Positions 1-64,000 of a DNA stretch of 64,000 nt are shown in pieces. Source of the DNA: Kribbella antibiotica (GTDB lineage Bacteria > Actinomycetota > Actinomycetes > Propionibacteriales > Kribbellaceae). The stretch's first letter is position 1. The number at the start of each line of letters is the position of its first letter. The notes under the pieces are model-generated. The model saw only the letters and a list, made by a program, of their open reading frames with translations. It was not told the DNA's origin and searched no databases. The DNA is taken from NCBI RefSeq assembly GCF_004349055.1, contig NZ_SMKX01000027.1:1-64000 (forward strand), read 5' to 3'. A program made the translations under genes and the position numbers.

Positions 1-15
1 GTGTATAAGAGACAG
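1..15 (+). other. Tn5/Nextera mosaic-end adapter remnant
   Basis: The first 15 bases, GTGTATAAGAGACAG, are exactly the last 15 bases of the 19-bp Tn5 mosaic end used in Nextera library preparation. This is not native sequence. It implies that the contig begins here and that an adapter was not trimmed. Sequence immediately after it may be real or part of a chimeric read. Confidence 0.93.
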
Positions 16-789
16 AGTGAGCCCCACCCGCGAAGCCGCCAGTCCGCAACCACCACCAGTCCTTAGCGCAGAGTCGGTAGTCACTGGGCTGCTGCCGGTG
101 CCCTACTCCAGCCGACCCTGAAGCGGACCGCCCCCACTGTCCAACCCACCAAAACGCATTGGTGGAGCCAGCGCTGAGCGTGAACCCCACATCCGCAATG
201 AGGTTAGTGAGTGTGGGCGGTCCGCTCGCTGGCAACACCACGCCACCCGGCCACTAGCCAACCGAGCCAACCCTGGCGTCCCCCAGCCGACTAACGCCCC
301 AAGGTCCGCGGACGCTGGGGAGTTCTGCCTGTCGATCCAGGTTCGTTGCGCTCCCCGAACCGGTTGAGCGAAGGGACGCCCGGTCAGCACGGCCACTCCC
401 TAAACCGCTTTGGGAACCGGAACCGACCAATTCCGGTGCAATGCGCTCGCCAAACCGGCCGCCCGCAACACCAACCCGTCCCGCGCCAACTAACCTCACA
501 ACGTCCGAAGACCTGGAGACCACGCCCTCCGACCCTTCGGACGTTACGCGGGACAGGGGCGCCCATTGGCGGCTCCTCGCTCACTCGAGCGGGCGTGTCC
601 GCGCGAGAGCTGGAGCGGACCGCCTTTGGGCGACACCCGGCCGCATGGTCACAGATGTCGACGATGCGAGGGCTCTCAGCCGCCGGCCCGCCCACTTTCA
701 GTACCGGGACCCGCGATCACGGCGCCTCCACCCTCGCCATCCTCCGCGACAAGCGGTGCGCGCACGCGCCTGAAAGGTGGCGTGGCTGC
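16..789. other. Stretch without a supported gene
   Basis: No open frame here has a credible ribosome binding site, a recognisable domain or actinobacterial codon phasing. The stretch holds short repeats. A 17-nt arm at 122-138 (AGCGGACCGCCCCCACT) is matched at 16 of 17 positions by an inverted copy at 210-226, and the AGCGGACCGCC core recurs at 614-624. Related segments beginning TGCGCTC occur near 348 and 440. It lies downstream of murQ and next to an adapter-bearing contig edge. Confidence 0.5.
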
Positions 790-1689
790 TTAGGCGTCGG
801 AGGGGGTGTTGAGGGTGGTTAGGGCGGTGGCTACTCGGCCGTTGGCTGTTTCCAGGGCGGCTCGGGCGGCGGGGATGGGGGCGCCGGTCAACAGGTGGAC
901 CAGGGCGGGTTTGAGTTCGCCGTCGGCGGCGGCCAGGGCTGATTCGCAGGCGTCGTGGTCGGCGCCGGTGGCTTCGGCGAGGATGCGGAGCATGCGGTTG
1001 CGGAGCTTGGCGTTGGTGGCGACGAGGTCGACCATGAGGTTCGACCAGGTGCGGCCGAGTTTGATCATCAGCGTGGTGGAGAAGGCGTTGAGGATCATCT
1101 TCTGGGCGGTGCCGGCCTTCAGGCGGGTGGAGCCGGCGATGACCTCGGGGCCGGTGTCCGCCGCGATGACGATGTCGGCCAGGGGTGCCAGTGGGGCCTC
1201 GGGGTTCGAGGTGATCAGGACTGTCGCGGCTCCGGCGGCACGCGCGGCCTTCAACGCACCGGCGACGTACGGCGTGCTTCCTGACGCGGCGAGGCCGATG
1301 GCGATGTCGCGGGCGGTGACGAGGGCGGCGTCGTCGGCGCCGCCCTGCTCGGAGTCCTCGACGTTCTCGACGGCGCGCAGGAGCGCTTCCATCCCGCCGG
1401 CATGATGCGCGACCACGAGACCGTCGGGAACGTGGAACGTCGGGAGCAGTTCGGCGGCATCGAGCACCGCGAGACGTCCCGACGTACCGGCGCCGAAGTA
1501 GTGCACGCGACCACCGCGCCGAACTGCCTCCACCGCTCTGTCGACCGCCTCGGCCAGCGGGGGCAGGACCAGCGCGACGGCGCCCGCCACAGAGGCGTCC
1601 TCGGCGTTCACCATCCGCAGGATCTCGGTCGTGCCCACCGCATCGATGGCGAGCGTGCGGGGGTTGCGCTGCTCCGTCGGTGTCGTCAC
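790..1689 (-). CDS. murQ: N-acetylmuramic acid 6-phosphate etherase MurQ
   Basis: This cytosolic enzyme removes D-lactate from MurNAc-6-phosphate to give GlcNAc-6-phosphate, the key step of MurNAc salvage. The 299-residue protein has the normal family length and a SIS sugar-phosphate fold. The glycine-rich phosphate loop GAGTSGR is at residues 66-72, followed by LAVLDAAEL with the expected catalytic Glu80. A second acidic cluster (ENVEDSE) lies near 108-114, and the signature TGPEVIAGSTRLKAGTAQK is near 179-197. It is the last gene of the salvage operon, 90 bp beyond the RpiR-type regulator, and that AT-richer gap carries a palindrome. Both the sequence and the neighbours fit, so the call is secure. 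Confidence 0.96.
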   Translation of the reverse strand: MTTPTEQRNPRTLAIDAVGTTEILRMVNAEDASVAGAVALVLPPLAEAVDRAVEAVRRGGRVHYFGAGTSGRLAVLDAAELLPTFHVPDGLVVAHHAGGMEALLRAVENVEDSEQGGADDAALVTARDIAIGLAASGSTPYVAGALKAARAAGAATVLITSNPEAPLAPLADIVIAADTGPEVIAGSTRLKAGTAQKMILNAFSTTLMIKLGRTWSNLMVDLVATNAKLRNRMLRILAEATGADHDACESALAAADGELKPALVHLLTGAPIPAARAALETANGRVATALTTLNTPSDA

Positions 1690-1711
1690 GGTATCGATGT
1701 TAGTTTTCTAC

Positions 1712-1724
1712 TGAAGGATTTTCA
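1712..1724. promoter_or_regulatory. Candidate RpiR/MurR operator upstream of murQ
   Basis: TGAAGGATTTTCA is an inverted repeat (TGAA-N5-TTCA) in the AT-rich 90-bp gap between the regulator gene and murQ. RpiR-family regulators often bind TGAA/TTCA-type palindromes near their sugar-phosphate genes. The assignment is inference from position and symmetry only. Confidence 0.35.
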
Positions 1725-1779
1725 ATTCTGTTCATCGTTGACTGCAACGATTGACGTAACGATCCGTACATGGTCGGTC

Positions 1780-2667
1780 TCACTCCGAACCCTTCAGCCG
1801 GTGCCCACGGACCGAACTCGCCGTCTCCTCGAGCGCCTTCACCGCATCCGGCAGCACCTGCTGGGCCACCCCGATGAACAGGCAGTCGATAACGGTGAGC
1901 TGCGCGATCCGCGACGACATCGCACCGGACCGGTACGTCGTCTCACGCGCGGCCGTGGTCAGCATCAGATCGGCGGTCCGGGCCAGCGGCGAGCGCGGGA
2001 AGTTGGTGACGGCGACCGTGGTGGCGCCGTGCTTGGCGGCCTCCTCGAGCGCCTCGACGACCTCGACGGTGACGCCGGTGTGCGAGATACCGATCGCGAC
2101 ATCGCCCTCACCGAGCAGCGCGGCCGACGGCAGCGCCATGTGGACGTCGGACCAGGCGAAGGCGACGCGGCGGATCCGGTGCAGCTTCTGCTGCAGGTCG
2201 AGGGCGACGAACGCGCTCGCGCCGAAGCCGTAGATATCGACGCGCGGCGCGTTCACGACCGCGGTCACCACCTTGGCCAAGGCGTGGATGTCGACCTGCT
2301 GCGCGGTCTCGCGAACAGCGCGCTCGTCGGCGAACGCGACCTTGCGGACCACGTCGTCGAGCGAGTCACCAGGCTCGATGTCGCCACCGACCTCGGGCCG
2401 GATGTTCTCCGTGGCCGACTGGGCCGCCAGCTGCAGGCGGAGCTGCGGGTAGCCGGGGACGCCGATCTGCTTGCAGAACCGGATGACCGTGGTCTCCGAG
2501 GTGGAGGCCACCTCGGCCAGTTCGGAGATCGTCATCGCAGCCACTCCGCCCGGGTCCGCGAGGACCGCGTTCGCCACCCGCTGCTCGGCCGGCGCCAGCG
2601 CGGGCATGACCGCGCGGACTCGGACCAGCAGCGGCCCCGTGGGTTCTGGAGAGGTTGTTGAACTCAT
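1780..2667 (-). CDS. RpiR/MurR-family transcriptional regulator
   Basis: The protein has an N-terminal RpiR-type helix-turn-helix (segments ISELAEVASTSETTVIRF and CKQIGVPGYPQLRLQL). A C-terminal SIS domain (YGFGASAFVALDLQQKL, then IGISHTGVTVEVVEAL) normally senses a phosphorylated sugar. Its place between the amidase gene and murQ argues that it responds to MurNAc-6-phosphate, as MurR does. I chose the ATG at 2667, giving 295 residues. An in-frame GTG at 2694 would add nine residues and lies closer to the stop of the upstream gene; neither start has a strong ribosome binding site. The repressor role and ligand are inferred from context. Confidence 0.88.
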   Translation of the reverse strand: MSSTTSPEPTGPLLVRVRAVMPALAPAEQRVANAVLADPGGVAAMTISELAEVASTSETTVIRFCKQIGVPGYPQLRLQLAAQSATENIRPEVGGDIEPGDSLDDVVRKVAFADERAVRETAQQVDIHALAKVVTAVVNAPRVDIYGFGASAFVALDLQQKLHRIRRVAFAWSDVHMALPSAALLGEGDVAIGISHTGVTVEVVEALEEAAKHGATTVAVTNFPRSPLARTADLMLTTAARETTYRSGAMSSRIAQLTVIDCLFIGVAQQVLPDAVKALEETASSVRGHRLKGSE

Positions 2668-2703
2668 GACAGCCACCGTACGGCGACTATGCACCAGATG
2701 GGA

Positions 2704-4428
2704 TCACCGACGCGAAAGTCTCCAACCTGTTGCCGTAAATGACTCAGGCGTTCGTTCACCGTCGAGAAGAACATCGCGCCCGCTCGTGATCTTCACACCG
2801 TCGACGTAGATTCCGCGGCCTTGGTACTGCGGATCGGTCGTGTACCGCCAGCGCAGCGACCGCTCACCACCGGCCAGCTCGGCCGTCACCTGATGCCAAT
2901 GCCGGTCACCGGACCCACTGATCGTCCCGTCGGTGTCGATCACCGAACCCCGATCCCGCACCGTGAACGGCACCTTGGCCCAGGTCTGCCCGTCCGTCGA
3001 CGTCTCCAGATACAGCAGATCCGAGTCCTCGGTGTCCACGAACAGATCGAACGCGAGCTTCGCCCCACCAGCCGGTACGGCGACCGCCGTGGCCAGTGTG
3101 GTCGTCGCGGCATCCGTCGTCCCGGAGAACCACGCGTCCTTGCCGTGCCGCGGGCCGACGCCGAGCGCCAGCGCGAGGCCTTGGGCGACGGCCCGCCGGG
3201 CGGGGTTGTTCGAACCCCAGCTGCGGCTCGGGTGCACCCGGTTGGTGAGCAGGATCGCGAACGAGCGCGAGTCGAAGTCGATCACGAGCGACGTACCGGT
3301 GTAGCCGGTGTGCCCGGCGGTGCGCGGCCCGGACAGACCACTCATGTACCAGCGCTGGTTCAGCTCGAACCCGAGTCCGTGGTCGTTCCCGGGGTAGGCC
3401 TGGTTGAAGTTGGTGACCATCGCGGTCACCGAGGCTTCCTTGAGAATCCGGGCACCGCGATAACTGCCGCCGTTCAGGAAGGTCTGCGCCAGCACAGCCA
3501 TGTCATCGGCCGTGCTGAAGACGCCCGCATGCCCGGCGACACCATCCAGGGACCAGGCGTTCTCGTCGTGCACCGAGCCCCAGACCATCCCGCGTGCCGG
3601 CGCCGTCTGGAACTCGGTCGCAGCGATCCGCAGCTTCTTCTTAGGATCCGGGTTGTAGCCGGTGTCGCGCATCTGCAGCGGCTTCGTGATGCCGTCGGCG
3701 ACCAGCCGGTCGAGCGTCTTGCCGGTCACCCGGTGCGCGACCTCGCCGAGCGAGATCAGATTCAGGTCGCTGTACAGGTACGTCGTACCGGCCGGGCTGG
3801 TCGGCTTGGCGGTCAGCGCCATCTGGAGTCGCGACGCCGCATCGGGCCGTGAGCTCCACAACGGCAACCAGGAGGGCAGGCCGGTGGTGTGCGTGAGCGC
3901 CTGCCGGATCGTGATCGCGGCCTTGCCGTTCTCGGCGAACTCCGGCACGTACTTCGCGATCGGCTCGTCGAGCCCGACCTTGCCCTTCTCGACCTGCTGC
4001 AGCACCACGATCGAGGTGAACAGCTTCGAGACCGAGGCCATGTCGAAGATGGTGTCGGTGCGCATCGGGATCTGCTGGTCGGCCGGCAGTTCCGTCCCGC
4101 TCCCATCGGCGTACTTGAGGGCGAGACCGGTCGCCTGCCGCGCGACCACGCGCCCGTCATGACCGAGCAGCGTCACCGCCCCGGCGTACAGAGGTTTCGC
4201 CGTACCGATCGGTTTCGTCCAGCCCTCGACCCGAGCCAGCGCAGCGTCGATCGGCGCCGGATCGAGCCCGGCGCGCTCGGGGGTGGAGTCCTTCAGCAAA
4301 GTCGTCTTCGGCGCGTAGCCCTCGTAGGGCTGGTCGAACCGGCCGGATTTGTTGCCATGGGCAACCGCAGGGGAAGTCATCGTCAGCATCACCGCAGAGG
4401 CTATCGTGAGGGCAACGGTCGTTTTCAC
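2704..4428 (-). CDS. Secreted serine hydrolase, AmiE-like N-acetylmuramyl-L-alanine amidase
   Basis: This beta-lactamase/PBP-fold enzyme is placed like B. subtilis AmiE (YbbE), which cuts the peptide from MurNAc. All three active-site motifs are present: SVSK at 132-135 (nucleophile Ser132, Lys135), YSD at 219-221 and HTG at 373-375. Residues 1-24 form a Sec-type signal peptide ending in AVAHG. Residues about 431-574 are an extra beta-rich, jelly-roll-like module (FDLFVDTEDSDLLYLETS, then GIYVDG) that may bind glycan or stabilise the enzyme. The GTG start at 4428 overlaps the namZ stop by four bases (GTGA) and has AAGGGAG just upstream. The open frame extends further 5', but that part is antisense-like and not protein-like. 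Amidase activity is inferred from synteny; a D,D-peptidase or esterase cannot be excluded. Confidence 0.85.
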   Translation of the reverse strand: MKTTVALTIASAVMLTMTSPAVAHGNKSGRFDQPYEGYAPKTTLLKDSTPERAGLDPAPIDAALARVEGWTKPIGTAKPLYAGAVTLLGHDGRVVARQATGLALKYADGSGTELPADQQIPMRTDTIFDMASVSKLFTSIVVLQQVEKGKVGLDEPIAKYVPEFAENGKAAITIRQALTHTTGLPSWLPLWSSRPDAASRLQMALTAKPTSPAGTTYLYSDLNLISLGEVAHRVTGKTLDRLVADGITKPLQMRDTGYNPDPKKKLRIAATEFQTAPARGMVWGSVHDENAWSLDGVAGHAGVFSTADDMAVLAQTFLNGGSYRGARILKEASVTAMVTNFNQAYPGNDHGLGFELNQRWYMSGLSGPRTAGHTGYTGTSLVIDFDSRSFAILLTNRVHPSRSWGSNNPARRAVAQGLALALGVGPRHGKDAWFSGTTDAATTTLATAVAVPAGGAKLAFDLFVDTEDSDLLYLETSTDGQTWAKVPFTVRDRGSVIDTDGTISGSGDRHWHQVTAELAGGERSLRWRYTTDPQYQGRGIYVDGVKITSGRDVLLDGERTPESFTATGWRLSRR

Positions 4429-5708
4429 CGATGCGCTCCCTTGTAGAGCAGGTATTTGGCCCGCCGCGCGGTCCACGCGTCGGTCTCGGCCTTCCAGGCT
4501 GCCACGATCTCCTCGGCAGTCGCATCCGCCAAAAGCATGGTCCGGAACCGGTCCGACCCGGTCAGCAGGTCGATCCAGCGGCCGGGCGGGTTCTCGGCCC
4601 GCCACGCGAAGCCCGGGTAGAGCTTCCGCGCCTCGACGATCATGTGGGTCGCCGCCACGATCGCCTCGGCCTTGCGCGGGTCGGTGATCTGCACCTGCAC
4701 CCCGCCGCAGAGCACGTTCGCGTTCTTGCTGATCGTCGGCGTGAAGTACGCCTCCCGGAACGCGACTCCTGGGATCTTCTTCGCCTGCAATGCCTGCGCC
4801 CACCGATAGTCGACGTACGGCGCTCCGACCAGCTCGAACGGCCGGGTCGTCCCACGCCCCTCCGACATGTTGGTCGCCTCGAACAGGCACATGCCGGGGT
4901 AGACCAGGGCAGTGTCGGGAGTCGGCATGTTCGGGCTTGGCATCACCCATGGGAGCCCGGTGTCGGCATACAGCTGGTCGCGCGTCCAGCCGCGCACCTG
5001 GATCACCTGGAGCTCCTTCAGCCGAGCACCTCCTGTGTCGAGTGGCAGGTACTCGGCGTTGAAGAGACGGGCCAGCTCGCCCACCGTCATGCCGTGCTGC
5101 TGGATGATCTCCCGCTTGCCGACGCCGGAGGTGTAGCCGGGTTTCAGCATCGGCCCCCGCGCAGATCCACCGGTCGGGTTCGGTCGGTCCAGCACGACGA
5201 AGCGCGCGCCCGTACGGACAGCGGCCAGCATCGCCTCGTACATGGTCCAGATGTAGGTGTAGAACCGCGCACCGACGTCCTGGATGTCGAAGACGACAGT
5301 CTCGACACCGGACTTCGTGTAGAGGTTCACCAGCTTGTCCGCGTTCGCGCCGTACGCGTCGTAGACCATGATTCCGGTCCGCGGGTCGACATGGTCACCC
5401 TCGGAACCACCTGCCTGCGCAGAGCCGCGGAAGCCGTGCTCGGGCCCGAAGACCGCCACCACGTTCACCTTGCCGGACGCATGCATCACGTCGACGACAT
5501 GGTTGAGGTCGGACAGGATGCCGGTCGGGTTACTGATCACTCCGACCTTCTGACCGGCCAGTGCCTTCCAGTTGTCCTTGGCCAGCACTTCGGCCCCAGT
5601 CATCAACTGCCGTCCAGAGCCGTGCGCTGAAGCAGTAGGTACGTCGAGCAGGGGCGCAGCGGCGATCACTCCGGCGCCCGCAAACAGAGTCCGTCGTTTC
5701 ATCGTCAC
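4425..5708 (-). CDS. namZ: Exo-beta-N-acetylmuramidase NamZ (DUF1343, GH171)
   Basis: This 427-residue DUF1343 protein matches the exo-acting muramidase NamZ, which releases terminal MurNAc from peptidoglycan glycans. The family segments are clear: VGVISNPTGI, VAVFGPEHGFRG, VVFDIQDVGARFYTYIWTMY, FVVLDRPNPTGG, LPWVMPSPNMPT and YPGMCLFEATNMSEGRGTT. The N-terminus MTMKRRTLFAGAGVIAAAPL, followed by a PTASA region, is a probable Tat signal peptide. The GTG start at 5708 shares a GTGA overlap with the nagZ stop, so the two are likely translated in a coupled way. A second ATG two codons later is an alternative start. NamZ makes MurNAc-ended fragments accessible in cooperation with NagZ and an amidase, which are encoded on either side. 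Confidence 0.94.
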   Translation of the reverse strand: MTMKRRTLFAGAGVIAAAPLLDVPTASAHGSGRQLMTGAEVLAKDNWKALAGQKVGVISNPTGILSDLNHVVDVMHASGKVNVVAVFGPEHGFRGSAQAGGSEGDHVDPRTGIMVYDAYGANADKLVNLYTKSGVETVVFDIQDVGARFYTYIWTMYEAMLAAVRTGARFVVLDRPNPTGGSARGPMLKPGYTSGVGKREIIQQHGMTVGELARLFNAEYLPLDTGGARLKELQVIQVRGWTRDQLYADTGLPWVMPSPNMPTPDTALVYPGMCLFEATNMSEGRGTTRPFELVGAPYVDYRWAQALQAKKIPGVAFREAYFTPTISKNANVLCGGVQVQITDPRKAEAIVAATHMIVEARKLYPGFAWRAENPPGRWIDLLTGSDRFRTMLLADATAEEIVAAWKAETDAWTARRAKYLLYKGAHR

Positions 5709-7507
5709 CAGCTCATTCCGTGGCCGAAGGAGTACAGGGGTTTCTGCGGCTCACCAGCCACCGGGATGTCGACGGGCAGCTTGCCGGTCGGCTTGATCTC
5801 GCCGTACAGGGCCTTGGCCAGCGACTCCATCGACACCGCCGCATAGCCATAGGTGGCCAGGAACGTCGGCGCGGCCGGGTAGTACGCGATGTCGTACGGA
5901 TCCTGGACCGCAACGACGATCACAGGTTTGCCGGTCGCGAGCAGGTCGTTGACGAGCTTGCGTTGTTTGCCGAGCTTGTCGGTGACCTTGGAGTCCCACG
6001 CCTTGCGCGTCAGCAGGACCGTGACGTCATTGTCGGCAGCCTTTGCCACCGAGCCGGCGATGGCCGCGTCACTCGGCGCCGCGCCGGTCTGGGCCACCGT
6101 GGTGACAGCACCACGCTTGGCCAGGCTGTTCGCCAGATTCTGCGTTGTCGAGACGCCCCAGCCGGTGACCAGAATCTTCCGCGGGGTGTTGCTCAGCGGC
6201 AGTGTCTTCGTATCGTCCTTGATCAGCGTGATGCTCTTGTCGACGATCTTCTGGGCCGTAGCCAGGCTGGCCGCCGGTCCGATCTCAGCCGCCTTCGCAG
6301 TATCCACGTAGGGCTCGAAAAACACGCCGTTCTTCAGCTTGAGCAGCAGAATCCGAAGCAGGCTCTCGTCGATGCGCCGCTCACTGATGCGTCCCGAGCG
6401 GACAGCATCCAGCACGGCATTGAACTGCACGGCAGGCGCGGGCGGCAGCAGCAACTGGTCGACCCCGGCCTCGATCGCGCGGACAGCAGCCTCGGCGTCG
6501 CCGTACTCCTGCCGGACAGCGGCCATCTCCAGCCCGTCCGTGACGATCACACCCCGGAACCCGAGCTGTTTCCGTAGCACCCCGGTCAGGATCGGCTTGC
6601 TCAACGTCGCCGGATCACCCGACGGATCCAACGCCGGTACGACGATGTGCGCGGTCATGATCGAGTCGATCCCGGCCTTGATCGCCGCCTTGAACGGCGG
6701 CGCGTCAATCGCGTTCCACTGCTCCAGGGTGTGGTTGATCGTCGGCAATGCGGTGTGGCTGTCGTCAACCGTGTCACCGTGGCCCGGGAAGTGCTTCGCA
6801 GTCGCAGTGATCCCGGCGTCGCGTTGGAAGCCCTGCACCTGCGCAGCCGTCATCTCCGAGACCAGCTTCGGATCGCTGGAGTACGAGCGGGTGCCGATGA
6901 CCGGGTTGAGCGCATTGATGTTCACATCGGCATCCGGCGCGTAGTCCTGCCGAATGCCCAGCGCCTTCAGCTCGCGACCGGTGATCGCGGCGGCGGTCCG
7001 AGCATCCGCCGTACTGCGGGCGGCGCCGAGCGCCATACTCCCGCCGAACTGCGTGGCCGGCGGCCCGATCCGGGTCACCACGCCTTGCTCCTGATCAGTG
7101 GCGATCAGCAGCGGCACGTGCAACCCGGTCCCGATCGCGGCCTGCTGGAGCTGGTTGGACAACGTCGCGACCTGGGTCGGGTTCTGCACATTGCCGCGGC
7201 CGTCGAAGTAGATCCAGCCGCCCGGCTTGTACTTCGCGACCACCTCGGCCGGCGAGGCAACGCCGTACAGGGTGGTGTTGCGGGCGTCGGGCTGATGCGC
7301 GTCCGGGCCGTAGGCGAACAGCACGAACAGCTGCCCGACCTTCTCCTCCAATGACATCCCCTGGATGGTCCGGTTGACCTGCGCGGCCGCGGAGAGCTCT
7401 GCCGGTTCTGGGGGTTTGGCGCTGGCCGTCATCGACACTCCCGCAACGGTGGTGGCCAGGGCGAGCCCGGCCAGACTGAGGCGGCGAACGGTGGGAAGGG
7501 CGGGCAT
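5705..7507 (-). CDS. nagZ: Glycoside hydrolase family 3 beta-N-acetylglucosaminidase (NagZ type)
   Basis: This 600-residue protein would remove terminal GlcNAc from muropeptides or peptidoglycan chains. The GH3 N-terminal barrel carries the NagZ signature KHFPGHGDTVDDSH at 238-251, whose Asp/His pair serves as general acid/base. The nucleophile Asp324 lies in VTDGLEMAA. A C-terminal GH3 alpha/beta domain (from about residue 420) follows, as in the longer Gram-positive NagZ/YbbD enzymes. The N-terminus (TVRRLSLAGLALATT, ending SMTASA) is a signal peptide with a twin-arginine look, so it acts outside the cytosol. It is the first gene of the salvage operon; the ATG has GGGGGT nearby. The 85-bp upstream gap is relatively AT-rich and should hold the operon promoter. 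Confidence 0.93.
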   Translation of the reverse strand: MPALPTVRRLSLAGLALATTVAGVSMTASAKPPEPAELSAAAQVNRTIQGMSLEEKVGQLFVLFAYGPDAHQPDARNTTLYGVASPAEVVAKYKPGGWIYFDGRGNVQNPTQVATLSNQLQQAAIGTGLHVPLLIATDQEQGVVTRIGPPATQFGGSMALGAARSTADARTAAAITGRELKALGIRQDYAPDADVNINALNPVIGTRSYSSDPKLVSEMTAAQVQGFQRDAGITATAKHFPGHGDTVDDSHTALPTINHTLEQWNAIDAPPFKAAIKAGIDSIMTAHIVVPALDPSGDPATLSKPILTGVLRKQLGFRGVIVTDGLEMAAVRQEYGDAEAAVRAIEAGVDQLLLPPAPAVQFNAVLDAVRSGRISERRIDESLLRILLLKLKNGVFFEPYVDTAKAAEIGPAASLATAQKIVDKSITLIKDDTKTLPLSNTPRKILVTGWGVSTTQNLANSLAKRGAVTTVAQTGAAPSDAAIAGSVAKAADNDVTVLLTRKAWDSKVTDKLGKQRKLVNDLLATGKPVIVVAVQDPYDIAYYPAAPTFLATYGYAAVSMESLAKALYGEIKPTGKLPVDIPVAGEPQKPLYSFGHGMSW

Positions 7508-7592
7508 GGCGGACCCCCAACTGTCAGTGAATTACAGACATGACCCCCGATGGCGAAAGTTAACCACAACACCACGGCGGGTCAAGGGGAAA

Positions 7593-8771
7593 CTACTCCC
7601 CGCCACCGACAGTAATTGGCGGCCTGATCACCAGCGTCGCGACAATCGCCACCATCAGCACCGTGGTGACGATGAACGGCACCGGAATAATCGGGTCGAA
7701 CAGCACCAGAACAGCGCCCACCGGTACGACGACGTTGACCACCCGATCGGCGTTCGCCCGCAGGGCGATCCACCAGATTCCCAGCACGAAGATCGCAATC
7801 GGCACGGTCATCGTGAACGATGCGACGAACTCACTGAGCTTGCTGTGATGGGTGATGACATCGATCTGCACCTCGACGCCGGCCGAGAACGCACCGGCCG
7901 CGGCGAACACGAAGTAGTGCACGTAGCCGTAGCGCAGCGAGCTGCCGAGCGAGGTGATCGCATTGTGGTGCGGCGGCCAGAAGTAGATCCACCACAGGGC
8001 CGCAGTGACGATCAGCGTGAGCGCAGAGATCCCGATGAGCGGAGCGAGCTCCTCGTGCTCGTGCACCGCTTCGATGATCGCATTGGCCGAGGCCAGCAGG
8101 CTCTCACCGAGCAGGATGAGCGTGAACAGGCCGTACCGCTCGGTGATGTGGTGCGGGTGCCGGGGTGTGGTCTGCTCGCCGCGGCGCTCGGCCACGACCG
8201 GCACGGACACCTCGGCGACGACCAGGACCAACCAGCCGATCAGAGTCACCTCGTGCGGCAGGAACATCAGCCCGATCCAGAGCACCTGGACGATGGCGAT
8301 CCCACCTGCGTAGGTCAGGGTGGTCCGGCGGGTCTCCGGCGCGGACCGGGATGCGCGCAGCCACTGCGCGATCATGGCCACTCGCATCACGACGTACCCG
8401 ACCACGACGACCCGGAAGTCCTCGTCGGCGAAGACGCGCTCGATGCCGGCCGCCAGCACCAGCACGCCGCCCATCTGGACGATCGTCAGCACCCGGTACA
8501 ACCAGTCGTCGGTCGCGAACGACGTGGCGAACCAGGTGAAGTTCATCCAGGCCCACCAGATCGCGAAGAACACGATCAGGAACGACATCACGCCGTGCGC
8601 GATGTGGTCCTCGGTGAGCGCGTGGTGCAGTTGGGCGGCCGCGACACTCACCGCGACCACGAACACCAGGTCGAAGAACAGCTCCAGCGTAGACGCCACC
8701 CGGCCGGGCTCATGCGGGTCCCGCGGGCGCATCGACGTCAACCGCAAGCGGGGATTGCTGCTCGTCGTCAT
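7593..8771 (-). CDS. LtrA-family (low temperature requirement) membrane protein
   Basis: This 392-residue polytopic protein has the LtrA-family hallmark near its N-terminus (ELFFDLVFVVAVS) and about ten hydrophobic segments with many Trp residues (FFAIWWAWMNFTWFATSF). The family was named from a Listeria cold-growth mutant and its biochemical role is not established. The ATG at 8771 forms an ATGA overlap with the stop of the dehydrogenase gene and has GGAG before it. I preferred this to an upstream in-frame start at 8801, which lies inside the previous gene. The stop codon sits inside a small GGGGA/TCCCC hairpin that could help end the transcript. Its coupling to sugar genes is noted, but the functional link is unknown. 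Confidence 0.87.
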   Translation of the reverse strand: MTTSSNPRLRLTSMRPRDPHEPGRVASTLELFFDLVFVVAVSVAAAQLHHALTEDHIAHGVMSFLIVFFAIWWAWMNFTWFATSFATDDWLYRVLTIVQMGGVLVLAAGIERVFADEDFRVVVVGYVVMRVAMIAQWLRASRSAPETRRTTLTYAGGIAIVQVLWIGLMFLPHEVTLIGWLVLVVAEVSVPVVAERRGEQTTPRHPHHITERYGLFTLILLGESLLASANAIIEAVHEHEELAPLIGISALTLIVTAALWWIYFWPPHHNAITSLGSSLRYGYVHYFVFAAAGAFSAGVEVQIDVITHHSKLSEFVASFTMTVPIAIFVLGIWWIALRANADRVVNVVVPVGAVLVLFDPIIPVPFIVTTVLMVAIVATLVIRPPITVGGGE

Positions 8772-9853
8772 AGCTCCAGAGTCTTCAGTACATCCGGCCA
8801 TGACTCCAAGCAGGCACGCACAGCCGGGTCCACGGCTGTCTCGATCGCCTCGGCATGCGCAACGGTCAGTACGTCGGCGATCCGCACTGGTGCACCCTTG
8901 GCGGCAGACTGTACGGCGGCCTCCACCATGGCCACGCTGATCACGTTGGAGTGCACCTCAGACTGCGGCACCGCGCCCGAGCGAACCGCTGCGACGAACT
9001 CCGCCAGCGAACCGGCGATCTCCTCCGGCTCGTCGGTCAGCTCCGCCACCACAGCCTCGCCCGACGCCAGCTCCACGGTCGGTGCGTTGTCGCCGTCCCA
9101 GTACGCCGTACCGCCGCCGGTACTGGCTCGCCAGCGACCGTTCCACGATGTCTCGAGACCCGGTGCACACCAGCTGCCATTGAAAACGAACCTGGTGCCG
9201 TTGGCGAAGGCGAACACGGCATTGGCGGCCGCATTGCCGTCGAACCAGCTCCACTGCGGGTTGTAGGACTCGCAGTAGACCGACACCGGTTCAGAACCGA
9301 TCAGTTTCCGGGCCAGATCGAACTGGTGGATCGCCATGTCGATCAGCAGCGGCTCGGCCATCCGCTCCCGGAAGCCACCGAAGTGCGGTCCCTTGAAGAA
9401 CTCGCACGACAGCGACCCGACCGCTCCCAGCTCGGCGATCTGACGGGCGAACGCGTTGCCGGCCCGGAAGTACCGCCGGGACTGCGAGACCATCAACAGC
9501 TTGCCGCTGAGCTCCGAGGCGGCCACCATCTGCAGCGATTGCCGGACGCTCTCCGCCAACGGCTTCTCCGACAGCACCGGCAGGCCATGACCCAGCGCAG
9601 TCGCACTCACGACGGGATGCGCGGCCGGAACCGTCACATCGACGACCGCATCGGCACCGCCCGCCAGCTCGTCGATCGACGCCGCTACGGGCACATCGCC
9701 GTACCCGTGCTCGTCAGCCGCCTCCCGCGCCAGCGCTACGTCGAGATCAACCAGCCCCACCAGTACGACGTCCGGGTTCTTCGCGATGTTGCCGAGCCAG
9801 GCGCGGCCCATGCCGCCCGCCCCGACCTGCAGCAGCCGCAGTGGTTCAGACAT
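8768..9853 (-). CDS. Gfo/Idh/MocA-family NAD(P)-dependent oxidoreductase
   Basis: The 361-residue protein has an N-terminal Rossmann fold (LLQVGAGGMGRAWLGNI) and the family motif VLSEKPLAES, with the Lys that usually contacts cofactor and substrate. A C-terminal alpha/beta domain follows, with the conserved DMAIHQFDLARKLIG helix carrying the catalytic-type His. Such enzymes oxidise or epimerise sugars and inositols. Here it lies just downstream of thuA and a sugar importer and probably acts on the imported sugar. The ATG at 9853 overlaps the thuA stop by eight bases. A start at 9907 would lie deeper inside thuA and is less likely. The exact substrate cannot be read from sequence. Confidence 0.92.
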   Translation of the reverse strand: MSEPLRLLQVGAGGMGRAWLGNIAKNPDVVLVGLVDLDVALAREAADEHGYGDVPVAASIDELAGGADAVVDVTVPAAHPVVSATALGHGLPVLSEKPLAESVRQSLQMVAASELSGKLLMVSQSRRYFRAGNAFARQIAELGAVGSLSCEFFKGPHFGGFRERMAEPLLIDMAIHQFDLARKLIGSEPVSVYCESYNPQWSWFDGNAAANAVFAFANGTRFVFNGSWCAPGLETSWNGRWRASTGGGTAYWDGDNAPTVELASGEAVVAELTDEPEEIAGSLAEFVAAVRSGAVPQSEVHSNVISVAMVEAAVQSAAKGAPVRIADVLTVAHAEAIETAVDPAVRACLESWPDVLKTLEL

Positions 9854-10622
9854 CGGCCGCCTCCTCGATCGGACCGCCGTACCCGTGACCGTTGAAGAAG
9901 TCACCACTCTCGTACCGCAGCAACGTCGGTACGGCGCGTTCCGGGCGGTCCGACTTCGCCCAGGCGACGCCGTTCGCGATCACCTTGCGGATGTCCTTGT
10001 GGTGGTAGACAGGGAAGTCCTGGTCGCCCGGTGAGAAGTAGAAGATCTTCCCGTGCCCCCGGCGGAACGTGCAGCCGGACCGGAAGGCCTCACCGCCGCT
10101 GAACGTCGAGATGAAGATCAGCTCGTCCGGAACCGGGATGTCGAAGAACTCGCCGTACATCTCCTGCTGCTCGATCTCGATCGGGTGCGGCACCCCCTGC
10201 GCGATCGGATGCGTCGGGTTCACCGTCCACACCAGTTCACGGTCGCGCTCACTGCGCCAGCGCAGCGTGCACGACGTACCCATCAGCTTGCCGAAGATCT
10301 TCGACCAGTGGCCGGAGTGCAGAACGACCAGCCCCATCCCGGCAAGCACGTGCTGGTAGACGCGCTCGACCACCTTGTCCTCGACCTCACCGTGCGCCGC
10401 GTGCCCCCACCAGACGAGGACGTCGGTGTCGGCCAGCACCTCCTCGGTCAGTCCGTGCTCGGGCTCGTCGAGGGTCGTCGTACCGACTGTTGCCTGCTCC
10501 CCGAGGTTCTCCGAGATGCCGGCCGCGATCGTGGCGTGCATGCCGTCGGGATAGAGCTCGGCGACGTGCGGCTCGGTCTGCTCGTGCCGGTTCTCGCCCC
10601 AGACGAGTACGCGAATCGTCAT
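9846..10622 (-). CDS. ThuA-domain protein
   Basis: This 258-residue protein belongs to the ThuA family, a class I glutamine-amidotransferase-like fold first linked to trehalose utilisation. Typical segments are VLVWGENRHEQ at the start, TDVLVWWGHAAHGEV, LVVLHSGHWSKIFGKLMGT and KIFYFSPGDQDFPVYHH. ThuA proteins commonly accompany Gfo/Idh/MocA dehydrogenases and MalFG-type importers, as here, and one proposed role is keto-sugar handling. It follows the importer permease by 22 bp and overlaps the dehydrogenase start. A specific sugar is not implied by sequence alone. Confidence 0.92.
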   Translation of the reverse strand: MTIRVLVWGENRHEQTEPHVAELYPDGMHATIAAGISENLGEQATVGTTTLDEPEHGLTEEVLADTDVLVWWGHAAHGEVEDKVVERVYQHVLAGMGLVVLHSGHWSKIFGKLMGTSCTLRWRSERDRELVWTVNPTHPIAQGVPHPIEIEQQEMYGEFFDIPVPDELIFISTFSGGEAFRSGCTFRRGHGKIFYFSPGDQDFPVYHHKDIRKVIANGVAWAKSDRPERAVPTLLRYESGDFFNGHGYGGPIEEAADV

Positions 10623-10644
10623 CTGTATGTCCTTGTCAGGCAGG

Positions 10645-11466
10645 TTATTTGACCGCTCCGCCGACGGCGCCGGCGGCGATGTACTTCTGGGCGGCGACCA
10701 GCAGCACGACGGCCGGGATCGCCGACAGGACCGCGGTGGCCATCACCGCGTTCCAGTTCTGCACCTGGGTCCCCAGGTACTGGTAGATGCCGAGCGTGAC
10801 CGGCCGGACGCCGCCCTTGGTGGTCAGCGTCAGCGCGAACAGGAAGTCGCTCCAGGAGAACAGGAAACTGAACAGTCCCGCGGTGATCAGCGAGTTCCGG
10901 CTGATCGGCAACACGATCGCGACGAACGCCCGGAGCAGACCGGCGCCGTCGACCCGCGCGGCCTCCACCAGCGACGGCGGCAGCGAGAGCATGAACGAGC
11001 GCAGGATCAGGATCGCGAACGGCAGCGCGCTGCTGCAGTTCGCCACGATCAGCCCGGGGATCGAGTTCAGCAGGCCGATCCGTTCGTACGCCGTGTAGAG
11101 CGCGTTGGCGATCACGATCCCCGGGATCATCTGCGAGATCAGGATCGCCAGCAGACCGATCGACACCCAGCGCGACCGGAACTGCGACAACGCGTACGCA
11201 CAGGGCGCCGCGATCGCCAGGCTCAGCACGACCGTCCCGGTCGCGATGATCAAGCTGGTGACCAGGTTGCCGCCCTGCTCGCTGAGCGCTCGCCGGTAGC
11301 CGGCGAAGCTCGGATCGAGCGGCAGGAACCCGGCCGTCAAGGTGTTGCCGGACGGCTGCAGCGACGCGTTCAGCATCCAGTAGACCGGGAACAGCATCAC
11401 GCCAACGATCAGCAGGCCGATCACCGTGTACGCCGCTCGCCGGGTGGCCGAATCTGTCATCGTCAC
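10645..11466 (-). CDS. Carbohydrate ABC transporter permease (MalG type)
   Basis: This 273-residue inner-membrane permease has six predicted helices and the CUT1 cytoplasmic EAA loop (EAARVDGAGLLRAFVAIVLP), which docks the ATPase. The N-terminal YTVIGLLIVGVMLFPVYWML segment and the C-terminal QKYIAAGAVGGAVK ending are typical of MalG-like subunits. It lies six bases downstream of the MalF-like gene and 22 bp upstream of thuA. No ATP-binding subunit is encoded nearby, so a shared MsiK-type ATPase elsewhere in the genome is expected, as in other actinobacteria. Confidence 0.95.
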   Translation of the reverse strand: MTMTDSATRRAAYTVIGLLIVGVMLFPVYWMLNASLQPSGNTLTAGFLPLDPSFAGYRRALSEQGGNLVTSLIIATGTVVLSLAIAAPCAYALSQFRSRWVSIGLLAILISQMIPGIVIANALYTAYERIGLLNSIPGLIVANCSSALPFAILILRSFMLSLPPSLVEAARVDGAGLLRAFVAIVLPISRNSLITAGLFSFLFSWSDFLFALTLTTKGGVRPVTLGIYQYLGTQVQNWNAVMATAVLSAIPAVVLLVAAQKYIAAGAVGGAVK

Positions 11467-11472
11467 GCCTCC

Positions 11473-12405
11473 TTACTCGTCGACGGCACGACGGGTGCTG
11501 CGCAGGTAGAAGATCGCGAACAGGAACGACAGCCCGATCAGCAGGTTGCTCAACGCCGCTCCCTCACCGAACTTGAAGTCCACGAAGGAACGCTCGTACG
11601 ACTGCGTTGCCAGGGTCTGGGTCGCGTTGGCCGGGCCACCGCCGGTCAGACCGAGGATGATGTCCAGCACCTTGATCGTGTAAACGACACCCAGCATCAG
11701 CAGTACGCCGGCCACCGCCCGCAGGTTCGGCCAGGTGATGTGCACGAACGCGCGCCGGCCGGTCGCACCGTCCAGCTGCCCGGCTTCGTAGAGCTCGTCC
11801 GGGATCTCGGACAGACCGGAGTACAGCAGAGTGACGTTGAACGGGATCCCGATCCAGATGTTCACGCCGATCACCGCGATCAGCGCCACCGACGGCGAGT
11901 TCAGCCACGGCACCGGCTGGTCGATCAGGTGCAGGCCGGTCAGGGTCCGATTGAGAATGCCGTTGTCCTGCTCAAGAATTGAGCGCCAGGTCGCGCTCGA
12001 CACGATCAGCGGCAGCAGCCAGGGCAGCAACAGCAACGACCGCAGCAGACCACCGAGTGGAAAATTCCTTCGGAAGAACAACGCGAGCGCCAGGCCGATG
12101 CTGAACTGGAAGGCGATCGAGCCGATGGTGAACAACGCGGTGTTCACCATCGCCTGCGAGAACAGCTGATCGCTCACCATCGCCGCGTAGTTCTTCAGTC
12201 CGACGAACGGCGCCTGGCCGGTGAAGAACGTGCGCAGGCTGTAGTCCTGCAGACTCATCACCACGTTCTTCACGACCGGGTACCCGAACAACGCGGCCAT
12301 CGCGAGCGCGGCCGGCAGCACGAACAGAACCTTGGTCAGGCTCTCTCCCCGCCGGCCCCGCTGCCGCCGTACGGCGACTGAGCGCGTCAGTGTCGCCTGC
12401 GCCAT
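11473..12405 (-). CDS. Carbohydrate ABC transporter permease (MalF type)
   Basis: This 310-residue permease has six to seven hydrophobic segments and the CUT1 EAA loop (YEAGQLDGATGRRAFVHITW). It would pair with the MalG-like subunit to form the channel. The ATG at 12405 sits one base after the stop of the binding-protein gene; an upstream in-frame ATG at 12435 lies within that gene and is less likely. The N-terminal SVAVRRQRGRRGESLTKVLF stretch is a basic cytoplasmic tail typical of actinobacterial members. Confidence 0.94.
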   Translation of the reverse strand: MAQATLTRSVAVRRQRGRRGESLTKVLFVLPAALAMAALFGYPVVKNVVMSLQDYSLRTFFTGQAPFVGLKNYAAMVSDQLFSQAMVNTALFTIGSIAFQFSIGLALALFFRRNFPLGGLLRSLLLLPWLLPLIVSSATWRSILEQDNGILNRTLTGLHLIDQPVPWLNSPSVALIAVIGVNIWIGIPFNVTLLYSGLSEIPDELYEAGQLDGATGRRAFVHITWPNLRAVAGVLLMLGVVYTIKVLDIILGLTGGGPANATQTLATQSYERSFVDFKFGEGAALSNLLIGLSFLFAIFYLRSTRRAVDE

Positions 12406-12406
12406 C

Positions 12407-13660
12407 TCAGCCGCCCGAGGCCTGCTTGAAGGCATCTTGCGCCGAAGCCTTACCGGTCAGGGCCAGCTGGATCGCCTGGTAGATCACCTTGGCGGCATCG
12501 GGCCACTTGTCGCCGAGCTTGCCGGTCCGCGACCGTGCCGTCTTGACCTGCTCGGCGAACGCCTTCATCGACGGCACATCCTTGGCGTACTGGTCGAGCA
12601 GCGCGGTCTTGGTCGGAAGGGTGAAGCGGGCCTTCGCCCAGGCCAGCTCGTTCTCGTCGGAGTTCAGGCACTTCACGAAATCAGCAGCCTTCTGCTGCTT
12701 GGCCTGGTCCTTGTTCAGCGGGACCGTCCACGCCTCACCGCCGAGCGGCGCGACCGGTGTCTGATCCGGCTTGTTCAGCGGGAAGGTGACGACATCCCAC
12801 TTCACCTTCGGGTTCTCCTGCAGCGCCGGGATCTGCCAGGGACCGTTCACCATCATCGCGGCCTTGCCGGCCACGAACTGGTCCTTGGCGTCGCCCTGGG
12901 TCCAGTTGATCACGCTCTTCGACGCCGAGCCGGACTGGACGAGATCAACCCACAGTTGCAGGGCTTCGGCCACCTGCGGGCTCTTCAGGTCGGTCTCGTC
13001 GCCGCCATTGGTCCACATGGCCGGCAGGAACTGCCACGAACCTTCGTACGTCGCGTTGGCGTTGAACGCGATGCCGTAGCGGCCGGGCTTGGTCAGCTTC
13101 TTGGCAGCGGCCTTCAGCTCGTCCCAGGTCTTCGGCGGCTGCACGCCGGCTTCGGCCAGCATGTCCTTGTTGTAGAACAGCGCGAGCGTGTTCGTCACCG
13201 GCGCCAGTCCGTAGAGCTTGCCTTGGTACGACGTCGCGTCGACCATGCCCTGAATGACTCCGTCCGCGTTCAGACCCAGGTCGTTCAACGGCGCGAGGGC
13301 GCCGGTGGCGGCGATCTGCTGGACGTCGGGATTGTCGAGCATCAGCACATCGGGCAGGGTCTTGGACGACGCCTGCTGCAGCACCTTCTGGATCAAGGTG
13401 TCACCAGGCACCGTCTCCCGCTGGATGCTGATGCCGAGCTTGGTTCCGCAGGCGTCCAGGCCCTTCTGGACCAGCGCCTTGTCGGGGTCGTTGTTGTAGT
13501 AGTCGAGGACGGTCAGGCTGGTGACCGCTCCACCGGACGACGTGCCGCCGCCGTCTCCGTTTCCGCTGTTGCCGTTTCCGTTGGCACCGCAGGCCGCCAG
13601 GGCGAGCGCCAGGGCCAACGCACTCGCCGTGGCGGCGATGGGCCGCTTGCTCCTCATCAC
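12407..13660 (-). CDS. ABC transporter sugar-binding lipoprotein
   Basis: This 417-residue extracellular solute-binding protein (SBP family 1, MalE-like) carries a lipoprotein signal with lipobox LAAC and lipidation Cys24, followed by a Gly/Asn/Ser linker. Family segments include the aromatic and acidic ligand-pocket region GSWQFLPAMWTNGGDE and AAMMVNGPWQIP. As the first gene of the importer operon it is driven by a clear promoter and a LacI-type operator just upstream. The ligand is not evident; the operon's ThuA and Gfo/Idh/MocA genes suggest a disaccharide or sugar derivative. ATG codons at 13660 and 13657 are both possible starts. Confidence 0.95.
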   Translation of the reverse strand: MMRSKRPIAATASALALALALAACGANGNGNSGNGDGGGTSSGGAVTSLTVLDYYNNDPDKALVQKGLDACGTKLGISIQRETVPGDTLIQKVLQQASSKTLPDVLMLDNPDVQQIAATGALAPLNDLGLNADGVIQGMVDATSYQGKLYGLAPVTNTLALFYNKDMLAEAGVQPPKTWDELKAAAKKLTKPGRYGIAFNANATYEGSWQFLPAMWTNGGDETDLKSPQVAEALQLWVDLVQSGSASKSVINWTQGDAKDQFVAGKAAMMVNGPWQIPALQENPKVKWDVVTFPLNKPDQTPVAPLGGEAWTVPLNKDQAKQQKAADFVKCLNSDENELAWAKARFTLPTKTALLDQYAKDVPSMKAFAEQVKTARSRTGKLGDKWPDAAKVIYQAIQLALTGKASAQDAFKQASGG

Positions 13661-13687
13661 ATCGGACTCCTTGCACAGTCGCAGGTA

Positions 13688-13695
13688 AAGCGCTT
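13688..13695. promoter_or_regulatory. LacI-family operator (AAGCGCTT)
   Basis: The perfect palindrome AAGCGCTT, inside TAAAGCGCTTAA, is the classic half-site pair of LacI/GalR regulators with a central CG. It lies roughly 11-18 bases downstream of the inferred transcription start of the binding-protein gene. A bound repressor would therefore block transcription there. It is also in the upstream region of the divergent lacI-type gene. Confidence 0.72.
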
Positions 13696-13712
13696 AACTC
13701 CGAGGTGAAAGG

Positions 13713-13742
13713 ACTATGTTCCTTGGGTCACAGTGGTGTCAA
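13713..13742 (-). promoter_or_regulatory. Sigma-70-type promoter of the sugar importer operon
   Basis: On the minus strand a -35 box TTGACA (13737-13742) is followed after 18 bases by a -10 box CATAGT (13713-13718). The transcription start should be near 13706, about 45 bases before the ATG of the binding protein and just before the AAGCGCTT operator. Confidence 0.7.
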
Positions 13743-13766
13743 GAGTTCACCAGGACGGAGGCTTCG

Positions 13767-14780
13767 ATGGTCACCATGCGCGATGTCGCAGAACGCGCCG
13801 GGGTCTCGATCGCGACGGTGTCGTTCCTGCTCAACGACACCAAGCCGGTGACACCGGCGACCCGGGCCCGGATCGAGGAGGCGATGCTCGAGCTCGGTTA
13901 CCGGCGGAACATGGTCGCCCGGGCCCTCGCCAGCCGGCGGACGCGGATCATCGCGATGGCCTATCCCGCGCTCGAGCACCGGTTCGGGATGTCGACCGCG
14001 GAGTTCTTCACCGCTGCCGCCGAGCGGGCCCGCGCGAAGGAGTACCACCTGGTGCTGTGGCCGGTCGGCAACGACGGTGTGGAGCTGCGCGAACTGCTCG
14101 GTCAGGGGCTGGTCGACGGGGTCGTCCTGATGGAGGTCCAGCTCGCCGATCCCCGCGTCGAGGTGCTCCGCGAGACCGGGACCCCGTTCGCCCTGATCGG
14201 CCGTACGGCGGAGCTCGGCGGCCTGGCCCATGTGGACATCGACTTCGACGCGACCGTCGAGGCCGCGGTCGAGCATTTGTATTCGCTGGGCCATCGAGAG
14301 CTGGTGTTGATCTCCGGCGACCTGGCAGACCCGCGGTTCCACGACTACGGGCCGTGGGTCCGATCAGAGGCGGCGTACCGGCGGGTGGTGGCCGAATATG
14401 GCCTGCACATCGTGGTCGAGCCATCCTCGGACAGTCCGCGCGCCGGCCGCGAAGCCGCCGAACGGGTGCTGCAGCACCATCCGGAGACGACCGCCATCCT
14501 GGTCATGAACGAGTACGCCACCCTCGGCGTCGTCTCCGCGCTGAAGCGCCAAGGACGCGACGTGCCCGGCGACGTCTCGGTGCTGTCGCTGTTCATGGTC
14601 CCGGAGGTCGCCGCCCTCAGCGACCCGGAGCTCACCTACCTGCGGACGCCTGGTCACGAGCTAGGCCAGCTCGGCATTGAGGCTCTGATCCGTCAGCTCG
14701 ACGGCGCAGACCCGCTGCCACCCCAGTTGGTCCCCGCCACGCTCTCCCCCGGCGGCACTGTCGGCCCACCGCCGCGTTAG
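13767..14780 (+). CDS. LacI-family transcriptional regulator
   Basis: The 337-residue protein begins with a LacI helix-turn-helix (MRDVAERAGVSIATVSFLLN) and hinge region (TRARIEEAMLELGY). A periplasmic-binding-protein-like effector domain follows. It is divergent from the sugar-binding-protein gene, with a LacI-type operator between them, so it most likely represses the importer, thuA and dehydrogenase genes. The ATG at 13767 has GGACGGAGG nine bases upstream. An in-frame start at 13716 would fall inside the divergent promoter and adds residues without similarity to the family. Confidence 0.94.
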   Translation: MVTMRDVAERAGVSIATVSFLLNDTKPVTPATRARIEEAMLELGYRRNMVARALASRRTRIIAMAYPALEHRFGMSTAEFFTAAAERARAKEYHLVLWPVGNDGVELRELLGQGLVDGVVLMEVQLADPRVEVLRETGTPFALIGRTAELGGLAHVDIDFDATVEAAVEHLYSLGHRELVLISGDLADPRFHDYGPWVRSEAAYRRVVAEYGLHIVVEPSSDSPRAGREAAERVLQHHPETTAILVMNEYATLGVVSALKRQGRDVPGDVSVLSLFMVPEVAALSDPELTYLRTPGHELGQLGIEALIRQLDGADPLPPQLVPATLSPGGTVGPPPR

Positions 14781-14781
14781 C

Positions 14782-15618
14782 TCAGCTCATTGGTGAGTTC
14801 CAGAGCGCGGTGACGATCGGCCGGTGCAAGTCGGTACGGCGGACGCACAGCCCGAGTGGGAGCTTGTCCAGCGGCGGAGTGGTCCTGCGCTCGACCAGGC
14901 GCCCGGAGAACGTCGAAGTGTCGAGCACTAGACGCGGGACGATGCCTATCCCGTATCCGAGGTCCACTAGCGCCAGCAACGCCTCATGTCCGTCTGGCTC
15001 GGCTGCGATCATCGGCCGCACCCCCGCCTGCCGGAACCACCGGAACGCGGCCTCACGGACGAGCCCACGCGCTGGAACGACGTACGGGCTGTCTGCTGGC
15101 ACTCCTGGTGCGCTGACGAAGATCAGGTCTGTGGTGGCGATGATGCGGCTGACCAGGGTGTCCGGAACACGCTTGGGGATGCCGGCCACGGCAGCGTCCA
15201 CCTCACCCTCGTCCAAACGAGCCAGTGCGGCCGCAGCGTCGCCGGTGCGGATGTCCAGGCGGATCTGCGGGTGCGCCTCGCGGAGTGGAGCCAGCAACTC
15301 GGGCAGCAGCGCCTCGCAGGCGGTGACTGTCGCGAAGATGCGCAGCTCCCCCGACAGGTCCTGCGGCACCTCCGTGCCGGCGCGGTAGTCATTCCACAGG
15401 CCGAGCACCTGTTCGGCGTACGTCGTGAAGCGGCGGCCGTCGGCGGTGAGCACCACTCCGCGCGGGCCGCGGTCGAACAACCGGCTACCGGTGCGCACTT
15501 CGAGGCGTTGGATGGTCCTCGTCAGGGTCGCAGCGCTGACGTGAGACTCCAGGCTGGTGCGCCCGTAATTGAGCGTGCGGGCGAGATGCAGGAACAGTTC
15601 GAGCTCTCGATGATCCAT
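14782..15618 (-). CDS. ilvY: LysR-family regulator, IlvY-like
   Basis: This 278-residue LysR-type protein has an N-terminal winged helix (LELFLHLARTLNYGRTSLES, then SAATLTRTIQRLE) and a C-terminal effector domain. Segments such as LSGELRIFATVTACEALLPE, RTGDAAAALARL and GHEALLALVDLGYGIGIVP track E. coli IlvY closely from memory. It is divergent from ilvC, the same arrangement as the enterobacterial ilvY-ilvC pair, where IlvY activates ilvC in response to acetolactate. Its end is one base from the end of the convergent lacI-type gene. The regulatory role is inferred from similarity and position. Confidence 0.85.
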   Translation of the reverse strand: MDHRELELFLHLARTLNYGRTSLESHVSAATLTRTIQRLEVRTGSRLFDRGPRGVVLTADGRRFTTYAEQVLGLWNDYRAGTEVPQDLSGELRIFATVTACEALLPELLAPLREAHPQIRLDIRTGDAAAALARLDEGEVDAAVAGIPKRVPDTLVSRIIATTDLIFVSAPGVPADSPYVVPARGLVREAAFRWFRQAGVRPMIAAEPDGHEALLALVDLGYGIGIVPRLVLDTSTFSGRLVERRTTPPLDKLPLGLCVRRTDLHRPIVTALWNSPMS

Positions 15619-15649
15619 GTTTCACCTCCTGCAACGCCGCGGTGCACAT

Positions 15650-15666
15650 CTTGCGCTTGCTGCAAG
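15650..15666. promoter_or_regulatory. Candidate IlvY operator between ilvY and ilvC
   Basis: The inverted repeat CTTGC-N7-GCAAG lies in the 74-bp divergent gap. LysR regulators typically bind T-N(11-13)-A dyads, and this one reads TTGC-N7-GCAA. A weaker TGCA/TGCA pair lies just to its left (about 15629-15646). Together they could form the tandem sites used by IlvY. The call rests on position and symmetry only. Confidence 0.45.
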
Positions 15667-15692
15667 AGTAAGTCCCGTCTTGACTGAAAGAC

Positions 15693-17153
15693 ATGACCAC
15701 GATCAACTCGTCGATCTTCCAGACCGAGACCATGACGGTGCCCGGCGGGACCGAAACGATCCTCCGCGGCGGCCGCGACCTGTTCCCGCTGCTCCCCGAG
15801 GCCTTCCACGGCATCAGCACGATCGGCGTCCTCGGCTGGGGCCCGCAGGGCAAGGCGCAGGCCCTCAACCTCCGCGACTCGCTGGCCGGCACCGGAATCA
15901 CCGTTTCTGTCGGCCTCCGACCAGGCTCGACCTCGGCCGACGACGCCCGCGCCAATGGGTTCACCGAGGAGAACGGCACCCTCGGCGACCTGCTCAGCGT
16001 CGCGGCCAACTCCGACCTGGTGGTCCTGCTGATCGCCGACGCAGCCCTGGCTGCCCAGCACGAGACCATCTTCGGGGCCCTGAAGCCCGGCGCCACGATC
16101 GGCCTGTCGCACGGCTTCCTGCTCGGCCACCTCCAAGCGAGCGGCCGCGACTTCCCCGCCGGCCACCCGGTGATCGCGGTCTGCCCGAAAGGCATGGGCG
16201 ACTCCGTACGGCGCCTCTACCAGCAGGGCGCGACTGTCAACGGTGCCGGGATCAACGCGAGCATCGCCGTCCACGCGGACCCGGATGGCCACGCCACCGA
16301 CCGAGCACTGGCCTGGTCGGTCGCGCTCGGATCGCCGTACACGTTCGCGACCACGCTGTCCGCCGAATACCGCTCGGACATCGTCGGTGAGCGGGCGATC
16401 CTGCTTGGCGCGGTCCACGGTCTGGTCGAGGCGCTCTACCGGTACTTCCGGCTCGAAGGGGCCGACCCCATTGCGGCGTACGAGCGGTCGACCGAGGCGG
16501 TGACCGGGCCGATCGCGCGGACGATCTCGGCCGCCGGACTTCCCGCCGTACGGGCTGCTTTGGCGGGGGCGGACCAGGAGCTGTTCGACCGGGCCTACAG
16601 CGCGGCCTACCTGCCGGCCCGCGATCTGGTCGCCGAGATCTACGACGAAGTTGCCGAAGGCACCGAACTCCGCAGCGTCATTCTGGCCGATCAGCGCCTC
16701 GCCACCCGGCCGATGACCGCGATCGCCGGGAGCGAGATGTGGTCCCACGGCGCCGAAGTTCACGCCCGGCGCGGGGCACCCGTCGCCATCGATCCCGTCA
16801 CCGCGGGGCTCTTCGTGGCCACGATGACGGCTCAGGTCGACGAGTTCGCGGCCCGCGGCCACGCCTGGTCGGAGATCGTCAACGAGTCGATCATCGAGGC
16901 GGTCGACTCGCTGCTGCCCTACATGCACGCCCGCGACGTCGCCTTCATGGTCGACAACTGCTCCCGCACCGCCCGGCTCGGGACTCGACGCTGGGGTCCG
17001 CGGTTCCAAGCGGCGTACGAGCAGCTCGCCCTTCCTGCTCTCGCCGAACCAGCAGACTCGAAGGCCATCGAATCCTTCCTCAAGAACCCGGTCCACGAGG
17101 CTCTCAAGGTCGCCGCCGAGCTCCGCCCGTCAGTCGACATCTCCGTCTCGTAA
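15693..17153 (+). CDS. ilvC: Ketol-acid reductoisomerase, class II (long form)
   Basis: This NADPH- and Mg2+-dependent enzyme converts acetolactate or acetohydroxybutyrate to the dihydroxy acids of valine, isoleucine and leucine synthesis. At 486 residues it is the long, E. coli/plant-type class II enzyme with a duplicated C-terminal knot domain. Most actinobacteria use the class I form of roughly 330-340 residues. The dinucleotide loop GVLGWGPQGKAQ, the LSHGFLLGHL helix and the CPKGMGDSVRRLY motif are present, as are metal-binding acidic residues in the C-terminal half (for example IVNESIIEAVDSL). It is divergent from an ilvY-like gene and ends just before a strong terminator. Confidence 0.93.
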   Translation: MTTINSSIFQTETMTVPGGTETILRGGRDLFPLLPEAFHGISTIGVLGWGPQGKAQALNLRDSLAGTGITVSVGLRPGSTSADDARANGFTEENGTLGDLLSVAANSDLVVLLIADAALAAQHETIFGALKPGATIGLSHGFLLGHLQASGRDFPAGHPVIAVCPKGMGDSVRRLYQQGATVNGAGINASIAVHADPDGHATDRALAWSVALGSPYTFATTLSAEYRSDIVGERAILLGAVHGLVEALYRYFRLEGADPIAAYERSTEAVTGPIARTISAAGLPAVRAALAGADQELFDRAYSAAYLPARDLVAEIYDEVAEGTELRSVILADQRLATRPMTAIAGSEMWSHGAEVHARRGAPVAIDPVTAGLFVATMTAQVDEFAARGHAWSEIVNESIIEAVDSLLPYMHARDVAFMVDNCSRTARLGTRRWGPRFQAAYEQLALPALAEPADSKAIESFLKNPVHEALKVAAELRPSVDISVS

Positions 17154-17160
17154 GACAGCA

Positions 17161-17195
17161 AAAGGCCCGGAACACCAAGGGTGTTCCGGGCCTTT
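17161..17195. terminator. Bidirectional rho-independent terminator, ilvC/glmM
   Basis: A perfect 16-bp stem (AAAGGCCCGGAACACC at 17161-17176 with its complement at 17180-17195) closes a three-base loop. A-rich and T-rich ends flank it on both sides. It separates the convergent ilvC and glmM genes and can serve both. Confidence 0.92.
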
Positions 17196-17204
17196 ACGAC
17201 TGCT

Positions 17205-18551
17205 TCAGAGCTTCAATGCGCCTTCGACCACATCGGCGAGCGCGTGGGCGATCTCGTCGGCCAGGTCGGACGACTCGGCCTCCACCATCACCCGAACCAG
17301 CGGCTCCGTGCCCGAGGGGCGCAGCAGCACGCGGCCGGTGTCACCGAGCCGCTTGGTGGCCTCGGCAACCGCAGCCTGCACGGTCGCGTCGGTCCCGGCG
17401 CGGTTCTTGTCCACGTTCTTGACGTTGACCAGGACCTGCGGCAGGCGGGTCATCACGCCGGCCAGATCGGCCAGTGTCTTCCCCGTCTGAGCGATCCGGG
17501 CCAGCAGCATGACCGCGGTCAGCGTGCCGTCGCCGGTGGTGGCGTGGTCGGACAGAATCACGTGTCCGGACTGCTCACCGCCCAGCTTGTGGCCGCCGGC
17601 CTTCATCGCCTCCAGCACATACCGGTCGCCGACCTTGGTCTGCTCGACCGCGATCCGCTCCCGCACCATGGCCTGGACGAAGCCGAGGTTGCTCATCACG
17701 GTCGCGACCACAGTGTCGTTCAGCAGCCGGCCACTGTCGCGCATCGCCAGCGCCAGGATCGCGAGGATCTGGTCGCCGTCGACGAGCTCGCCGTTGGCGT
17801 CGACCGCCAGGCAGCGGTCAGCGTCGCCGTCCAGGGCGATGCCCAGGTCGGCGCGGTGACCGATCACCTCACGCTGCAGACCCTCCAGGTGGGTGGATCC
17901 GCAGTTCAGGTTGATGTTCAGACCGTCCGGAGCGGCGGCGTAGGTGATCACTTCGGCGCCGAGACGCCGCAGCGCCTCCGGAGCCGTCCCGTAGGCGGCA
18001 CCGTTCGCGCAGTCGATGACGACCTTGACCCCGTCGAACCGGTTCGGCGCCGAGCGGACCAGGTGCGAGACATACGTCTCGAAGCCCTGCCCGTCGTCGA
18101 CCACGCGGCCGACAGCGGCACCGGTCGGGCGCTGCCACTCCTCGCCGACCCGGACCTCGATCGCGTCCTCGATCTTGTCGTCGAGTTTGATCCCACCGCG
18201 GGCCAGGAACTTGATGCCGTTGTCGGGCATCGCGTTGTGGCTGGCGGACAGCATCACGCCGAGATCCGCACCGGTCGAGCCGGTCAGATAGGCGACGGCC
18301 GGGGTCGGCAGCACGCCGAGCTTGAAAACGTCGACGCCGGCACTGGCCAGTCCGGCCACCACGGCAGCTTCCAGAAATTCTCCACTGGCGCGTGGATCCC
18401 GCCCCACAACGGCGCGTGGCCGGTGCCCTTCAAAGGCACCGGCCTCGCCGAGTACGTGAGCTGCAGCGACCGACAGGTCGAGTGCAAGCTCTGCGGTCAG
18501 GTCCACGTTTGCCAGGCCACGGACTCCGTCCGTACCGAACAAACGACCCAT
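17205..18551 (-). CDS. glmM: Phosphoglucosamine mutase GlmM
   Basis: GlmM interconverts glucosamine-6-phosphate and glucosamine-1-phosphate for UDP-GlcNAc and hence peptidoglycan synthesis. The 448-residue protein has all four phosphohexomutase landmarks: start FGTDGVRGLAN, the catalytic phosphoserine loop MLSASHNAMPDNG (Ser104), the metal loop DGDADR and the phosphate-binding RPSGTEPLVRVM near the C-terminus. It starts seven bases after rpsI, in the common actinobacterial rplM-rpsI-glmM order. Confidence 0.97.
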   Translation of the reverse strand: MGRLFGTDGVRGLANVDLTAELALDLSVAAAHVLGEAGAFEGHRPRAVVGRDPRASGEFLEAAVVAGLASAGVDVFKLGVLPTPAVAYLTGSTGADLGVMLSASHNAMPDNGIKFLARGGIKLDDKIEDAIEVRVGEEWQRPTGAAVGRVVDDGQGFETYVSHLVRSAPNRFDGVKVVIDCANGAAYGTAPEALRRLGAEVITYAAAPDGLNINLNCGSTHLEGLQREVIGHRADLGIALDGDADRCLAVDANGELVDGDQILAILALAMRDSGRLLNDTVVATVMSNLGFVQAMVRERIAVEQTKVGDRYVLEAMKAGGHKLGGEQSGHVILSDHATTGDGTLTAVMLLARIAQTGKTLADLAGVMTRLPQVLVNVKNVDKNRAGTDATVQAAVAEATKRLGDTGRVLLRPSGTEPLVRVMVEAESSDLADEIAHALADVVEGALKL

Positions 18552-18558
18552 CAGGAGA

Positions 18559-19080
18559 TCAGCGCTTGCTGTACTGAGGAGCCTTGCGGGCCTTCTTGAG
18601 ACCGGCCTTCTTCCGCTCCTTGATGCGCGCGTCGCGGCTCAGCAGACCGGCCTTCTTGAGGCCAGGACGGTTCGCCTCCTCGTCGGCGGCGTTCAGGCAC
18701 CGGGCGATCCCGAGCTGCAGCGCACCGGCCTGGCCGGTGATGCCACCGCCGTTGATCCGGGCGATGACGTCGTACGAGCCCTCGAGGCCCGCGACGACGA
18801 ACGGCTCGTTCACATGCTGCTGGTGAACCTTGTTCGGGAAGTAAGCCTCGATCGGCTTGCCGTTCACGGTGATGCTGCCGGTGCCGGGAACGAGGCGGAC
18901 GCGAGCGACGGCCTCCTTGCGGCGGCCGACGGCGCCGGCCGGGTTGATGACCGCGACCCGGCCGGACTCGGCGCGCTGCTCCGGCGACGGGTTCGTCTCA
19001 GAGGTGTAGGCAACCGGTCCGTCGGTCTCGATGGGGACCTCGGGGTCGAACTCTTCGGTCTCGGTGGTGATGTCGCTCAC
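18559..19080 (-). CDS. rpsI: 30S ribosomal protein S9
   Basis: The protein is 173 residues, longer than the usual 130. The S9 core starts near residue 46 ([15 protein letters not shown]) and ends in the conserved basic tail [11 protein letters not shown], whose terminal Arg reaches the P-site tRNA. The extra N-terminal part (about 45 residues) is acidic and low in complexity, a feature of many actinobacterial S9 proteins. The start is a GTG at 19080. It is co-transcribed with rplM, 36 bp upstream. Confidence 0.97.
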
Positions 19081-19116
19081 GCTGAAAATCCTCGTTTACC
19101 TGGCTCGTCGATCGCT

Positions 19117-19560
19117 TTACTGGGCGATCTGGGTGATCTCGAACGGCTTCGGCTGCTGGGCGGTGTGCGGGTGCTCCGGACCGGCGTACACCTTCAGCTT
19201 GGTGAGAAGCTGACGGCTCAGACGGTTCTTCGGGAGCATGCCCCAGACAGCCTTCTCGACGGCCTTGCGGGGATCCTTGTCGAGGATCTGACCGATCGGC
19301 GTGGCCGTCAGACCACCCGGGTGACCCGAGTGGCGGTAGGCCAGCTTGTCTGTCCGCTTGTTGCCGGACAGGGCGACCTTGGAGGCGTTGATGACGACGA
19401 CGAAGTCGCCGCCGTCGACGTGGGGAGCGAACGTCGGCTTGTGCTTTCCGCGCAGAAGAGTGGCGATCTGAACGGCGAGCCGACCGAGCGTGACGTCGGT
19501 TGCGTCGATCACGAGCCACTCGCGAGTGACGTCCGCAGGCTTCGGGCTGTACGTGCGCAC
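19117..19560 (-). CDS. rplM: 50S ribosomal protein L13
   Basis: At 147 residues this matches the L13 family exactly, with hallmark segments [39 protein letters not shown] and [14 protein letters not shown]. The start is the GTG at 19560 (VRTYSPKP) with GAAGG upstream. The frame remains open to 19710, but that part is leader and not protein-like. It is the first gene of the rplM-rpsI-glmM unit. Confidence 0.97.
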
Positions 19561-19602
19561 GGTCGTTGACCTTCGTTTCTCAGAGGTTGACAAAACAAGT
19601 AC

Positions 19603-19623
19603 GTCGGCGAGCGGTCCGCCGAC
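19603..19623 (-). promoter_or_regulatory. Hairpin in the rplM leader
   Basis: A 7-bp stem (GTCGGCG paired with CGCCGAC) closes a seven-base loop in the roughly 90-nt untranslated leader of rplM. Several bacterial rplM genes are autoregulated through leader RNA, so this is a reasonable candidate, but it does not identify a known leader class. Confidence 0.35.
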
Positions 19624-19656
19624 AGGGCCAGGACCTAGAACGCACAACAGCAGCCC

Positions 19657-19686
19657 AGAATACCGGCGTCGGCCACCCGGGGTCAA
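19657..19686 (-). promoter_or_regulatory. Sigma-70-type promoter of rplM-rpsI-glmM
   Basis: On the minus strand TTGACC (19681-19686) and TATTCT (19657-19662) are spaced by 18 bases, a near-consensus primary-sigma promoter. Transcription should start near 19650, leaving a leader of about 90 nt before the rplM GTG. Confidence 0.75.
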
Positions 19687-19837
19687 AGTGAGACCTAACG
19701 GGCCGGGCACCCCGGCTTGGAAGGAGCTGCGGACCGCACTAGTTTAGCGGTGAAGATTGCAGTCCGAATCGCGTCCCGCCGGCTGATATACACCCTCACT
19801 CACCCGGGCGATGACGCCAGCTTCCGAAGAGGGCATC

Positions 19838-21124
19838 GTGACCGAACAGTCGCTCACCGTCCGGGACAACCGGACCGGCAAGGACTACGACCTTGCCATC
19901 ACCGATGGCACCATCCGTGCCGCAGATCTCAAGCAGATCAGCGCAACCGACGGCGACGGTGGCCTGGCCACCTACGACCCCGGTTTCGTCAACACCGCCT
20001 CGACCCGGTCCTCGGTCACCTTCATCGACGGTGACAAAGGCATCCTGGAGTACCGGGGTTACCCGATCGAGCAGCTCGCCGAACAGTCGAACTATCTCGA
20101 GGTCGCGTACCTGCTGGTGAACGGCGCGCTGCCGAACAAGGCGGAGTACGAAGCCTGGGTGCACGACGTGACATATCACACCTTCGTGCACGAGAACCTG
20201 AAGACCTTCATGCAGGGCTTCCGGTACGACGCGCACCCGATGGGGATGCTGCTGGCCTCGGTCGGCGCGCTCTCGACGTTCTACCCGGAATCGCGGGAGA
20301 TCTTCGACGAGGAGTCCCGCAACCTGCAGATCCGCCGGCTGATCGCGAAGATGCCGACGCTCGGCGCCTTCGCCTACCGGCACGCCCAGGGCAAGCCGTA
20401 CGTCTACCCCGACAACGAGCTGAGCTACGCGGCCAACTTCCTGTCGATGCTGTTCAAGATGAGCGAGCCCAAGTACGCCGCCGACGACCGGTTGGTGCGC
20501 GCACTGGAGATCCTGTTCATCCTGCATGCCGACCACGAGCAGAACGCGTCCACCAACGCGGTCCGCGCGATCGGCTCCACCCAGGTCGACCCGTACTCCG
20601 CGGTCACCGGCGGCATCGCCGCCCTCTACGGCCCGCTGCACGGCGGCGCCAACGAGGCCGTGCTGAAGATGCTGCGCCGGATCGGCACCGTCGAGAACGT
20701 CCCGTCGTTCATCGAGGGCGTCAAGAACGGTGAAGAGCGGCTGATGGGCTTCGGCCACCGGGTCTACAAGAACTACGACCCGCGCGCCAAGATCATCAAG
20801 AAGGCCGCCGACGACGTGTTCGAGGTGACGGGTATCAACCCGCTGCTGAAGATCGCCGTCGAGCTGGAGAAGATCGCACTGGAGGACGAGTACTTCGTCT
20901 CCCGCAAGCTCTACCCGAACGTGGACTTCTACTCCGGCCTGATCTACGAGGCCCTGCAGTTCCCGCCGGAGATGTTCACCGTGCTGTTCGCCATCCCGCG
21001 CACCTCGGGCTGGCTGGCGCAGTGGTCGGAGTCGCTCGGCGACACCGACCAGAAGATCGCGCGTCCGAAGCAGATCTACACCGGCTCCCGAGGCGTCCAG
21101 TACGTCCCGATGGGCGACCGCTAG
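19838..21124 (+). CDS. gltA: Citrate synthase
   Basis: This TCA-cycle enzyme condenses oxaloacetate and acetyl-CoA. The 428-residue protein (GTG at 19838, with AGAGGG six bases upstream) contains the family motifs LHADHEQN, GPLHGGANEAVLKML with its catalytic His, and GFGHRVYKNYDPRA with the oxaloacetate-binding residues; the catalytic Asp region is near VDFYSGLIYEAL. An in-frame ATG at 19811 would add nine residues and cannot be excluded. The gene is monocistronic, divergent from rplM and followed by a strong hairpin. Confidence 0.96.
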   Translation: MTEQSLTVRDNRTGKDYDLAITDGTIRAADLKQISATDGDGGLATYDPGFVNTASTRSSVTFIDGDKGILEYRGYPIEQLAEQSNYLEVAYLLVNGALPNKAEYEAWVHDVTYHTFVHENLKTFMQGFRYDAHPMGMLLASVGALSTFYPESREIFDEESRNLQIRRLIAKMPTLGAFAYRHAQGKPYVYPDNELSYAANFLSMLFKMSEPKYAADDRLVRALEILFILHADHEQNASTNAVRAIGSTQVDPYSAVTGGIAALYGPLHGGANEAVLKMLRRIGTVENVPSFIEGVKNGEERLMGFGHRVYKNYDPRAKIIKKAADDVFEVTGINPLLKIAVELEKIALEDEYFVSRKLYPNVDFYSGLIYEALQFPPEMFTVLFAIPRTSGWLAQWSESLGDTDQKIARPKQIYTGSRGVQYVPMGDR

Positions 21125-21171
21125 TCACTAGTTCCACATCTGCCCCGCCCCACCACCCCGGTCAGGTTGGG

Positions 21172-21213
21172 AACGGCCCCGGTCCGGCTTCATCGCCATG
21201 GACCGGGGCCGTT
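21172..21213 (+). terminator. Rho-independent terminator of gltA
   Basis: A perfect 14-bp stem (AACGGCCCCGGTCC at 21172-21185, complement at 21200-21213) encloses a 14-base loop and is followed by TTTCTG. It lies 48 bp after the gltA stop and just before the end of the convergent SnoaL-like gene, so it may act in both directions. Confidence 0.85.
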
Positions 21214-21228
21214 TCTGCGCTTCTGAAG

Positions 21229-21678
21229 CTACGACGCATCGTCTCCCGCTGCCGGTTCCCGGGTGATCTCGGCGATCCGGCGACGCGCTTTCGCCATCGC
21301 GGCGTGGTCGACGTAGTCCCGAGACTCCACGATCTGCCCGTCGCGCACCCGCAGGACGAACACACACGGCACGTGGAACGACTCGTCCGAGCCCGCGACA
21401 GTCCCGGCGTACGCGAACTCCCCCACGACCACCTCGGGGTCCTCGGTCCGGTGCACCACGATGTCCACCGCCTCGAACCGTACGAGCGGATCTGGCTCCG
21501 CATCCTGACCGCCGCCGAAGTGGGCCCGGAGTTCTGCCCGGGAGCGCAGCGGTTCCGGGCGCTCCGGATGCATCGGATGCCGTACGTCGGTCTGCTCGGC
21601 ATACAGCTCGGGAAGACCGGCGTACTGGCCGGCAGCGACGCCGTGGACCAGCTTCCGGAAGACCTCTTCGGGTGTCAT
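21229..21678 (-). CDS. SnoaL-like (NTF2 superfamily) protein
   Basis: This 149-residue protein fits the NTF2-like cone fold. It has an N-terminal helical stretch (EEVFRKLVHGVAAGQYAGLP), a His-rich strand (VRHPMHPERPEPLRSRAEL) and a C-terminal VFVLRVRDGQIVESRDYVD, typical of SnoaL-like proteins. Members range from polyketide cyclases to hydrolases and small-molecule binders, so the substrate is unknown. It is divergent from a TetR-family gene, with a palindrome between them, suggesting that the TetR protein controls it. Confidence 0.8.
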   Translation of the reverse strand: MTPEEVFRKLVHGVAAGQYAGLPELYAEQTDVRHPMHPERPEPLRSRAELRAHFGGGQDAEPDPLVRFEAVDIVVHRTEDPEVVVGEFAYAGTVAGSDESFHVPCVFVLRVRDGQIVESRDYVDHAAMAKARRRIAEITREPAAGDDAS

Positions 21679-21744
21679 GCGCGGAGCCTAGAACAGGGTG
21701 GGGTTCCGGAGAGTTGGCTTCGGTTACAACCAAATGGGTGTTTC

Positions 21745-21754
21745 GAGACGTCTC
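21745..21754. promoter_or_regulatory. Candidate TetR operator
   Basis: The perfect 10-bp palindrome GAGACGTCTC lies in the 120-bp gap between the divergent SnoaL-like and TetR-family genes. Short palindromes in such gaps are the usual TetR sites, but no footprint or repeat elsewhere in the window supports it. Confidence 0.4.
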
Positions 21755-21798
21755 TCTAGGCAAGGCACGGGGGTTGCCACGAGGAAGAGGGTGCTGGG

Positions 21799-22347
21799 GT
21801 GCGAGCTGATGCGCGGGACAATCGGGCGCGAATTCTGACGGCGGCCGACGAGGTGTTCGGGCAGTCGCCCCACGCCTCGACGGATGCGGTCGCCAAGCTG
21901 GCAGGGGTCGGTATCGCGACCGTCTTCCGGCACTTTCCGACCAAGACGGACCTGCTGGAGGCTGTGCTCACCCAGCGGCTGGAGCGGTTGCGGCGCCAAG
22001 CCCTGACGCTGGCCGCCGGAGAGCACGCCGGGCGGGCGTTCTACGGGTTCTTCAGCCAGGTGGTGGCCGAGTCCTCGGTCAAGCTCGCGATCGGCGAGGC
22101 ACTGACCTCTGCCGGGGTAGCGGCCGGCGACGACGCCCGCAGGGCGGCAGCCGGCCTGCGGGAGGCCTTCGGCTCGCTGCTGGCCGAGGCACAGCGCTCC
22201 GGCTACGTACGGCGTGATGTCCAGCTCCCCGAGGTGTATGCGCTGCTGGTCGGCACGTCGCGCGGTGCAACGACCCGGAACGTCGACCCTGAGGTCCGGA
22301 ACCGGATGCTGGGCCTCGTGTACGCCGGTCTGCGCCCGGCTGCGTGA
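21799..22347 (+). CDS. TetR/AcrR-family transcriptional regulator
   Basis: The 182-residue protein has an N-terminal TetR helix-turn-helix (TDAVAKLAGVGIATVFRHFP followed by TKTDLLEAVL) and a helical C-terminal ligand domain. It starts at a GTG with GGGG close upstream. Its stop overlaps the start of the following gene by four bases (GTGA), so the two are co-transcribed. The likely target is the divergent SnoaL-like gene and possibly its own operon. Confidence 0.9.
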   Translation: MRADARDNRARILTAADEVFGQSPHASTDAVAKLAGVGIATVFRHFPTKTDLLEAVLTQRLERLRRQALTLAAGEHAGRAFYGFFSQVVAESSVKLAIGEALTSAGVAAGDDARRAAAGLREAFGSLLAEAQRSGYVRRDVQLPEVYALLVGTSRGATTRNVDPEVRNRMLGLVYAGLRPAA

Positions 22348-23315
22348 GACGTCGGCGCAAGGTCGTCATGCTGGTACTGCTCGTCTTCGCACTACTCGTC
22401 CCGGTCCCGCTCGGCGCCTATGCGCTGTCGCTCCGCATCCAGTACGACGGTGAGCCGTCGGCCCGCACGCGGAACCATGACGCGTTCTGGCTCGGCCATG
22501 CCTGGGTCGACGGCCGCAAGACCGAAGCGGATGTCGCTGCACTGGCCAAACGGCTGCAGGGCACCGGCATCCGCGACCTGTACGTGCACACCGGCCCGCT
22601 CAAGCACGACGGCACGTTGGACCTGGCGAAGGTGTCGCCGCGGGCCCGCTGGTTCGCAACCGCGATGCGGGCGGCAGCTCCCGCCGTACGGGTGCAGGCT
22701 TGGCTTGGCGACGTCGTACAGCCGGGTAAGAACCCCGGCATGGATCTCGAGGACGCGGCTGTCCGCGAGCGGGTGGTCGCCTCGGCGAAAACCGTTCTGG
22801 AGCAAGGGTTTCAGGGCATCCACTACGACTTCGAGCCGGTGCGATCCGGGTCGCGCGGCTTCCTCGCCGTACTGGACGAGACGCGTGTGCTGGGCGCACC
22901 GCTGTCCGTAGCGGCTCACCAGATCGACCCGCTCTGGCAGCTGCACCGCATCCCGATCGACAAGTGGTGGTCGCAGGACTACTTCCGCCAGGTCGCAGAA
23001 CGCGTCAGCCAGATCGCAGTGATGTCCTACGACACCGCCATGCCACTGCAGTCCCTGTACGGCGGTTATGTCGCCAAGCAGACCAAGTTGGCGCTGGAGG
23101 TCACTCCACCGGGCACGGACCTCCTCATGGGCCTTCCGGCGTACTGGGAAAGCAATCCGTCCCACTGGGGTCACGCAGAGACCGTCGCCGCCGCAGTCCG
23201 TGGCGCTCGCCTCGGACTGGCCGACTCACCTCGCCAGAACTTCGGTCTGGCCTTGTACGTCGACTTCACGCTGACAGACGAGCACTGGGCCGCGTACCGC
23301 GACGGCTGGAGCTAG
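22344..23315 (+). CDS. Membrane-anchored or secreted protein with glycosidase-like barrel
   Basis: The 323-residue product has an N-terminal hydrophobic anchor or signal (VVMLVLLVFALLVPVPLGAY). The rest resembles a (beta/alpha)8 glycoside-hydrolase barrel: QGIHYDFEPVRSG has the DxE-type motif on a beta strand seen in GH18-like families, and IAVMSYDTAMPLQSLYGGYV is a strand with a conserved Tyr-Asp. No firm family assignment is possible by eye; a GH18-related chitinase or a catalytically inactive relative is likely. It overlaps the TetR stop by four bases, and its TAG stop shares CTAG with the stop of the convergent gene. Confidence 0.65.
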   Translation: MRRRRKVVMLVLLVFALLVPVPLGAYALSLRIQYDGEPSARTRNHDAFWLGHAWVDGRKTEADVAALAKRLQGTGIRDLYVHTGPLKHDGTLDLAKVSPRARWFATAMRAAAPAVRVQAWLGDVVQPGKNPGMDLEDAAVRERVVASAKTVLEQGFQGIHYDFEPVRSGSRGFLAVLDETRVLGAPLSVAAHQIDPLWQLHRIPIDKWWSQDYFRQVAERVSQIAVMSYDTAMPLQSLYGGYVAKQTKLALEVTPPGTDLLMGLPAYWESNPSHWGHAETVAAAVRGARLGLADSPRQNFGLALYVDFTLTDEHWAAYRDGWS

Positions 23316-25033
23316 GCGAGCAGTAGGACGGCCACGCAGACAGCCAGCACGACCGCATCGACCAGCAGGACAGGCGAAACGCGCCGCCCGACAGCCTCGG
23401 CCGGCAGGCCGGTGTTCGACCGCAACCGCAGCGCCTCGAACACCCCCGCCACCTGCTGCGGCTCATCCACTGTGAAGACGACCCAGTCGTCGTCACCTGT
23501 CTCAAGCTCTACCCGGTTCTCAGCAACATCGATCGCCTTGACCGAGCGCCACAACAGCCCGCGTTCGAACCACCCGCTGCGGATCGACACCACTGTGGCC
23601 GTCGTCGTGATCCGGTAGAACACCTGGTTGCCCACGAAATGAACCAGCTGCAGCCCAAGTACACAGGCAGCAATCCCTGCGTAGGTGTCGAACCATCTCG
23701 GCAGCAACCACGCCGCCGCCGGCGTCAGCACCAGCGCAGCGATCCACAGCGGCCGCTCCCACCACTGACTGCGCACCGGGACGACCCATGGCAGCTGTGG
23801 CAGATCCCGAGCCGGCTCGATCTCCGACTTGGCAGGCACATCCTCGTCCGGCTCGTCCGAAAGGCCCTCCACGGACTCCTTGCGCCACAGCACCAGACGC
23901 GGCGCGCGGAAGGGAGCAACTGGGCGCATCACCTGGTCACCCAGCACGATGGTCGGCCAACTGCCCTCAGCGAGATCACCGATCAGCAGCGCCTCGCCCC
24001 GGTACTTGCGGAGCGTCCCCTCCCACTCCTGTCGCAGCCGCGCCGGTGCCTCGGCCTCCTCATCGTCAAGCGCGTCAAAGGCCTCGGCCAGCGCCATGTC
24101 GCTCTCTTCATCGTCCAGCTCAAGGTCGACGAAGCCCAGCAGTACGGCACCATCGGCCGACCGCACGGCGAACGCCATGGAGGCGGCCGGCTCAATCTGG
24201 ACCGGCAGCCCCTGTCCCGTCCACGACTGCGGCGGCCGAGCCCGGCGCATCTGTACATCGCGCAAAGCCAGCAGGAGAGCAAGCAACCACGCACCGCCCG
24301 CCACGGTGTACCACCAGGTGTTGTCGGCGGGCTCAGCGCGCGGCCGGAACCAGTCCGTGTCCGCAGGGTCGACCAGGAGCGGAATCTGCGCGCCGACGGC
24401 GTAGTCGTCGGTCAGCGTGGTTGTGTGCGTTCGGCCGTCAGGGAGCTTGAGGACAAGGTCCCCGTCGTTGGTCACCCGCTCCACCACAGCGGTCTGCTCG
24501 ACTGCACGCTGCAGGTGCGCGTCCTCGCGTTGGTCCTGCCAGCGCATCACGAACAGCGCGGCGACACCGACCACCACGAGCGCACTGGCCAGCAGAACCC
24601 GGGCGGTCACACCGGGCCGCGCGGCCGCCGGAATGCTCAGCTGCCGCCGTGGTACCCCGGCAACCAGCAGGCGTTGCCTACGACTGCTCGCGACGAGCCA
24701 CACGAGCACCGCGGCGCAGACAGCGCCGTACACAGTCCAGGCAGTCCGAGCACCCGCGACGTCGTCGTACCGAAGATCGAGTACCAGGAACAACACCCCG
24801 GCGGCCGCGGCCAGGGTCGGCTGCCACCACCACAGCGCCAGGGATGCGAAGCAGACGATCATGACGAGTGAGAACGTGCGGTCCGGACCGCACGGGTCGT
24901 CGATCGAGCAGTTGCCGGTGTCGGAGATTGCCGACACCACCAGCGCCGCGACCCAGCCCACCGGCATCAGCCAGCGGTAGATCCAGCTCGGCACCACCGC
25001 ACGGACCCACCGGGCCGCAAGCTCGCCTGTCAT
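23312..25033 (-). CDS. Hypothetical multi-pass membrane protein
   Basis: I do not recognise this 573-residue protein as a known enzyme. Its N-terminal part has several hydrophobic helices (WLMPVGWVAALVVSAI, LVMIVCFASLALWWWQ, WTVYGAVCAAVLVWLVAS). A soluble segment (VVERVTNDGDLVLKLPDG and following) resembles DUF3592-like small beta domains that sit outside the membrane. An acidic region and two further helix pairs near the C-terminus end in VVLAVCVAVLLLA. The ATG at 25033 follows the stop of the upstream ABC-F gene by 16 bp. The open frame continues upstream, but that part is antisense to the ABC-F gene. A cell-envelope role is possible; function is unknown. Confidence 0.75.
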   Translation of the reverse strand: MTGELAARWVRAVVPSWIYRWLMPVGWVAALVVSAISDTGNCSIDDPCGPDRTFSLVMIVCFASLALWWWQPTLAAAAGVLFLVLDLRYDDVAGARTAWTVYGAVCAAVLVWLVASSRRQRLLVAGVPRRQLSIPAAARPGVTARVLLASALVVVGVAALFVMRWQDQREDAHLQRAVEQTAVVERVTNDGDLVLKLPDGRTHTTTLTDDYAVGAQIPLLVDPADTDWFRPRAEPADNTWWYTVAGGAWLLALLLALRDVQMRRARPPQSWTGQGLPVQIEPAASMAFAVRSADGAVLLGFVDLELDDEESDMALAEAFDALDDEEAEAPARLRQEWEGTLRKYRGEALLIGDLAEGSWPTIVLGDQVMRPVAPFRAPRLVLWRKESVEGLSDEPDEDVPAKSEIEPARDLPQLPWVVPVRSQWWERPLWIAALVLTPAAAWLLPRWFDTYAGIAACVLGLQLVHFVGNQVFYRITTTATVVSIRSGWFERGLLWRSVKAIDVAENRVELETGDDDWVVFTVDEPQQVAGVFEALRLRSNTGLPAEAVGRRVSPVLLVDAVVLAVCVAVLLLA

Positions 25034-25049
25034 CCCAGAACTGTAAGAC

Positions 25050-26732
25050 TCAGCGAGCCCGCTGCACGCGACCTTCGTCCCACACCGGCTCGTCGGACTC
25101 GTAGACAGTGCCATCGGAACCGAACACGAGGTGCCGGTCGAAGCCCCGCGCGAACCATCGGTCGTGAGTGACCGCGAGCACGGTGCCGTCGAAAGAGTCC
25201 AGGCCCTCCTCCAGCGCCTCGGCTGATTCGACGTCCAGGTTGTCGGTCGGCTCGTCGAGCAGCAGCAGGGTCGCGCCGGACAGCTCCAGCAGCAGGATCT
25301 GGAAGCGCGCCTGCTGACCACCGGACAGGGTGTCGAAGGTCTGCTCAGCAGCGTGCGCCAACTCGTACCGGTCCAGCTTCCGGGAGGCCAGCTCGCGTCC
25401 CATGCCATCGCGGTGCTCGTCACCACGATGGAGAATCTCCAGCAGCGTCTTGCCGACCAGCTCCGGGTGCTCGTGGGTCTGGGCGAACCAGCCCGGCCGT
25501 ACGCGCGCACCGAGCTTCACGATGCCGGTGTGCGCGACCGACGCGATCGGAACCTCACCGATCGGCTGGTGCTCGACGTCCGGATCGGTGCCACCGTTGG
25601 CGAGCAGGCGGAGGAAGTGCGACTTCCCCGACCCGTTGGACCCCAGTACGGCGACACGTTCGCCGTACCAGACCTCTAGGTCGAACGGCTTCATCAGCCC
25701 GGTCAGTTCCAGCCCGGTGGCCACCACTGCGCGCTTGCCGGTGCGGCCACCGGTCAGCCGCATGCTGACCTTCTGCTCACGGGGCAGCTCCTGCGGCGGG
25801 CCGATCTCCTCGAACTTGCGCAGCCGGGTCTGTGCGGCCTTGTAGCGCGAAGCCAGGCCGTCGTTGTACGCCGCCTTCTGCTTGTACATCAGCACCAGTG
25901 CCTTGAGCTTCGCGTGCTCCTCGTCCCAGCGCCGCCGCAGCTCCTCGAACCGCTCGAACCGGTGCTGCCGGGCCTCGTGGTACGTGCGGAAACCACCGCC
26001 GTGCGTCCAAGCGGTGTTACCGGCCGCACCGAGCTCCACGGTGATGATCCGGGTTGCCGTGTTGGCCAGCAGCTCCCGGTCGTGGCTGATGTAGAGCACG
26101 GTCTTGTCGCTGGTACGCAACTGCTCCTCGAGCCACCGCTTCGCCGGTACGTCGAGGTAGTTGTCCGGCTCATCCAGCATCAACACCTGGTCCGGTCCAC
26201 GCAGTAGCGCCTCCAGCACCAGGCGCTTCTGCTCGCCACCGGACAGCGTCTTCACCTCACGCCACCGGCAGTTGTCGAAGGGGACGCCGAGAGCAGACAT
26301 CGTGCAGACATCCCAGAGGACCTCTGCGTCGTACCCGCCGACCTCACCCCAGTCGGAGATCGCCTGCGCGTACTTGAGCTGGGTCTTCTCGTCCTCGGAC
26401 TCCATCATCGCCAGCTCGGCGTTCTCCAGCGTCTCGGCCGCCTGCTGGATCGCCTCCGGCGCAACGCTGAGCAGCAGGTCCCGAACCGTCGACGAGTCCC
26501 GTACCGACCCGACGAACTGGCGCATGACGCCGAGACCGCCAGAGCGCGCCACACTGCCACTGTGCGCCTTCAGGTCGCCCGCGATGATCTTGGTCAGCGT
26601 GGTCTTGCCCGAACCGTTCGCTCCGACCAGTGCCACCTTCGCACCGTCCCCCACCCGGAACGTGACGTCGTCCAGCAACACCCGGCCGTCCGGCAACTCG
26701 AACCCGATGCCGGCGACTTCTACGTGACCCAT
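25050..26732 (-). CDS. ABC-F family ATPase
   Basis: This 560-residue soluble protein has two ABC ATPase domains and no membrane part. Walker A motifs are GANGSGKT and GSNGSGKS, signature motifs are LSGGEQKR and LSGGQQAR, and Walker B motifs are VLMLDEPDNYLDV and LLLLDEPTDNLDV. A charged linker (about 250-330, including KLKALVLMYKQKAAYNDGL) corresponds to the P-site-tRNA interaction helices of ABC-F proteins. Such proteins bind the ribosomal E site and either promote translation of difficult sequences or protect from antibiotics. The antibiotic-protection class cannot be told from sequence by eye, so I leave the function general. Confidence 0.92.
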   Translation of the reverse strand: MGHVEVAGIGFELPDGRVLLDDVTFRVGDGAKVALVGANGSGKTTLTKIIAGDLKAHSGSVARSGGLGVMRQFVGSVRDSSTVRDLLLSVAPEAIQQAAETLENAELAMMESEDEKTQLKYAQAISDWGEVGGYDAEVLWDVCTMSALGVPFDNCRWREVKTLSGGEQKRLVLEALLRGPDQVLMLDEPDNYLDVPAKRWLEEQLRTSDKTVLYISHDRELLANTATRIITVELGAAGNTAWTHGGGFRTYHEARQHRFERFEELRRRWDEEHAKLKALVLMYKQKAAYNDGLASRYKAAQTRLRKFEEIGPPQELPREQKVSMRLTGGRTGKRAVVATGLELTGLMKPFDLEVWYGERVAVLGSNGSGKSHFLRLLANGGTDPDVEHQPIGEVPIASVAHTGIVKLGARVRPGWFAQTHEHPELVGKTLLEILHRGDEHRDGMGRELASRKLDRYELAHAAEQTFDTLSGGQQARFQILLLELSGATLLLLDEPTDNLDVESAEALEEGLDSFDGTVLAVTHDRWFARGFDRHLVFGSDGTVYESDEPVWDEGRVQRAR

Positions 26733-26780
26733 TCCCCCAGTCTGACCGGCGTACCCGTCAGCAGGCGAACGGATATCCCG

Positions 26781-27557
26781 TTACCAGCCCTTCAGAGCAT
26801 CCAGGTACGTGCTGCCGGTCGGCCGGACCGGTCCGGTCATGAACAGCTTCAGGGGTGCCGCAAAGAGGCCGTAGGTGTGCGATCCGGTGAAGAAGCCCGG
26901 GCTGTTGCAGCCCGTGTACTCCACCCAGATCTCCCGGATGCCATCGGCCGTGGTGAACCGCAGCACGATCGCCTCGCTCGGCTGAGCCGTCTGCGGTGCG
27001 CACTTGAACACCGGTAGCTGGGAGTTCATCTCCGGCAGCACCTTGATCGCATCCACCACCTGCTGCGCAATCGCCGGGCTGAACTTCTGCTGGCCGAGCA
27101 GTGCGCCGGCCTTGAGGTCGTAGCGACAAGCCTCGAGCCCGGTCACCGGCGTACCGACGTCCAGCCCGGTCCCAGCCGGTACGGCGTTCGTCGCTGGTGC
27201 CTTGAGAATCGGATGCACGGCTGGGCATCCCGCCGCTCCAAACGACGGCTGACTGGGAACAGCCTCCATGGTTCGCTGCGGACCGCTCACGCCGGTCGCG
27301 CCGGTGTCCGCTTGCCCGGCGGAAGAGTTCTCGGGGCCGGACCCAGTCAGACCGGACATCACGCTCCAGCTGCCACCGATCGCCACGACGACCAGCACGA
27401 CAGCGGCACTCGACATGACCGCCTGCCTGCGCCGCCGAACCCGAAGCCGCGCAACCGTGGCCAGCCGACCGCTCTGCGACTCCGTCGTCTCTGCCTGGCC
27501 CCGGAACGCTGAGGTGAACTTGGGGCCGAGCTCCTGCTCAGGGTCATACTCAGGCAT
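26781..27557 (-). CDS. Membrane-anchored partner of the adjacent sigma factor (probable anti-sigma)
   Basis: The 258-residue protein has an acidic N-terminal tail, a single hydrophobic helix (VMSSAAVVLVVVAIGGSWSV) preceded by arginines (ATVARLRVRRRRQ), and an extracytoplasmic domain with several Cys and Pro residues. Its start overlaps the sigma-factor stop by eight bases. This order, sigma then membrane protein, is typical of SigE-family loci, where the second protein is either an anti-sigma factor or a secreted sensor. No zinc-binding ZAS motif is visible, so the anti-sigma role is inferred from position. Confidence 0.65.
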   Translation of the reverse strand: MPEYDPEQELGPKFTSAFRGQAETTESQSGRLATVARLRVRRRRQAVMSSAAVVLVVVAIGGSWSVMSGLTGSGPENSSAGQADTGATGVSGPQRTMEAVPSQPSFGAAGCPAVHPILKAPATNAVPAGTGLDVGTPVTGLEACRYDLKAGALLGQQKFSPAIAQQVVDAIKVLPEMNSQLPVFKCAPQTAQPSEAIVLRFTTADGIREIWVEYTGCNSPGFFTGSHTYGLFAAPLKLFMTGPVRPTGSTYLDALKGW

Positions 27558-28083
27558 CCTCGGCTCCTCCCTTGCTCAGCGTGGTCTTCAATGCAGCCAG
27601 TGCGCGGTGCACATGCGATCTGGCCGTCGCCTCCGCGCAGTGCAGCAGTACGCCGATCTCTGCGTACGAAAGCTCTTCGTAGAAGCGCAGCACGACCGCT
27701 GCGCGCTGTTTGTCCGGCAGTGACGCGCACAACGCCCACACTGCCTCGGACTCCGCCCTGGCCGCCGCACCATCAGGTGCGGACGGCGCACTGCGAACGG
27801 GATCCTCCACCGGTGCCTCACGGCGGCGGAAACGGCGCCACCACGAGATGTGCGCGTTCACCACCATCCGCTTCACGTAGGCCTCTGGGTCGTCTGCCTT
27901 GCTGACCCGGGCCCAGCGGGCACAGGCGGTCGTCAAGGCGTCCTGGACGGCATCCTCGGCCAGCGAGCGGTCCCCGGTGAGCACATAGGCGAACCGCATC
28001 AGTGCGTCAGCCTTCTGCCCGACCCACTGCTCGAACTCGATCGACTCCGATCGCGCCTCTGCTGCCGCCAAGGCTGCCTCCAT
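27550..28083 (-). CDS. SigE-family (ECF-type) RNA polymerase sigma factor
   Basis: The 177-residue protein has a sigma-70 region 2 (MRFAYVLTGDRSLAEDAVQDA, split by the helix) and a region 4 helix-turn-helix (ALCASLPDKQRAAVVLRFYE, then SYAEIGVLLHCAEATARSHV). No domains lie between them, as expected of small stress sigma factors of the actinobacterial SigE group. The ATG at 28083 has GAGGGG unusually close upstream. The gene follows a methyltransferase gene by five bases and is translationally coupled to the membrane protein after it. Confidence 0.9.
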   Translation of the reverse strand: MEAALAAAEARSESIEFEQWVGQKADALMRFAYVLTGDRSLAEDAVQDALTTACARWARVSKADDPEAYVKRMVVNAHISWWRRFRRREAPVEDPVRSAPSAPDGAAARAESEAVWALCASLPDKQRAAVVLRFYEELSYAEIGVLLHCAEATARSHVHRALAALKTTLSKGGAEDA

Positions 28084-28088
28084 ACCCC

Positions 28089-28700
28089 TCAGGACGGCGC
28101 CGGACCCGCGTTCGTTGCACGCAGTACCCGGAACCCCTTGGCGCTGCCGACCCGCTCGCAGGGATAGCCCTGCTCGGTCATCCAGCGCTGCAGCGAGTCG
28201 CCGCCGAGGTTCTTGCCGACCACGAACCATGCCACGCCGTCGGGCGCAAGGCGAGCAAGCCAACGCAACAACATCTTGTGCAGCTCCGGCTTGCCGATGT
28301 GGATCGCCGGGTTCGACCAGATCTGGTCGAACAGCAGATCCGCCGGTACGTCGTCCGGCTGCGCAGTGTGCACGCGGTCCGCGACACCGGCCGTCTTCGC
28401 GTTCTCGGCGGTCAGCTCCAGCGCCCGGTTGTTCACATCGACCGCCCACACCACAGCACTCGACTCAACCGCCAGTGCGCAGGCAATCGGCCCGTAGCCC
28501 GTCCCCAGGTCGAGGAACGTCCCCGACCCGGTCGGCGCAGGCACCTCGCGCAGCAGGATCGCCGTACCGATGTCCAGACGGTCCCGGGAGAACACACCGC
28601 TCGCCGTGGTGAACGAGTACTCCCGCCCCCAGATCCGGCCCGTGACAGTACGGCGTACGTCGGCGGAACTCGGCTCCGCCGCGAAGTAGTGGTCAGCCAC
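28089..28700 (-). CDS. RsmC-like class I SAM methyltransferase
   Basis: This 203-residue methyltransferase resembles the C-terminal half of RsmC-type 16S rRNA guanine-N2 methyltransferases. The SAM site is FLDLGTGYGPIACALAVE, followed by AVDVNNRALELTAENAK. The catalytic loop reads WSNPAIHIGK instead of the usual NPP(I/F), replacing the second Pro by Ala. The GTG at 28700 overlaps the truA stop by eight bases and follows GGGGAGAGG. Many actinobacteria carry a short RsmC-like protein beside truA. Whether it methylates rRNA remains to be tested. Confidence 0.8.
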   Translation of the reverse strand: MADHYFAAEPSSADVRRTVTGRIWGREYSFTTASGVFSRDRLDIGTAILLREVPAPTGSGTFLDLGTGYGPIACALAVESSAVVWAVDVNNRALELTAENAKTAGVADRVHTAQPDDVPADLLFDQIWSNPAIHIGKPELHKMLLRWLARLAPDGVAWFVVGKNLGGDSLQRWMTEQGYPCERVGSAKGFRVLRATNAGPAPS

Positions 28701-29505
28701 GCTGGTGTACCTCTCCCCTGACCTGTCGGGACTCCAGTGCCCGAGCAGCCAGCTCGTTGTCCGCCGGATAGCGCACTTCTTCCAGTGTGAGCCCATGAGC
28801 AGGCACCACTACAACCGCCGGGTTCCGCACCCCCGCCGAGAGCACTGTGATCGGCCAGTCGATCTCTTGGCGTCCGTCACCGACCGGGATCACTGACCCC
28901 ACCAGTGCCCGCACCATCGAGTGGCAGAAGGCATCCGCGATCACGGTCCCCTCCAGCAGCCCAGGAGCCGTGCGCTGCCACGAGAAATCCAGCAACGCTC
29001 GCACCGTGCTGGCACCTTCGCGCTTCTTGCAGAACGCAGCGAAGTCGTGCTCGCCCAACAGCCGTTTCGCCGCAGCGTTCATCCGCTCCACATCCAGCGG
29101 ACGGCCGACCCGCAACACATGCCCGCGGGTCAACGGATCCCAGCTCGACTGCTCATCACACAAGCGGTACACATAGCGGCGGGCGATCGCCGCGAACCGC
29201 GCGTCAAAGCCCTCTGGCGCCACCCTGACGGCCTTGATGATCACATCCGCAGGCAGGACGCCGTTCAGCCCTCTCAAGAGCCTGCGCGGCTCCACAGCGG
29301 CTTCCAAGTCGAAGTGGATCACCTGGCCACGGGCATGCACGCCGGTATCCGTCCGCCCGGCACATGTCACCGCCAGCCGCTCCGGAAGGCGCAGTACGGT
29401 CTGCAACGCATCCTCGAGCAGCCCCTGCACGGTCCGGACATCATCCTGGCGGGCCCAGCCGTGAAAAGCCGTCCCGTCGTAACTGAGGTCTATCCGCCAA
29501 CGCAC
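28693..29505 (-). CDS. truA: tRNA pseudouridine synthase A
   Basis: TruA makes pseudouridine at positions 38-40 of tRNA anticodon arms. The 270-residue protein has the family start RIDLSYDGTAFHGWARQ, the catalytic loop GRTDTGVHARGQV with Asp53, and DDVRTVQGLLEDALQ, where the RTVQ motif is conserved. The GTG at 29505 was chosen because the family begins at this point; the upstream open frame is not conserved and has no ribosome binding site. It follows the rplQ terminator, so it likely has its own promoter or reads through. Confidence 0.94.
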   Translation of the reverse strand: MRWRIDLSYDGTAFHGWARQDDVRTVQGLLEDALQTVLRLPERLAVTCAGRTDTGVHARGQVIHFDLEAAVEPRRLLRGLNGVLPADVIIKAVRVAPEGFDARFAAIARRYVYRLCDEQSSWDPLTRGHVLRVGRPLDVERMNAAAKRLLGEHDFAAFCKKREGASTVRALLDFSWQRTAPGLLEGTVIADAFCHSMVRALVGSVIPVGDGRQEIDWPITVLSAGVRNPAVVVVPAHGLTLEEVRYPADNELAARALESRQVRGEVHQRG

Positions 29506-29523
29506 ACGGCAATCTAACGCAAA

Positions 29524-29556
29524 CAGCGCCCCGCACCGGAAAGGTGCGGGGCGCTG
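29524..29556 (-). terminator. Rho-independent terminator after rplQ
   Basis: A perfect 14-bp stem (CAGCGCCCCGCACC at 29524-29537 and its complement at 29543-29556) has a five-base loop. It lies 17 bp beyond the rplQ stop at the end of the alpha operon. Read on the minus strand it ends in a short T-containing run. Confidence 0.88.
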
Positions 29557-29572
29557 CGCAGTGCTGAGGAGA

Positions 29573-30256
29573 TCAGTCCTCGGCCTTGGCACCGGCCTTG
29601 GTGAAGCCAGCGGCCTCGGCGTCCTCGGCGGTCTTGAACCAGACCTCGGCGACCGTCTGGTCGTACCACGGCGAGTCGGTGCCGTGGTACTTCATCGAGT
29701 CTTCGTTGCCCTTGACGGTGAAGCCCTCGGGCGCCGAGCCGTCGGCCAGCGGTGCGGCCGAGTTGTCGAACTTGCCGGCGACGACGTCCTGGACTGATTC
29801 GTCCTGGACGTCAGCGACCGGAGCAGCCTCGACGGCCTCGGCCTTCGGCTCCGCCTTCGTGGCCGCAGCCTTCTTGGTGGCCTTCTGCGGCGCTGCGGAC
29901 AGCGCCTCGACCAGCTCGATCTTCACCATCGGAGCGTTGTCACCCTTGCGGGGGCCGAGCTTGATGATGCGGGTGTAACCACCCGGACGGTCCGCGTACC
30001 GCTCGCCGATCTCGGTGAAGAGCACGTGCACGACGCTCTTGTCCCGGATCCGCTTCATCACCTGGCGACGGGAGTTCAGGTCACCACGCTTGGCCTTGGT
30101 GATCAGCGACTCAGCCAGCGGCTGCAGGCGCTTCGCCTTGGTGTAGGTGGTGGTGATGGCGCCGTGCTCGAACAGCGACGTCGCGAGGTTGCTGAGGATC
30201 AGCTTCTCGTGCGCCGGGCTGCCGCCCAGCCGGGCACCCTTGGTGGGGGTAGGCAT
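29573..30256 (-). CDS. rplQ: 50S ribosomal protein L17 with C-terminal Sunset-type domain
   Basis: L17 normally has about 120-130 residues; this one has 227. Residues 1 to about 118 are ordinary L17 (start [20 protein letters not shown], with [19 protein letters not shown]). An Ala/Lys/Glu-rich linker follows ([20 protein letters not shown]). The last 60 residues ([39 protein letters not shown]) look like the small actinobacterial Sunset domain, with its KGN, YH and AEDAEAAGF marks. It is the last gene of the alpha operon. The domain identity rests on motif memory and needs a profile search. Confidence 0.95.
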
Positions 30257-30337
30257 CTCTTACTCCAGAAGGATCTCAGGCCGGATGATGGCCCGGGGTG
30301 GGTGTCAGTGATCGGGGCGGTGGGGCGGGGAAGGTAT

Positions 30338-31363
30338 TCAGTACTGCTCGGTCTCGGCGAAGCTCTCGTCGTCGTCCTCGGACTCCGTGCCGTAGGCCTC
30401 GGCGGCCGCACGCAGATCGAAGCCGGGAGGCGAGTCCTTCAGCGACAGGCCCATCTCGGCGAGCTTCAGCTTGACCTCGTCGATCGACTTGGAGCCGAAG
30501 TTCCGGATGTCCAGCAGGTCCTGCTCGCTGCGCGAGATCAGTTCACCCACGGTGTGGATGCCCTCACGCTTGAGGCAGTTGTACGACCGGACGGTGAGCT
30601 GCAGGTCCTCGACCGGCAGCGCCAGGTCGGCGGCCATCTGCTCGTCGACCGGCGACGGGCCGATGTCGATGCCCTCGGCCTCGACGTTCAGCTCGCGGGC
30701 CAGGCCGAACAGCTCGACCAGCGTCTTACCGGCCGACGCGACGGCGTCGCGGGGCAGCATCGACGGCTTGGTCTCGACGTCGACGACGAGACGGTCGAAG
30801 TCGGTGCGCTGCTCGACACGGGTCGCCTCGACCTTGTAGGTGACCTTGAGGACCGGGGAGTAGATCGAGTCGACCGGCATCCGGCCGATCTCGGCGTCCG
30901 CGGACTTGTTCTGGATCGCGGACACGTAACCGCGCCCACGCTCCACGACCAGCTCCATCTCGAGCCGGCCCTTCTCGTTCAGGGTGGCGATCTTCAGATC
31001 CGGGTTGTGCACCTCGACACCGGCCGGCGGCGCGATGTCCGCTGCGGTGACGTCACCGGGGCCCTGCTTGCGCAGGTACATGGTGACGGGCTCGTCGTGC
31101 TCGGAGGAGACGACCAGGTCCTTCAGGTTCAGGATCAGCTGGGTGGCGTCTTCCTTCACCCCGGCAACGGTCGAGAACTCGTGCAGAACGCCGTCGACCT
31201 TGATGCTGGTGATGGCTGCACCGGGGATCGAGGACAGCAGGGTGCGGCGGATCGAGTTACCGAGCGTGTAGCCGAAACCCGGCTCCAACGGCTCGATGAC
31301 GAACCGCGAACGGTGCTCGTCGACGACCTCTTCGGTCAGGGTGGGACGCTGTGCGATAAGCAA
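30338..31363 (-). CDS. rpoA: DNA-directed RNA polymerase subunit alpha
   Basis: The 341-residue subunit nucleates the polymerase. The N-terminal domain carries the dimerisation and assembly motif [20 protein letters not shown]. The C-terminal domain (from about residue 245) has [20 protein letters not shown] and [20 protein letters not shown] for DNA and activator contacts. A short acidic tail ends the protein. It lies between rpsD and rplQ as in most bacteria and is preceded by a hairpin in the gap from rpsD. Confidence 0.97.
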
Positions 31364-31427
31364 CTTCGTGTTCCTTCACTGTTCGCGACGACCACTATTT
31401 GAGGCCGCGAGGACTGAAGACGACCGA

Positions 31428-31458
31428 TCCGGCCGGCGCTGAGAGGCCACCGGCCGGA
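31428..31458 (-). other. Hairpin between rpsD and rpoA
   Basis: A 9-bp stem (TCCGGCCGG with CCGGCCGGA) closes a 13-base loop in the 101-bp gap before rpoA. It has no T-run in the direction of transcription. It may be an RNA-stability or attenuation element that sets the ratio of rpoA to upstream ribosomal genes. Confidence 0.4.
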
Positions 31459-31464
31459 ACCGGA

Positions 31465-32073
31465 TCAGTTCTTCGAGTAGAGCTCGACGATCAGGTGCTC
31501 GGAGACCTGGGTGTCGATCTGCTGCCGGGTCGGCAGCTGGTGGACGAGGATGCGCAGACGCTCCGGCATCACCTCGAGCCAGGCCGGGACAACACGCTCG
31601 GCGTGCGTCTCCCGGGCGATGATGAACGGGGTCGTCTCGACCGACTTGCCCTTGACATCGATGATGTCGTAAGCAGCCACCCGGTACGACGGGATGTTCA
31701 CCTTGATGCCGTTCACGGTGAAGTGACCGTGCGTCACGAGCTGACGGGCCTGCCGACGCGTCCGGGCCAGGCCCGAGCGGTAGACCACGTTGTCGAGACG
31801 GGACTCGAGGATGACCAGCAGGTTGTCACCGGTCTTGCCGGCGCGCCGCGAGGCCTCTTCGTAGTAACGGCGGAACTGCTTCTCCAGAACGCCGTACGAG
31901 AAGCGGGCCTTCTGCTTCTCGCGCAGCTGGAGGAGGTACTCGCTCTCCTTCGGACGGCCGCGGCCGTGCATACCCGGCGGGTACGGACGACGCTCGAACG
32001 CCTTGTCGCCACCGACGAGGTCAACCCCGAGACGGCGCGACTTCTTGGTCATGGGACCGGTGTAACGGGCCAT
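31465..32073 (-). CDS. rpsD: 30S ribosomal protein S4
   Basis: This 202-residue primary 16S-binding protein has the S4 family marks RRLGVDLVGGDKAFERRPYP and YGVLEKQFRRYYEEASRR, and an S4 RNA-binding domain (LDNVVYRSGLARTRRQARQL, then VTHGHFTVNG). The long S4 N-terminus here has no Cys cluster, so it is the zinc-free form. Its place between rpsK and rpoA is standard. Confidence 0.98.
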   Translation of the reverse strand: MARYTGPMTKKSRRLGVDLVGGDKAFERRPYPPGMHGRGRPKESEYLLQLREKQKARFSYGVLEKQFRRYYEEASRRAGKTGDNLLVILESRLDNVVYRSGLARTRRQARQLVTHGHFTVNGIKVNIPSYRVAAYDIIDVKGKSVETTPFIIARETHAERVVPAWLEVMPERLRILVHQLPTRQQIDTQVSEHLIVELYSKN

Positions 32074-32097
32074 TTTCGCTGCCTACCTTTCTCTGGG

Positions 32098-32505
32098 TCA
32101 GACCCGGCGCCGCTTGGGAGGGCGGCAGCCGTTGTGTGCGGTCGGGGTGACGTCCTGGATGGTGCCGACCTCGAGGCCGACGGCACCCAGCGAACGGATC
32201 GCGGTCTCACGGCCGGAGCCGGGACCCTTCACGAACACGTCGATCTTGCGCATGCCGTGCTCCATCGCGCGGCGCCCAGCGGCCTCGGCGGCCATCTGCG
32301 CGGCGAACGGGGTGGACTTGCGCGAACCCTTGAAGCCGACGGTGCCCGCGGAAGCCCACGAGATGACCGCGCCGGTCGGGTCGGTGATCGTCACGATCGT
32401 GTTGTTGAACGTGCTCTTGATGTGCGCGTGGCCGGCGGCCACGTTCTTCTTCTCCTTGCGGCGCACCTTCTTCGCGCCGGCCGCAGTGCGGCTCTTGGGA
32501 GGCAT
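32098..32505 (-). CDS. rpsK: 30S ribosomal protein S11
   Basis: The 135-residue platform protein has [40 protein letters not shown] and the C-terminal [12 protein letters not shown], all typical of S11. It starts at a GTG or ATG preceded by a good ribosome binding site and lies 24 bp upstream of rpsD. Confidence 0.98.
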
Positions 32506-32543
32506 AAGTCAGATACTCCTGGAAAGATCGAGGGTCATCCGGG

Positions 32544-32915
32544 TCACTTCTTCTTCTTGCCGGCGATTGCCTTCTTGCGACCCTTGCGGGTGCGGGCATT
32601 CGTCTTGGTGCGCTGACCGCGCACCGGCAGACCGCTGCGGTGCCGGCGGCCCTGGTACGACCCGATCTCGATCTTGCGGCGGATGTCCGCGGTCACCTCA
32701 CGGCGGAGGTCACCTTCGATCTGGTAGTTGCCTTCGATCCAGGCGCGAAGCTTGACCAGCTCCTCGTCGCCCAGCTCGTGAACGCGCTTGTCACCGGAGA
32801 TCCCGGTGGCTTCGAGCGTCTTGAGGGCGCGGGTGCGGCCTACTCCGAAAATGTAGGTGAGTGCGACCTCGATGCGCTTGTCGCGCGGCAGGTCGACTCC
32901 TACGAGGCGTGCCAT
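32544..32915 (-). CDS. rpsM: 30S ribosomal protein S13
   Basis: The 123-residue protein contacts the P-site tRNA and the 50S subunit. The start [20 protein letters not shown], the helix-hairpin [20 protein letters not shown] and the basic tail [12 protein letters not shown] identify it. The 187-bp gap upstream, toward rpmJ, holds several hairpins. Confidence 0.98.
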
Positions 32916-33000
32916 CTGGCGATGTTCCCTTCGTCGGCAGAGGTGTGGTGGCGCGCCGCGTCCTTGCCCGCCTCGGTGACGTTCGTGCTCACCGGCAAGG

Positions 33001-33051
33001 CCCCGGCCTCTGTTCCGGGGGAAACGTCCAGCGTGAAACTACTGCTGGACG
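33001..33051 (-). other. Tandem hairpins in the rpmJ-rpsM gap
   Basis: Two stem-loops lie side by side in the rpmJ-rpsM intergenic transcript: CCCCGG with CCGGGG (33001-33006/33015-33020) and CGTCCAGC with GCTGGACG (33025-33032/33044-33051). They could be a regulatory leader or processing site within the alpha operon; I can assign no known class. Confidence 0.4.
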
Positions 33052-33102
33052 AGCGTGCGCGCTGTGGTGCGAAAGTGCCGTGCCCTGCTGAGAAAGAGCT
33101 GG

Positions 33103-33216
33103 TCAGCCCTGCCGCTGCTTGTGCCGCGGGTTCTCGCAGATCACCATGACCCGGCCGTGACGGCGGATCACCTTGCACTTGTCGCAGATCTTCTTGACGC
33201 TCGGATTGACCTTCAT
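33103..33216 (-). CDS. rpmJ: 50S ribosomal protein L36 (zinc-binding form)
   Basis: This 37-codon gene reads [20 protein letters not shown] and ends in PRHKQRQG. Its Cys11, Cys14, Cys27 and following His form the zinc ribbon of the C+ form of L36. It is short and easily missed, but it lies in the expected place between infA and rpsM. The zinc-free paralogue, if any, is not in this window. Confidence 0.97.
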
Positions 33217-33251
33217 CGAGCTTCTTTCTTCGACAGGTGTTGGTGGTCGTG

Positions 33252-33473
33252 TTACTTGTACCGATAGACGATGCGACCCCGGGTGAGGTCGTACGGCGAC
33301 AGCTCCACGACGACCCGGTCCTCGGGGAGAATCCGGATGTAGTGCTGCCTCATCTTGCCGCTGATGTGCGCGAGCACTTTGTGCCCATTGGACAGCTCAA
33401 CACGGAACATCGCGTTCGGCAGGGCCTCGACGATGGTGCCCTCGAGTTCGATAACTCCCTCTTTTTTGGGCAT
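33252..33473 (-). CDS. infA: Translation initiation factor IF-1
   Basis: This 73-residue OB-fold factor binds the ribosomal A site during initiation. The whole family sequence is present, from [20 protein letters not shown] to the end [12 protein letters not shown], and GCGAGGA precedes the ATG. It is the first gene of the alpha operon here. The short GGCTC-N5-GAGCC hairpin about 35 bp upstream, near 33507-33521, marks the promoter region. Confidence 0.98.
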
Positions 33474-33592
33474 GTCCTCGCACTTCTGTAGACGTGACTG
33501 ACTATGGCTCGAAAAGAGCCAACAACCGAGTGTACGTCAGTACCACACCCGAAACCCAATCGGCCCCCACCGACCCTCCTTACCGGTCGGGT

Positions 33593-33617
33593 AGTACCCA
33601 ACTAATTAGTGGGTACT
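33593..33617. promoter_or_regulatory. Palindromic operator candidate before the imine-reductase-like gene
   Basis: AGTACCCA (33593-33600) and TGGGTACT (33610-33617) form an 8-bp inverted repeat around a nine-base AT-rich core (ACTAATTAG). It lies 37-61 bases upstream of the plus-strand ATG and overlaps the likely promoter. Such GTAC-flanked AT-rich sites resemble those of HxlR- or MarR-like regulators. No such regulator is encoded beside it. Confidence 0.55.
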
Positions 33618-33653
33618 TGTCCGCTCCGAAGCACTGCCCGCAGGCTGGCAGCC

Positions 33654-34508
33654 ATGAAGACACCAGTCACCGTCCTCGGCCTGGGAGCGATGGGAACCGC
33701 CCTCGCCCAGGCCTTTCTGGCCGCCGGCCACCCGACCACCGTCTGGAACCGCACCCCCGGCCGCTCCCCCGAACTCACCGATGCCGTCCGCGCGAGCACT
33801 GTGGCCGAGGCGGTCGCCGCCAGCCCCCTCGTGATCGTCTGTCTGCTCGTCGACACGACTGTTCACGACGCCCTCGAAGGCGTTGACCTCACTGGCAAGG
33901 TGATCGCCAACCTCACCAACAGCACTCCGGACCAGGCCCGTGCGCTCGAAGCCACGCTGGCGGGAGCCACCTACCTGGACGGCGGGATCATGGCGGTCCC
34001 GGCGATGATCGGCGGTCCGCACGCGTTCATCCTGTACAGCGGAGACTCCGCCGCGTTCGAACGCCATCAGGCCGATCTCGCCGTACTGGCTCGCCCCCTG
34101 TACGTCGGTGCTGACGCCGGCCTGGCCGCTTTGTACGACATCGCGTTGCTGAGCGCGATGTACGGGATGTTCGGTGGTGCCGAGCACGCCCTGGCCCTGA
34201 TGCACAGCGCGAAGATCCCGGCCGTCGAGTTCACCGAGCAATTGCTCGTCCCCTGGCTGACCGCGATGCTCGGCTCGCTCCCTCGCATCGCAGCGGACCT
34301 CGACAATCCGTCGCAGGCTGCGGCAGCCGGATCGAACCTGGCCATGCAGGCCGCGGCCTTCCACAACCTCATCGACACAGCGGTCGCCCAGGGCGTCGAC
34401 CCCAGCCTGCTCACACCGATGGGCGAGCTGCTGCAGAAGGCGGTTGCCACTGGTCATGGCGACGAGGACATGGCCGCCACGATCCGGTTGCTCAAGACGA
34501 ACGTGTAG
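33654..34508 (+). CDS. Imine-reductase-like NAD(P)-dependent oxidoreductase
   Basis: This 284-residue protein belongs to the 6-phosphogluconate/3-hydroxyisobutyrate dehydrogenase superfamily. Its N-terminal NADP fold begins TVLGLGAMGTALAQAFLAAG followed by HPTTVWNRTPGR, a pattern typical of imine reductases. The C-terminal helical domain (ALYDIALLSAMYGMFGGAEH) includes the Asp position linked to catalysis in R-selective imine reductases. The ATG at 33654 gives the family-like start MKTPVTV; further upstream codons are not conserved. It runs opposite to all neighbouring genes, and its 3' end overlaps the convergent gene by 17 bp. The true substrate is unknown. Confidence 0.85.
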   Translation: MKTPVTVLGLGAMGTALAQAFLAAGHPTTVWNRTPGRSPELTDAVRASTVAEAVAASPLVIVCLLVDTTVHDALEGVDLTGKVIANLTNSTPDQARALEATLAGATYLDGGIMAVPAMIGGPHAFILYSGDSAAFERHQADLAVLARPLYVGADAGLAALYDIALLSAMYGMFGGAEHALALMHSAKIPAVEFTEQLLVPWLTAMLGSLPRIAADLDNPSQAAAAGSNLAMQAAAFHNLIDTAVAQGVDPSLLTPMGELLQKAVATGHGDEDMAATIRLLKTNV

Positions 34509-35271
34509 CCGCCCACTGCTCACCCTCGCGCCATAGCTGCTCGGGCATCAGGTCCAGCAGATCGCAGGCCGCATCGAGATGCGCGAGCGCCGTGGTCGTG
34601 TCCCGGTACGCCGGGAAGATCGCCACGAACCGGCGTCCCTCGCAACTGAACCCGAACGGGGCAACGCCGTTGAGCACCTCGACCGCATTGGCGTGCAGCA
34701 GCGCCTGCGCGTGGTCCTCCCGGCCGTTGAAGAGGTCGTAGCGGACAGGCAGCCCGGCAACGTCCAATCGCAGCGGCAGCAGGCTGGCGGCCGCGACCGC
34801 CCCGAGCCCGGCCGGCAGTACCTGCAGCGGCGGCAGCGGGCGGTCGATCTGGAGATCGAGGAAGTCGAAGCCAAGGTTCCGGCGCCGGACGCGGTGCCGG
34901 AACTCACCGGTGACGAACTCACGACCGCGGTGCCGCCCGGAGGTCACCTCGGCGACCTCGGCCGCCGGATCCAGGTCGAACGGCGGGAACGGCCAGCGCT
35001 CTAGCACCTCGGGACCGGCCGCCGAGATCCGCCAGCCCAGCTCGCGGGCAGCGCGCGCCCACGCCTTCTGCAGCTTGCCGTCGGCCATCCGCATCGCCAG
35101 CGTGAACGCGAGCAGCACTGCGAACCAGGCAAGCATGAACCAGCCCACCCAGCGCGGCTCCACCAGCAGCCCGACGATCACCAGCGGTACGGCGACCGCG
35201 AACCAGATCACGTAGACGAGAACGGATCCCTGCCGCAGTTGCCAGGCCAGTGCTGGCCGGAGCCGGGTCAA
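34492..35271 (-). CDS. Hypothetical membrane-associated protein
   Basis: The 259-residue protein has a pair of N-terminal hydrophobic helices (VIWFAVAVPLVIVGLLV and WFMLAWFAVLLAFTLAM) and a soluble, Trp- and Leu-rich C-terminal domain. I do not recognise the family. The chosen start is a TTG at 35271, whose TTGA overlaps the stop of the DUF1707 gene. An in-frame ATG at 35325 would overlap that gene by 58 bp and is less likely. It is probably co-transcribed with the DUF1707 gene. Confidence 0.7.
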   Translation of the reverse strand: MTRLRPALAWQLRQGSVLVYVIWFAVAVPLVIVGLLVEPRWVGWFMLAWFAVLLAFTLAMRMADGKLQKAWARAARELGWRISAAGPEVLERWPFPPFDLDPAAEVAEVTSGRHRGREFVTGEFRHRVRRRNLGFDFLDLQIDRPLPPLQVLPAGLGAVAAASLLPLRLDVAGLPVRYDLFNGREDHAQALLHANAVEVLNGVAPFGFSCEGRRFVAIFPAYRDTTTALAHLDAACDLLDLMPEQLWREGEQWAATRSS

Positions 35272-35717
35272 CGGCGCTTTCCGAGACTGCCGAGGGCGAT
35301 GAAGGCCCATGGGATCAGCAGCCACACCGGCCAGAAGTTCGGCCAGTTCCCGCCGTGGGCGACCCCGATCACGAACCAGATCACGACGTTGATCAGGACA
35401 ACACCGGTGAACCCACCACCCAGCGCCAGCAGTCCGCCCTTGCCACGCGGCTGCACTTCCTTCGACGGGAACTCCCCCGGTGCAGGCGCCGGCTTCTGAT
35501 CCTGAACAGCAGCGGGCGTCTCGTAGGTCCGCACAGCCGGCAGGTCGCGCACCAGCGGCTCCAGCTCGCCGTACGTCTGCACGGTGTAGAGCTGGTCGAG
35601 GCGCGACGAGAACTCAAGCTGATCCAGCCGACCGTCGGCGAAGGCGTCCCGCAAGCGACCGGCGATCTTTTCGCGGTCGGTTTCGGTGAATCGCTGGTGC
35701 GGCTGGTACTGGGACAT
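35268..35717 (-). CDS. DUF1707-domain membrane protein
   Basis: The 149-residue product has the DUF1707 motif at its N-terminus (FTETDREKIAGRLRDAFADG, then RLDQLEFSSRLDQLYTVQTY). A Pro/Ala-rich linker and two C-terminal hydrophobic helices (VLINVVIWFVIGVAHGG and FWPVWLLIPWAFIALGSL) follow. DUF1707 proteins are abundant, small and poorly understood in actinobacteria. It lies between map and the alpha operon, in a small insertion relative to the usual order. Confidence 0.85.
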   Translation of the reverse strand: MSQYQPHQRFTETDREKIAGRLRDAFADGRLDQLEFSSRLDQLYTVQTYGELEPLVRDLPAVRTYETPAAVQDQKPAPAPGEFPSKEVQPRGKGGLLALGGGFTGVVLINVVIWFVIGVAHGGNWPNFWPVWLLIPWAFIALGSLGKRR

Positions 35718-35809
35718 GCCTCAAGTGTGCCTCAGCGCACGGGCCGCCGCGTCCCCCGATGGACGGACCCCGCCCATCGTCGTACCGGTTGACAGCTCAG
35801 TCGGCCGGG

Positions 35810-36634
35810 TCAGTCAGCCAGCGCGCCGCAGGTGACGCCGAGCTCGGCCAGCTTGGCCGCACCGCCGTCCAGCGACGTCAGCACCCACGGCCCTTGCGGA
35901 GTGAGCGTGAAGGTGTGCTCGGTGTGAGCGGCCGCGAGACCGTCGTCGGTCACCACGGTCCAGTCGTCGTCGAGCGTGTGGTTGTCCTGCTTGCCCAGCG
36001 TCAGCATCGGCTCGACCGCGAGGGCCAGACCTTCGACCAGCTTCGGGCCGCGCCCGGCCTTGCCGAAGTTCGGTACGTTCGGCGGCTGGTGCATCGCCGA
36101 ACCGATCCCGTGCCCGACAAAGTCCTCGACAATCCCGTACGACGAGTTGGCGCGCACGTGGGCCTCGACGGCTGCCGAGATGTCGGTCAACCGGCCGCCG
36201 AGCTTGGCGGCCGCGAAGCCGCGCCACATCGACTCCTCGCAGATCCGGGCCAGCTCGAGCAGGTCGTCGCCGACCGCGCCGACCGGCACCGTGATCGCGG
36301 CATCGCCGTGCCACCCGTTCACGATCGCACCACAGTCGATCGAGATCAGGTCGCCTTCGACGAGTACCCGCTCGCCGGGGATGCCGTGCACGACCTCGTC
36401 GTTCACCGACGCACAGATCGAGCCGGTGAAGCCGTGGTACCCCTTGAACGACGGGGTGGCACCGGAGGACCGGATGTTGTCCTCGGCGATCGCATCGAGC
36501 TCACCGGTACTGATCCCGGGCTTGACCGCCTCCCGGAGCAGCTCCAGCGTGCGGCCGACCACCAGGCCGGCCGCACGCATGGCCAGGATTTGCTCGCGGG
36601 TCTTGATCTCGATCCCGCGGTCCCTAAAAATCAC
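35810..36634 (-). CDS. map: Methionine aminopeptidase, type I
   Basis: This metalloprotease removes the initiator Met. The 274-residue protein has the type I metal ligands in IDCGAIVNGWHGDAAIT (two Asp), the HGIGSAMHQPP motif (His), AVEPMLTLG (Glu) and TEHTF (Glu). Its N-terminal REQILAMRAAGLVVGRTLEL helix is typical. It follows adk in the secY-adk-map set, with a GTG start at 36634. Confidence 0.97.
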   Translation of the reverse strand: MIFRDRGIEIKTREQILAMRAAGLVVGRTLELLREAVKPGISTGELDAIAEDNIRSSGATPSFKGYHGFTGSICASVNDEVVHGIPGERVLVEGDLISIDCGAIVNGWHGDAAITVPVGAVGDDLLELARICEESMWRGFAAAKLGGRLTDISAAVEAHVRANSSYGIVEDFVGHGIGSAMHQPPNVPNFGKAGRGPKLVEGLALAVEPMLTLGKQDNHTLDDDWTVVTDDGLAAAHTEHTFTLTPQGPWVLTSLDGGAAKLAELGVTCGALAD

Positions 36635-36664
36635 TGCAGATCATTTCCGCTTCTGTTGCTCGTG

Positions 36665-37237
36665 TTACTCGGTGATCGACTTCAGCGCGGCGATGACGCG
36701 CTCGCTGACCTCGTCGATCTCGCCGACGCCGTCCACCTCGACCAGCAACCCGCGCTGGCCGTACACGGCCAGCAGCGGCTTGGTCTCGGCGACGTACACG
36801 TCCTGACGGTGCCGGATGACCTCTTCCGAGTCATCTGTGCGGCCGTCGGTGTGGGCGCGCTTGGACATCCGGTCCACCAGTACGTCGATGTCGGCGACCA
36901 GCGCCACCACCGCGTCCAGCTTGTGGCCGTGTGCGGCCAGGATGTCGTCCAGCGTGCCCACCTGGGCGAGGGTGCGCGGGTACCCGTCGAGCAGGAACCC
37001 GTCACCGGCGTCGGCCTCCGACAACCGGTCCCGCACCATCGCGTTGGTGACCTCGTCGGGGACATAGTCCCCGGCGTCCATGAAGCGCTTGGCCTCGAGC
37101 CCGAGCGGCGTCTCGTCCTTCACGTTCGCTCGGAAGATGTCGCCGGTGGACACGGCCGGGATATTCAGGCGTTCCGCAAGCACCTTTGCCTGCGTGCCCT
37201 TGCCCGCCCCGGGCGGACCCATCAGCAACAGTCTCAT
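36665..37237 (-). CDS. adk: Adenylate kinase
   Basis: This 190-residue enzyme balances ATP, ADP and AMP. The P-loop [15 protein letters not shown] is at the start, the AMP-binding [15 protein letters not shown] follows, and [12 protein letters not shown] is the AMP/LID hinge motif. The LID is the short form without the zinc-binding Cys, as in many actinobacteria. Its ATG shares one base with the secY stop (TGATG), so the two are coupled. Confidence 0.97.
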
Positions 37238-38538
37238 CAGCGCAAGAACCCTTCGTAGTTACGTTGCTGCAGCTGAGACTCGATCTGCTTCACCGTGTCC
37301 AGGCCCACGCCGACCATGATCAGGATCGACGTACCACCGAAGGGGAAGTTCTGGTTCGCACCGGCCAGGACCAGGGCGATCAGCGGAATCAGCGACAGCA
37401 CGGCCAGGTAGATGGCACCCGGCAGAGTGATGCGGTTCAGCACGTACGCCAAGTATTCCTCGGTCGGCCGGCCGGCCCGGATACCCGGGATGAAGCCGCC
37501 GTACTTCTTCATGTTGTCCGCGACTTCCTTCGGGTTGAAGGTGATCGAGACGTAGAAGTAGGTGAAGAACAGGATCAAGGCGACGTACGTAGCCATGTAA
37601 ATGGGGTGGTCGCCCTTGACCAGGTTCCCTTGGATCCATTGCGCCCAGGGTTTGTCGGCCTGGAACTGGCTGACAAGAACTGGGAGATACAGCAGGCTGG
37701 AGGCGAAGATGACCGGGATGACGCCGGCCTGGTTCACCTTCAGCGGGATGTAGGTGGAGGTCCCACCGAACATCTTGCGACCGACCATCCGCTTGGCGTA
37801 CTGCACCGGGATCCGGCGCTGTGCCTGCTCGATGAAGATGACCGCGGCCATGATCACCAGGCCGACGGCGATCACGATGACGAAGGTCGCGATGCCCTTC
37901 TGCTTGCGGATGCTCCACAGGTTCGTGGGGAAGGTCGCGACGATCTGGGTGAAGATCAGGATCGACATGCCGTTACCGACACCACGGTCGGTGATCAGCT
38001 CGCCGAGCCACATGATGACGCCGGTGCCTGCGGTCATGGTGAGCACCATGATCGAGACGTGGAACCAGTCGTCCTTGTACAGGAGCGGCTCGACGCAGCC
38101 CTGGAACAGCCGGCCCGGGGTCCGGGCCAGTGCCACGAACGCGGTCGACTGCAGGATCGCCAGACCGACGGTCAGGAATCGGGTGTACTGGGTGATCTTC
38201 GACTGGCCCGCCTGGCCTTCCTTCTTCAGCGACTCCAGCCGCGGGATGACCACGGTGAGCAGCTGCAGAATGATGCTGGCGGTGATGTACGGCATGATGC
38301 CGAGGGCGAAAATCGCGAGCTGAAGCAGCGCGCCGCCGGAGAACAGGTTGATCAAGTTGTAGAGATTGGCGTTCGCGCCGGTCTCAGATCCCTTGATACA
38401 CGTGTGCAGCGACTGGACGTTCACGCCGGGGGCCGGCACGACGGAGCCGATCCGGAAGATCACGACGATGAAGAGCACGAACAAGATCTTCCGGCGCAGG
38501 TCCGGAGTCTTGAACGCGTTGGCAAAGGCGCCTAACAC
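37237..38538 (-). CDS. secY: Preprotein translocase subunit SecY
   Basis: SecY is the channel of the Sec translocon. The 433-residue protein has ten hydrophobic helices. The N-terminal [20 protein letters not shown] fits where the family normally begins; the plug and hinge region and the loop [19 protein letters not shown] are present. The GTG at 38538, with GGGAGGACA just before it, is preferred; an ATG at 38553 has its own GAGGAA and would add five residues. It is separated from rplO by 135 bp containing a large hairpin. Confidence 0.96.
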
Positions 38539-38610
38539 CCTGTCCTCCCACATGTTTCCTCTGCCCCGGGCAGGGCAGGGGTCTGGCATAGCAGCCGGGC
38601 AAGAGACGAA

Positions 38611-38665
38611 CCAGGGCCCGTCCGACCGGTGCAGAGTATCAAGCACCGGGCGTTACGGGCCCTGG
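38611..38665 (-). other. Large two-part hairpin between rplO and secY
   Basis: An outer 11-bp perfect stem (CCAGGGCCCGT with ACGGGCCCTGG) encloses an inner 7-bp stem (CCGGTGC with GCACCGG). It sits just after the rplO stop and before secY. Lacking a T-run on the minus strand, it may be an attenuator, processing site or partial terminator that lowers secY relative to the ribosomal genes. Confidence 0.65.
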
Positions 38666-38673
38666 ACCGCATG

Positions 38674-39114
38674 TCACACCTTGGTGGTAGTTCCTCCGGC
38701 GGCCTGGATCTTGTCCAGAGCCGACTTCGAGAACTTGTGCGCCGAGATCTGCAGAGCGACGGTCAGTTCGCCGTCACCCAGTACCTTCACCGGCTGACCA
38801 CGACGGACCGCACCCTTGGCCACGAGTTCGGCAATGCCGATCTCGCCACCTTCGGGGAACAGTTGTCCGAGCTTGTCCAGGTTAACGACCTGGAACTCCA
38901 CTCGGTTCCTGCTCGTGAAGCCCTTCAGCTTCGGAAGCCGCATGTGCTGCGGCATCTGGCCACCCTCGAAGTACTCGGGGATGTTGTTACGGGCCTTGCT
39001 GCCCTTGGTACCGCGACCGGCCGTCTTACCCTTGCTGCCCTCACCGCGACCCTTACGGATCTTGGTGGACTTGGCACCGGGCGCCGGACGCAGGTGATGA
39101 ACCTTCAGCGCCAT
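38674..39114 (-). CDS. rplO: 50S ribosomal protein L15
   Basis: The 146-residue protein starts [20 protein letters not shown] at the ATG at 39114; the open frame continues upstream only as an artefact. The Gly/Lys-rich [20 protein letters not shown] and the [18 protein letters not shown] segment are typical of L15. The stop precedes the rplO-secY hairpin by few bases. Confidence 0.97.
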
Positions 39115-39115
39115 G

Positions 39116-39298
39116 TCAGTCGACCTCCTCGACGGTGATGAGGTGGCGAACCGCGCGAACCATGCCACGCACCTCGGGACGATCCTCGTGGACGGCGCTG
39201 TCGCCGATCCGCTTGACGCCCAGGGTCCGCAGCGTGTCGCGCTGGTTCTGCTTGCCACCGATGCCGGAACGGGTCTGAGTCACCTTCAAGCGTGCCAT
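39116..39298 (-). CDS. rpmD: 50S ribosomal protein L30
   Basis: This 60-residue protein reads [20 protein letters not shown] and then [19 protein letters not shown], with the KxTQxxSxIG pattern of L30. The ATG at 39298 shares one base with the rpsE stop, and its own stop is one base before the rplO ATG, so it is tightly coupled on both sides. Confidence 0.97.
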
Positions 39299-39897
39299 CA
39301 GGATGCGACCTCCGCCCGCGCCTTCAGCAGTGCCGCCGGAGCGACGTGCTCGACCGGCATACCACGGCGTGCGGCCACGGCCTCCGGCGTCTCCAGACCC
39401 TGCAGCGCAGCCACCGTGGCGTGAACCACGTTGATCGCGTTGGAGGATCCCAGCGACTTGCTGAGGATGTCGTGGATCCCGGCGCACTCCAGTACGGCGC
39501 GCACCGAGCCACCCGCGATCACACCGGTACCGGGAGCGGCCGGACGCAGCATGACAACGCCTGCTGCCTTCTCGCCCTGGACCGGGTGCGGGATGGTGCC
39601 CTGGATCCGCGGCACCTTGAAGAACGACTTCTTGGCCTCCTCGACACCCTTGGCGATCGCCGCGGGCACCTCCTTGGCCTTGCCGTAACCCACACCGACG
39701 GTGCCTTCGCCGTCGCCGACGACCACGAGGGCGGTGAAGCTGAAGCGACGACCACCCTTCACGACCTTGGCGACACGGTTGATGGCTACCACGCGCTCGA
39801 TGTAGGCGGTCTTGTCAGCTGCCGCACCACGACCTCCGTCGCGGCCGCGGCGCTCACCACCGGCGCCGCCTCCGCGACGCTGCTGGCCTCCGCTCAT
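39298..39897 (-). CDS. rpsE: 30S ribosomal protein S5
   Basis: The 199-residue protein has the S5 double-stranded-RNA-binding region [40 protein letters not shown] and [20 protein letters not shown]. The first 25 residues are an extra Gly/Arg-rich N-terminal stretch ([20 protein letters not shown]), longer than usual. Confidence 0.97.
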
Positions 39898-39928
39898 TTC
39901 GAACTACCTTCTTCCATTTTCGTCGCCA

Positions 39929-40312
39929 TCAGAAGCCAAGCCCGTTCTCACGGGCGGCGTCTGCCAGTGCCGCGATGCGGCCGTGGTACTTGTTGCCGGC
40001 CCGGTCGAAGACGACCGAGTCGATACCCGCGGCCTTGGCACGGTCGGCGATCAGGCTGCCGACAGTCTTGGCCTTGTCCGTCTTGTTGTCCGACGCACCG
40101 CGCAGGTCGGCCTCCATGGTGGAGGCGGACACCAGCGTCTTGCCGGCCACGTCGTCGATGACCTGAGCGAACAGGTGCTTCGCCGACTTGCTGACCACCA
40201 GGCGCGGCCGCTCGGCCGTACCGTTGATCTTCTTCCGCACGCGGATCTGGCGGCGCAGACGCGACGCCGTCTTCTTGGCGGAGTGCTTGTTGTGACGCAG
40301 TCCGATCGCCAT
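39929..40312 (-). CDS. rplR: 50S ribosomal protein L18
   Basis: The 127-residue 5S-rRNA-binding protein has [40 protein letters not shown] and [20 protein letters not shown] as expected of L18. It lies two bases after rplF and is followed by rpsE after 31 bp. Confidence 0.97.
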
Positions 40313-40314
40313 GG

Positions 40315-40857
40315 TTACTTACCAGCCTTTCCGACCTTGCGGCGGACCTGCTCGCCGGCGTACCGCACACCCTTGCCCTTGTACGGCTCGGGCTTGCGCA
40401 GCTTGCGGATGTTGGCAGCGACCTCGCCGACCGACTGCTTGTCGATGCCGACGACCGAGAACTTGGTCGGGGCTTCGACGTTGAACGTGATCCCCTCGGG
40501 GGCATCCACGGTGATCGTGTGGCTGTACCCGAGCGAGAACTCCAGCTGGGTCGGTCCCTTGGACAGGACGCGGTACCCGACGCCGACGATCTCGAGCTTC
40601 TTCTCGTAGCCGTCCGTCACGCCGGTCACCAGGTTGGCGATCAGGGTGCGGGACAGGCCGTGCAGTTCCTTGCTCTTACGCTGCTCGTCCGGACGCGAAA
40701 CGGCGATCGTGCCGTCCTCGTCGCGAGCGACCGCGATGGGCTCCGCAACAACGTGCGAGAGCTGACCCTTGGGGCCCTTCACGGTGACCGTCTGGCCGTC
40801 GATCGTGACGTCGACGCCGGACGGGACCGTGATCGGGAGCTTACCGATGCGAGACAT
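40315..40857 (-). CDS. rplF: 50S ribosomal protein L6
   Basis: The 180-residue protein begins [20 protein letters not shown] and carries the double L6 fold, with [37 protein letters not shown] and the C-terminal [20 protein letters not shown]. Length and order are standard. Confidence 0.97.
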
Positions 40858-40884
40858 GAGAGTGGTCCTCCTTCCGGTTCTTCG

Positions 40885-41292
40885 TCACCAGACGTAGGCG
40901 AGGACTTCCCCGCCAACGCCCTTGTGCTTGGCCTGACGGTCGGTCAGCAGTCCCTGGGACGTCGAGATGATCGCGACACCCAGGCCACCGAGGACCTTCG
41001 GCAGGTTGGTCGACTTCGCGTAGACCCGCAGGCCCGGCTTCGAGATCCGCCGAACGCCCGCAAGGGAGCGCTCCCGGGTCGGGCCGAACTTGAGGTCGAC
41101 GATCAGGGTCTTGCCGACAGCGCCCTCTTTGGGCTCCTCGACCTTGTAGGAGGAGATGTAACCCTCCTGCTGGAGGATGTCGGCGATGCCCTGCTTGATC
41201 TTGCTGTACGGCATCGAGGTCGACTCGTGGTACGCCTGGTTGGCGTTGCGCAGACGCGTCAGCATGTCTGCGATCGGGTCGGTCATTGTCAT
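40885..41292 (-). CDS. rpsH: 30S ribosomal protein S8
   Basis: The 135-residue protein starts [20 protein letters not shown] and ends with the RNA-binding [20 protein letters not shown] and [14 protein letters not shown]. The initiator could also be the second Met (41286). In other bacteria S8 represses the spc operon; no such site is clear by eye here. Confidence 0.97.
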
Positions 41293-41383
41293 GGCCTGGG
41301 GCCTCTTTCCCGCCGTGGTTTCGCCGTCCGGCGACCTACGGTGACTAGATGATGAAGGGAGAAACGTTCCGGGGTGGAGACGG

Positions 41384-41569
41384 TCACCAGCTGGACTTGG
41401 TCACACCAGGCAGCTCGCCCCGGTGCGCCATCTCCCGCAGGCAGATCCGGCAGAGGCCGAACTTGCGGAAGACCGCCTTCGGCCGGCCGCAGCGCTGGCA
41501 GCGGGTGTAACCGCGCACCGCGAACTTCGGCGTCCGGGCCTGCTTGACCTTCAGTGCTGTCTTCGCCAC
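41384..41569 (-). CDS. rpsZ: 30S ribosomal protein S14 type Z (zinc-binding)
   Basis: At 61 residues this is the short, zinc-dependent S14, with two CxxC pairs (TRCQRCGR and [14 protein letters not shown]). The 101-residue zinc-free form is absent from this window. The ATG at 41569 follows the rplE stop by one base. Confidence 0.97.
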
Positions 41570-41570
41570 G

Positions 41571-42140
41571 TCAGTTCTCCTTGAACGGGAAGCCGAGTGC
41601 CCGCAGCAGGGCCCGGCCCTCGTCGTCGTTCTTGGCGGTGGTCACCACGGTGATGTCCATGCCGCGGACCCGGTCGATGCGGTCCTGGTTGATCTCGTGG
41701 AACATCACCTGCTCGGTCAGACCGAAGGTGTAGTTCCCGGTGCCGTCGAACTGCTTCGGCGACAGACCGCGGAAGTCGCGGATCCGGGGCAAGGCCAGCG
41801 AGAGCAGCCGGTCCAGGAACTCCCACATCCGGTCGCCACGCAGCGTGACGTGCGTGCCGATCGGCATACCCTCGCGCAGCTTGAACTGGGCGATGGACTT
41901 GCGGGCCTTGGTCACCTGCGGCTTCTGGCCGGTGATCGCGGTCAGGTCCTTGACGGCACCGTCGATCAGCTTGGAGTCACGGGCCGCCTCGCCGACGCCC
42001 ATGTTCACCACGATCTTGGTGAGGCCGGGAACCTGCATCACGTTGGCGTAGCTGAACTCCTCGTTCAGCTGGCCGACGATCTCCTCGCGGTACTTGGTCT
42101 TCAACCGGGGCACAACCCGCTCGGTCACTGTCTCGGTCAT
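41571..42140 (-). CDS. rplE: 50S ribosomal protein L5
   Basis: The 189-residue 5S-rRNA-binding protein includes [59 protein letters not shown] and [20 protein letters not shown]. Its start overlaps the last base of the rplX stop, giving coupling. Confidence 0.97.
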
Positions 42141-42529
42141 CAGATCTCCTCGCCCGTACGCCGCGAGATCCGCACGCTCCGGAAACCGGCGTACGTCGAA
42201 CCGTCCGGGCGACGCTTCTGCACCTCGACGCGGTTGTAACCGACGCGGGTGGTCACCTTCTGCTTCTTGCCGTCCTTCTCGATCTCGACGAGAAGCATCA
42301 CGTTGGAGACGTGGATCGGGGCTTCCTGGGTGACGATGCCACCCGTGGTGCCGCCGCGCTGGGCCTGCTGCACCTTGGTGTGCTTCTTGACCCGGTTCAC
42401 GCCCTCGACGATGACCTTCTCGGCATCCGGCAGGACCTGAATGATCTTGCCTTCGAGACCCTTGGACTTACCGGCGATCACGCGGACCTGATCGCCCTTC
42501 TTCACGTGCAATTTGCGCTGTGCAGCCAT
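42140..42529 (-). CDS. rplX: 50S ribosomal protein L24
   Basis: This protein has 129 residues, slightly longer than most L24 proteins. It has the KOW motif ([20 protein letters not shown]) and the [20 protein letters not shown] region. It lies one base after the rplN stop. Confidence 0.97.
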
Positions 42530-42530
42530 C

Positions 42531-42899
42531 TCAGAGCACCTCCGGAGCGAGCGAGATGATCTTCATGAACTTCTTCTCGCGCAGCTCCCGGCCGACCGGC
42601 CCGAAGATGCGGGTACCGCGGGGCTCACCGTCGGCCTTGAGGATCACCGCGGCGTTCTCGTCGAACCGGATGTAGGAGCCGTCCGGACGCCGGCGCTCCT
42701 TCACGGTGCGAACGATGACTGCCTTGACGACGTCGCCCTTCTTGACGCCGCCGCCCGGGATCGCGTCCTTGACGGTGGCGACGATCGTGTCACCGACACC
42801 GGCGTAGCGCCGACCGGAGCCACCGAGAACCCGGATGCAAAGAATTTCCTTTGCTCCCGTGTTGTCGGCGACCTTCAGTCGCGACTCCTGCTGGATCAT
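42531..42899 (-). CDS. rplN: 50S ribosomal protein L14
   Basis: The 122-residue protein is nearly invariant in bacteria: [40 protein letters not shown] and the end [13 protein letters not shown]. The ATG has GGAGATC upstream. It opens a new section of the operon after a 121-bp gap with a strong hairpin. Confidence 0.98.
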
Positions 42900-42978
42900 C
42901 TGTTGATCTCCTGGTTGTCTCGCTGGTTCTCATTCACATGAGCCTTGCGGAACGAATAATTTCGATTGGTTGCCGGGC

Positions 42979-43011
42979 CCGGTACCGCGGTGCTGGGCAC
43001 CGCGGGACCGG
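42979..43011 (-). terminator. Strong hairpin between rpsQ and rplN
   Basis: Arms 42979-42993 and 42997-43011 pair over 15 positions with one mismatch around a three-base loop (CCGGTACCGCGGTGC against its near complement). It lies 10 bp after the rpsQ stop. Downstream the minus strand turns AT-rich (GAAATTATTCG) before rplN. It looks like an intrinsic terminator or attenuator that splits the S10-spc run, possibly followed by an internal promoter. The lack of a clean T-run leaves partial read-through likely. Confidence 0.65.
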
Positions 43012-43020
43012 CCGGAACGC

Positions 43021-43317
43021 TTACTTGGCCTTCTCGAGGATCTCGACGATGCGCCAGCGCTTGGTCGCCGACAGCGGCCTGGTCTCCATCAGGAGGACCC
43101 GGTCGCCGATACCGGCGGCATTCTGCTCGTCATGCGCCTTGAGCTTCACCGTACGGCGCAGGACCTTGCCGTAGAGCTTGTGCTTGACCCGGTCCTCGAC
43201 CTCAACGGTGACGGTCTTGTCCATCTTGTCGCTCAGCACCAGACCCTCACGGGTCTTACGCGCGCCACGCGCCTCGGGGGTCGTGCTCACGGTCTCGTCC
43301 TTCACGTTCTCGGTCAT
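43021..43317 (-). CDS. rpsQ: 30S ribosomal protein S17
   Basis: The 98-residue protein includes the S17 core [40 protein letters not shown] and [17 protein letters not shown] short N-terminal extension ([20 protein letters not shown]) is typical of actinobacteria. It overlaps the rpmC end by four bases. Confidence 0.97.
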
Positions 43318-43604
43318 GCCTTCGCCTCGGCCTTCTCGCTGGTTTCCGCAGTCTCAGTCTCTTCGACCTCAGCTGCGGGAACCGGAGCGTCGACCTCTTC
43401 GGTGATACCGAGCGCACGCTCGGTCAGCACCGTGTAGATGCGGGCGATGTCCTTACGGACGGCACGCAGCCGGCCGTGCGACTCCAGCTGTCCCGTGGCA
43501 GCCTGGAACCGGAGGTTGAACAGCTCCTCCTTGGCTTCACCGAGCTTGCTCAGCAGCTCGTCCCGGCCCAGGTTCCGCAGCTCGGCGGCGGTCAGGATAG
43601 CCAT
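43314..43604 (-). CDS. rpmC: 50S ribosomal protein L29 with acidic C-terminal tail
   Basis: The L29 core (residues 1 to about 68) reads [40 protein letters not shown] and [14 protein letters not shown]. The remaining 28 residues are Glu/Ala-rich ([20 protein letters not shown]) and not part of the usual fold. Similar tails occur in other actinobacterial L29 proteins. Confidence 0.96.
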
Positions 43605-44023
43605 CAGTTCTCACCTGCCTCTCGGGTGATGAAGCGGCACTTCATCGGCAACTTGTGAATCGCGCGGCGCATGGCCTCGCGGGCGGTGCCTTCGTCAACA
43701 CCGGAGAGCTCGAACATCACTCGACCGGTCTTGACATTCGCGATCCACCACTCCGGCGAACCCTTACCGGAACCCATCCGGGTCTCGGCCGGCTTCTTGG
43801 TCAGCGGGCGGTCCGGGTAGATGTTGATCCAGACCTTTCCGCCACGCTTGATGTGCCGGGTCATCGCAATACGCGCCGACTCGATCTGCCGGTTGGTGAC
43901 GTAGTGGCTTTCCAGCGCCTGGATGCCGAACTCACCGAATGCCAGCGTGGTGCCGCCCTTGGCAGCGCCGGAGCGCCCCGGGTGGTGCTGCTTGCGGTGC
44001 TTGACTTTACGGGGGATGAGCAT
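43604..44023 (-). CDS. rplP: 50S ribosomal protein L16
   Basis: The 139-residue protein sits near the A site. It has the start [40 protein letters not shown] and [20 protein letters not shown]-like segments (here [18 protein letters not shown]), and ends [16 protein letters not shown]. It begins three bases after the rpsC stop. Confidence 0.97.
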
Positions 44024-44026
44024 TGT

Positions 44027-44890
<864 letters not shown>

Positions 44891-44891
44891 G

Positions 44892-45494
44892 TCAGGACTC
44901 CTTCTTCTCAGCGGTGGCCTTCTTGGCTGCCGCCTTTTTGGCGGTGGCCTTCTTGGCCGGCTTGTCAGCTGCGTCCGACTTGTCGGCTGCAGCCTTCTTC
45001 GCCGTCTTCTTGGCCGGGGCCTTCTTGGCAGTCTCTGCCTTGGCCTCGTCCGCCTTCTTGGCGGTCTTCTTGGCCGGCGCCTTCGCGGCGGGCTCCTCGA
45101 AGTCACGCGGCTGCACCACAACAGTAATGTGGCTGGTCCGCTTGTGGATCGGGGTGGCCCGACCCTGGGCGCGGGGGCGGTGACGCTTCAGCGTCGGTCC
45201 CTCGTCGACCAGGATCTTCGAGACGATCAGCTCGTCCCGGCTCAGGTGCTCGGTGCCCTCGGCGTTCGCCGCGGCGCTGTCCACGACCTTGTACACGGTC
45301 GCGGCAGCGGCCTGCGGGGCGAACTTCAGAGTGGCGAGTGCGTCGTCGACGCCCACACCGCGCACCAGATCGGCCACGCGACGCGCCTTCATCGGCGTCA
45401 CGCGGACGAAGCGCGCGACCGCGAAGGCCCCGGGCTGCTCGCCCAACAGGCTCTCGCGACGGGCACTTACGGCCCTACGCTCTTGAACGCTCAT
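44892..45494 (-). CDS. rplV: 50S ribosomal protein L22 with Lys/Ala-rich tail
   Basis: The L22 core (to about residue 125) contains [40 protein letters not shown] and [20 protein letters not shown]. About 75 further residues are a repetitive tail of PAKKTAKKA and AKKA units, histone-H1-like in composition, extending the protein to 200 residues. Such tails are found in some actinobacterial L22 proteins and are expected to lie on the ribosome surface. Confidence 0.96.
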
Positions 45495-45545
45495 GATGTT
45501 CGAATCTCTCCGTAGGTTGCTTTCGCGTCGTCAACTGACCAGCGG

Positions 45546-45827
45546 TCAGCGACGCCGTGACTTCCGGTCGTCCTTCTCGTGACCCTTGAACGTCCGGGTC
45601 GGGGCGAACTCGCCGAGCTTGTGCCCGACCATCGCGTCCGTCACGAACACCGGCACGTGCTTGCGGCCGTCGTGCACCGCAATCGTGTGGCCGATCATGT
45701 CCGGCACGATCATCGATCGGCGGGACCAGGTCTTGATAACGTTCTTGGTGCCCTTTTCGTTCTGCACCTCCACCTTCTTTGCAAGGTGGTGGTCGACGAA
45801 CGGGCCCTTCTTCAAGCTGCGTGGCAT
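45546..45827 (-). CDS. rpsS: 30S ribosomal protein S19
   Basis: This 93-residue protein is unmistakable: [40 protein letters not shown] and [20 protein letters not shown]. It lies 15 bp after rplB and ends before a 51-bp gap leading to rplV. Confidence 0.98.
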
Positions 45828-45842
45828 TCTGGCCGGCTCCTA

Positions 45843-46676
45843 TCAGCGCTTCTTGCCGGCCTTGCGGCGCCGGACGATCATGCGGTCGCTTTCCTTGCGG
45901 GTACGGGTACGCCCCTCGGGCTTACCCCACGGGGACACCGGGTGGCGTCCACCCGAGGTCTTACCCTCACCACCACCATGCGGGTGGTCGACCGGGTTCA
46001 TCGCGACACCGCGGACGGTCGGGCGCTTGCCCTTCCAGCGCATCCGGCCCGCCTTGCCCCAGTTGATGTTCGACTGCTCACCGTTGCCCACCTCACCGAG
46101 GGTGGCGCGGCAGCGCACGTCGACCATCCGGACCTCGCCGGACGGCATCCGCAGGGTTGCCATCCGACCCTCCTTCGCCACCAGCTGAATGCTGGTACCG
46201 GCGGAGCGGCCCATCTTGGCGCCACCGCCCGGACGCAGCTCAACCGCGTGGATCGTGGAGCCGACCGGGATGTTGCGCAGCGGCAGGTTGTTGCCGATCT
46301 TGATGTCGGCGGCCGGACCGTTCTCGACGACGGTGCCCTGCTTCAGGTTCGTCGGGGCGAGGATGTAGCGCTTCTCGCCGTCGACGTAGTGCAGCAGTGC
46401 GATCCGCGCGGTGCGGTTCGGGTCGTACTCGATCTCGGCAACCTTCGCCGGGACGCCGTCCTTGTCGTACCGCTTGAAGTCGATCAGGCGGTACGCACGC
46501 TTGTGACCGCCGCCCTGGTGCCGAGTGGTGATCTTGCCGCTGTTGTTGCGGCCACCCTTCTTCGGCAGCGGGCGGAGCAGCGACTTCTCAGGCGTCGATC
46601 GGGTGAGCTCGACGAAGTCGGCCACGCTCGAGCCACGACGGCCCGGCGTTGTCGGCTTGTATTTGCGGATACCCAT
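45843..46676 (-). CDS. rplB: 50S ribosomal protein L2
   Basis: The 277-residue peptidyl-transferase-centre protein has [60 protein letters not shown] and [20 protein letters not shown], where the conserved His (HPHGG) lies near the catalytic centre. Its ATG shares a base with the rplW stop. Confidence 0.98.
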
Positions 46677-46981
46677 TACGACTGGCCTCCGAAGATATCG
46701 ATGCGGTCGTCACCCTTGAGGGTCACGATCGCCCGCTTGGTGTCCGGGCGCTTGCCCCAGCCCGACCGGGTGCGGCGACGCTTGCCCTTGCGGTTCAGCG
46801 TGTTGACGTCGTTGACCTTGACCTTGAACACCTTCTCGACCGCGAGCTTGATCTCGGTCTTGTTGGCGTCGGTGGCCACCTCGAACGTGTACTTCTGCTC
46901 GTCCAGCAGGCCGTAGCTCTTCTCGCTCACGACCGGCCGCAGCAGCACGTCCCGCGGGTCCTTGTTCACCCCGTGACTCAT
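46676..46981 (-). CDS. rplW: 50S ribosomal protein L23
   Basis: The 101-residue protein lies at the exit tunnel, where trigger factor and SRP dock. Segments [40 protein letters not shown] and [20 protein letters not shown] identify L23. Its start overlaps the rplD stop by four bases. Confidence 0.97.
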
Positions 46982-47673
46982 GCTTCAACCTCCTGCTCGG
47001 CCTCGGTCGACGTTGCGACGGCCTTCACGGACTTACCTTTCGGCGCGCCGGCGACAAAGGTGTCGAGGGCGGCCTTGGTGAAAACGACCGCGTCGCTGCA
47101 GAGAACGTCGTACGCGTTCAGCTGGTCAGCGGCGATCAGGTGCACGTGCTGCACGTTGCGCAGGCTCAGCCAGGTGCTCTCGTCGGCGCGGTCCACGACG
47201 ACGAGCGCCTTACCCGGGTCGGTGACCAGGGCCAGGACGTTCAGCGCGCCCTTGGTGGACGGGGTGTCGCCGTCGAGGAAACTCTCGACCACGATCACCC
47301 GGCCGTCACGGGCCCGGTCCGACAGCGAGCCACGCAGCGCGGCAGCGATCATCTTCTTGGGGGTCCGCTGGCTGTAGTCACGCGGCGTGGGGCCGTGAAC
47401 GACGCCACCACCGGTGAACTGCGGCGCGCGGGTCGAGCCCTGACGGGCGCGACCGGTGCCCTTCTGGCGGTACGGCTTGGCGCCACCACCGGACACCTCG
47501 CCCCGGCGCTTGACCTTGTGCGTGCCCTGACGAGCAGCAGCCAACTGGGCCACCACGACCTGGTGGATCAGCGGGATGTTGACCTGGACGTCGAACAGCT
47601 CGGCCGGAAGCTCGGCAGAACCCTTCTTAGTGACCTTGTCGCCCTTCACGGCGACGACGTCGACGGTGCTCAC
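46978..47673 (-). CDS. rplD: 50S ribosomal protein L4
   Basis: The 231-residue protein has the L4 loop [20 protein letters not shown] followed by [20 protein letters not shown], which reaches into the exit tunnel, and the helical region [21 protein letters not shown]4 represses the S10 operon in E. coli, but a matching leader is not evident here. A short acidic tail ([10 protein letters not shown]) ends the protein. Confidence 0.97.
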
Positions 47674-48323
47674 TTGGCCCCCTTCGCGGCGTTACGGATC
47701 AGCACGAGGCCGCCCTTGGGTCCGGGAACGGCACCCTTGAGCAGGATCAGACCGCGCTCCACATCGACCGCGTGCACGGTGATGTTCTGCGTGGTGACCT
47801 TCTCGTGGCCCATCCGGCCCGACATCTTCATTCCCTTGAAAACCCGGCCGGGGGTGGCGCAGCCGCCGATGGAACCCGGCGAACGGTGCTTCTTGTGCAC
47901 ACCGTGGCTGGCGCGGAGGCCGTGGAAGCCGTGCCGCTTCATGACACCGGCGAAGCCCTTGCCCTTGCTGGTGGCGGAAACGTCGACCAGCTCACCGGCC
48001 TCGAATGCCTCGGCCTTGATCTCCTGGCCCAGCGTGTACTCGCTGGCGTCGGCGGTCCGCAGCTCGAGCAGGTGGCGGCGAGGAGTCACGCCGGCCTTCT
48101 CGAAGTGGCCGCGCATCGGCGAGGTCACCTTGCGGGGGTCGATGTCGCCGAACGCGATCTGAACGCCGTCGTACCCGGCGTCAGCCGAGGTACGGACACC
48201 GGTGACGACACACGGGCCGGCCTGGATCACGGTGACGGGGACGACTCGGTTGTTCTCGTCCCAGGTCTGGGTCATGCCGAGCTTGGTGCCCAGCAGCCCT
48301 CGCGTGTTTTTAGTGTTGCTCAT
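47670..48323 (-). CDS. rplC: 50S ribosomal protein L3
   Basis: L3 initiates 50S assembly. The 217-residue protein starts [20 protein letters not shown] at the ATG at 48323, with AGGGACG upstream; an upstream extension in the same frame is not conserved. [20 protein letters not shown] and [20 protein letters not shown] are typical, the latter including the Gln/His-region loop that approaches the catalytic centre. Confidence 0.97.
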
Positions 48324-48339
48324 TGGCTGTTCGCGTCCC

Positions 48340-48648
48340 TCAGAGCTTGATCTCGATGTCGACACCGGCCGGCAGGTCGAGCCGCATCAGCGAGTCGACG
48401 GTCTTCGGCGTGGGGTCGATGATGTCGATGAGCCGCTTGTGGGTGCGCATCTCGAAGTGCTCGCGGCTGTCCTTGTACTTGTGCGGCGAGCGGATGACGC
48501 AGAACACGTTCTTTTCCGTCGGCAACGGCACCGGGCCAGCAACCTTCGCACCAGTACGCGTCACCGTGTCGACAATCTTGCGTGCCGAGCTGTCGATGAC
48601 CTCGTGGTCGTAGGCCTTCAGCCGGATGCGGATCTTTTGTCCCGCCAT
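48340..48648 (-). CDS. rpsJ: 30S ribosomal protein S10 (NusE)
   Basis: The 102-residue protein also acts in transcription antitermination (NusE). [40 protein letters not shown] and [13 protein letters not shown] are diagnostic. It is the first gene of the S10 operon; its leader contains a sequence shared with the rpsL leader. Confidence 0.98.
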
Positions 48649-48691
48649 CGCTTCGCTTCGTCCTTCTCTATCGTCTTCGTTGCGTTGCTCC

Positions 48692-48714
48692 GACCCCCGC
48701 GGTCGGGTGTGTCG
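48692..48714 (-). promoter_or_regulatory. Leader element shared with the rpsL leader (copy 1)
   Basis: These 23 bases, beginning GACCCCCGCGGTCGGG on the plus strand, are identical to 53361-53383 in the rpsL leader. Here the element can form a 6-bp stem (CCGACC/GGTCGG, 48690-48706). It lies 44 bp upstream of the rpsJ ATG on the transcribed strand. It may be a shared r-protein-operon control signal. Confidence 0.6.
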
Positions 48715-48971
48715 CCGTGTGCCTAAAAATCTGCGCGGCACACGCGTGACTCACCGCTTCGTCGATCGGGATGGTGATCGGGGCTCGGTCTCGGACCGGG
48801 CCTCGGCATGGTCTCCGGTCCGGCGCACCAGCCAACTGGAACAGTTGGGGCGCGCCCCGGCAACCTCGCCTGAGCAACCTGAATATTGTGCCAGAGATCG
48901 GCGTCGAAACGCCAATCGGGTGGCTTTGAGCCCGATCCCAGCCCACCTGAGCAGGGATCGAGCGCAAAGCA

Positions 48972-49011
48972 GAGGTCCGCGGGGCTCAGACTGCGAGCCC
49001 TCGCGGACCTC
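48972..49011 (-). terminator. Rho-independent terminator after tuf
   Basis: GAGGTCCGCGGGGCTC (48972-48987) pairs with 48995-49011 apart from one bulged base, around a seven-base loop. It lies 6 bp after the tuf stop on the minus strand and should separate tuf from the S10 operon. Confidence 0.8.
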
Positions 49012-49017
49012 GTGAGA

Positions 49018-50211
49018 TCACTTGAGGATCTTGGTGACCCGGCCGGCGCCGACGGTGCGGCCACCTTCACGGATCGCGAACTTCAGGTTCTCTTCCATGG
49101 CGATCGGCTGGATCAGCTCGACGTTCATGTCGGTGTTGTCGCCCGGCATGACCATCTCGGTGCCCTCGGGGAGGGTAACGACGCCGGTCACGTCCGTGGT
49201 GCGGAAGTAGAACTGCGGGCGGTAGTTCTGGAAGAACGGCGTGTGCCGGCCGCCCTCTTCCTTCGAGAGGATGTAGACCGAAGCCTCGAAGGCGGTGTGC
49301 GGGGTCGTGGTGCCCGGCTTGATGACAACCATGCCGCGCTCGACGTCCTCGCGCTTGGTGCCACGAAGCAGCAGACCGACGTTCTCGCCGGCCTCACCGG
49401 TGTCGAGCAGCTTGCGGAACATCTCGATGCCGGTGACCGTGGTGGTCTGCTTGGCCTCGCGGATGCCGATCAGGTCGACGGTCTCGTTGACCTTGACCAC
49501 ACCGCGCTCGATCCGGCCGGTGATGACGGTACCGCGACCCGTGATGGTGAAGACATCCTCCACCGGCATCAGGAACGGCTTGTCGATCTCGCGGACCGGC
49601 TGCGGGATGTAAGCGTCGACGGCGTCCATCAGCTCGATGATCGACTCGGCCCACTTGGCGTCACCCTGCAGTGCGGGGTGCGCGGCGACCCGGACGATCG
49701 GCGCGTTGTCGCCGTCGAACTCCTGGTCGGAGAGCAGCTCGCGAACCTCGAGCTCGACGAGCTCCAGGATCTCCTCGTCGTCGACCATGTCGCACTTGTT
49801 CAGCGCGACGACCATCGCCGGCACGCCGACCTGACGGGCGAGCAGCACGTGCTCACGCGTCTGGGGCATCGGGCCGTCGGTGGCGGCGACGACCAGGATC
49901 GCACCGTCCATCTGGGCCGCACCGGTGATCATGTTCTTGATGTAGTCCGCGTGCCCCGGGCAGTCGACGTGGGCGTAGTGCCGGGCCTCGGTCTGGTACT
50001 CGACGTGCGCGATCGAGATCGTGATACCGCGCTGACGCTCTTCCGGCGCCTTGTCGATCTGATCGAAGGCCGACGCCTCGTTCAGGGTCGGGTACTTGTC
50101 GTGCAGCACCTTGGTGATCGCCGCGGTAAGAGTGGTCTTACCGTGGTCGATGTGACCGATGGTGCCGATGTTGACGTGCGGCTTAGTCCGCTCGAACTTC
50201 GCCTTAGCCAC
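49018..50211 (-). CDS. tuf: Elongation factor Tu
   Basis: This 397-residue GTPase delivers aminoacyl-tRNA. The G motifs are GHIDHGKTT (G1), ERQRGITIS (G2), DCPGHADY (G3) and [10 protein letters not shown] (G4). Domains 2 and 3 follow, ending in the family signature [20 protein letters not shown]. The GTG start at 50211 is preceded by a strong AGGAGGG. It lies 72 bp downstream of fusA. Confidence 0.98.
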
Positions 50212-50283
50212 TGGGGCCCTCCTGGAAAGTGTTGACTTACGCCGTACGCCGACGCGCTGTGGGTTGGTTGGACCGGAGCGAGA

Positions 50284-52395
<2,112 letters not shown>

Positions 52396-52466
52396 CTCGG
52401 TGGTCTACCTCTCGATTCTGTGCTGCATAAAAAGTGTGAGTGCAGGGGTCCGGAGCGGACCCCGGA

Positions 52467-52937
52467 TCACCAGCGGTAGTGAGCGAAGGCCTTGTTGGCT
52501 TCGGCCATCTTGTGCGTGTCCTCGCGGCGCTTGACCGAGGCACCCAGACCGTTGGAGGCGTCCAGGATCTCGTTCATCAGGCGCTCGGCCATCGTCTTCT
52601 CGCGACGAGCGCGGGAGTACGACGTCAGCCAGCGCAGGGCCAGCGTGTTCGAGCGGCCCGGCTTGACCTCGATCGGCACCTGGTAGGTGGCGCCACCGAC
52701 ACGACGGCTCTTCACCTCGATGCTCGGCTTCACGTTGTCCAGCGCGCGCTTGAGCGTGATGACCGGGTCGGTGCCCGTCTTCGTCTTCGTGCCCTCGAGG
52801 GCCGTGTAGACGATGCTCTGCGCGATCTGCTTCTTGCCGTCGACCAGGATCTTCGAGATCAACTGGGTGACGAGCGGTGAAGCGTAGACCGGGTCGATGA
52901 TGACCGGCCGCTTCGGGGCGGGACCCTTGCGCGGCAT
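52467..52937 (-). CDS. rpsG: 30S ribosomal protein S7
   Basis: The 156-residue head protein reads [40 protein letters not shown] and [21 protein letters not shown]-like sequence (here [20 protein letters not shown]). Its start shares one base with the rpsL stop. S7 feeds back on the str operon in E. coli, but no site is evident here. Confidence 0.98.
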
Positions 52938-53311
52938 TAGCTCTTCTCCTTCTTCGCGCCGTAACGGCTGCGAGCCTGCTTACGGTTCTTCACACCCTGG
53001 GTGTCGAGCGAACCGCGGATGATCTTGTACCGGACACCGGGCAGGTCCTTCACACGACCGCCACGCACGAGCACGATCGAGTGCTCCTGCAGGTTGTGGC
53101 CGACGCCGGGGATGTACGCGGTGACCTCGATGCCGCTGGTCAAGCGAACACGCGCAACCTTGCGAAGGGCCGAGTTCGGCTTCTTCGGCGTGGTGGTGTA
53201 GACGCGTGTGCACACACCGCGACGCTGAGGGGAACCCTTCAGGGCGGGCGTCTTGTTCTTGGACACCTTGTCCTGGCGGCCCTTGCGGACCAGCTGCTGA
53301 ATGGTGGGCAC
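52937..53311 (-). CDS. rpsL: 30S ribosomal protein S12
   Basis: The 124-residue decoding-centre protein starts with GTG at 53311 ([20 protein letters not shown]). Lys43 (in [13 protein letters not shown]), Lys88 and Asp89 ([11 protein letters not shown]) are wild-type, so no streptomycin-resistance substitution is seen at these classic positions. It is the first gene of the str operon, with a promoter about 200 bp upstream. Confidence 0.98.
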
Positions 53312-53360
53312 CGCGTAGGTCTCTTTCTGTCGTCCGGCTTTCTGCTCATGCTGTGTGCCT

Positions 53361-53383
53361 GACCCCCGCGGTCGGGTGTGTCG
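53361..53383 (-). promoter_or_regulatory. Leader element shared with the rpsJ leader (copy 2)
   Basis: These 23 bases are identical to 48692-48714. On the minus strand they lie inside the rpsL leader, about 50 bases upstream of the GTG and about 120 bases after the inferred transcription start. The stem possible in the rpsJ copy has one mismatch here, so the conserved sequence rather than the stem may matter. Confidence 0.6.
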
Positions 53384-53510
53384 CGTGCACACGGGCGTAC
53401 CGGAGCCGTAATCTTTCAGACTGTCGGCAAGAGTCCCGTGCCACGCGCGCAGACCCAATTATTTCGAGGGGCACGCATGACGGCCCAGGATGACCCGGGC
53501 ACGATCGTTA

Positions 53511-53539
53511 AGAGTAGCGGCTGCCTCCAGCACGGTCAA
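53511..53539 (-). promoter_or_regulatory. Sigma-70-type promoter of the str operon
   Basis: On the minus strand a -35 TTGACC (53534-53539) and a -10 TACTCT (53511-53516) are separated by exactly 17 bases. The start of transcription should be near 53504, giving an rpsL leader of about 190 nt. Confidence 0.75.
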
Positions 53540-53654
53540 AATGACTAACCGGACCACATCGAGGCTGGGCCGCGTTTCTAGTCTACAGGCTCCACGGGGT
53601 ACCTCTCACCGCTACGGCAGCAGGTATCGCCACCAGACCAGTGGGAGCCTGGAC

Positions 53655-53676
53655 CGGCGCCGCCCCAGCGGCGCCG
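53655..53676 (-). terminator. Hairpin terminator after the hydrolase-SnoaL gene
   Basis: A 9-bp perfect stem (CGGCGCCGC and CGGCGCCGC-type complement, arms 53655-53663 and 53668-53676) with a four-base loop lies 42 bp beyond the stop on the minus strand. A clean T-run is lacking. Confidence 0.6.
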
Positions 53677-53717
53677 CAGCACGTCCAGCAGGCGGATCCT
53701 TGTCTCACCCCAGTGGG

Positions 53718-55040
53718 TCAGGAGCGGAACTCGACCTCGGCGATCAGGCCTTCGCTGACGCGGTACAACGCGATCCGCGCCACCGGCTCGCCACTGTCGT
53801 GGACCACCTGGTGCTCAACCACCCACTCGCCGAGCATCAGTTTCTGCATCACTTCGGTCTTGCAGCTGCCTGCGTCGAACAGCGGCCGATAGAGCTCACG
53901 GAGGAAGCGGCGGCCCTTCATCTCGGTGCCATCGGCAAACGAGATCCGGGCCGTCGGCGAATACATCGCCAGGAACGCCTCCAGATCGTGCGCTGCGTAC
54001 GCCGAGTGCTCCCGCCCGACAACCCGTGCGGCAGCAGTGTCAGCGGCTCCGAACGAGCTGGAGATCGAGCTCAGCAGGTCGGTGGTCTCCGGCAGCTGCG
54101 CACTGGCGGGCGCGGCAGCTGCGGGGGTGGGGGCAACAGTCTTGGCAGGCGCTACGACTGCTTCGGCGATGGGGAGCTCTTCCTTGACCGGTTCGGGTTT
54201 CGGCTTCGAGGCCGCCGTCGTCCGGCGGGTGCTGGTGGTCGTGGTGGTGCTAGTAGTAGTGGCGACAGCGACTCTCGCCTTCGGTGGCGGGACAAGCAGG
54301 CCGTCGTGGGTCCCCGGCTCTTCGCCCAGGTGGGCGATCGCCCAGTCCAGAGCCTTGGTGACGGCGGCGCGTGATTCTTCGGTGTGGTCGAGCATGTCGA
54401 ACCCGTGGTGCCCTTTCGGTACGTCGATGATGTCCAGCGCAGTGCCACCCGCGGAGACGAACTCCGCAACGGGGCCGGCGAGCTCAGCCCGCTCGAGCCC
54501 GACCTTGGTGAGCAGCACCGGCAGGTCCTTGTGTTTGCCGATGACCTCGGCAGCGTTGACCAGATCGTCGACACCGGGCGGTGTGGCGAGCATTGGATAG
54601 GTGAGGGCGACGCCGCGCAGCCAGTCGGGGCGGCTGTCCAGCCACTCCCCCGCCAGCAGGCCGGCACCGGAGAAGAACCACAGCACGACCCGATCCGGGT
54701 CGACGTGCGGATCAGAACGCAGTACGCCGATCGCTGCCTCCACCTCGTCGGCGGCGACGGACAGCTTGTCCAGGCCATTGATGAGGCTGTGATCGACGAC
54801 CGCGGCCACCGCTCCACGGCGAGCGGCGGCGGTCGCATATCCCTGGTAGACCGGCCATTCCCGAGGTGTCGCCTCGAGATCGGGCGGCGCGGGACCACCG
54901 TGCACAAAGAGAATCGCACCGTGCCGGGCGCTGCCGGCCGGGCGGTAGAAGTCGATCTCGCCGAGCCTGTCGACACGCACCCCGGGCCCGTCCGGCACAC
55001 CGAGGACGAAGGGGCGCAGATAGCCCGGAAGATCCGTCAT
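53718..55040 (-). CDS. Alpha/beta hydrolase fused to a SnoaL-like domain
   Basis: The 440-residue protein has two parts. Residues 1 to about 250 are an alpha/beta hydrolase: ILFVHGGPAPPD supplies the oxyanion loop, VVLWFFSGAGLLAGEWL the nucleophile elbow (Ser in FFSGAG), and VPKGHHGFDMLDHTE the catalytic His. A Thr/Lys/Pro-rich linker (about 265-320, with a TTSTTTTTSTRRTT run) follows. The last 110 residues are an NTF2/SnoaL-like domain (AYAAHDLEAFLAMYSPTARI, ending RVSEGLIAEVEFRS). I chose the ATG at 55040 where family-like sequence begins; upstream codons are not conserved. It lies between rpoC and rpsL, away from any pathway that would show its substrate. Confidence 0.85.
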   Translation of the reverse strand: MTDLPGYLRPFVLGVPDGPGVRVDRLGEIDFYRPAGSARHGAILFVHGGPAPPDLEATPREWPVYQGYATAAARRGAVAAVVDHSLINGLDKLSVAADEVEAAIGVLRSDPHVDPDRVVLWFFSGAGLLAGEWLDSRPDWLRGVALTYPMLATPPGVDDLVNAAEVIGKHKDLPVLLTKVGLERAELAGPVAEFVSAGGTALDIIDVPKGHHGFDMLDHTEESRAAVTKALDWAIAHLGEEPGTHDGLLVPPPKARVAVATTTSTTTTTSTRRTTAASKPKPEPVKEELPIAEAVVAPAKTVAPTPAAAAPASAQLPETTDLLSSISSSFGAADTAAARVVGREHSAYAAHDLEAFLAMYSPTARISFADGTEMKGRRFLRELYRPLFDAGSCKTEVMQKLMLGEWVVEHQVVHDSGEPVARIALYRVSEGLIAEVEFRS

Positions 55041-55159
55041 GCACCAATCTTGGACTATGCCCCGGACACTTCGAGCCACCACCCCGAGTGTCCCTGTGAT
55101 CACGATCCGAAACGACCGATTTCCCTTACCCGCAAAGCGTTTGAAGTACCCCGAAAACG

Positions 55160-55199
55160 CCGGTACGGCGGCACCCCCGAAGGGATACCGCCGTACCGG
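55160..55199 (-). terminator. Rho-independent terminator after rpoC
   Basis: A perfect 12-bp stem (CCGGTACGGCGG at 55160-55171, complement at 55188-55199) with a 16-base loop lies about 10 bp beyond the rpoC stop on the minus strand. It should end the rpoBC transcript. Confidence 0.75.
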
Positions 55200-55209
55200 A
55201 TGACTCTGA

Positions 55210-59070
<3,861 letters not shown>

Positions 59071-59137
59071 GATGTGTTAACTCCCGTTGTTGAAGTGGTC
59101 TGAGTGAAGTGGCAGTTGATCGAGAGCGGCAACCCGC

Positions 59138-62623
<3,486 letters not shown>

Positions 62624-62647
62624 GGGGCGTCCTTCCACGGGCTCGCA

Positions 62648-62675
62648 AACTTCGGTGCTGGAACTTCGGTGCTGG
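62648..62675 (-). repeat. 14-nt tandem repeat in the rpoB leader
   Basis: AACTTCGGTGCTGG is present twice in direct tandem at 62648-62661 and 62662-62675, just upstream of the rpoB start on the transcribed strand. It could be a slippage-generated duplication in the leader. Its effect, if any, is unknown. Confidence 0.85.
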
Positions 62676-62763
62676 CACTTGCGGTAGCTTCAGAGCGCAG
62701 GCCAAACCACCCCAGTCAAGTCGAGACCCAAGCCGAGGTGGAGTAAAAGCAGCGCAAAGCGAT

Positions 62764-62793
62764 AGGCTACCCGATACGGGCAAGCCTGTCCAA
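62764..62793 (-). promoter_or_regulatory. Candidate sigma-70-type promoter of rpoBC
   Basis: On the minus strand TTGGAC (62788-62793) and TAGCCT (62764-62769) are spaced by 18 bases. This would place the transcription start near 62757 and give a leader of about 130 nt including the tandem repeat. Confidence 0.6.
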
Positions 62794-62911
62794 TGGGGTC
62801 CGATAGTTTGCCTTCGGACCACCCTTTCCGTCAAGGACCGACCCGGTGTCTCCAGTAGGTAGATCACCTACGAGCCTGCCGGCGTCCTCTTGGTGCGGAG
62901 TTACACAGAGA

Positions 62912-63589
62912 CTACAGTCCGGCGATCTCCTGGACCAGCCATTGACCGTCTTTTCGGACCATCGTGAAGCGGGTCCGGTTCAGATCGACCCGGGGTTTAC
63001 CCTGCGTGATCGTGCTGGTGGTGGTCTGGTTCACGAAGATGATCAGCGTCACCCGGTCGGCATCGCCGTCGCGGACCCCGACCTCGCGGACCTCGGCCTT
63101 CACCGTCGCCTTGGACTTGGCCGCCAGCTCGCCGGCCACCTTGGCGGTCTCGTCGAACTTGCCGGCGAACTCCGGGGTCATCGTCGCCCGCGCCGCCGCG
63201 AAACTCTTGCCCAGGTCGCGGTAGTCGTAGCTGAGCGCGGTCTCGGCCGCCTTCCGGCCCGCCGCGGCCGCCTGGCTCCGGGCGTCGTCAGCCTGCTTGC
63301 CCTGCCAGGCCTTGATCCCGAGCACCGCCGCCACGGTCAGCACCAGGACGATCAGGACGCCGAGAAGAGCGAACAAGACGCCGCCAACCGGACCCTTTTC
63401 ACTACGTTCAGTAACTACAGGCGGTGCCGGAGGCGCCTCGGAGGGCACCTCTTCGGCCTCAACTGTGTCCTGAGTCACAGACTCAAACGCTTCATCGAGT
63501 ACGTCGTCGCGTGGCTCCCCGGTCACCGGAACCACACCCGTACGGCGCTGCCCTGCGATCCGCGGGCGGTTGCGCGGACGATCCGTCAT
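62912..63589 (-). CDS. Mce-associated-like membrane protein
   Basis: The 225-residue protein has a long, acidic cytoplasmic N-terminus and a single membrane helix (GVLFALLGVLIVLVLTVAAV). An extracytoplasmic alpha/beta domain follows, with AAETALSYDYRDLGKSFAAA and the end KDGQWLVQEIAGL, like Mce-associated membrane (Mas) proteins. These stabilise lipid/steroid importers when near mce genes, but no mce gene is in this window. Its start overlaps the stop of the preceding similar gene by one base. Confidence 0.82.
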   Translation of the reverse strand: MTDRPRNRPRIAGQRRTGVVPVTGEPRDDVLDEAFESVTQDTVEAEEVPSEAPPAPPVVTERSEKGPVGGVLFALLGVLIVLVLTVAAVLGIKAWQGKQADDARSQAAAAGRKAAETALSYDYRDLGKSFAAARATMTPEFAGKFDETAKVAGELAAKSKATVKAEVREVGVRDGDADRVTLIIFVNQTTTSTITQGKPRVDLNRTRFTMVRKDGQWLVQEIAGL

Positions 63590-64000
63590 CAGCCCACCAC
63601 CTGCAGGTCAGCCGTCAGCCAGCGGTCCTTCTCGCGGACCATGTCCAGCTTGATCCGGTACCGGCGCTCCACACCCTCGGTCGACGCGGTGTTCGTGACG
63701 AGTGCGTTGACGATCACCAGGACCTCGGCCGAGTCCTTGTCCCCGGACACCACCGCGGCCTCCTTCACATCGCCCTTGGACGTCGCCTTGTTGGCCGCCA
63801 CGTCCGTCTTCACCGCCTGGATCCCGGCCTCGAACTCCTGCCGGAACTGCCCGGTGGAGTCGTCGAGGACACGCTTCGAGTCCGCGTCCCAGGTCTGGTA
63901 GTCGTACGTCGTGAAGTCCAGCGCGAGCTGCCGCGCGGACTTCATCGCGCCCTCGCGCAACGCCTTGTCCTGGCGCTGCTTCTGCAGCGCGATCACCGAC
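63589..64000 (-). CDS. Mce-associated-like protein (partial, 5' end outside window)
   Basis: This incomplete gene encodes a Mas-like extracytoplasmic domain (ALDFTTYDYQTWDADSKRVL, QFRQEFEAGIQAVKTDVAAN and the end KDRWLTADLQVVG). The coding frame continues through 64000, so the N-terminus with its membrane helix lies outside. A GTG near 63996 is probably not the true start. It is paired in tandem with the next Mas-like gene, as is common at mce loci. Confidence 0.8.
   Translation of the reverse strand, partial: SVIALQKQRQDKALREGAMKSARQLALDFTTYDYQTWDADSKRVLDDSTGQFRQEFEAGIQAVKTDVAANKATSKGDVKEAAVVSGDKDSAEVLVIVNALVTNTASTEGVERRYRIKLDMVREKDRWLTADLQVVG

Follow-up and report, generated by a model that had tools for sequence, protein, structure and literature searches.

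The minus strand between positions 790 and 7507 of the Kribbella antibiotica DNA analysed here (a stretch of 64 kb, referred to as the window) very likely carries a muropeptide-salvage locus that is probably controlled by MurR and that would work without a PTS permease. Read in the direction of transcription, the gene order is nagZ, namZ, an amiE-like gene, murR and murQ. The genes and the predicted control elements are as follows:

5705..7507, minus strand: nagZ, predicted secreted GH3 exo-beta-N-acetylglucosaminidase, 600 aa
4425..5708, minus strand: namZ, predicted exo-beta-N-acetylmuramidase with a Tat-like RRTLF signal
2704..4428, minus strand: S12 serine hydrolase at the AmiE position, with a predicted signal peptide and a C-terminal InhA-like MAM domain
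1780..2667, minus strand: murR, RpiR-family regulator (HTH_6 and SIS); alternative start at 2694
790..1689, minus strand: murQ, predicted MurNAc-6-phosphate etherase
7557..7585, minus strand: predicted nagZ promoter, TTGACC-N17-TAACTT; same arrangement in other Kribbella
7523..7536, minus strand: predicted MurR operator 3' of the nagZ promoter; degenerate TGTAATTCACTGAC here, TGTAATTCAATTAC in most Kribbella
1695..1742, minus strand: conserved block 5' of murQ, including the predicted promoter TTGAAA-N17-TAACAT (1725-1697)

The initial annotation had described five minus-strand genes, the first three joined by GTGA overlaps, as a complete muropeptide-salvage operon matching that of Bacillus subtilis. 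Coordinates and family matches agree on the five genes and on the overlaps, GTGA being common to nagZ and namZ (5708-5705) and to namZ and the amiE-like gene (4428-4425), and gene families and kept gene order give good support to a role in muropeptide or MurNAc salvage. The GTGA at the 3' end of namZ is kept in loci L002, L003, L009, L013, L014 and L018. An alternative start for namZ is the ATG six bases further in (GTGACCATG), and a gap of 90 bases separates murR from murQ. The contig begins with a Nextera transposon-end remnant (GTGTATAAGAGACAG, positions 1-15), so the assembly breaks off 3' of murQ. The B. subtilis cluster, murQ-murR-murP-amiE-nagZ-ybbC(namZ), comprises six genes (PMC5061867). 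The sixth, murP, is missing from the Kribbella locus at 790-7507, no PTS EIIC was detected in the genome and the gene order is reversed; neither the word complete nor the match to the B. subtilis set can be retained.

We found that three of the encoded enzymes are readily placed in their families. NagZ has the Pfam GH3 N and C domains, matches B. subtilis YbbD/NagZ (3bmx) over its full length in the PDB (297 bits) and carries the Asp-His dyad motif KHFPGHGD..DDSH at 238-251, with VTDG at 322; these features are those of the two-domain Gram-positive type, and the score against the single-domain model NF003740 is 173 bits, below the cut-off of 207. NamZ, present as a single copy in the K. antibiotica genome, combines NamZ_N and NamZ_C in one protein far over the cut-off (PF07075, 250 bits; PF20732, 178 bits), matches PDB 4k05 at 235 bits and has a GPEHG motif at 88. 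Its closest counterpart in the named genome set is that of K. albertanoniae, at 95% identity, followed by those of other Kribbella. MurQ is the sole protein in the genome to exceed the curated equivalog cut-off of TIGR00274 (310 vs 302 bits); it aligns over its whole length with MurNAc-6P etherases of known structure (PDB 4s12, 267 bits) and keeps both candidate catalytic Glu motifs (DAAEL at 77 and ENVED at 108).

The remaining two names are less secure. The protein at the AmiE position, which had been called an AmiE-like amidase, is indeed an S12 hydrolase, with the S12/beta-lactamase fold of PF00144 (239 bits), an InhA-like MAM domain (PF20773, 48.5 bits) and the motifs SVSK, YSD and HTG, so that an SxxK protein does lie within the mur cluster. 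Its score against the PBP4B model is 185 bits, under the cut-off of 385. Because its best PDB matches are esterases (about 1e-18), the amidase name is owed to position, not to sequence. The murR product has the RpiR architecture of HTH_6 and SIS domains and reaches no equivalog cut-off, scoring 138 bits against the 408 of the curated MurR equivalog NF012026; its identity as MurR therefore rests on context. This shortfall weakens the name MurR, not the role of local regulator. By eye, NagZ, NamZ and the S12 hydrolase have signal-like N-termini, Tat-like in NamZ, given which the three hydrolases would sit outside the cell.

The order nagZ-namZ-amiE-murR-murQ is kept in almost every Kribbella locus and in numerous Intrasporangiaceae, and the same five genes recur in this order in Knoellia, Terrabacter, Phycicoccus, Janibacter and others, although the compared loci were collected with a NamZ query and are biased toward NamZ-bearing clusters. 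This recurrence indicates that the cluster is not a product of chance. MurQ itself is present in all 38 Kribbella genomes and in 55 of the 158 genomes sampled across the class.

We propose that secreted NagZ and NamZ would take GlcNAc and MurNAc off wall fragments one by one, with trimming of the peptide stem probably left to the secreted S12 hydrolase. Such enzymes could instead be secreted for predation or scavenging on foreign walls rather than for recycling of the cell's own wall, an explanation suggested by the soil habitat, by the secretion of the enzymes and by the secreted EEP-type phosphohydrolase that joins the set in relatives. In B. subtilis, however, this gene set works in the turnover of the cell's own wall (PMC5061867), and we consider the foreign-wall explanation rather improbable, if compatible with salvage. 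The present data do not separate own-wall from foreign-wall fragments, and both sources may hold. With regard to the EEP-type proteins, a second GH3 fused to an EEP domain (PF03372) directly precedes namZ in many Kribbella (L003:7417-9975, L009:7410-9977, L016:1982-4540 and others) and is absent from the 64-kb window. In Terrabacter/Terracoccus (L026, L023) and in Actinoallomurus/Actinomadura (L064, L053) the same place is taken by free secreted EEP proteins whose motifs are intact. The putative function of the EEP protein may be to cleave phosphodiester-linked wall polymers from MurNAc.

MurP is a PTS permease that both imports and phosphorylates MurNAc. In the K. antibiotica genome, which scored 100% complete, we found no PTS_EIIC domain at an E-value of 0.001, and the same search recovers this family from both B. 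subtilis and E. coli. With neither murP nor a PTS EIIC detected, MurQ needs MurNAc-6P from a kinase. Save for the chance that MurP falls in a gap of the assembly, the lack of an EIIC match contradicts the notion that the complete B. subtilis pathway is at work, with MurP-type PTS import and phosphorylation of MurNAc and with one operon giving one transcript. The locus does have five of the six B. subtilis genes and an EI-like domain (PF05524) is encoded on contig C295, but murQ also has its own conserved promoter-like block, and we regard a complete B. subtilis pathway as highly improbable. The EI-like domain does qualify the PTS-free view of the locus, as some PTS phosphotransfer parts remain.

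Candidates for the kinase are encoded elsewhere in the genome; near the operon, no kinase was seen within the 64-kb window. The genome has one copy of AnmK, which lies over an equivalog cut-off; the protein is also similar to levoglucosan kinase, and we set aside that likeness in view of its score over the AnmK cut-off. Four BadF-family kinases, encoded on contigs C55, C105, C286 and C327, exceed the Pfam cut-off, and for the C55 protein the best match by sequence is the solved MurNAc/GlcNAc kinase 8zo3. The group on contig C105 (L100, G000:C105) consists of an NgcE-type SBP/ABC importer (609 bits) beside a NagK-like kinase and an SIS protein of the PRK02947 subfamily; the kinase, a divergent NagK-like protein, is present in 38/38 Kribbella. 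This group likely serves GlcNAc/chitobiose use without a PTS, and NagA is also encoded in the genome. The kinases of C105 and L024 show weak matches to both MurNAc and GlcNAc kinases, and sequence similarity does not separate the two kinds. Within the window, Gfo/Idh/MocA, ThuA and ABC sugar importer genes lie at 8768-13660, upstream of LtrA. The ABC cluster (10645-13660), accompanied by ThuA and Gfo/Idh genes, looks like a separate sugar system.

Since the Kribbella operon has neither a transporter nor a kinase linked to it, these two steps are assigned by analogy with relatives. In many Intrasporangiaceae an SBP, permeases and a BadF kinase directly follow murQ. A kinase stands directly after murQ in L048, L049, L159, L168 and L172, anmK does so in L080, L139 and L148, and a C105-type group adjoins murQ in L038, L046 and L054. 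Among 40 murQ loci sampled class-wide, a BadF kinase lies within 9 kb in nine and anmK in seven, counts that are approximate in that they come from a simple ORF method with labels from single-sequence searches; one of the class-wide loci, L155, looks like Janibacter L033 repeated. By this analogy, the strongest candidates for uptake and phosphorylation are the BadF/ABC and anmK genes found beside murQ. Whether, across Actinomycetia, the MurP step has been replaced by a murQ-adjacent ABC importer and a BadF-type MurNAc kinase, with AnmK as the alternative and with the Kribbella parts encoded away from the operon, appears to us evenly balanced. If true, this would identify the transporter and the kinase that handle MurNAc in actinobacteria without MurP, and the neighbourhoods murQ - ABC importer - BadF kinase and murQ - anmK offer specific genes for testing.

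The anmK neighbourhoods also bear on a narrower explanation, in which the locus would serve mainly anhydroMurNAc recycling: products of lytic transglycosylases would be trimmed outside the cell, the anhydro-sugar imported and converted by AnmK to MurNAc-6P, and free MurNAc left unused. We identified no dedicated muramyl kinase with confidence other than AnmK, which is found in 38/38 Kribbella and whose gene adjoins murQ in the three loci named above. The sugar that NamZ-family enzymes release from the non-reducing ends of chains is, however, MurNAc and not anhydroMurNAc, and in many relatives murQ is paired with BadF/MurK-like kinases instead, so that recycling mainly of anhydroMurNAc seems possible but doubtful. 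In the broader salvage pathway that we favour, GlcNAc or chitobiose would enter through the NgcE-type ABC importer and MurNAc or anhydroMurNAc through some other system; against MurNAc import by the C105 importer, the latter looks like a GlcNAc/chitobiose system. A cytosolic kinase, either AnmK acting on anhydroMurNAc or a BadF/NagK/MurK-type enzyme acting on MurNAc, would make MurNAc-6P, which MurQ would convert to GlcNAc-6P and D-lactate, and NagA would pass the GlcNAc-6P onward.

Upstream of nagZ, the predicted promoter TTGACC-N17-TAACTT (7585-7557) is followed by the palindrome TGTAATTCACTGAC (7536-7523). The pattern TGTAATTCAATTAC, with at most one mismatch, occurs at one place per genome in 36 of the 38 Kribbella, in every case on the contig that carries murQ and 5.8-10.0 kb upstream of that gene, and the reversed pattern, used as a control, gave one match across all 38 genomes. 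The K. antibiotica palindrome has two mismatches and hence falls outside these matches. We did not find the palindrome at the C55, C105, C113, C286 and C327 kinase loci; outside Kribbella it gave two weak matches only, and in Intrasporangiaceae none save one weak match. It is similar to the site TGTAATTAAATTACA of HexR, a regulator of the same family, and binding of HexR on the downstream side of a promoter is believed to be repressive (PMC11906056). The RpiR regulator would thus likely repress the nagZ promoter from the downstream palindrome, although the degeneracy of the site in K. antibiotica itself and its scarcity in Intrasporangiaceae argue against an operator. With one predicted operator place per genome, the locus offers a simple one-site regulator for study.

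A second element lies 5' of murQ, where a block of ~48 bases is conserved in 19 Kribbella. In its main part about 74% of columns are at least 90% conserved; the corresponding figures in the same 19 Kribbella are 25% for third codon positions within murQ and 0-2% for columns further upstream. TTGAAA-N17-TAACAT ends seven bases before the murQ GTG, which suggests a leaderless transcript; from its own predicted promoter, the murQ mRNA is probably leaderless. Most Intrasporangiaceae examined have a like arrangement of TTGACG or similar, N17, TAACCT or similar and then the start codon. murQ would therefore, in our model, be driven additionally by its own promoter. While the gene cluster proposed in the initial annotation stands, its reading as one operon is doubtful because murQ has this strongly conserved promoter-like block; the five genes are probably not one transcription unit, murQ and nagZ each having a predicted promoter.

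Compared with known systems, the locus shares with the B. subtilis cluster the grouping of MurQ, an RpiR regulator, an S12 hydrolase, a two-domain GH3 NagZ and NamZ, and a predicted extracellular degradation of muropeptides. It differs in lacking murP or a detected PTS EIIC, in its reversed order, in the extra MAM domain of the AmiE-position protein and in the separate conserved murQ promoter that we predict. Streptomyces coelicolor is likewise an actinobacterium without MurP in which MurR adjoins MurQ (SCO4308-SCO4307), and MurNAc recycling has been proven there (PMC5061867); unlike that of Kribbella, its published cluster lacks nagZ, namZ and amiE and has as neighbours SCO4305 and SCO4306, of unknown function. 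In published work, murQ mutants of S. coelicolor, B. subtilis and S. aureus accumulate MurNAc-6P (PMC5061867). In Tannerella forsythia and Clostridium acetobutylicum MurNAc is phosphorylated by the cytosolic kinase MurK, not by a PTS (PMC10465942), whereas the Kribbella candidate kinase is unlinked to the locus and T. forsythia is a MurNAc auxotroph. The E. coli murQ-murP-pbp4B cluster with divergent murR also groups MurQ, MurR and an S12/PBP4B-like protein, but E. coli has MurP and its cluster lacks NamZ and NagZ. According to a 2026 preprint on mycobacteria, no tested Mycobacteriales encode MurP and the MurNAc transporter is unknown (PMC13041923). The value of the present comparison lies in the candidate genes that it points to for the uptake and phosphorylation of MurNAc in such MurP-less actinobacteria. 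In the open-licence literature searched we found no description of the MurP-less five-gene set, of its conserved control sites or of the actinobacterial ABC/BadF and AnmK neighbours of murQ, and earlier reports may exist.

Two minor observations concern individual records. Locus L018, from a record named Streptomyces sp. SID13031, has the Kribbella form of the operon with a NamZ that is 86% identical, and the record probably comes from a Kribbella and is mislabelled. At G036:C116:1611-2495 and at G051:C1:1252663-1253547 there is a second murQ copy that contains an in-frame TAG, perhaps a decayed paralogue in each case.
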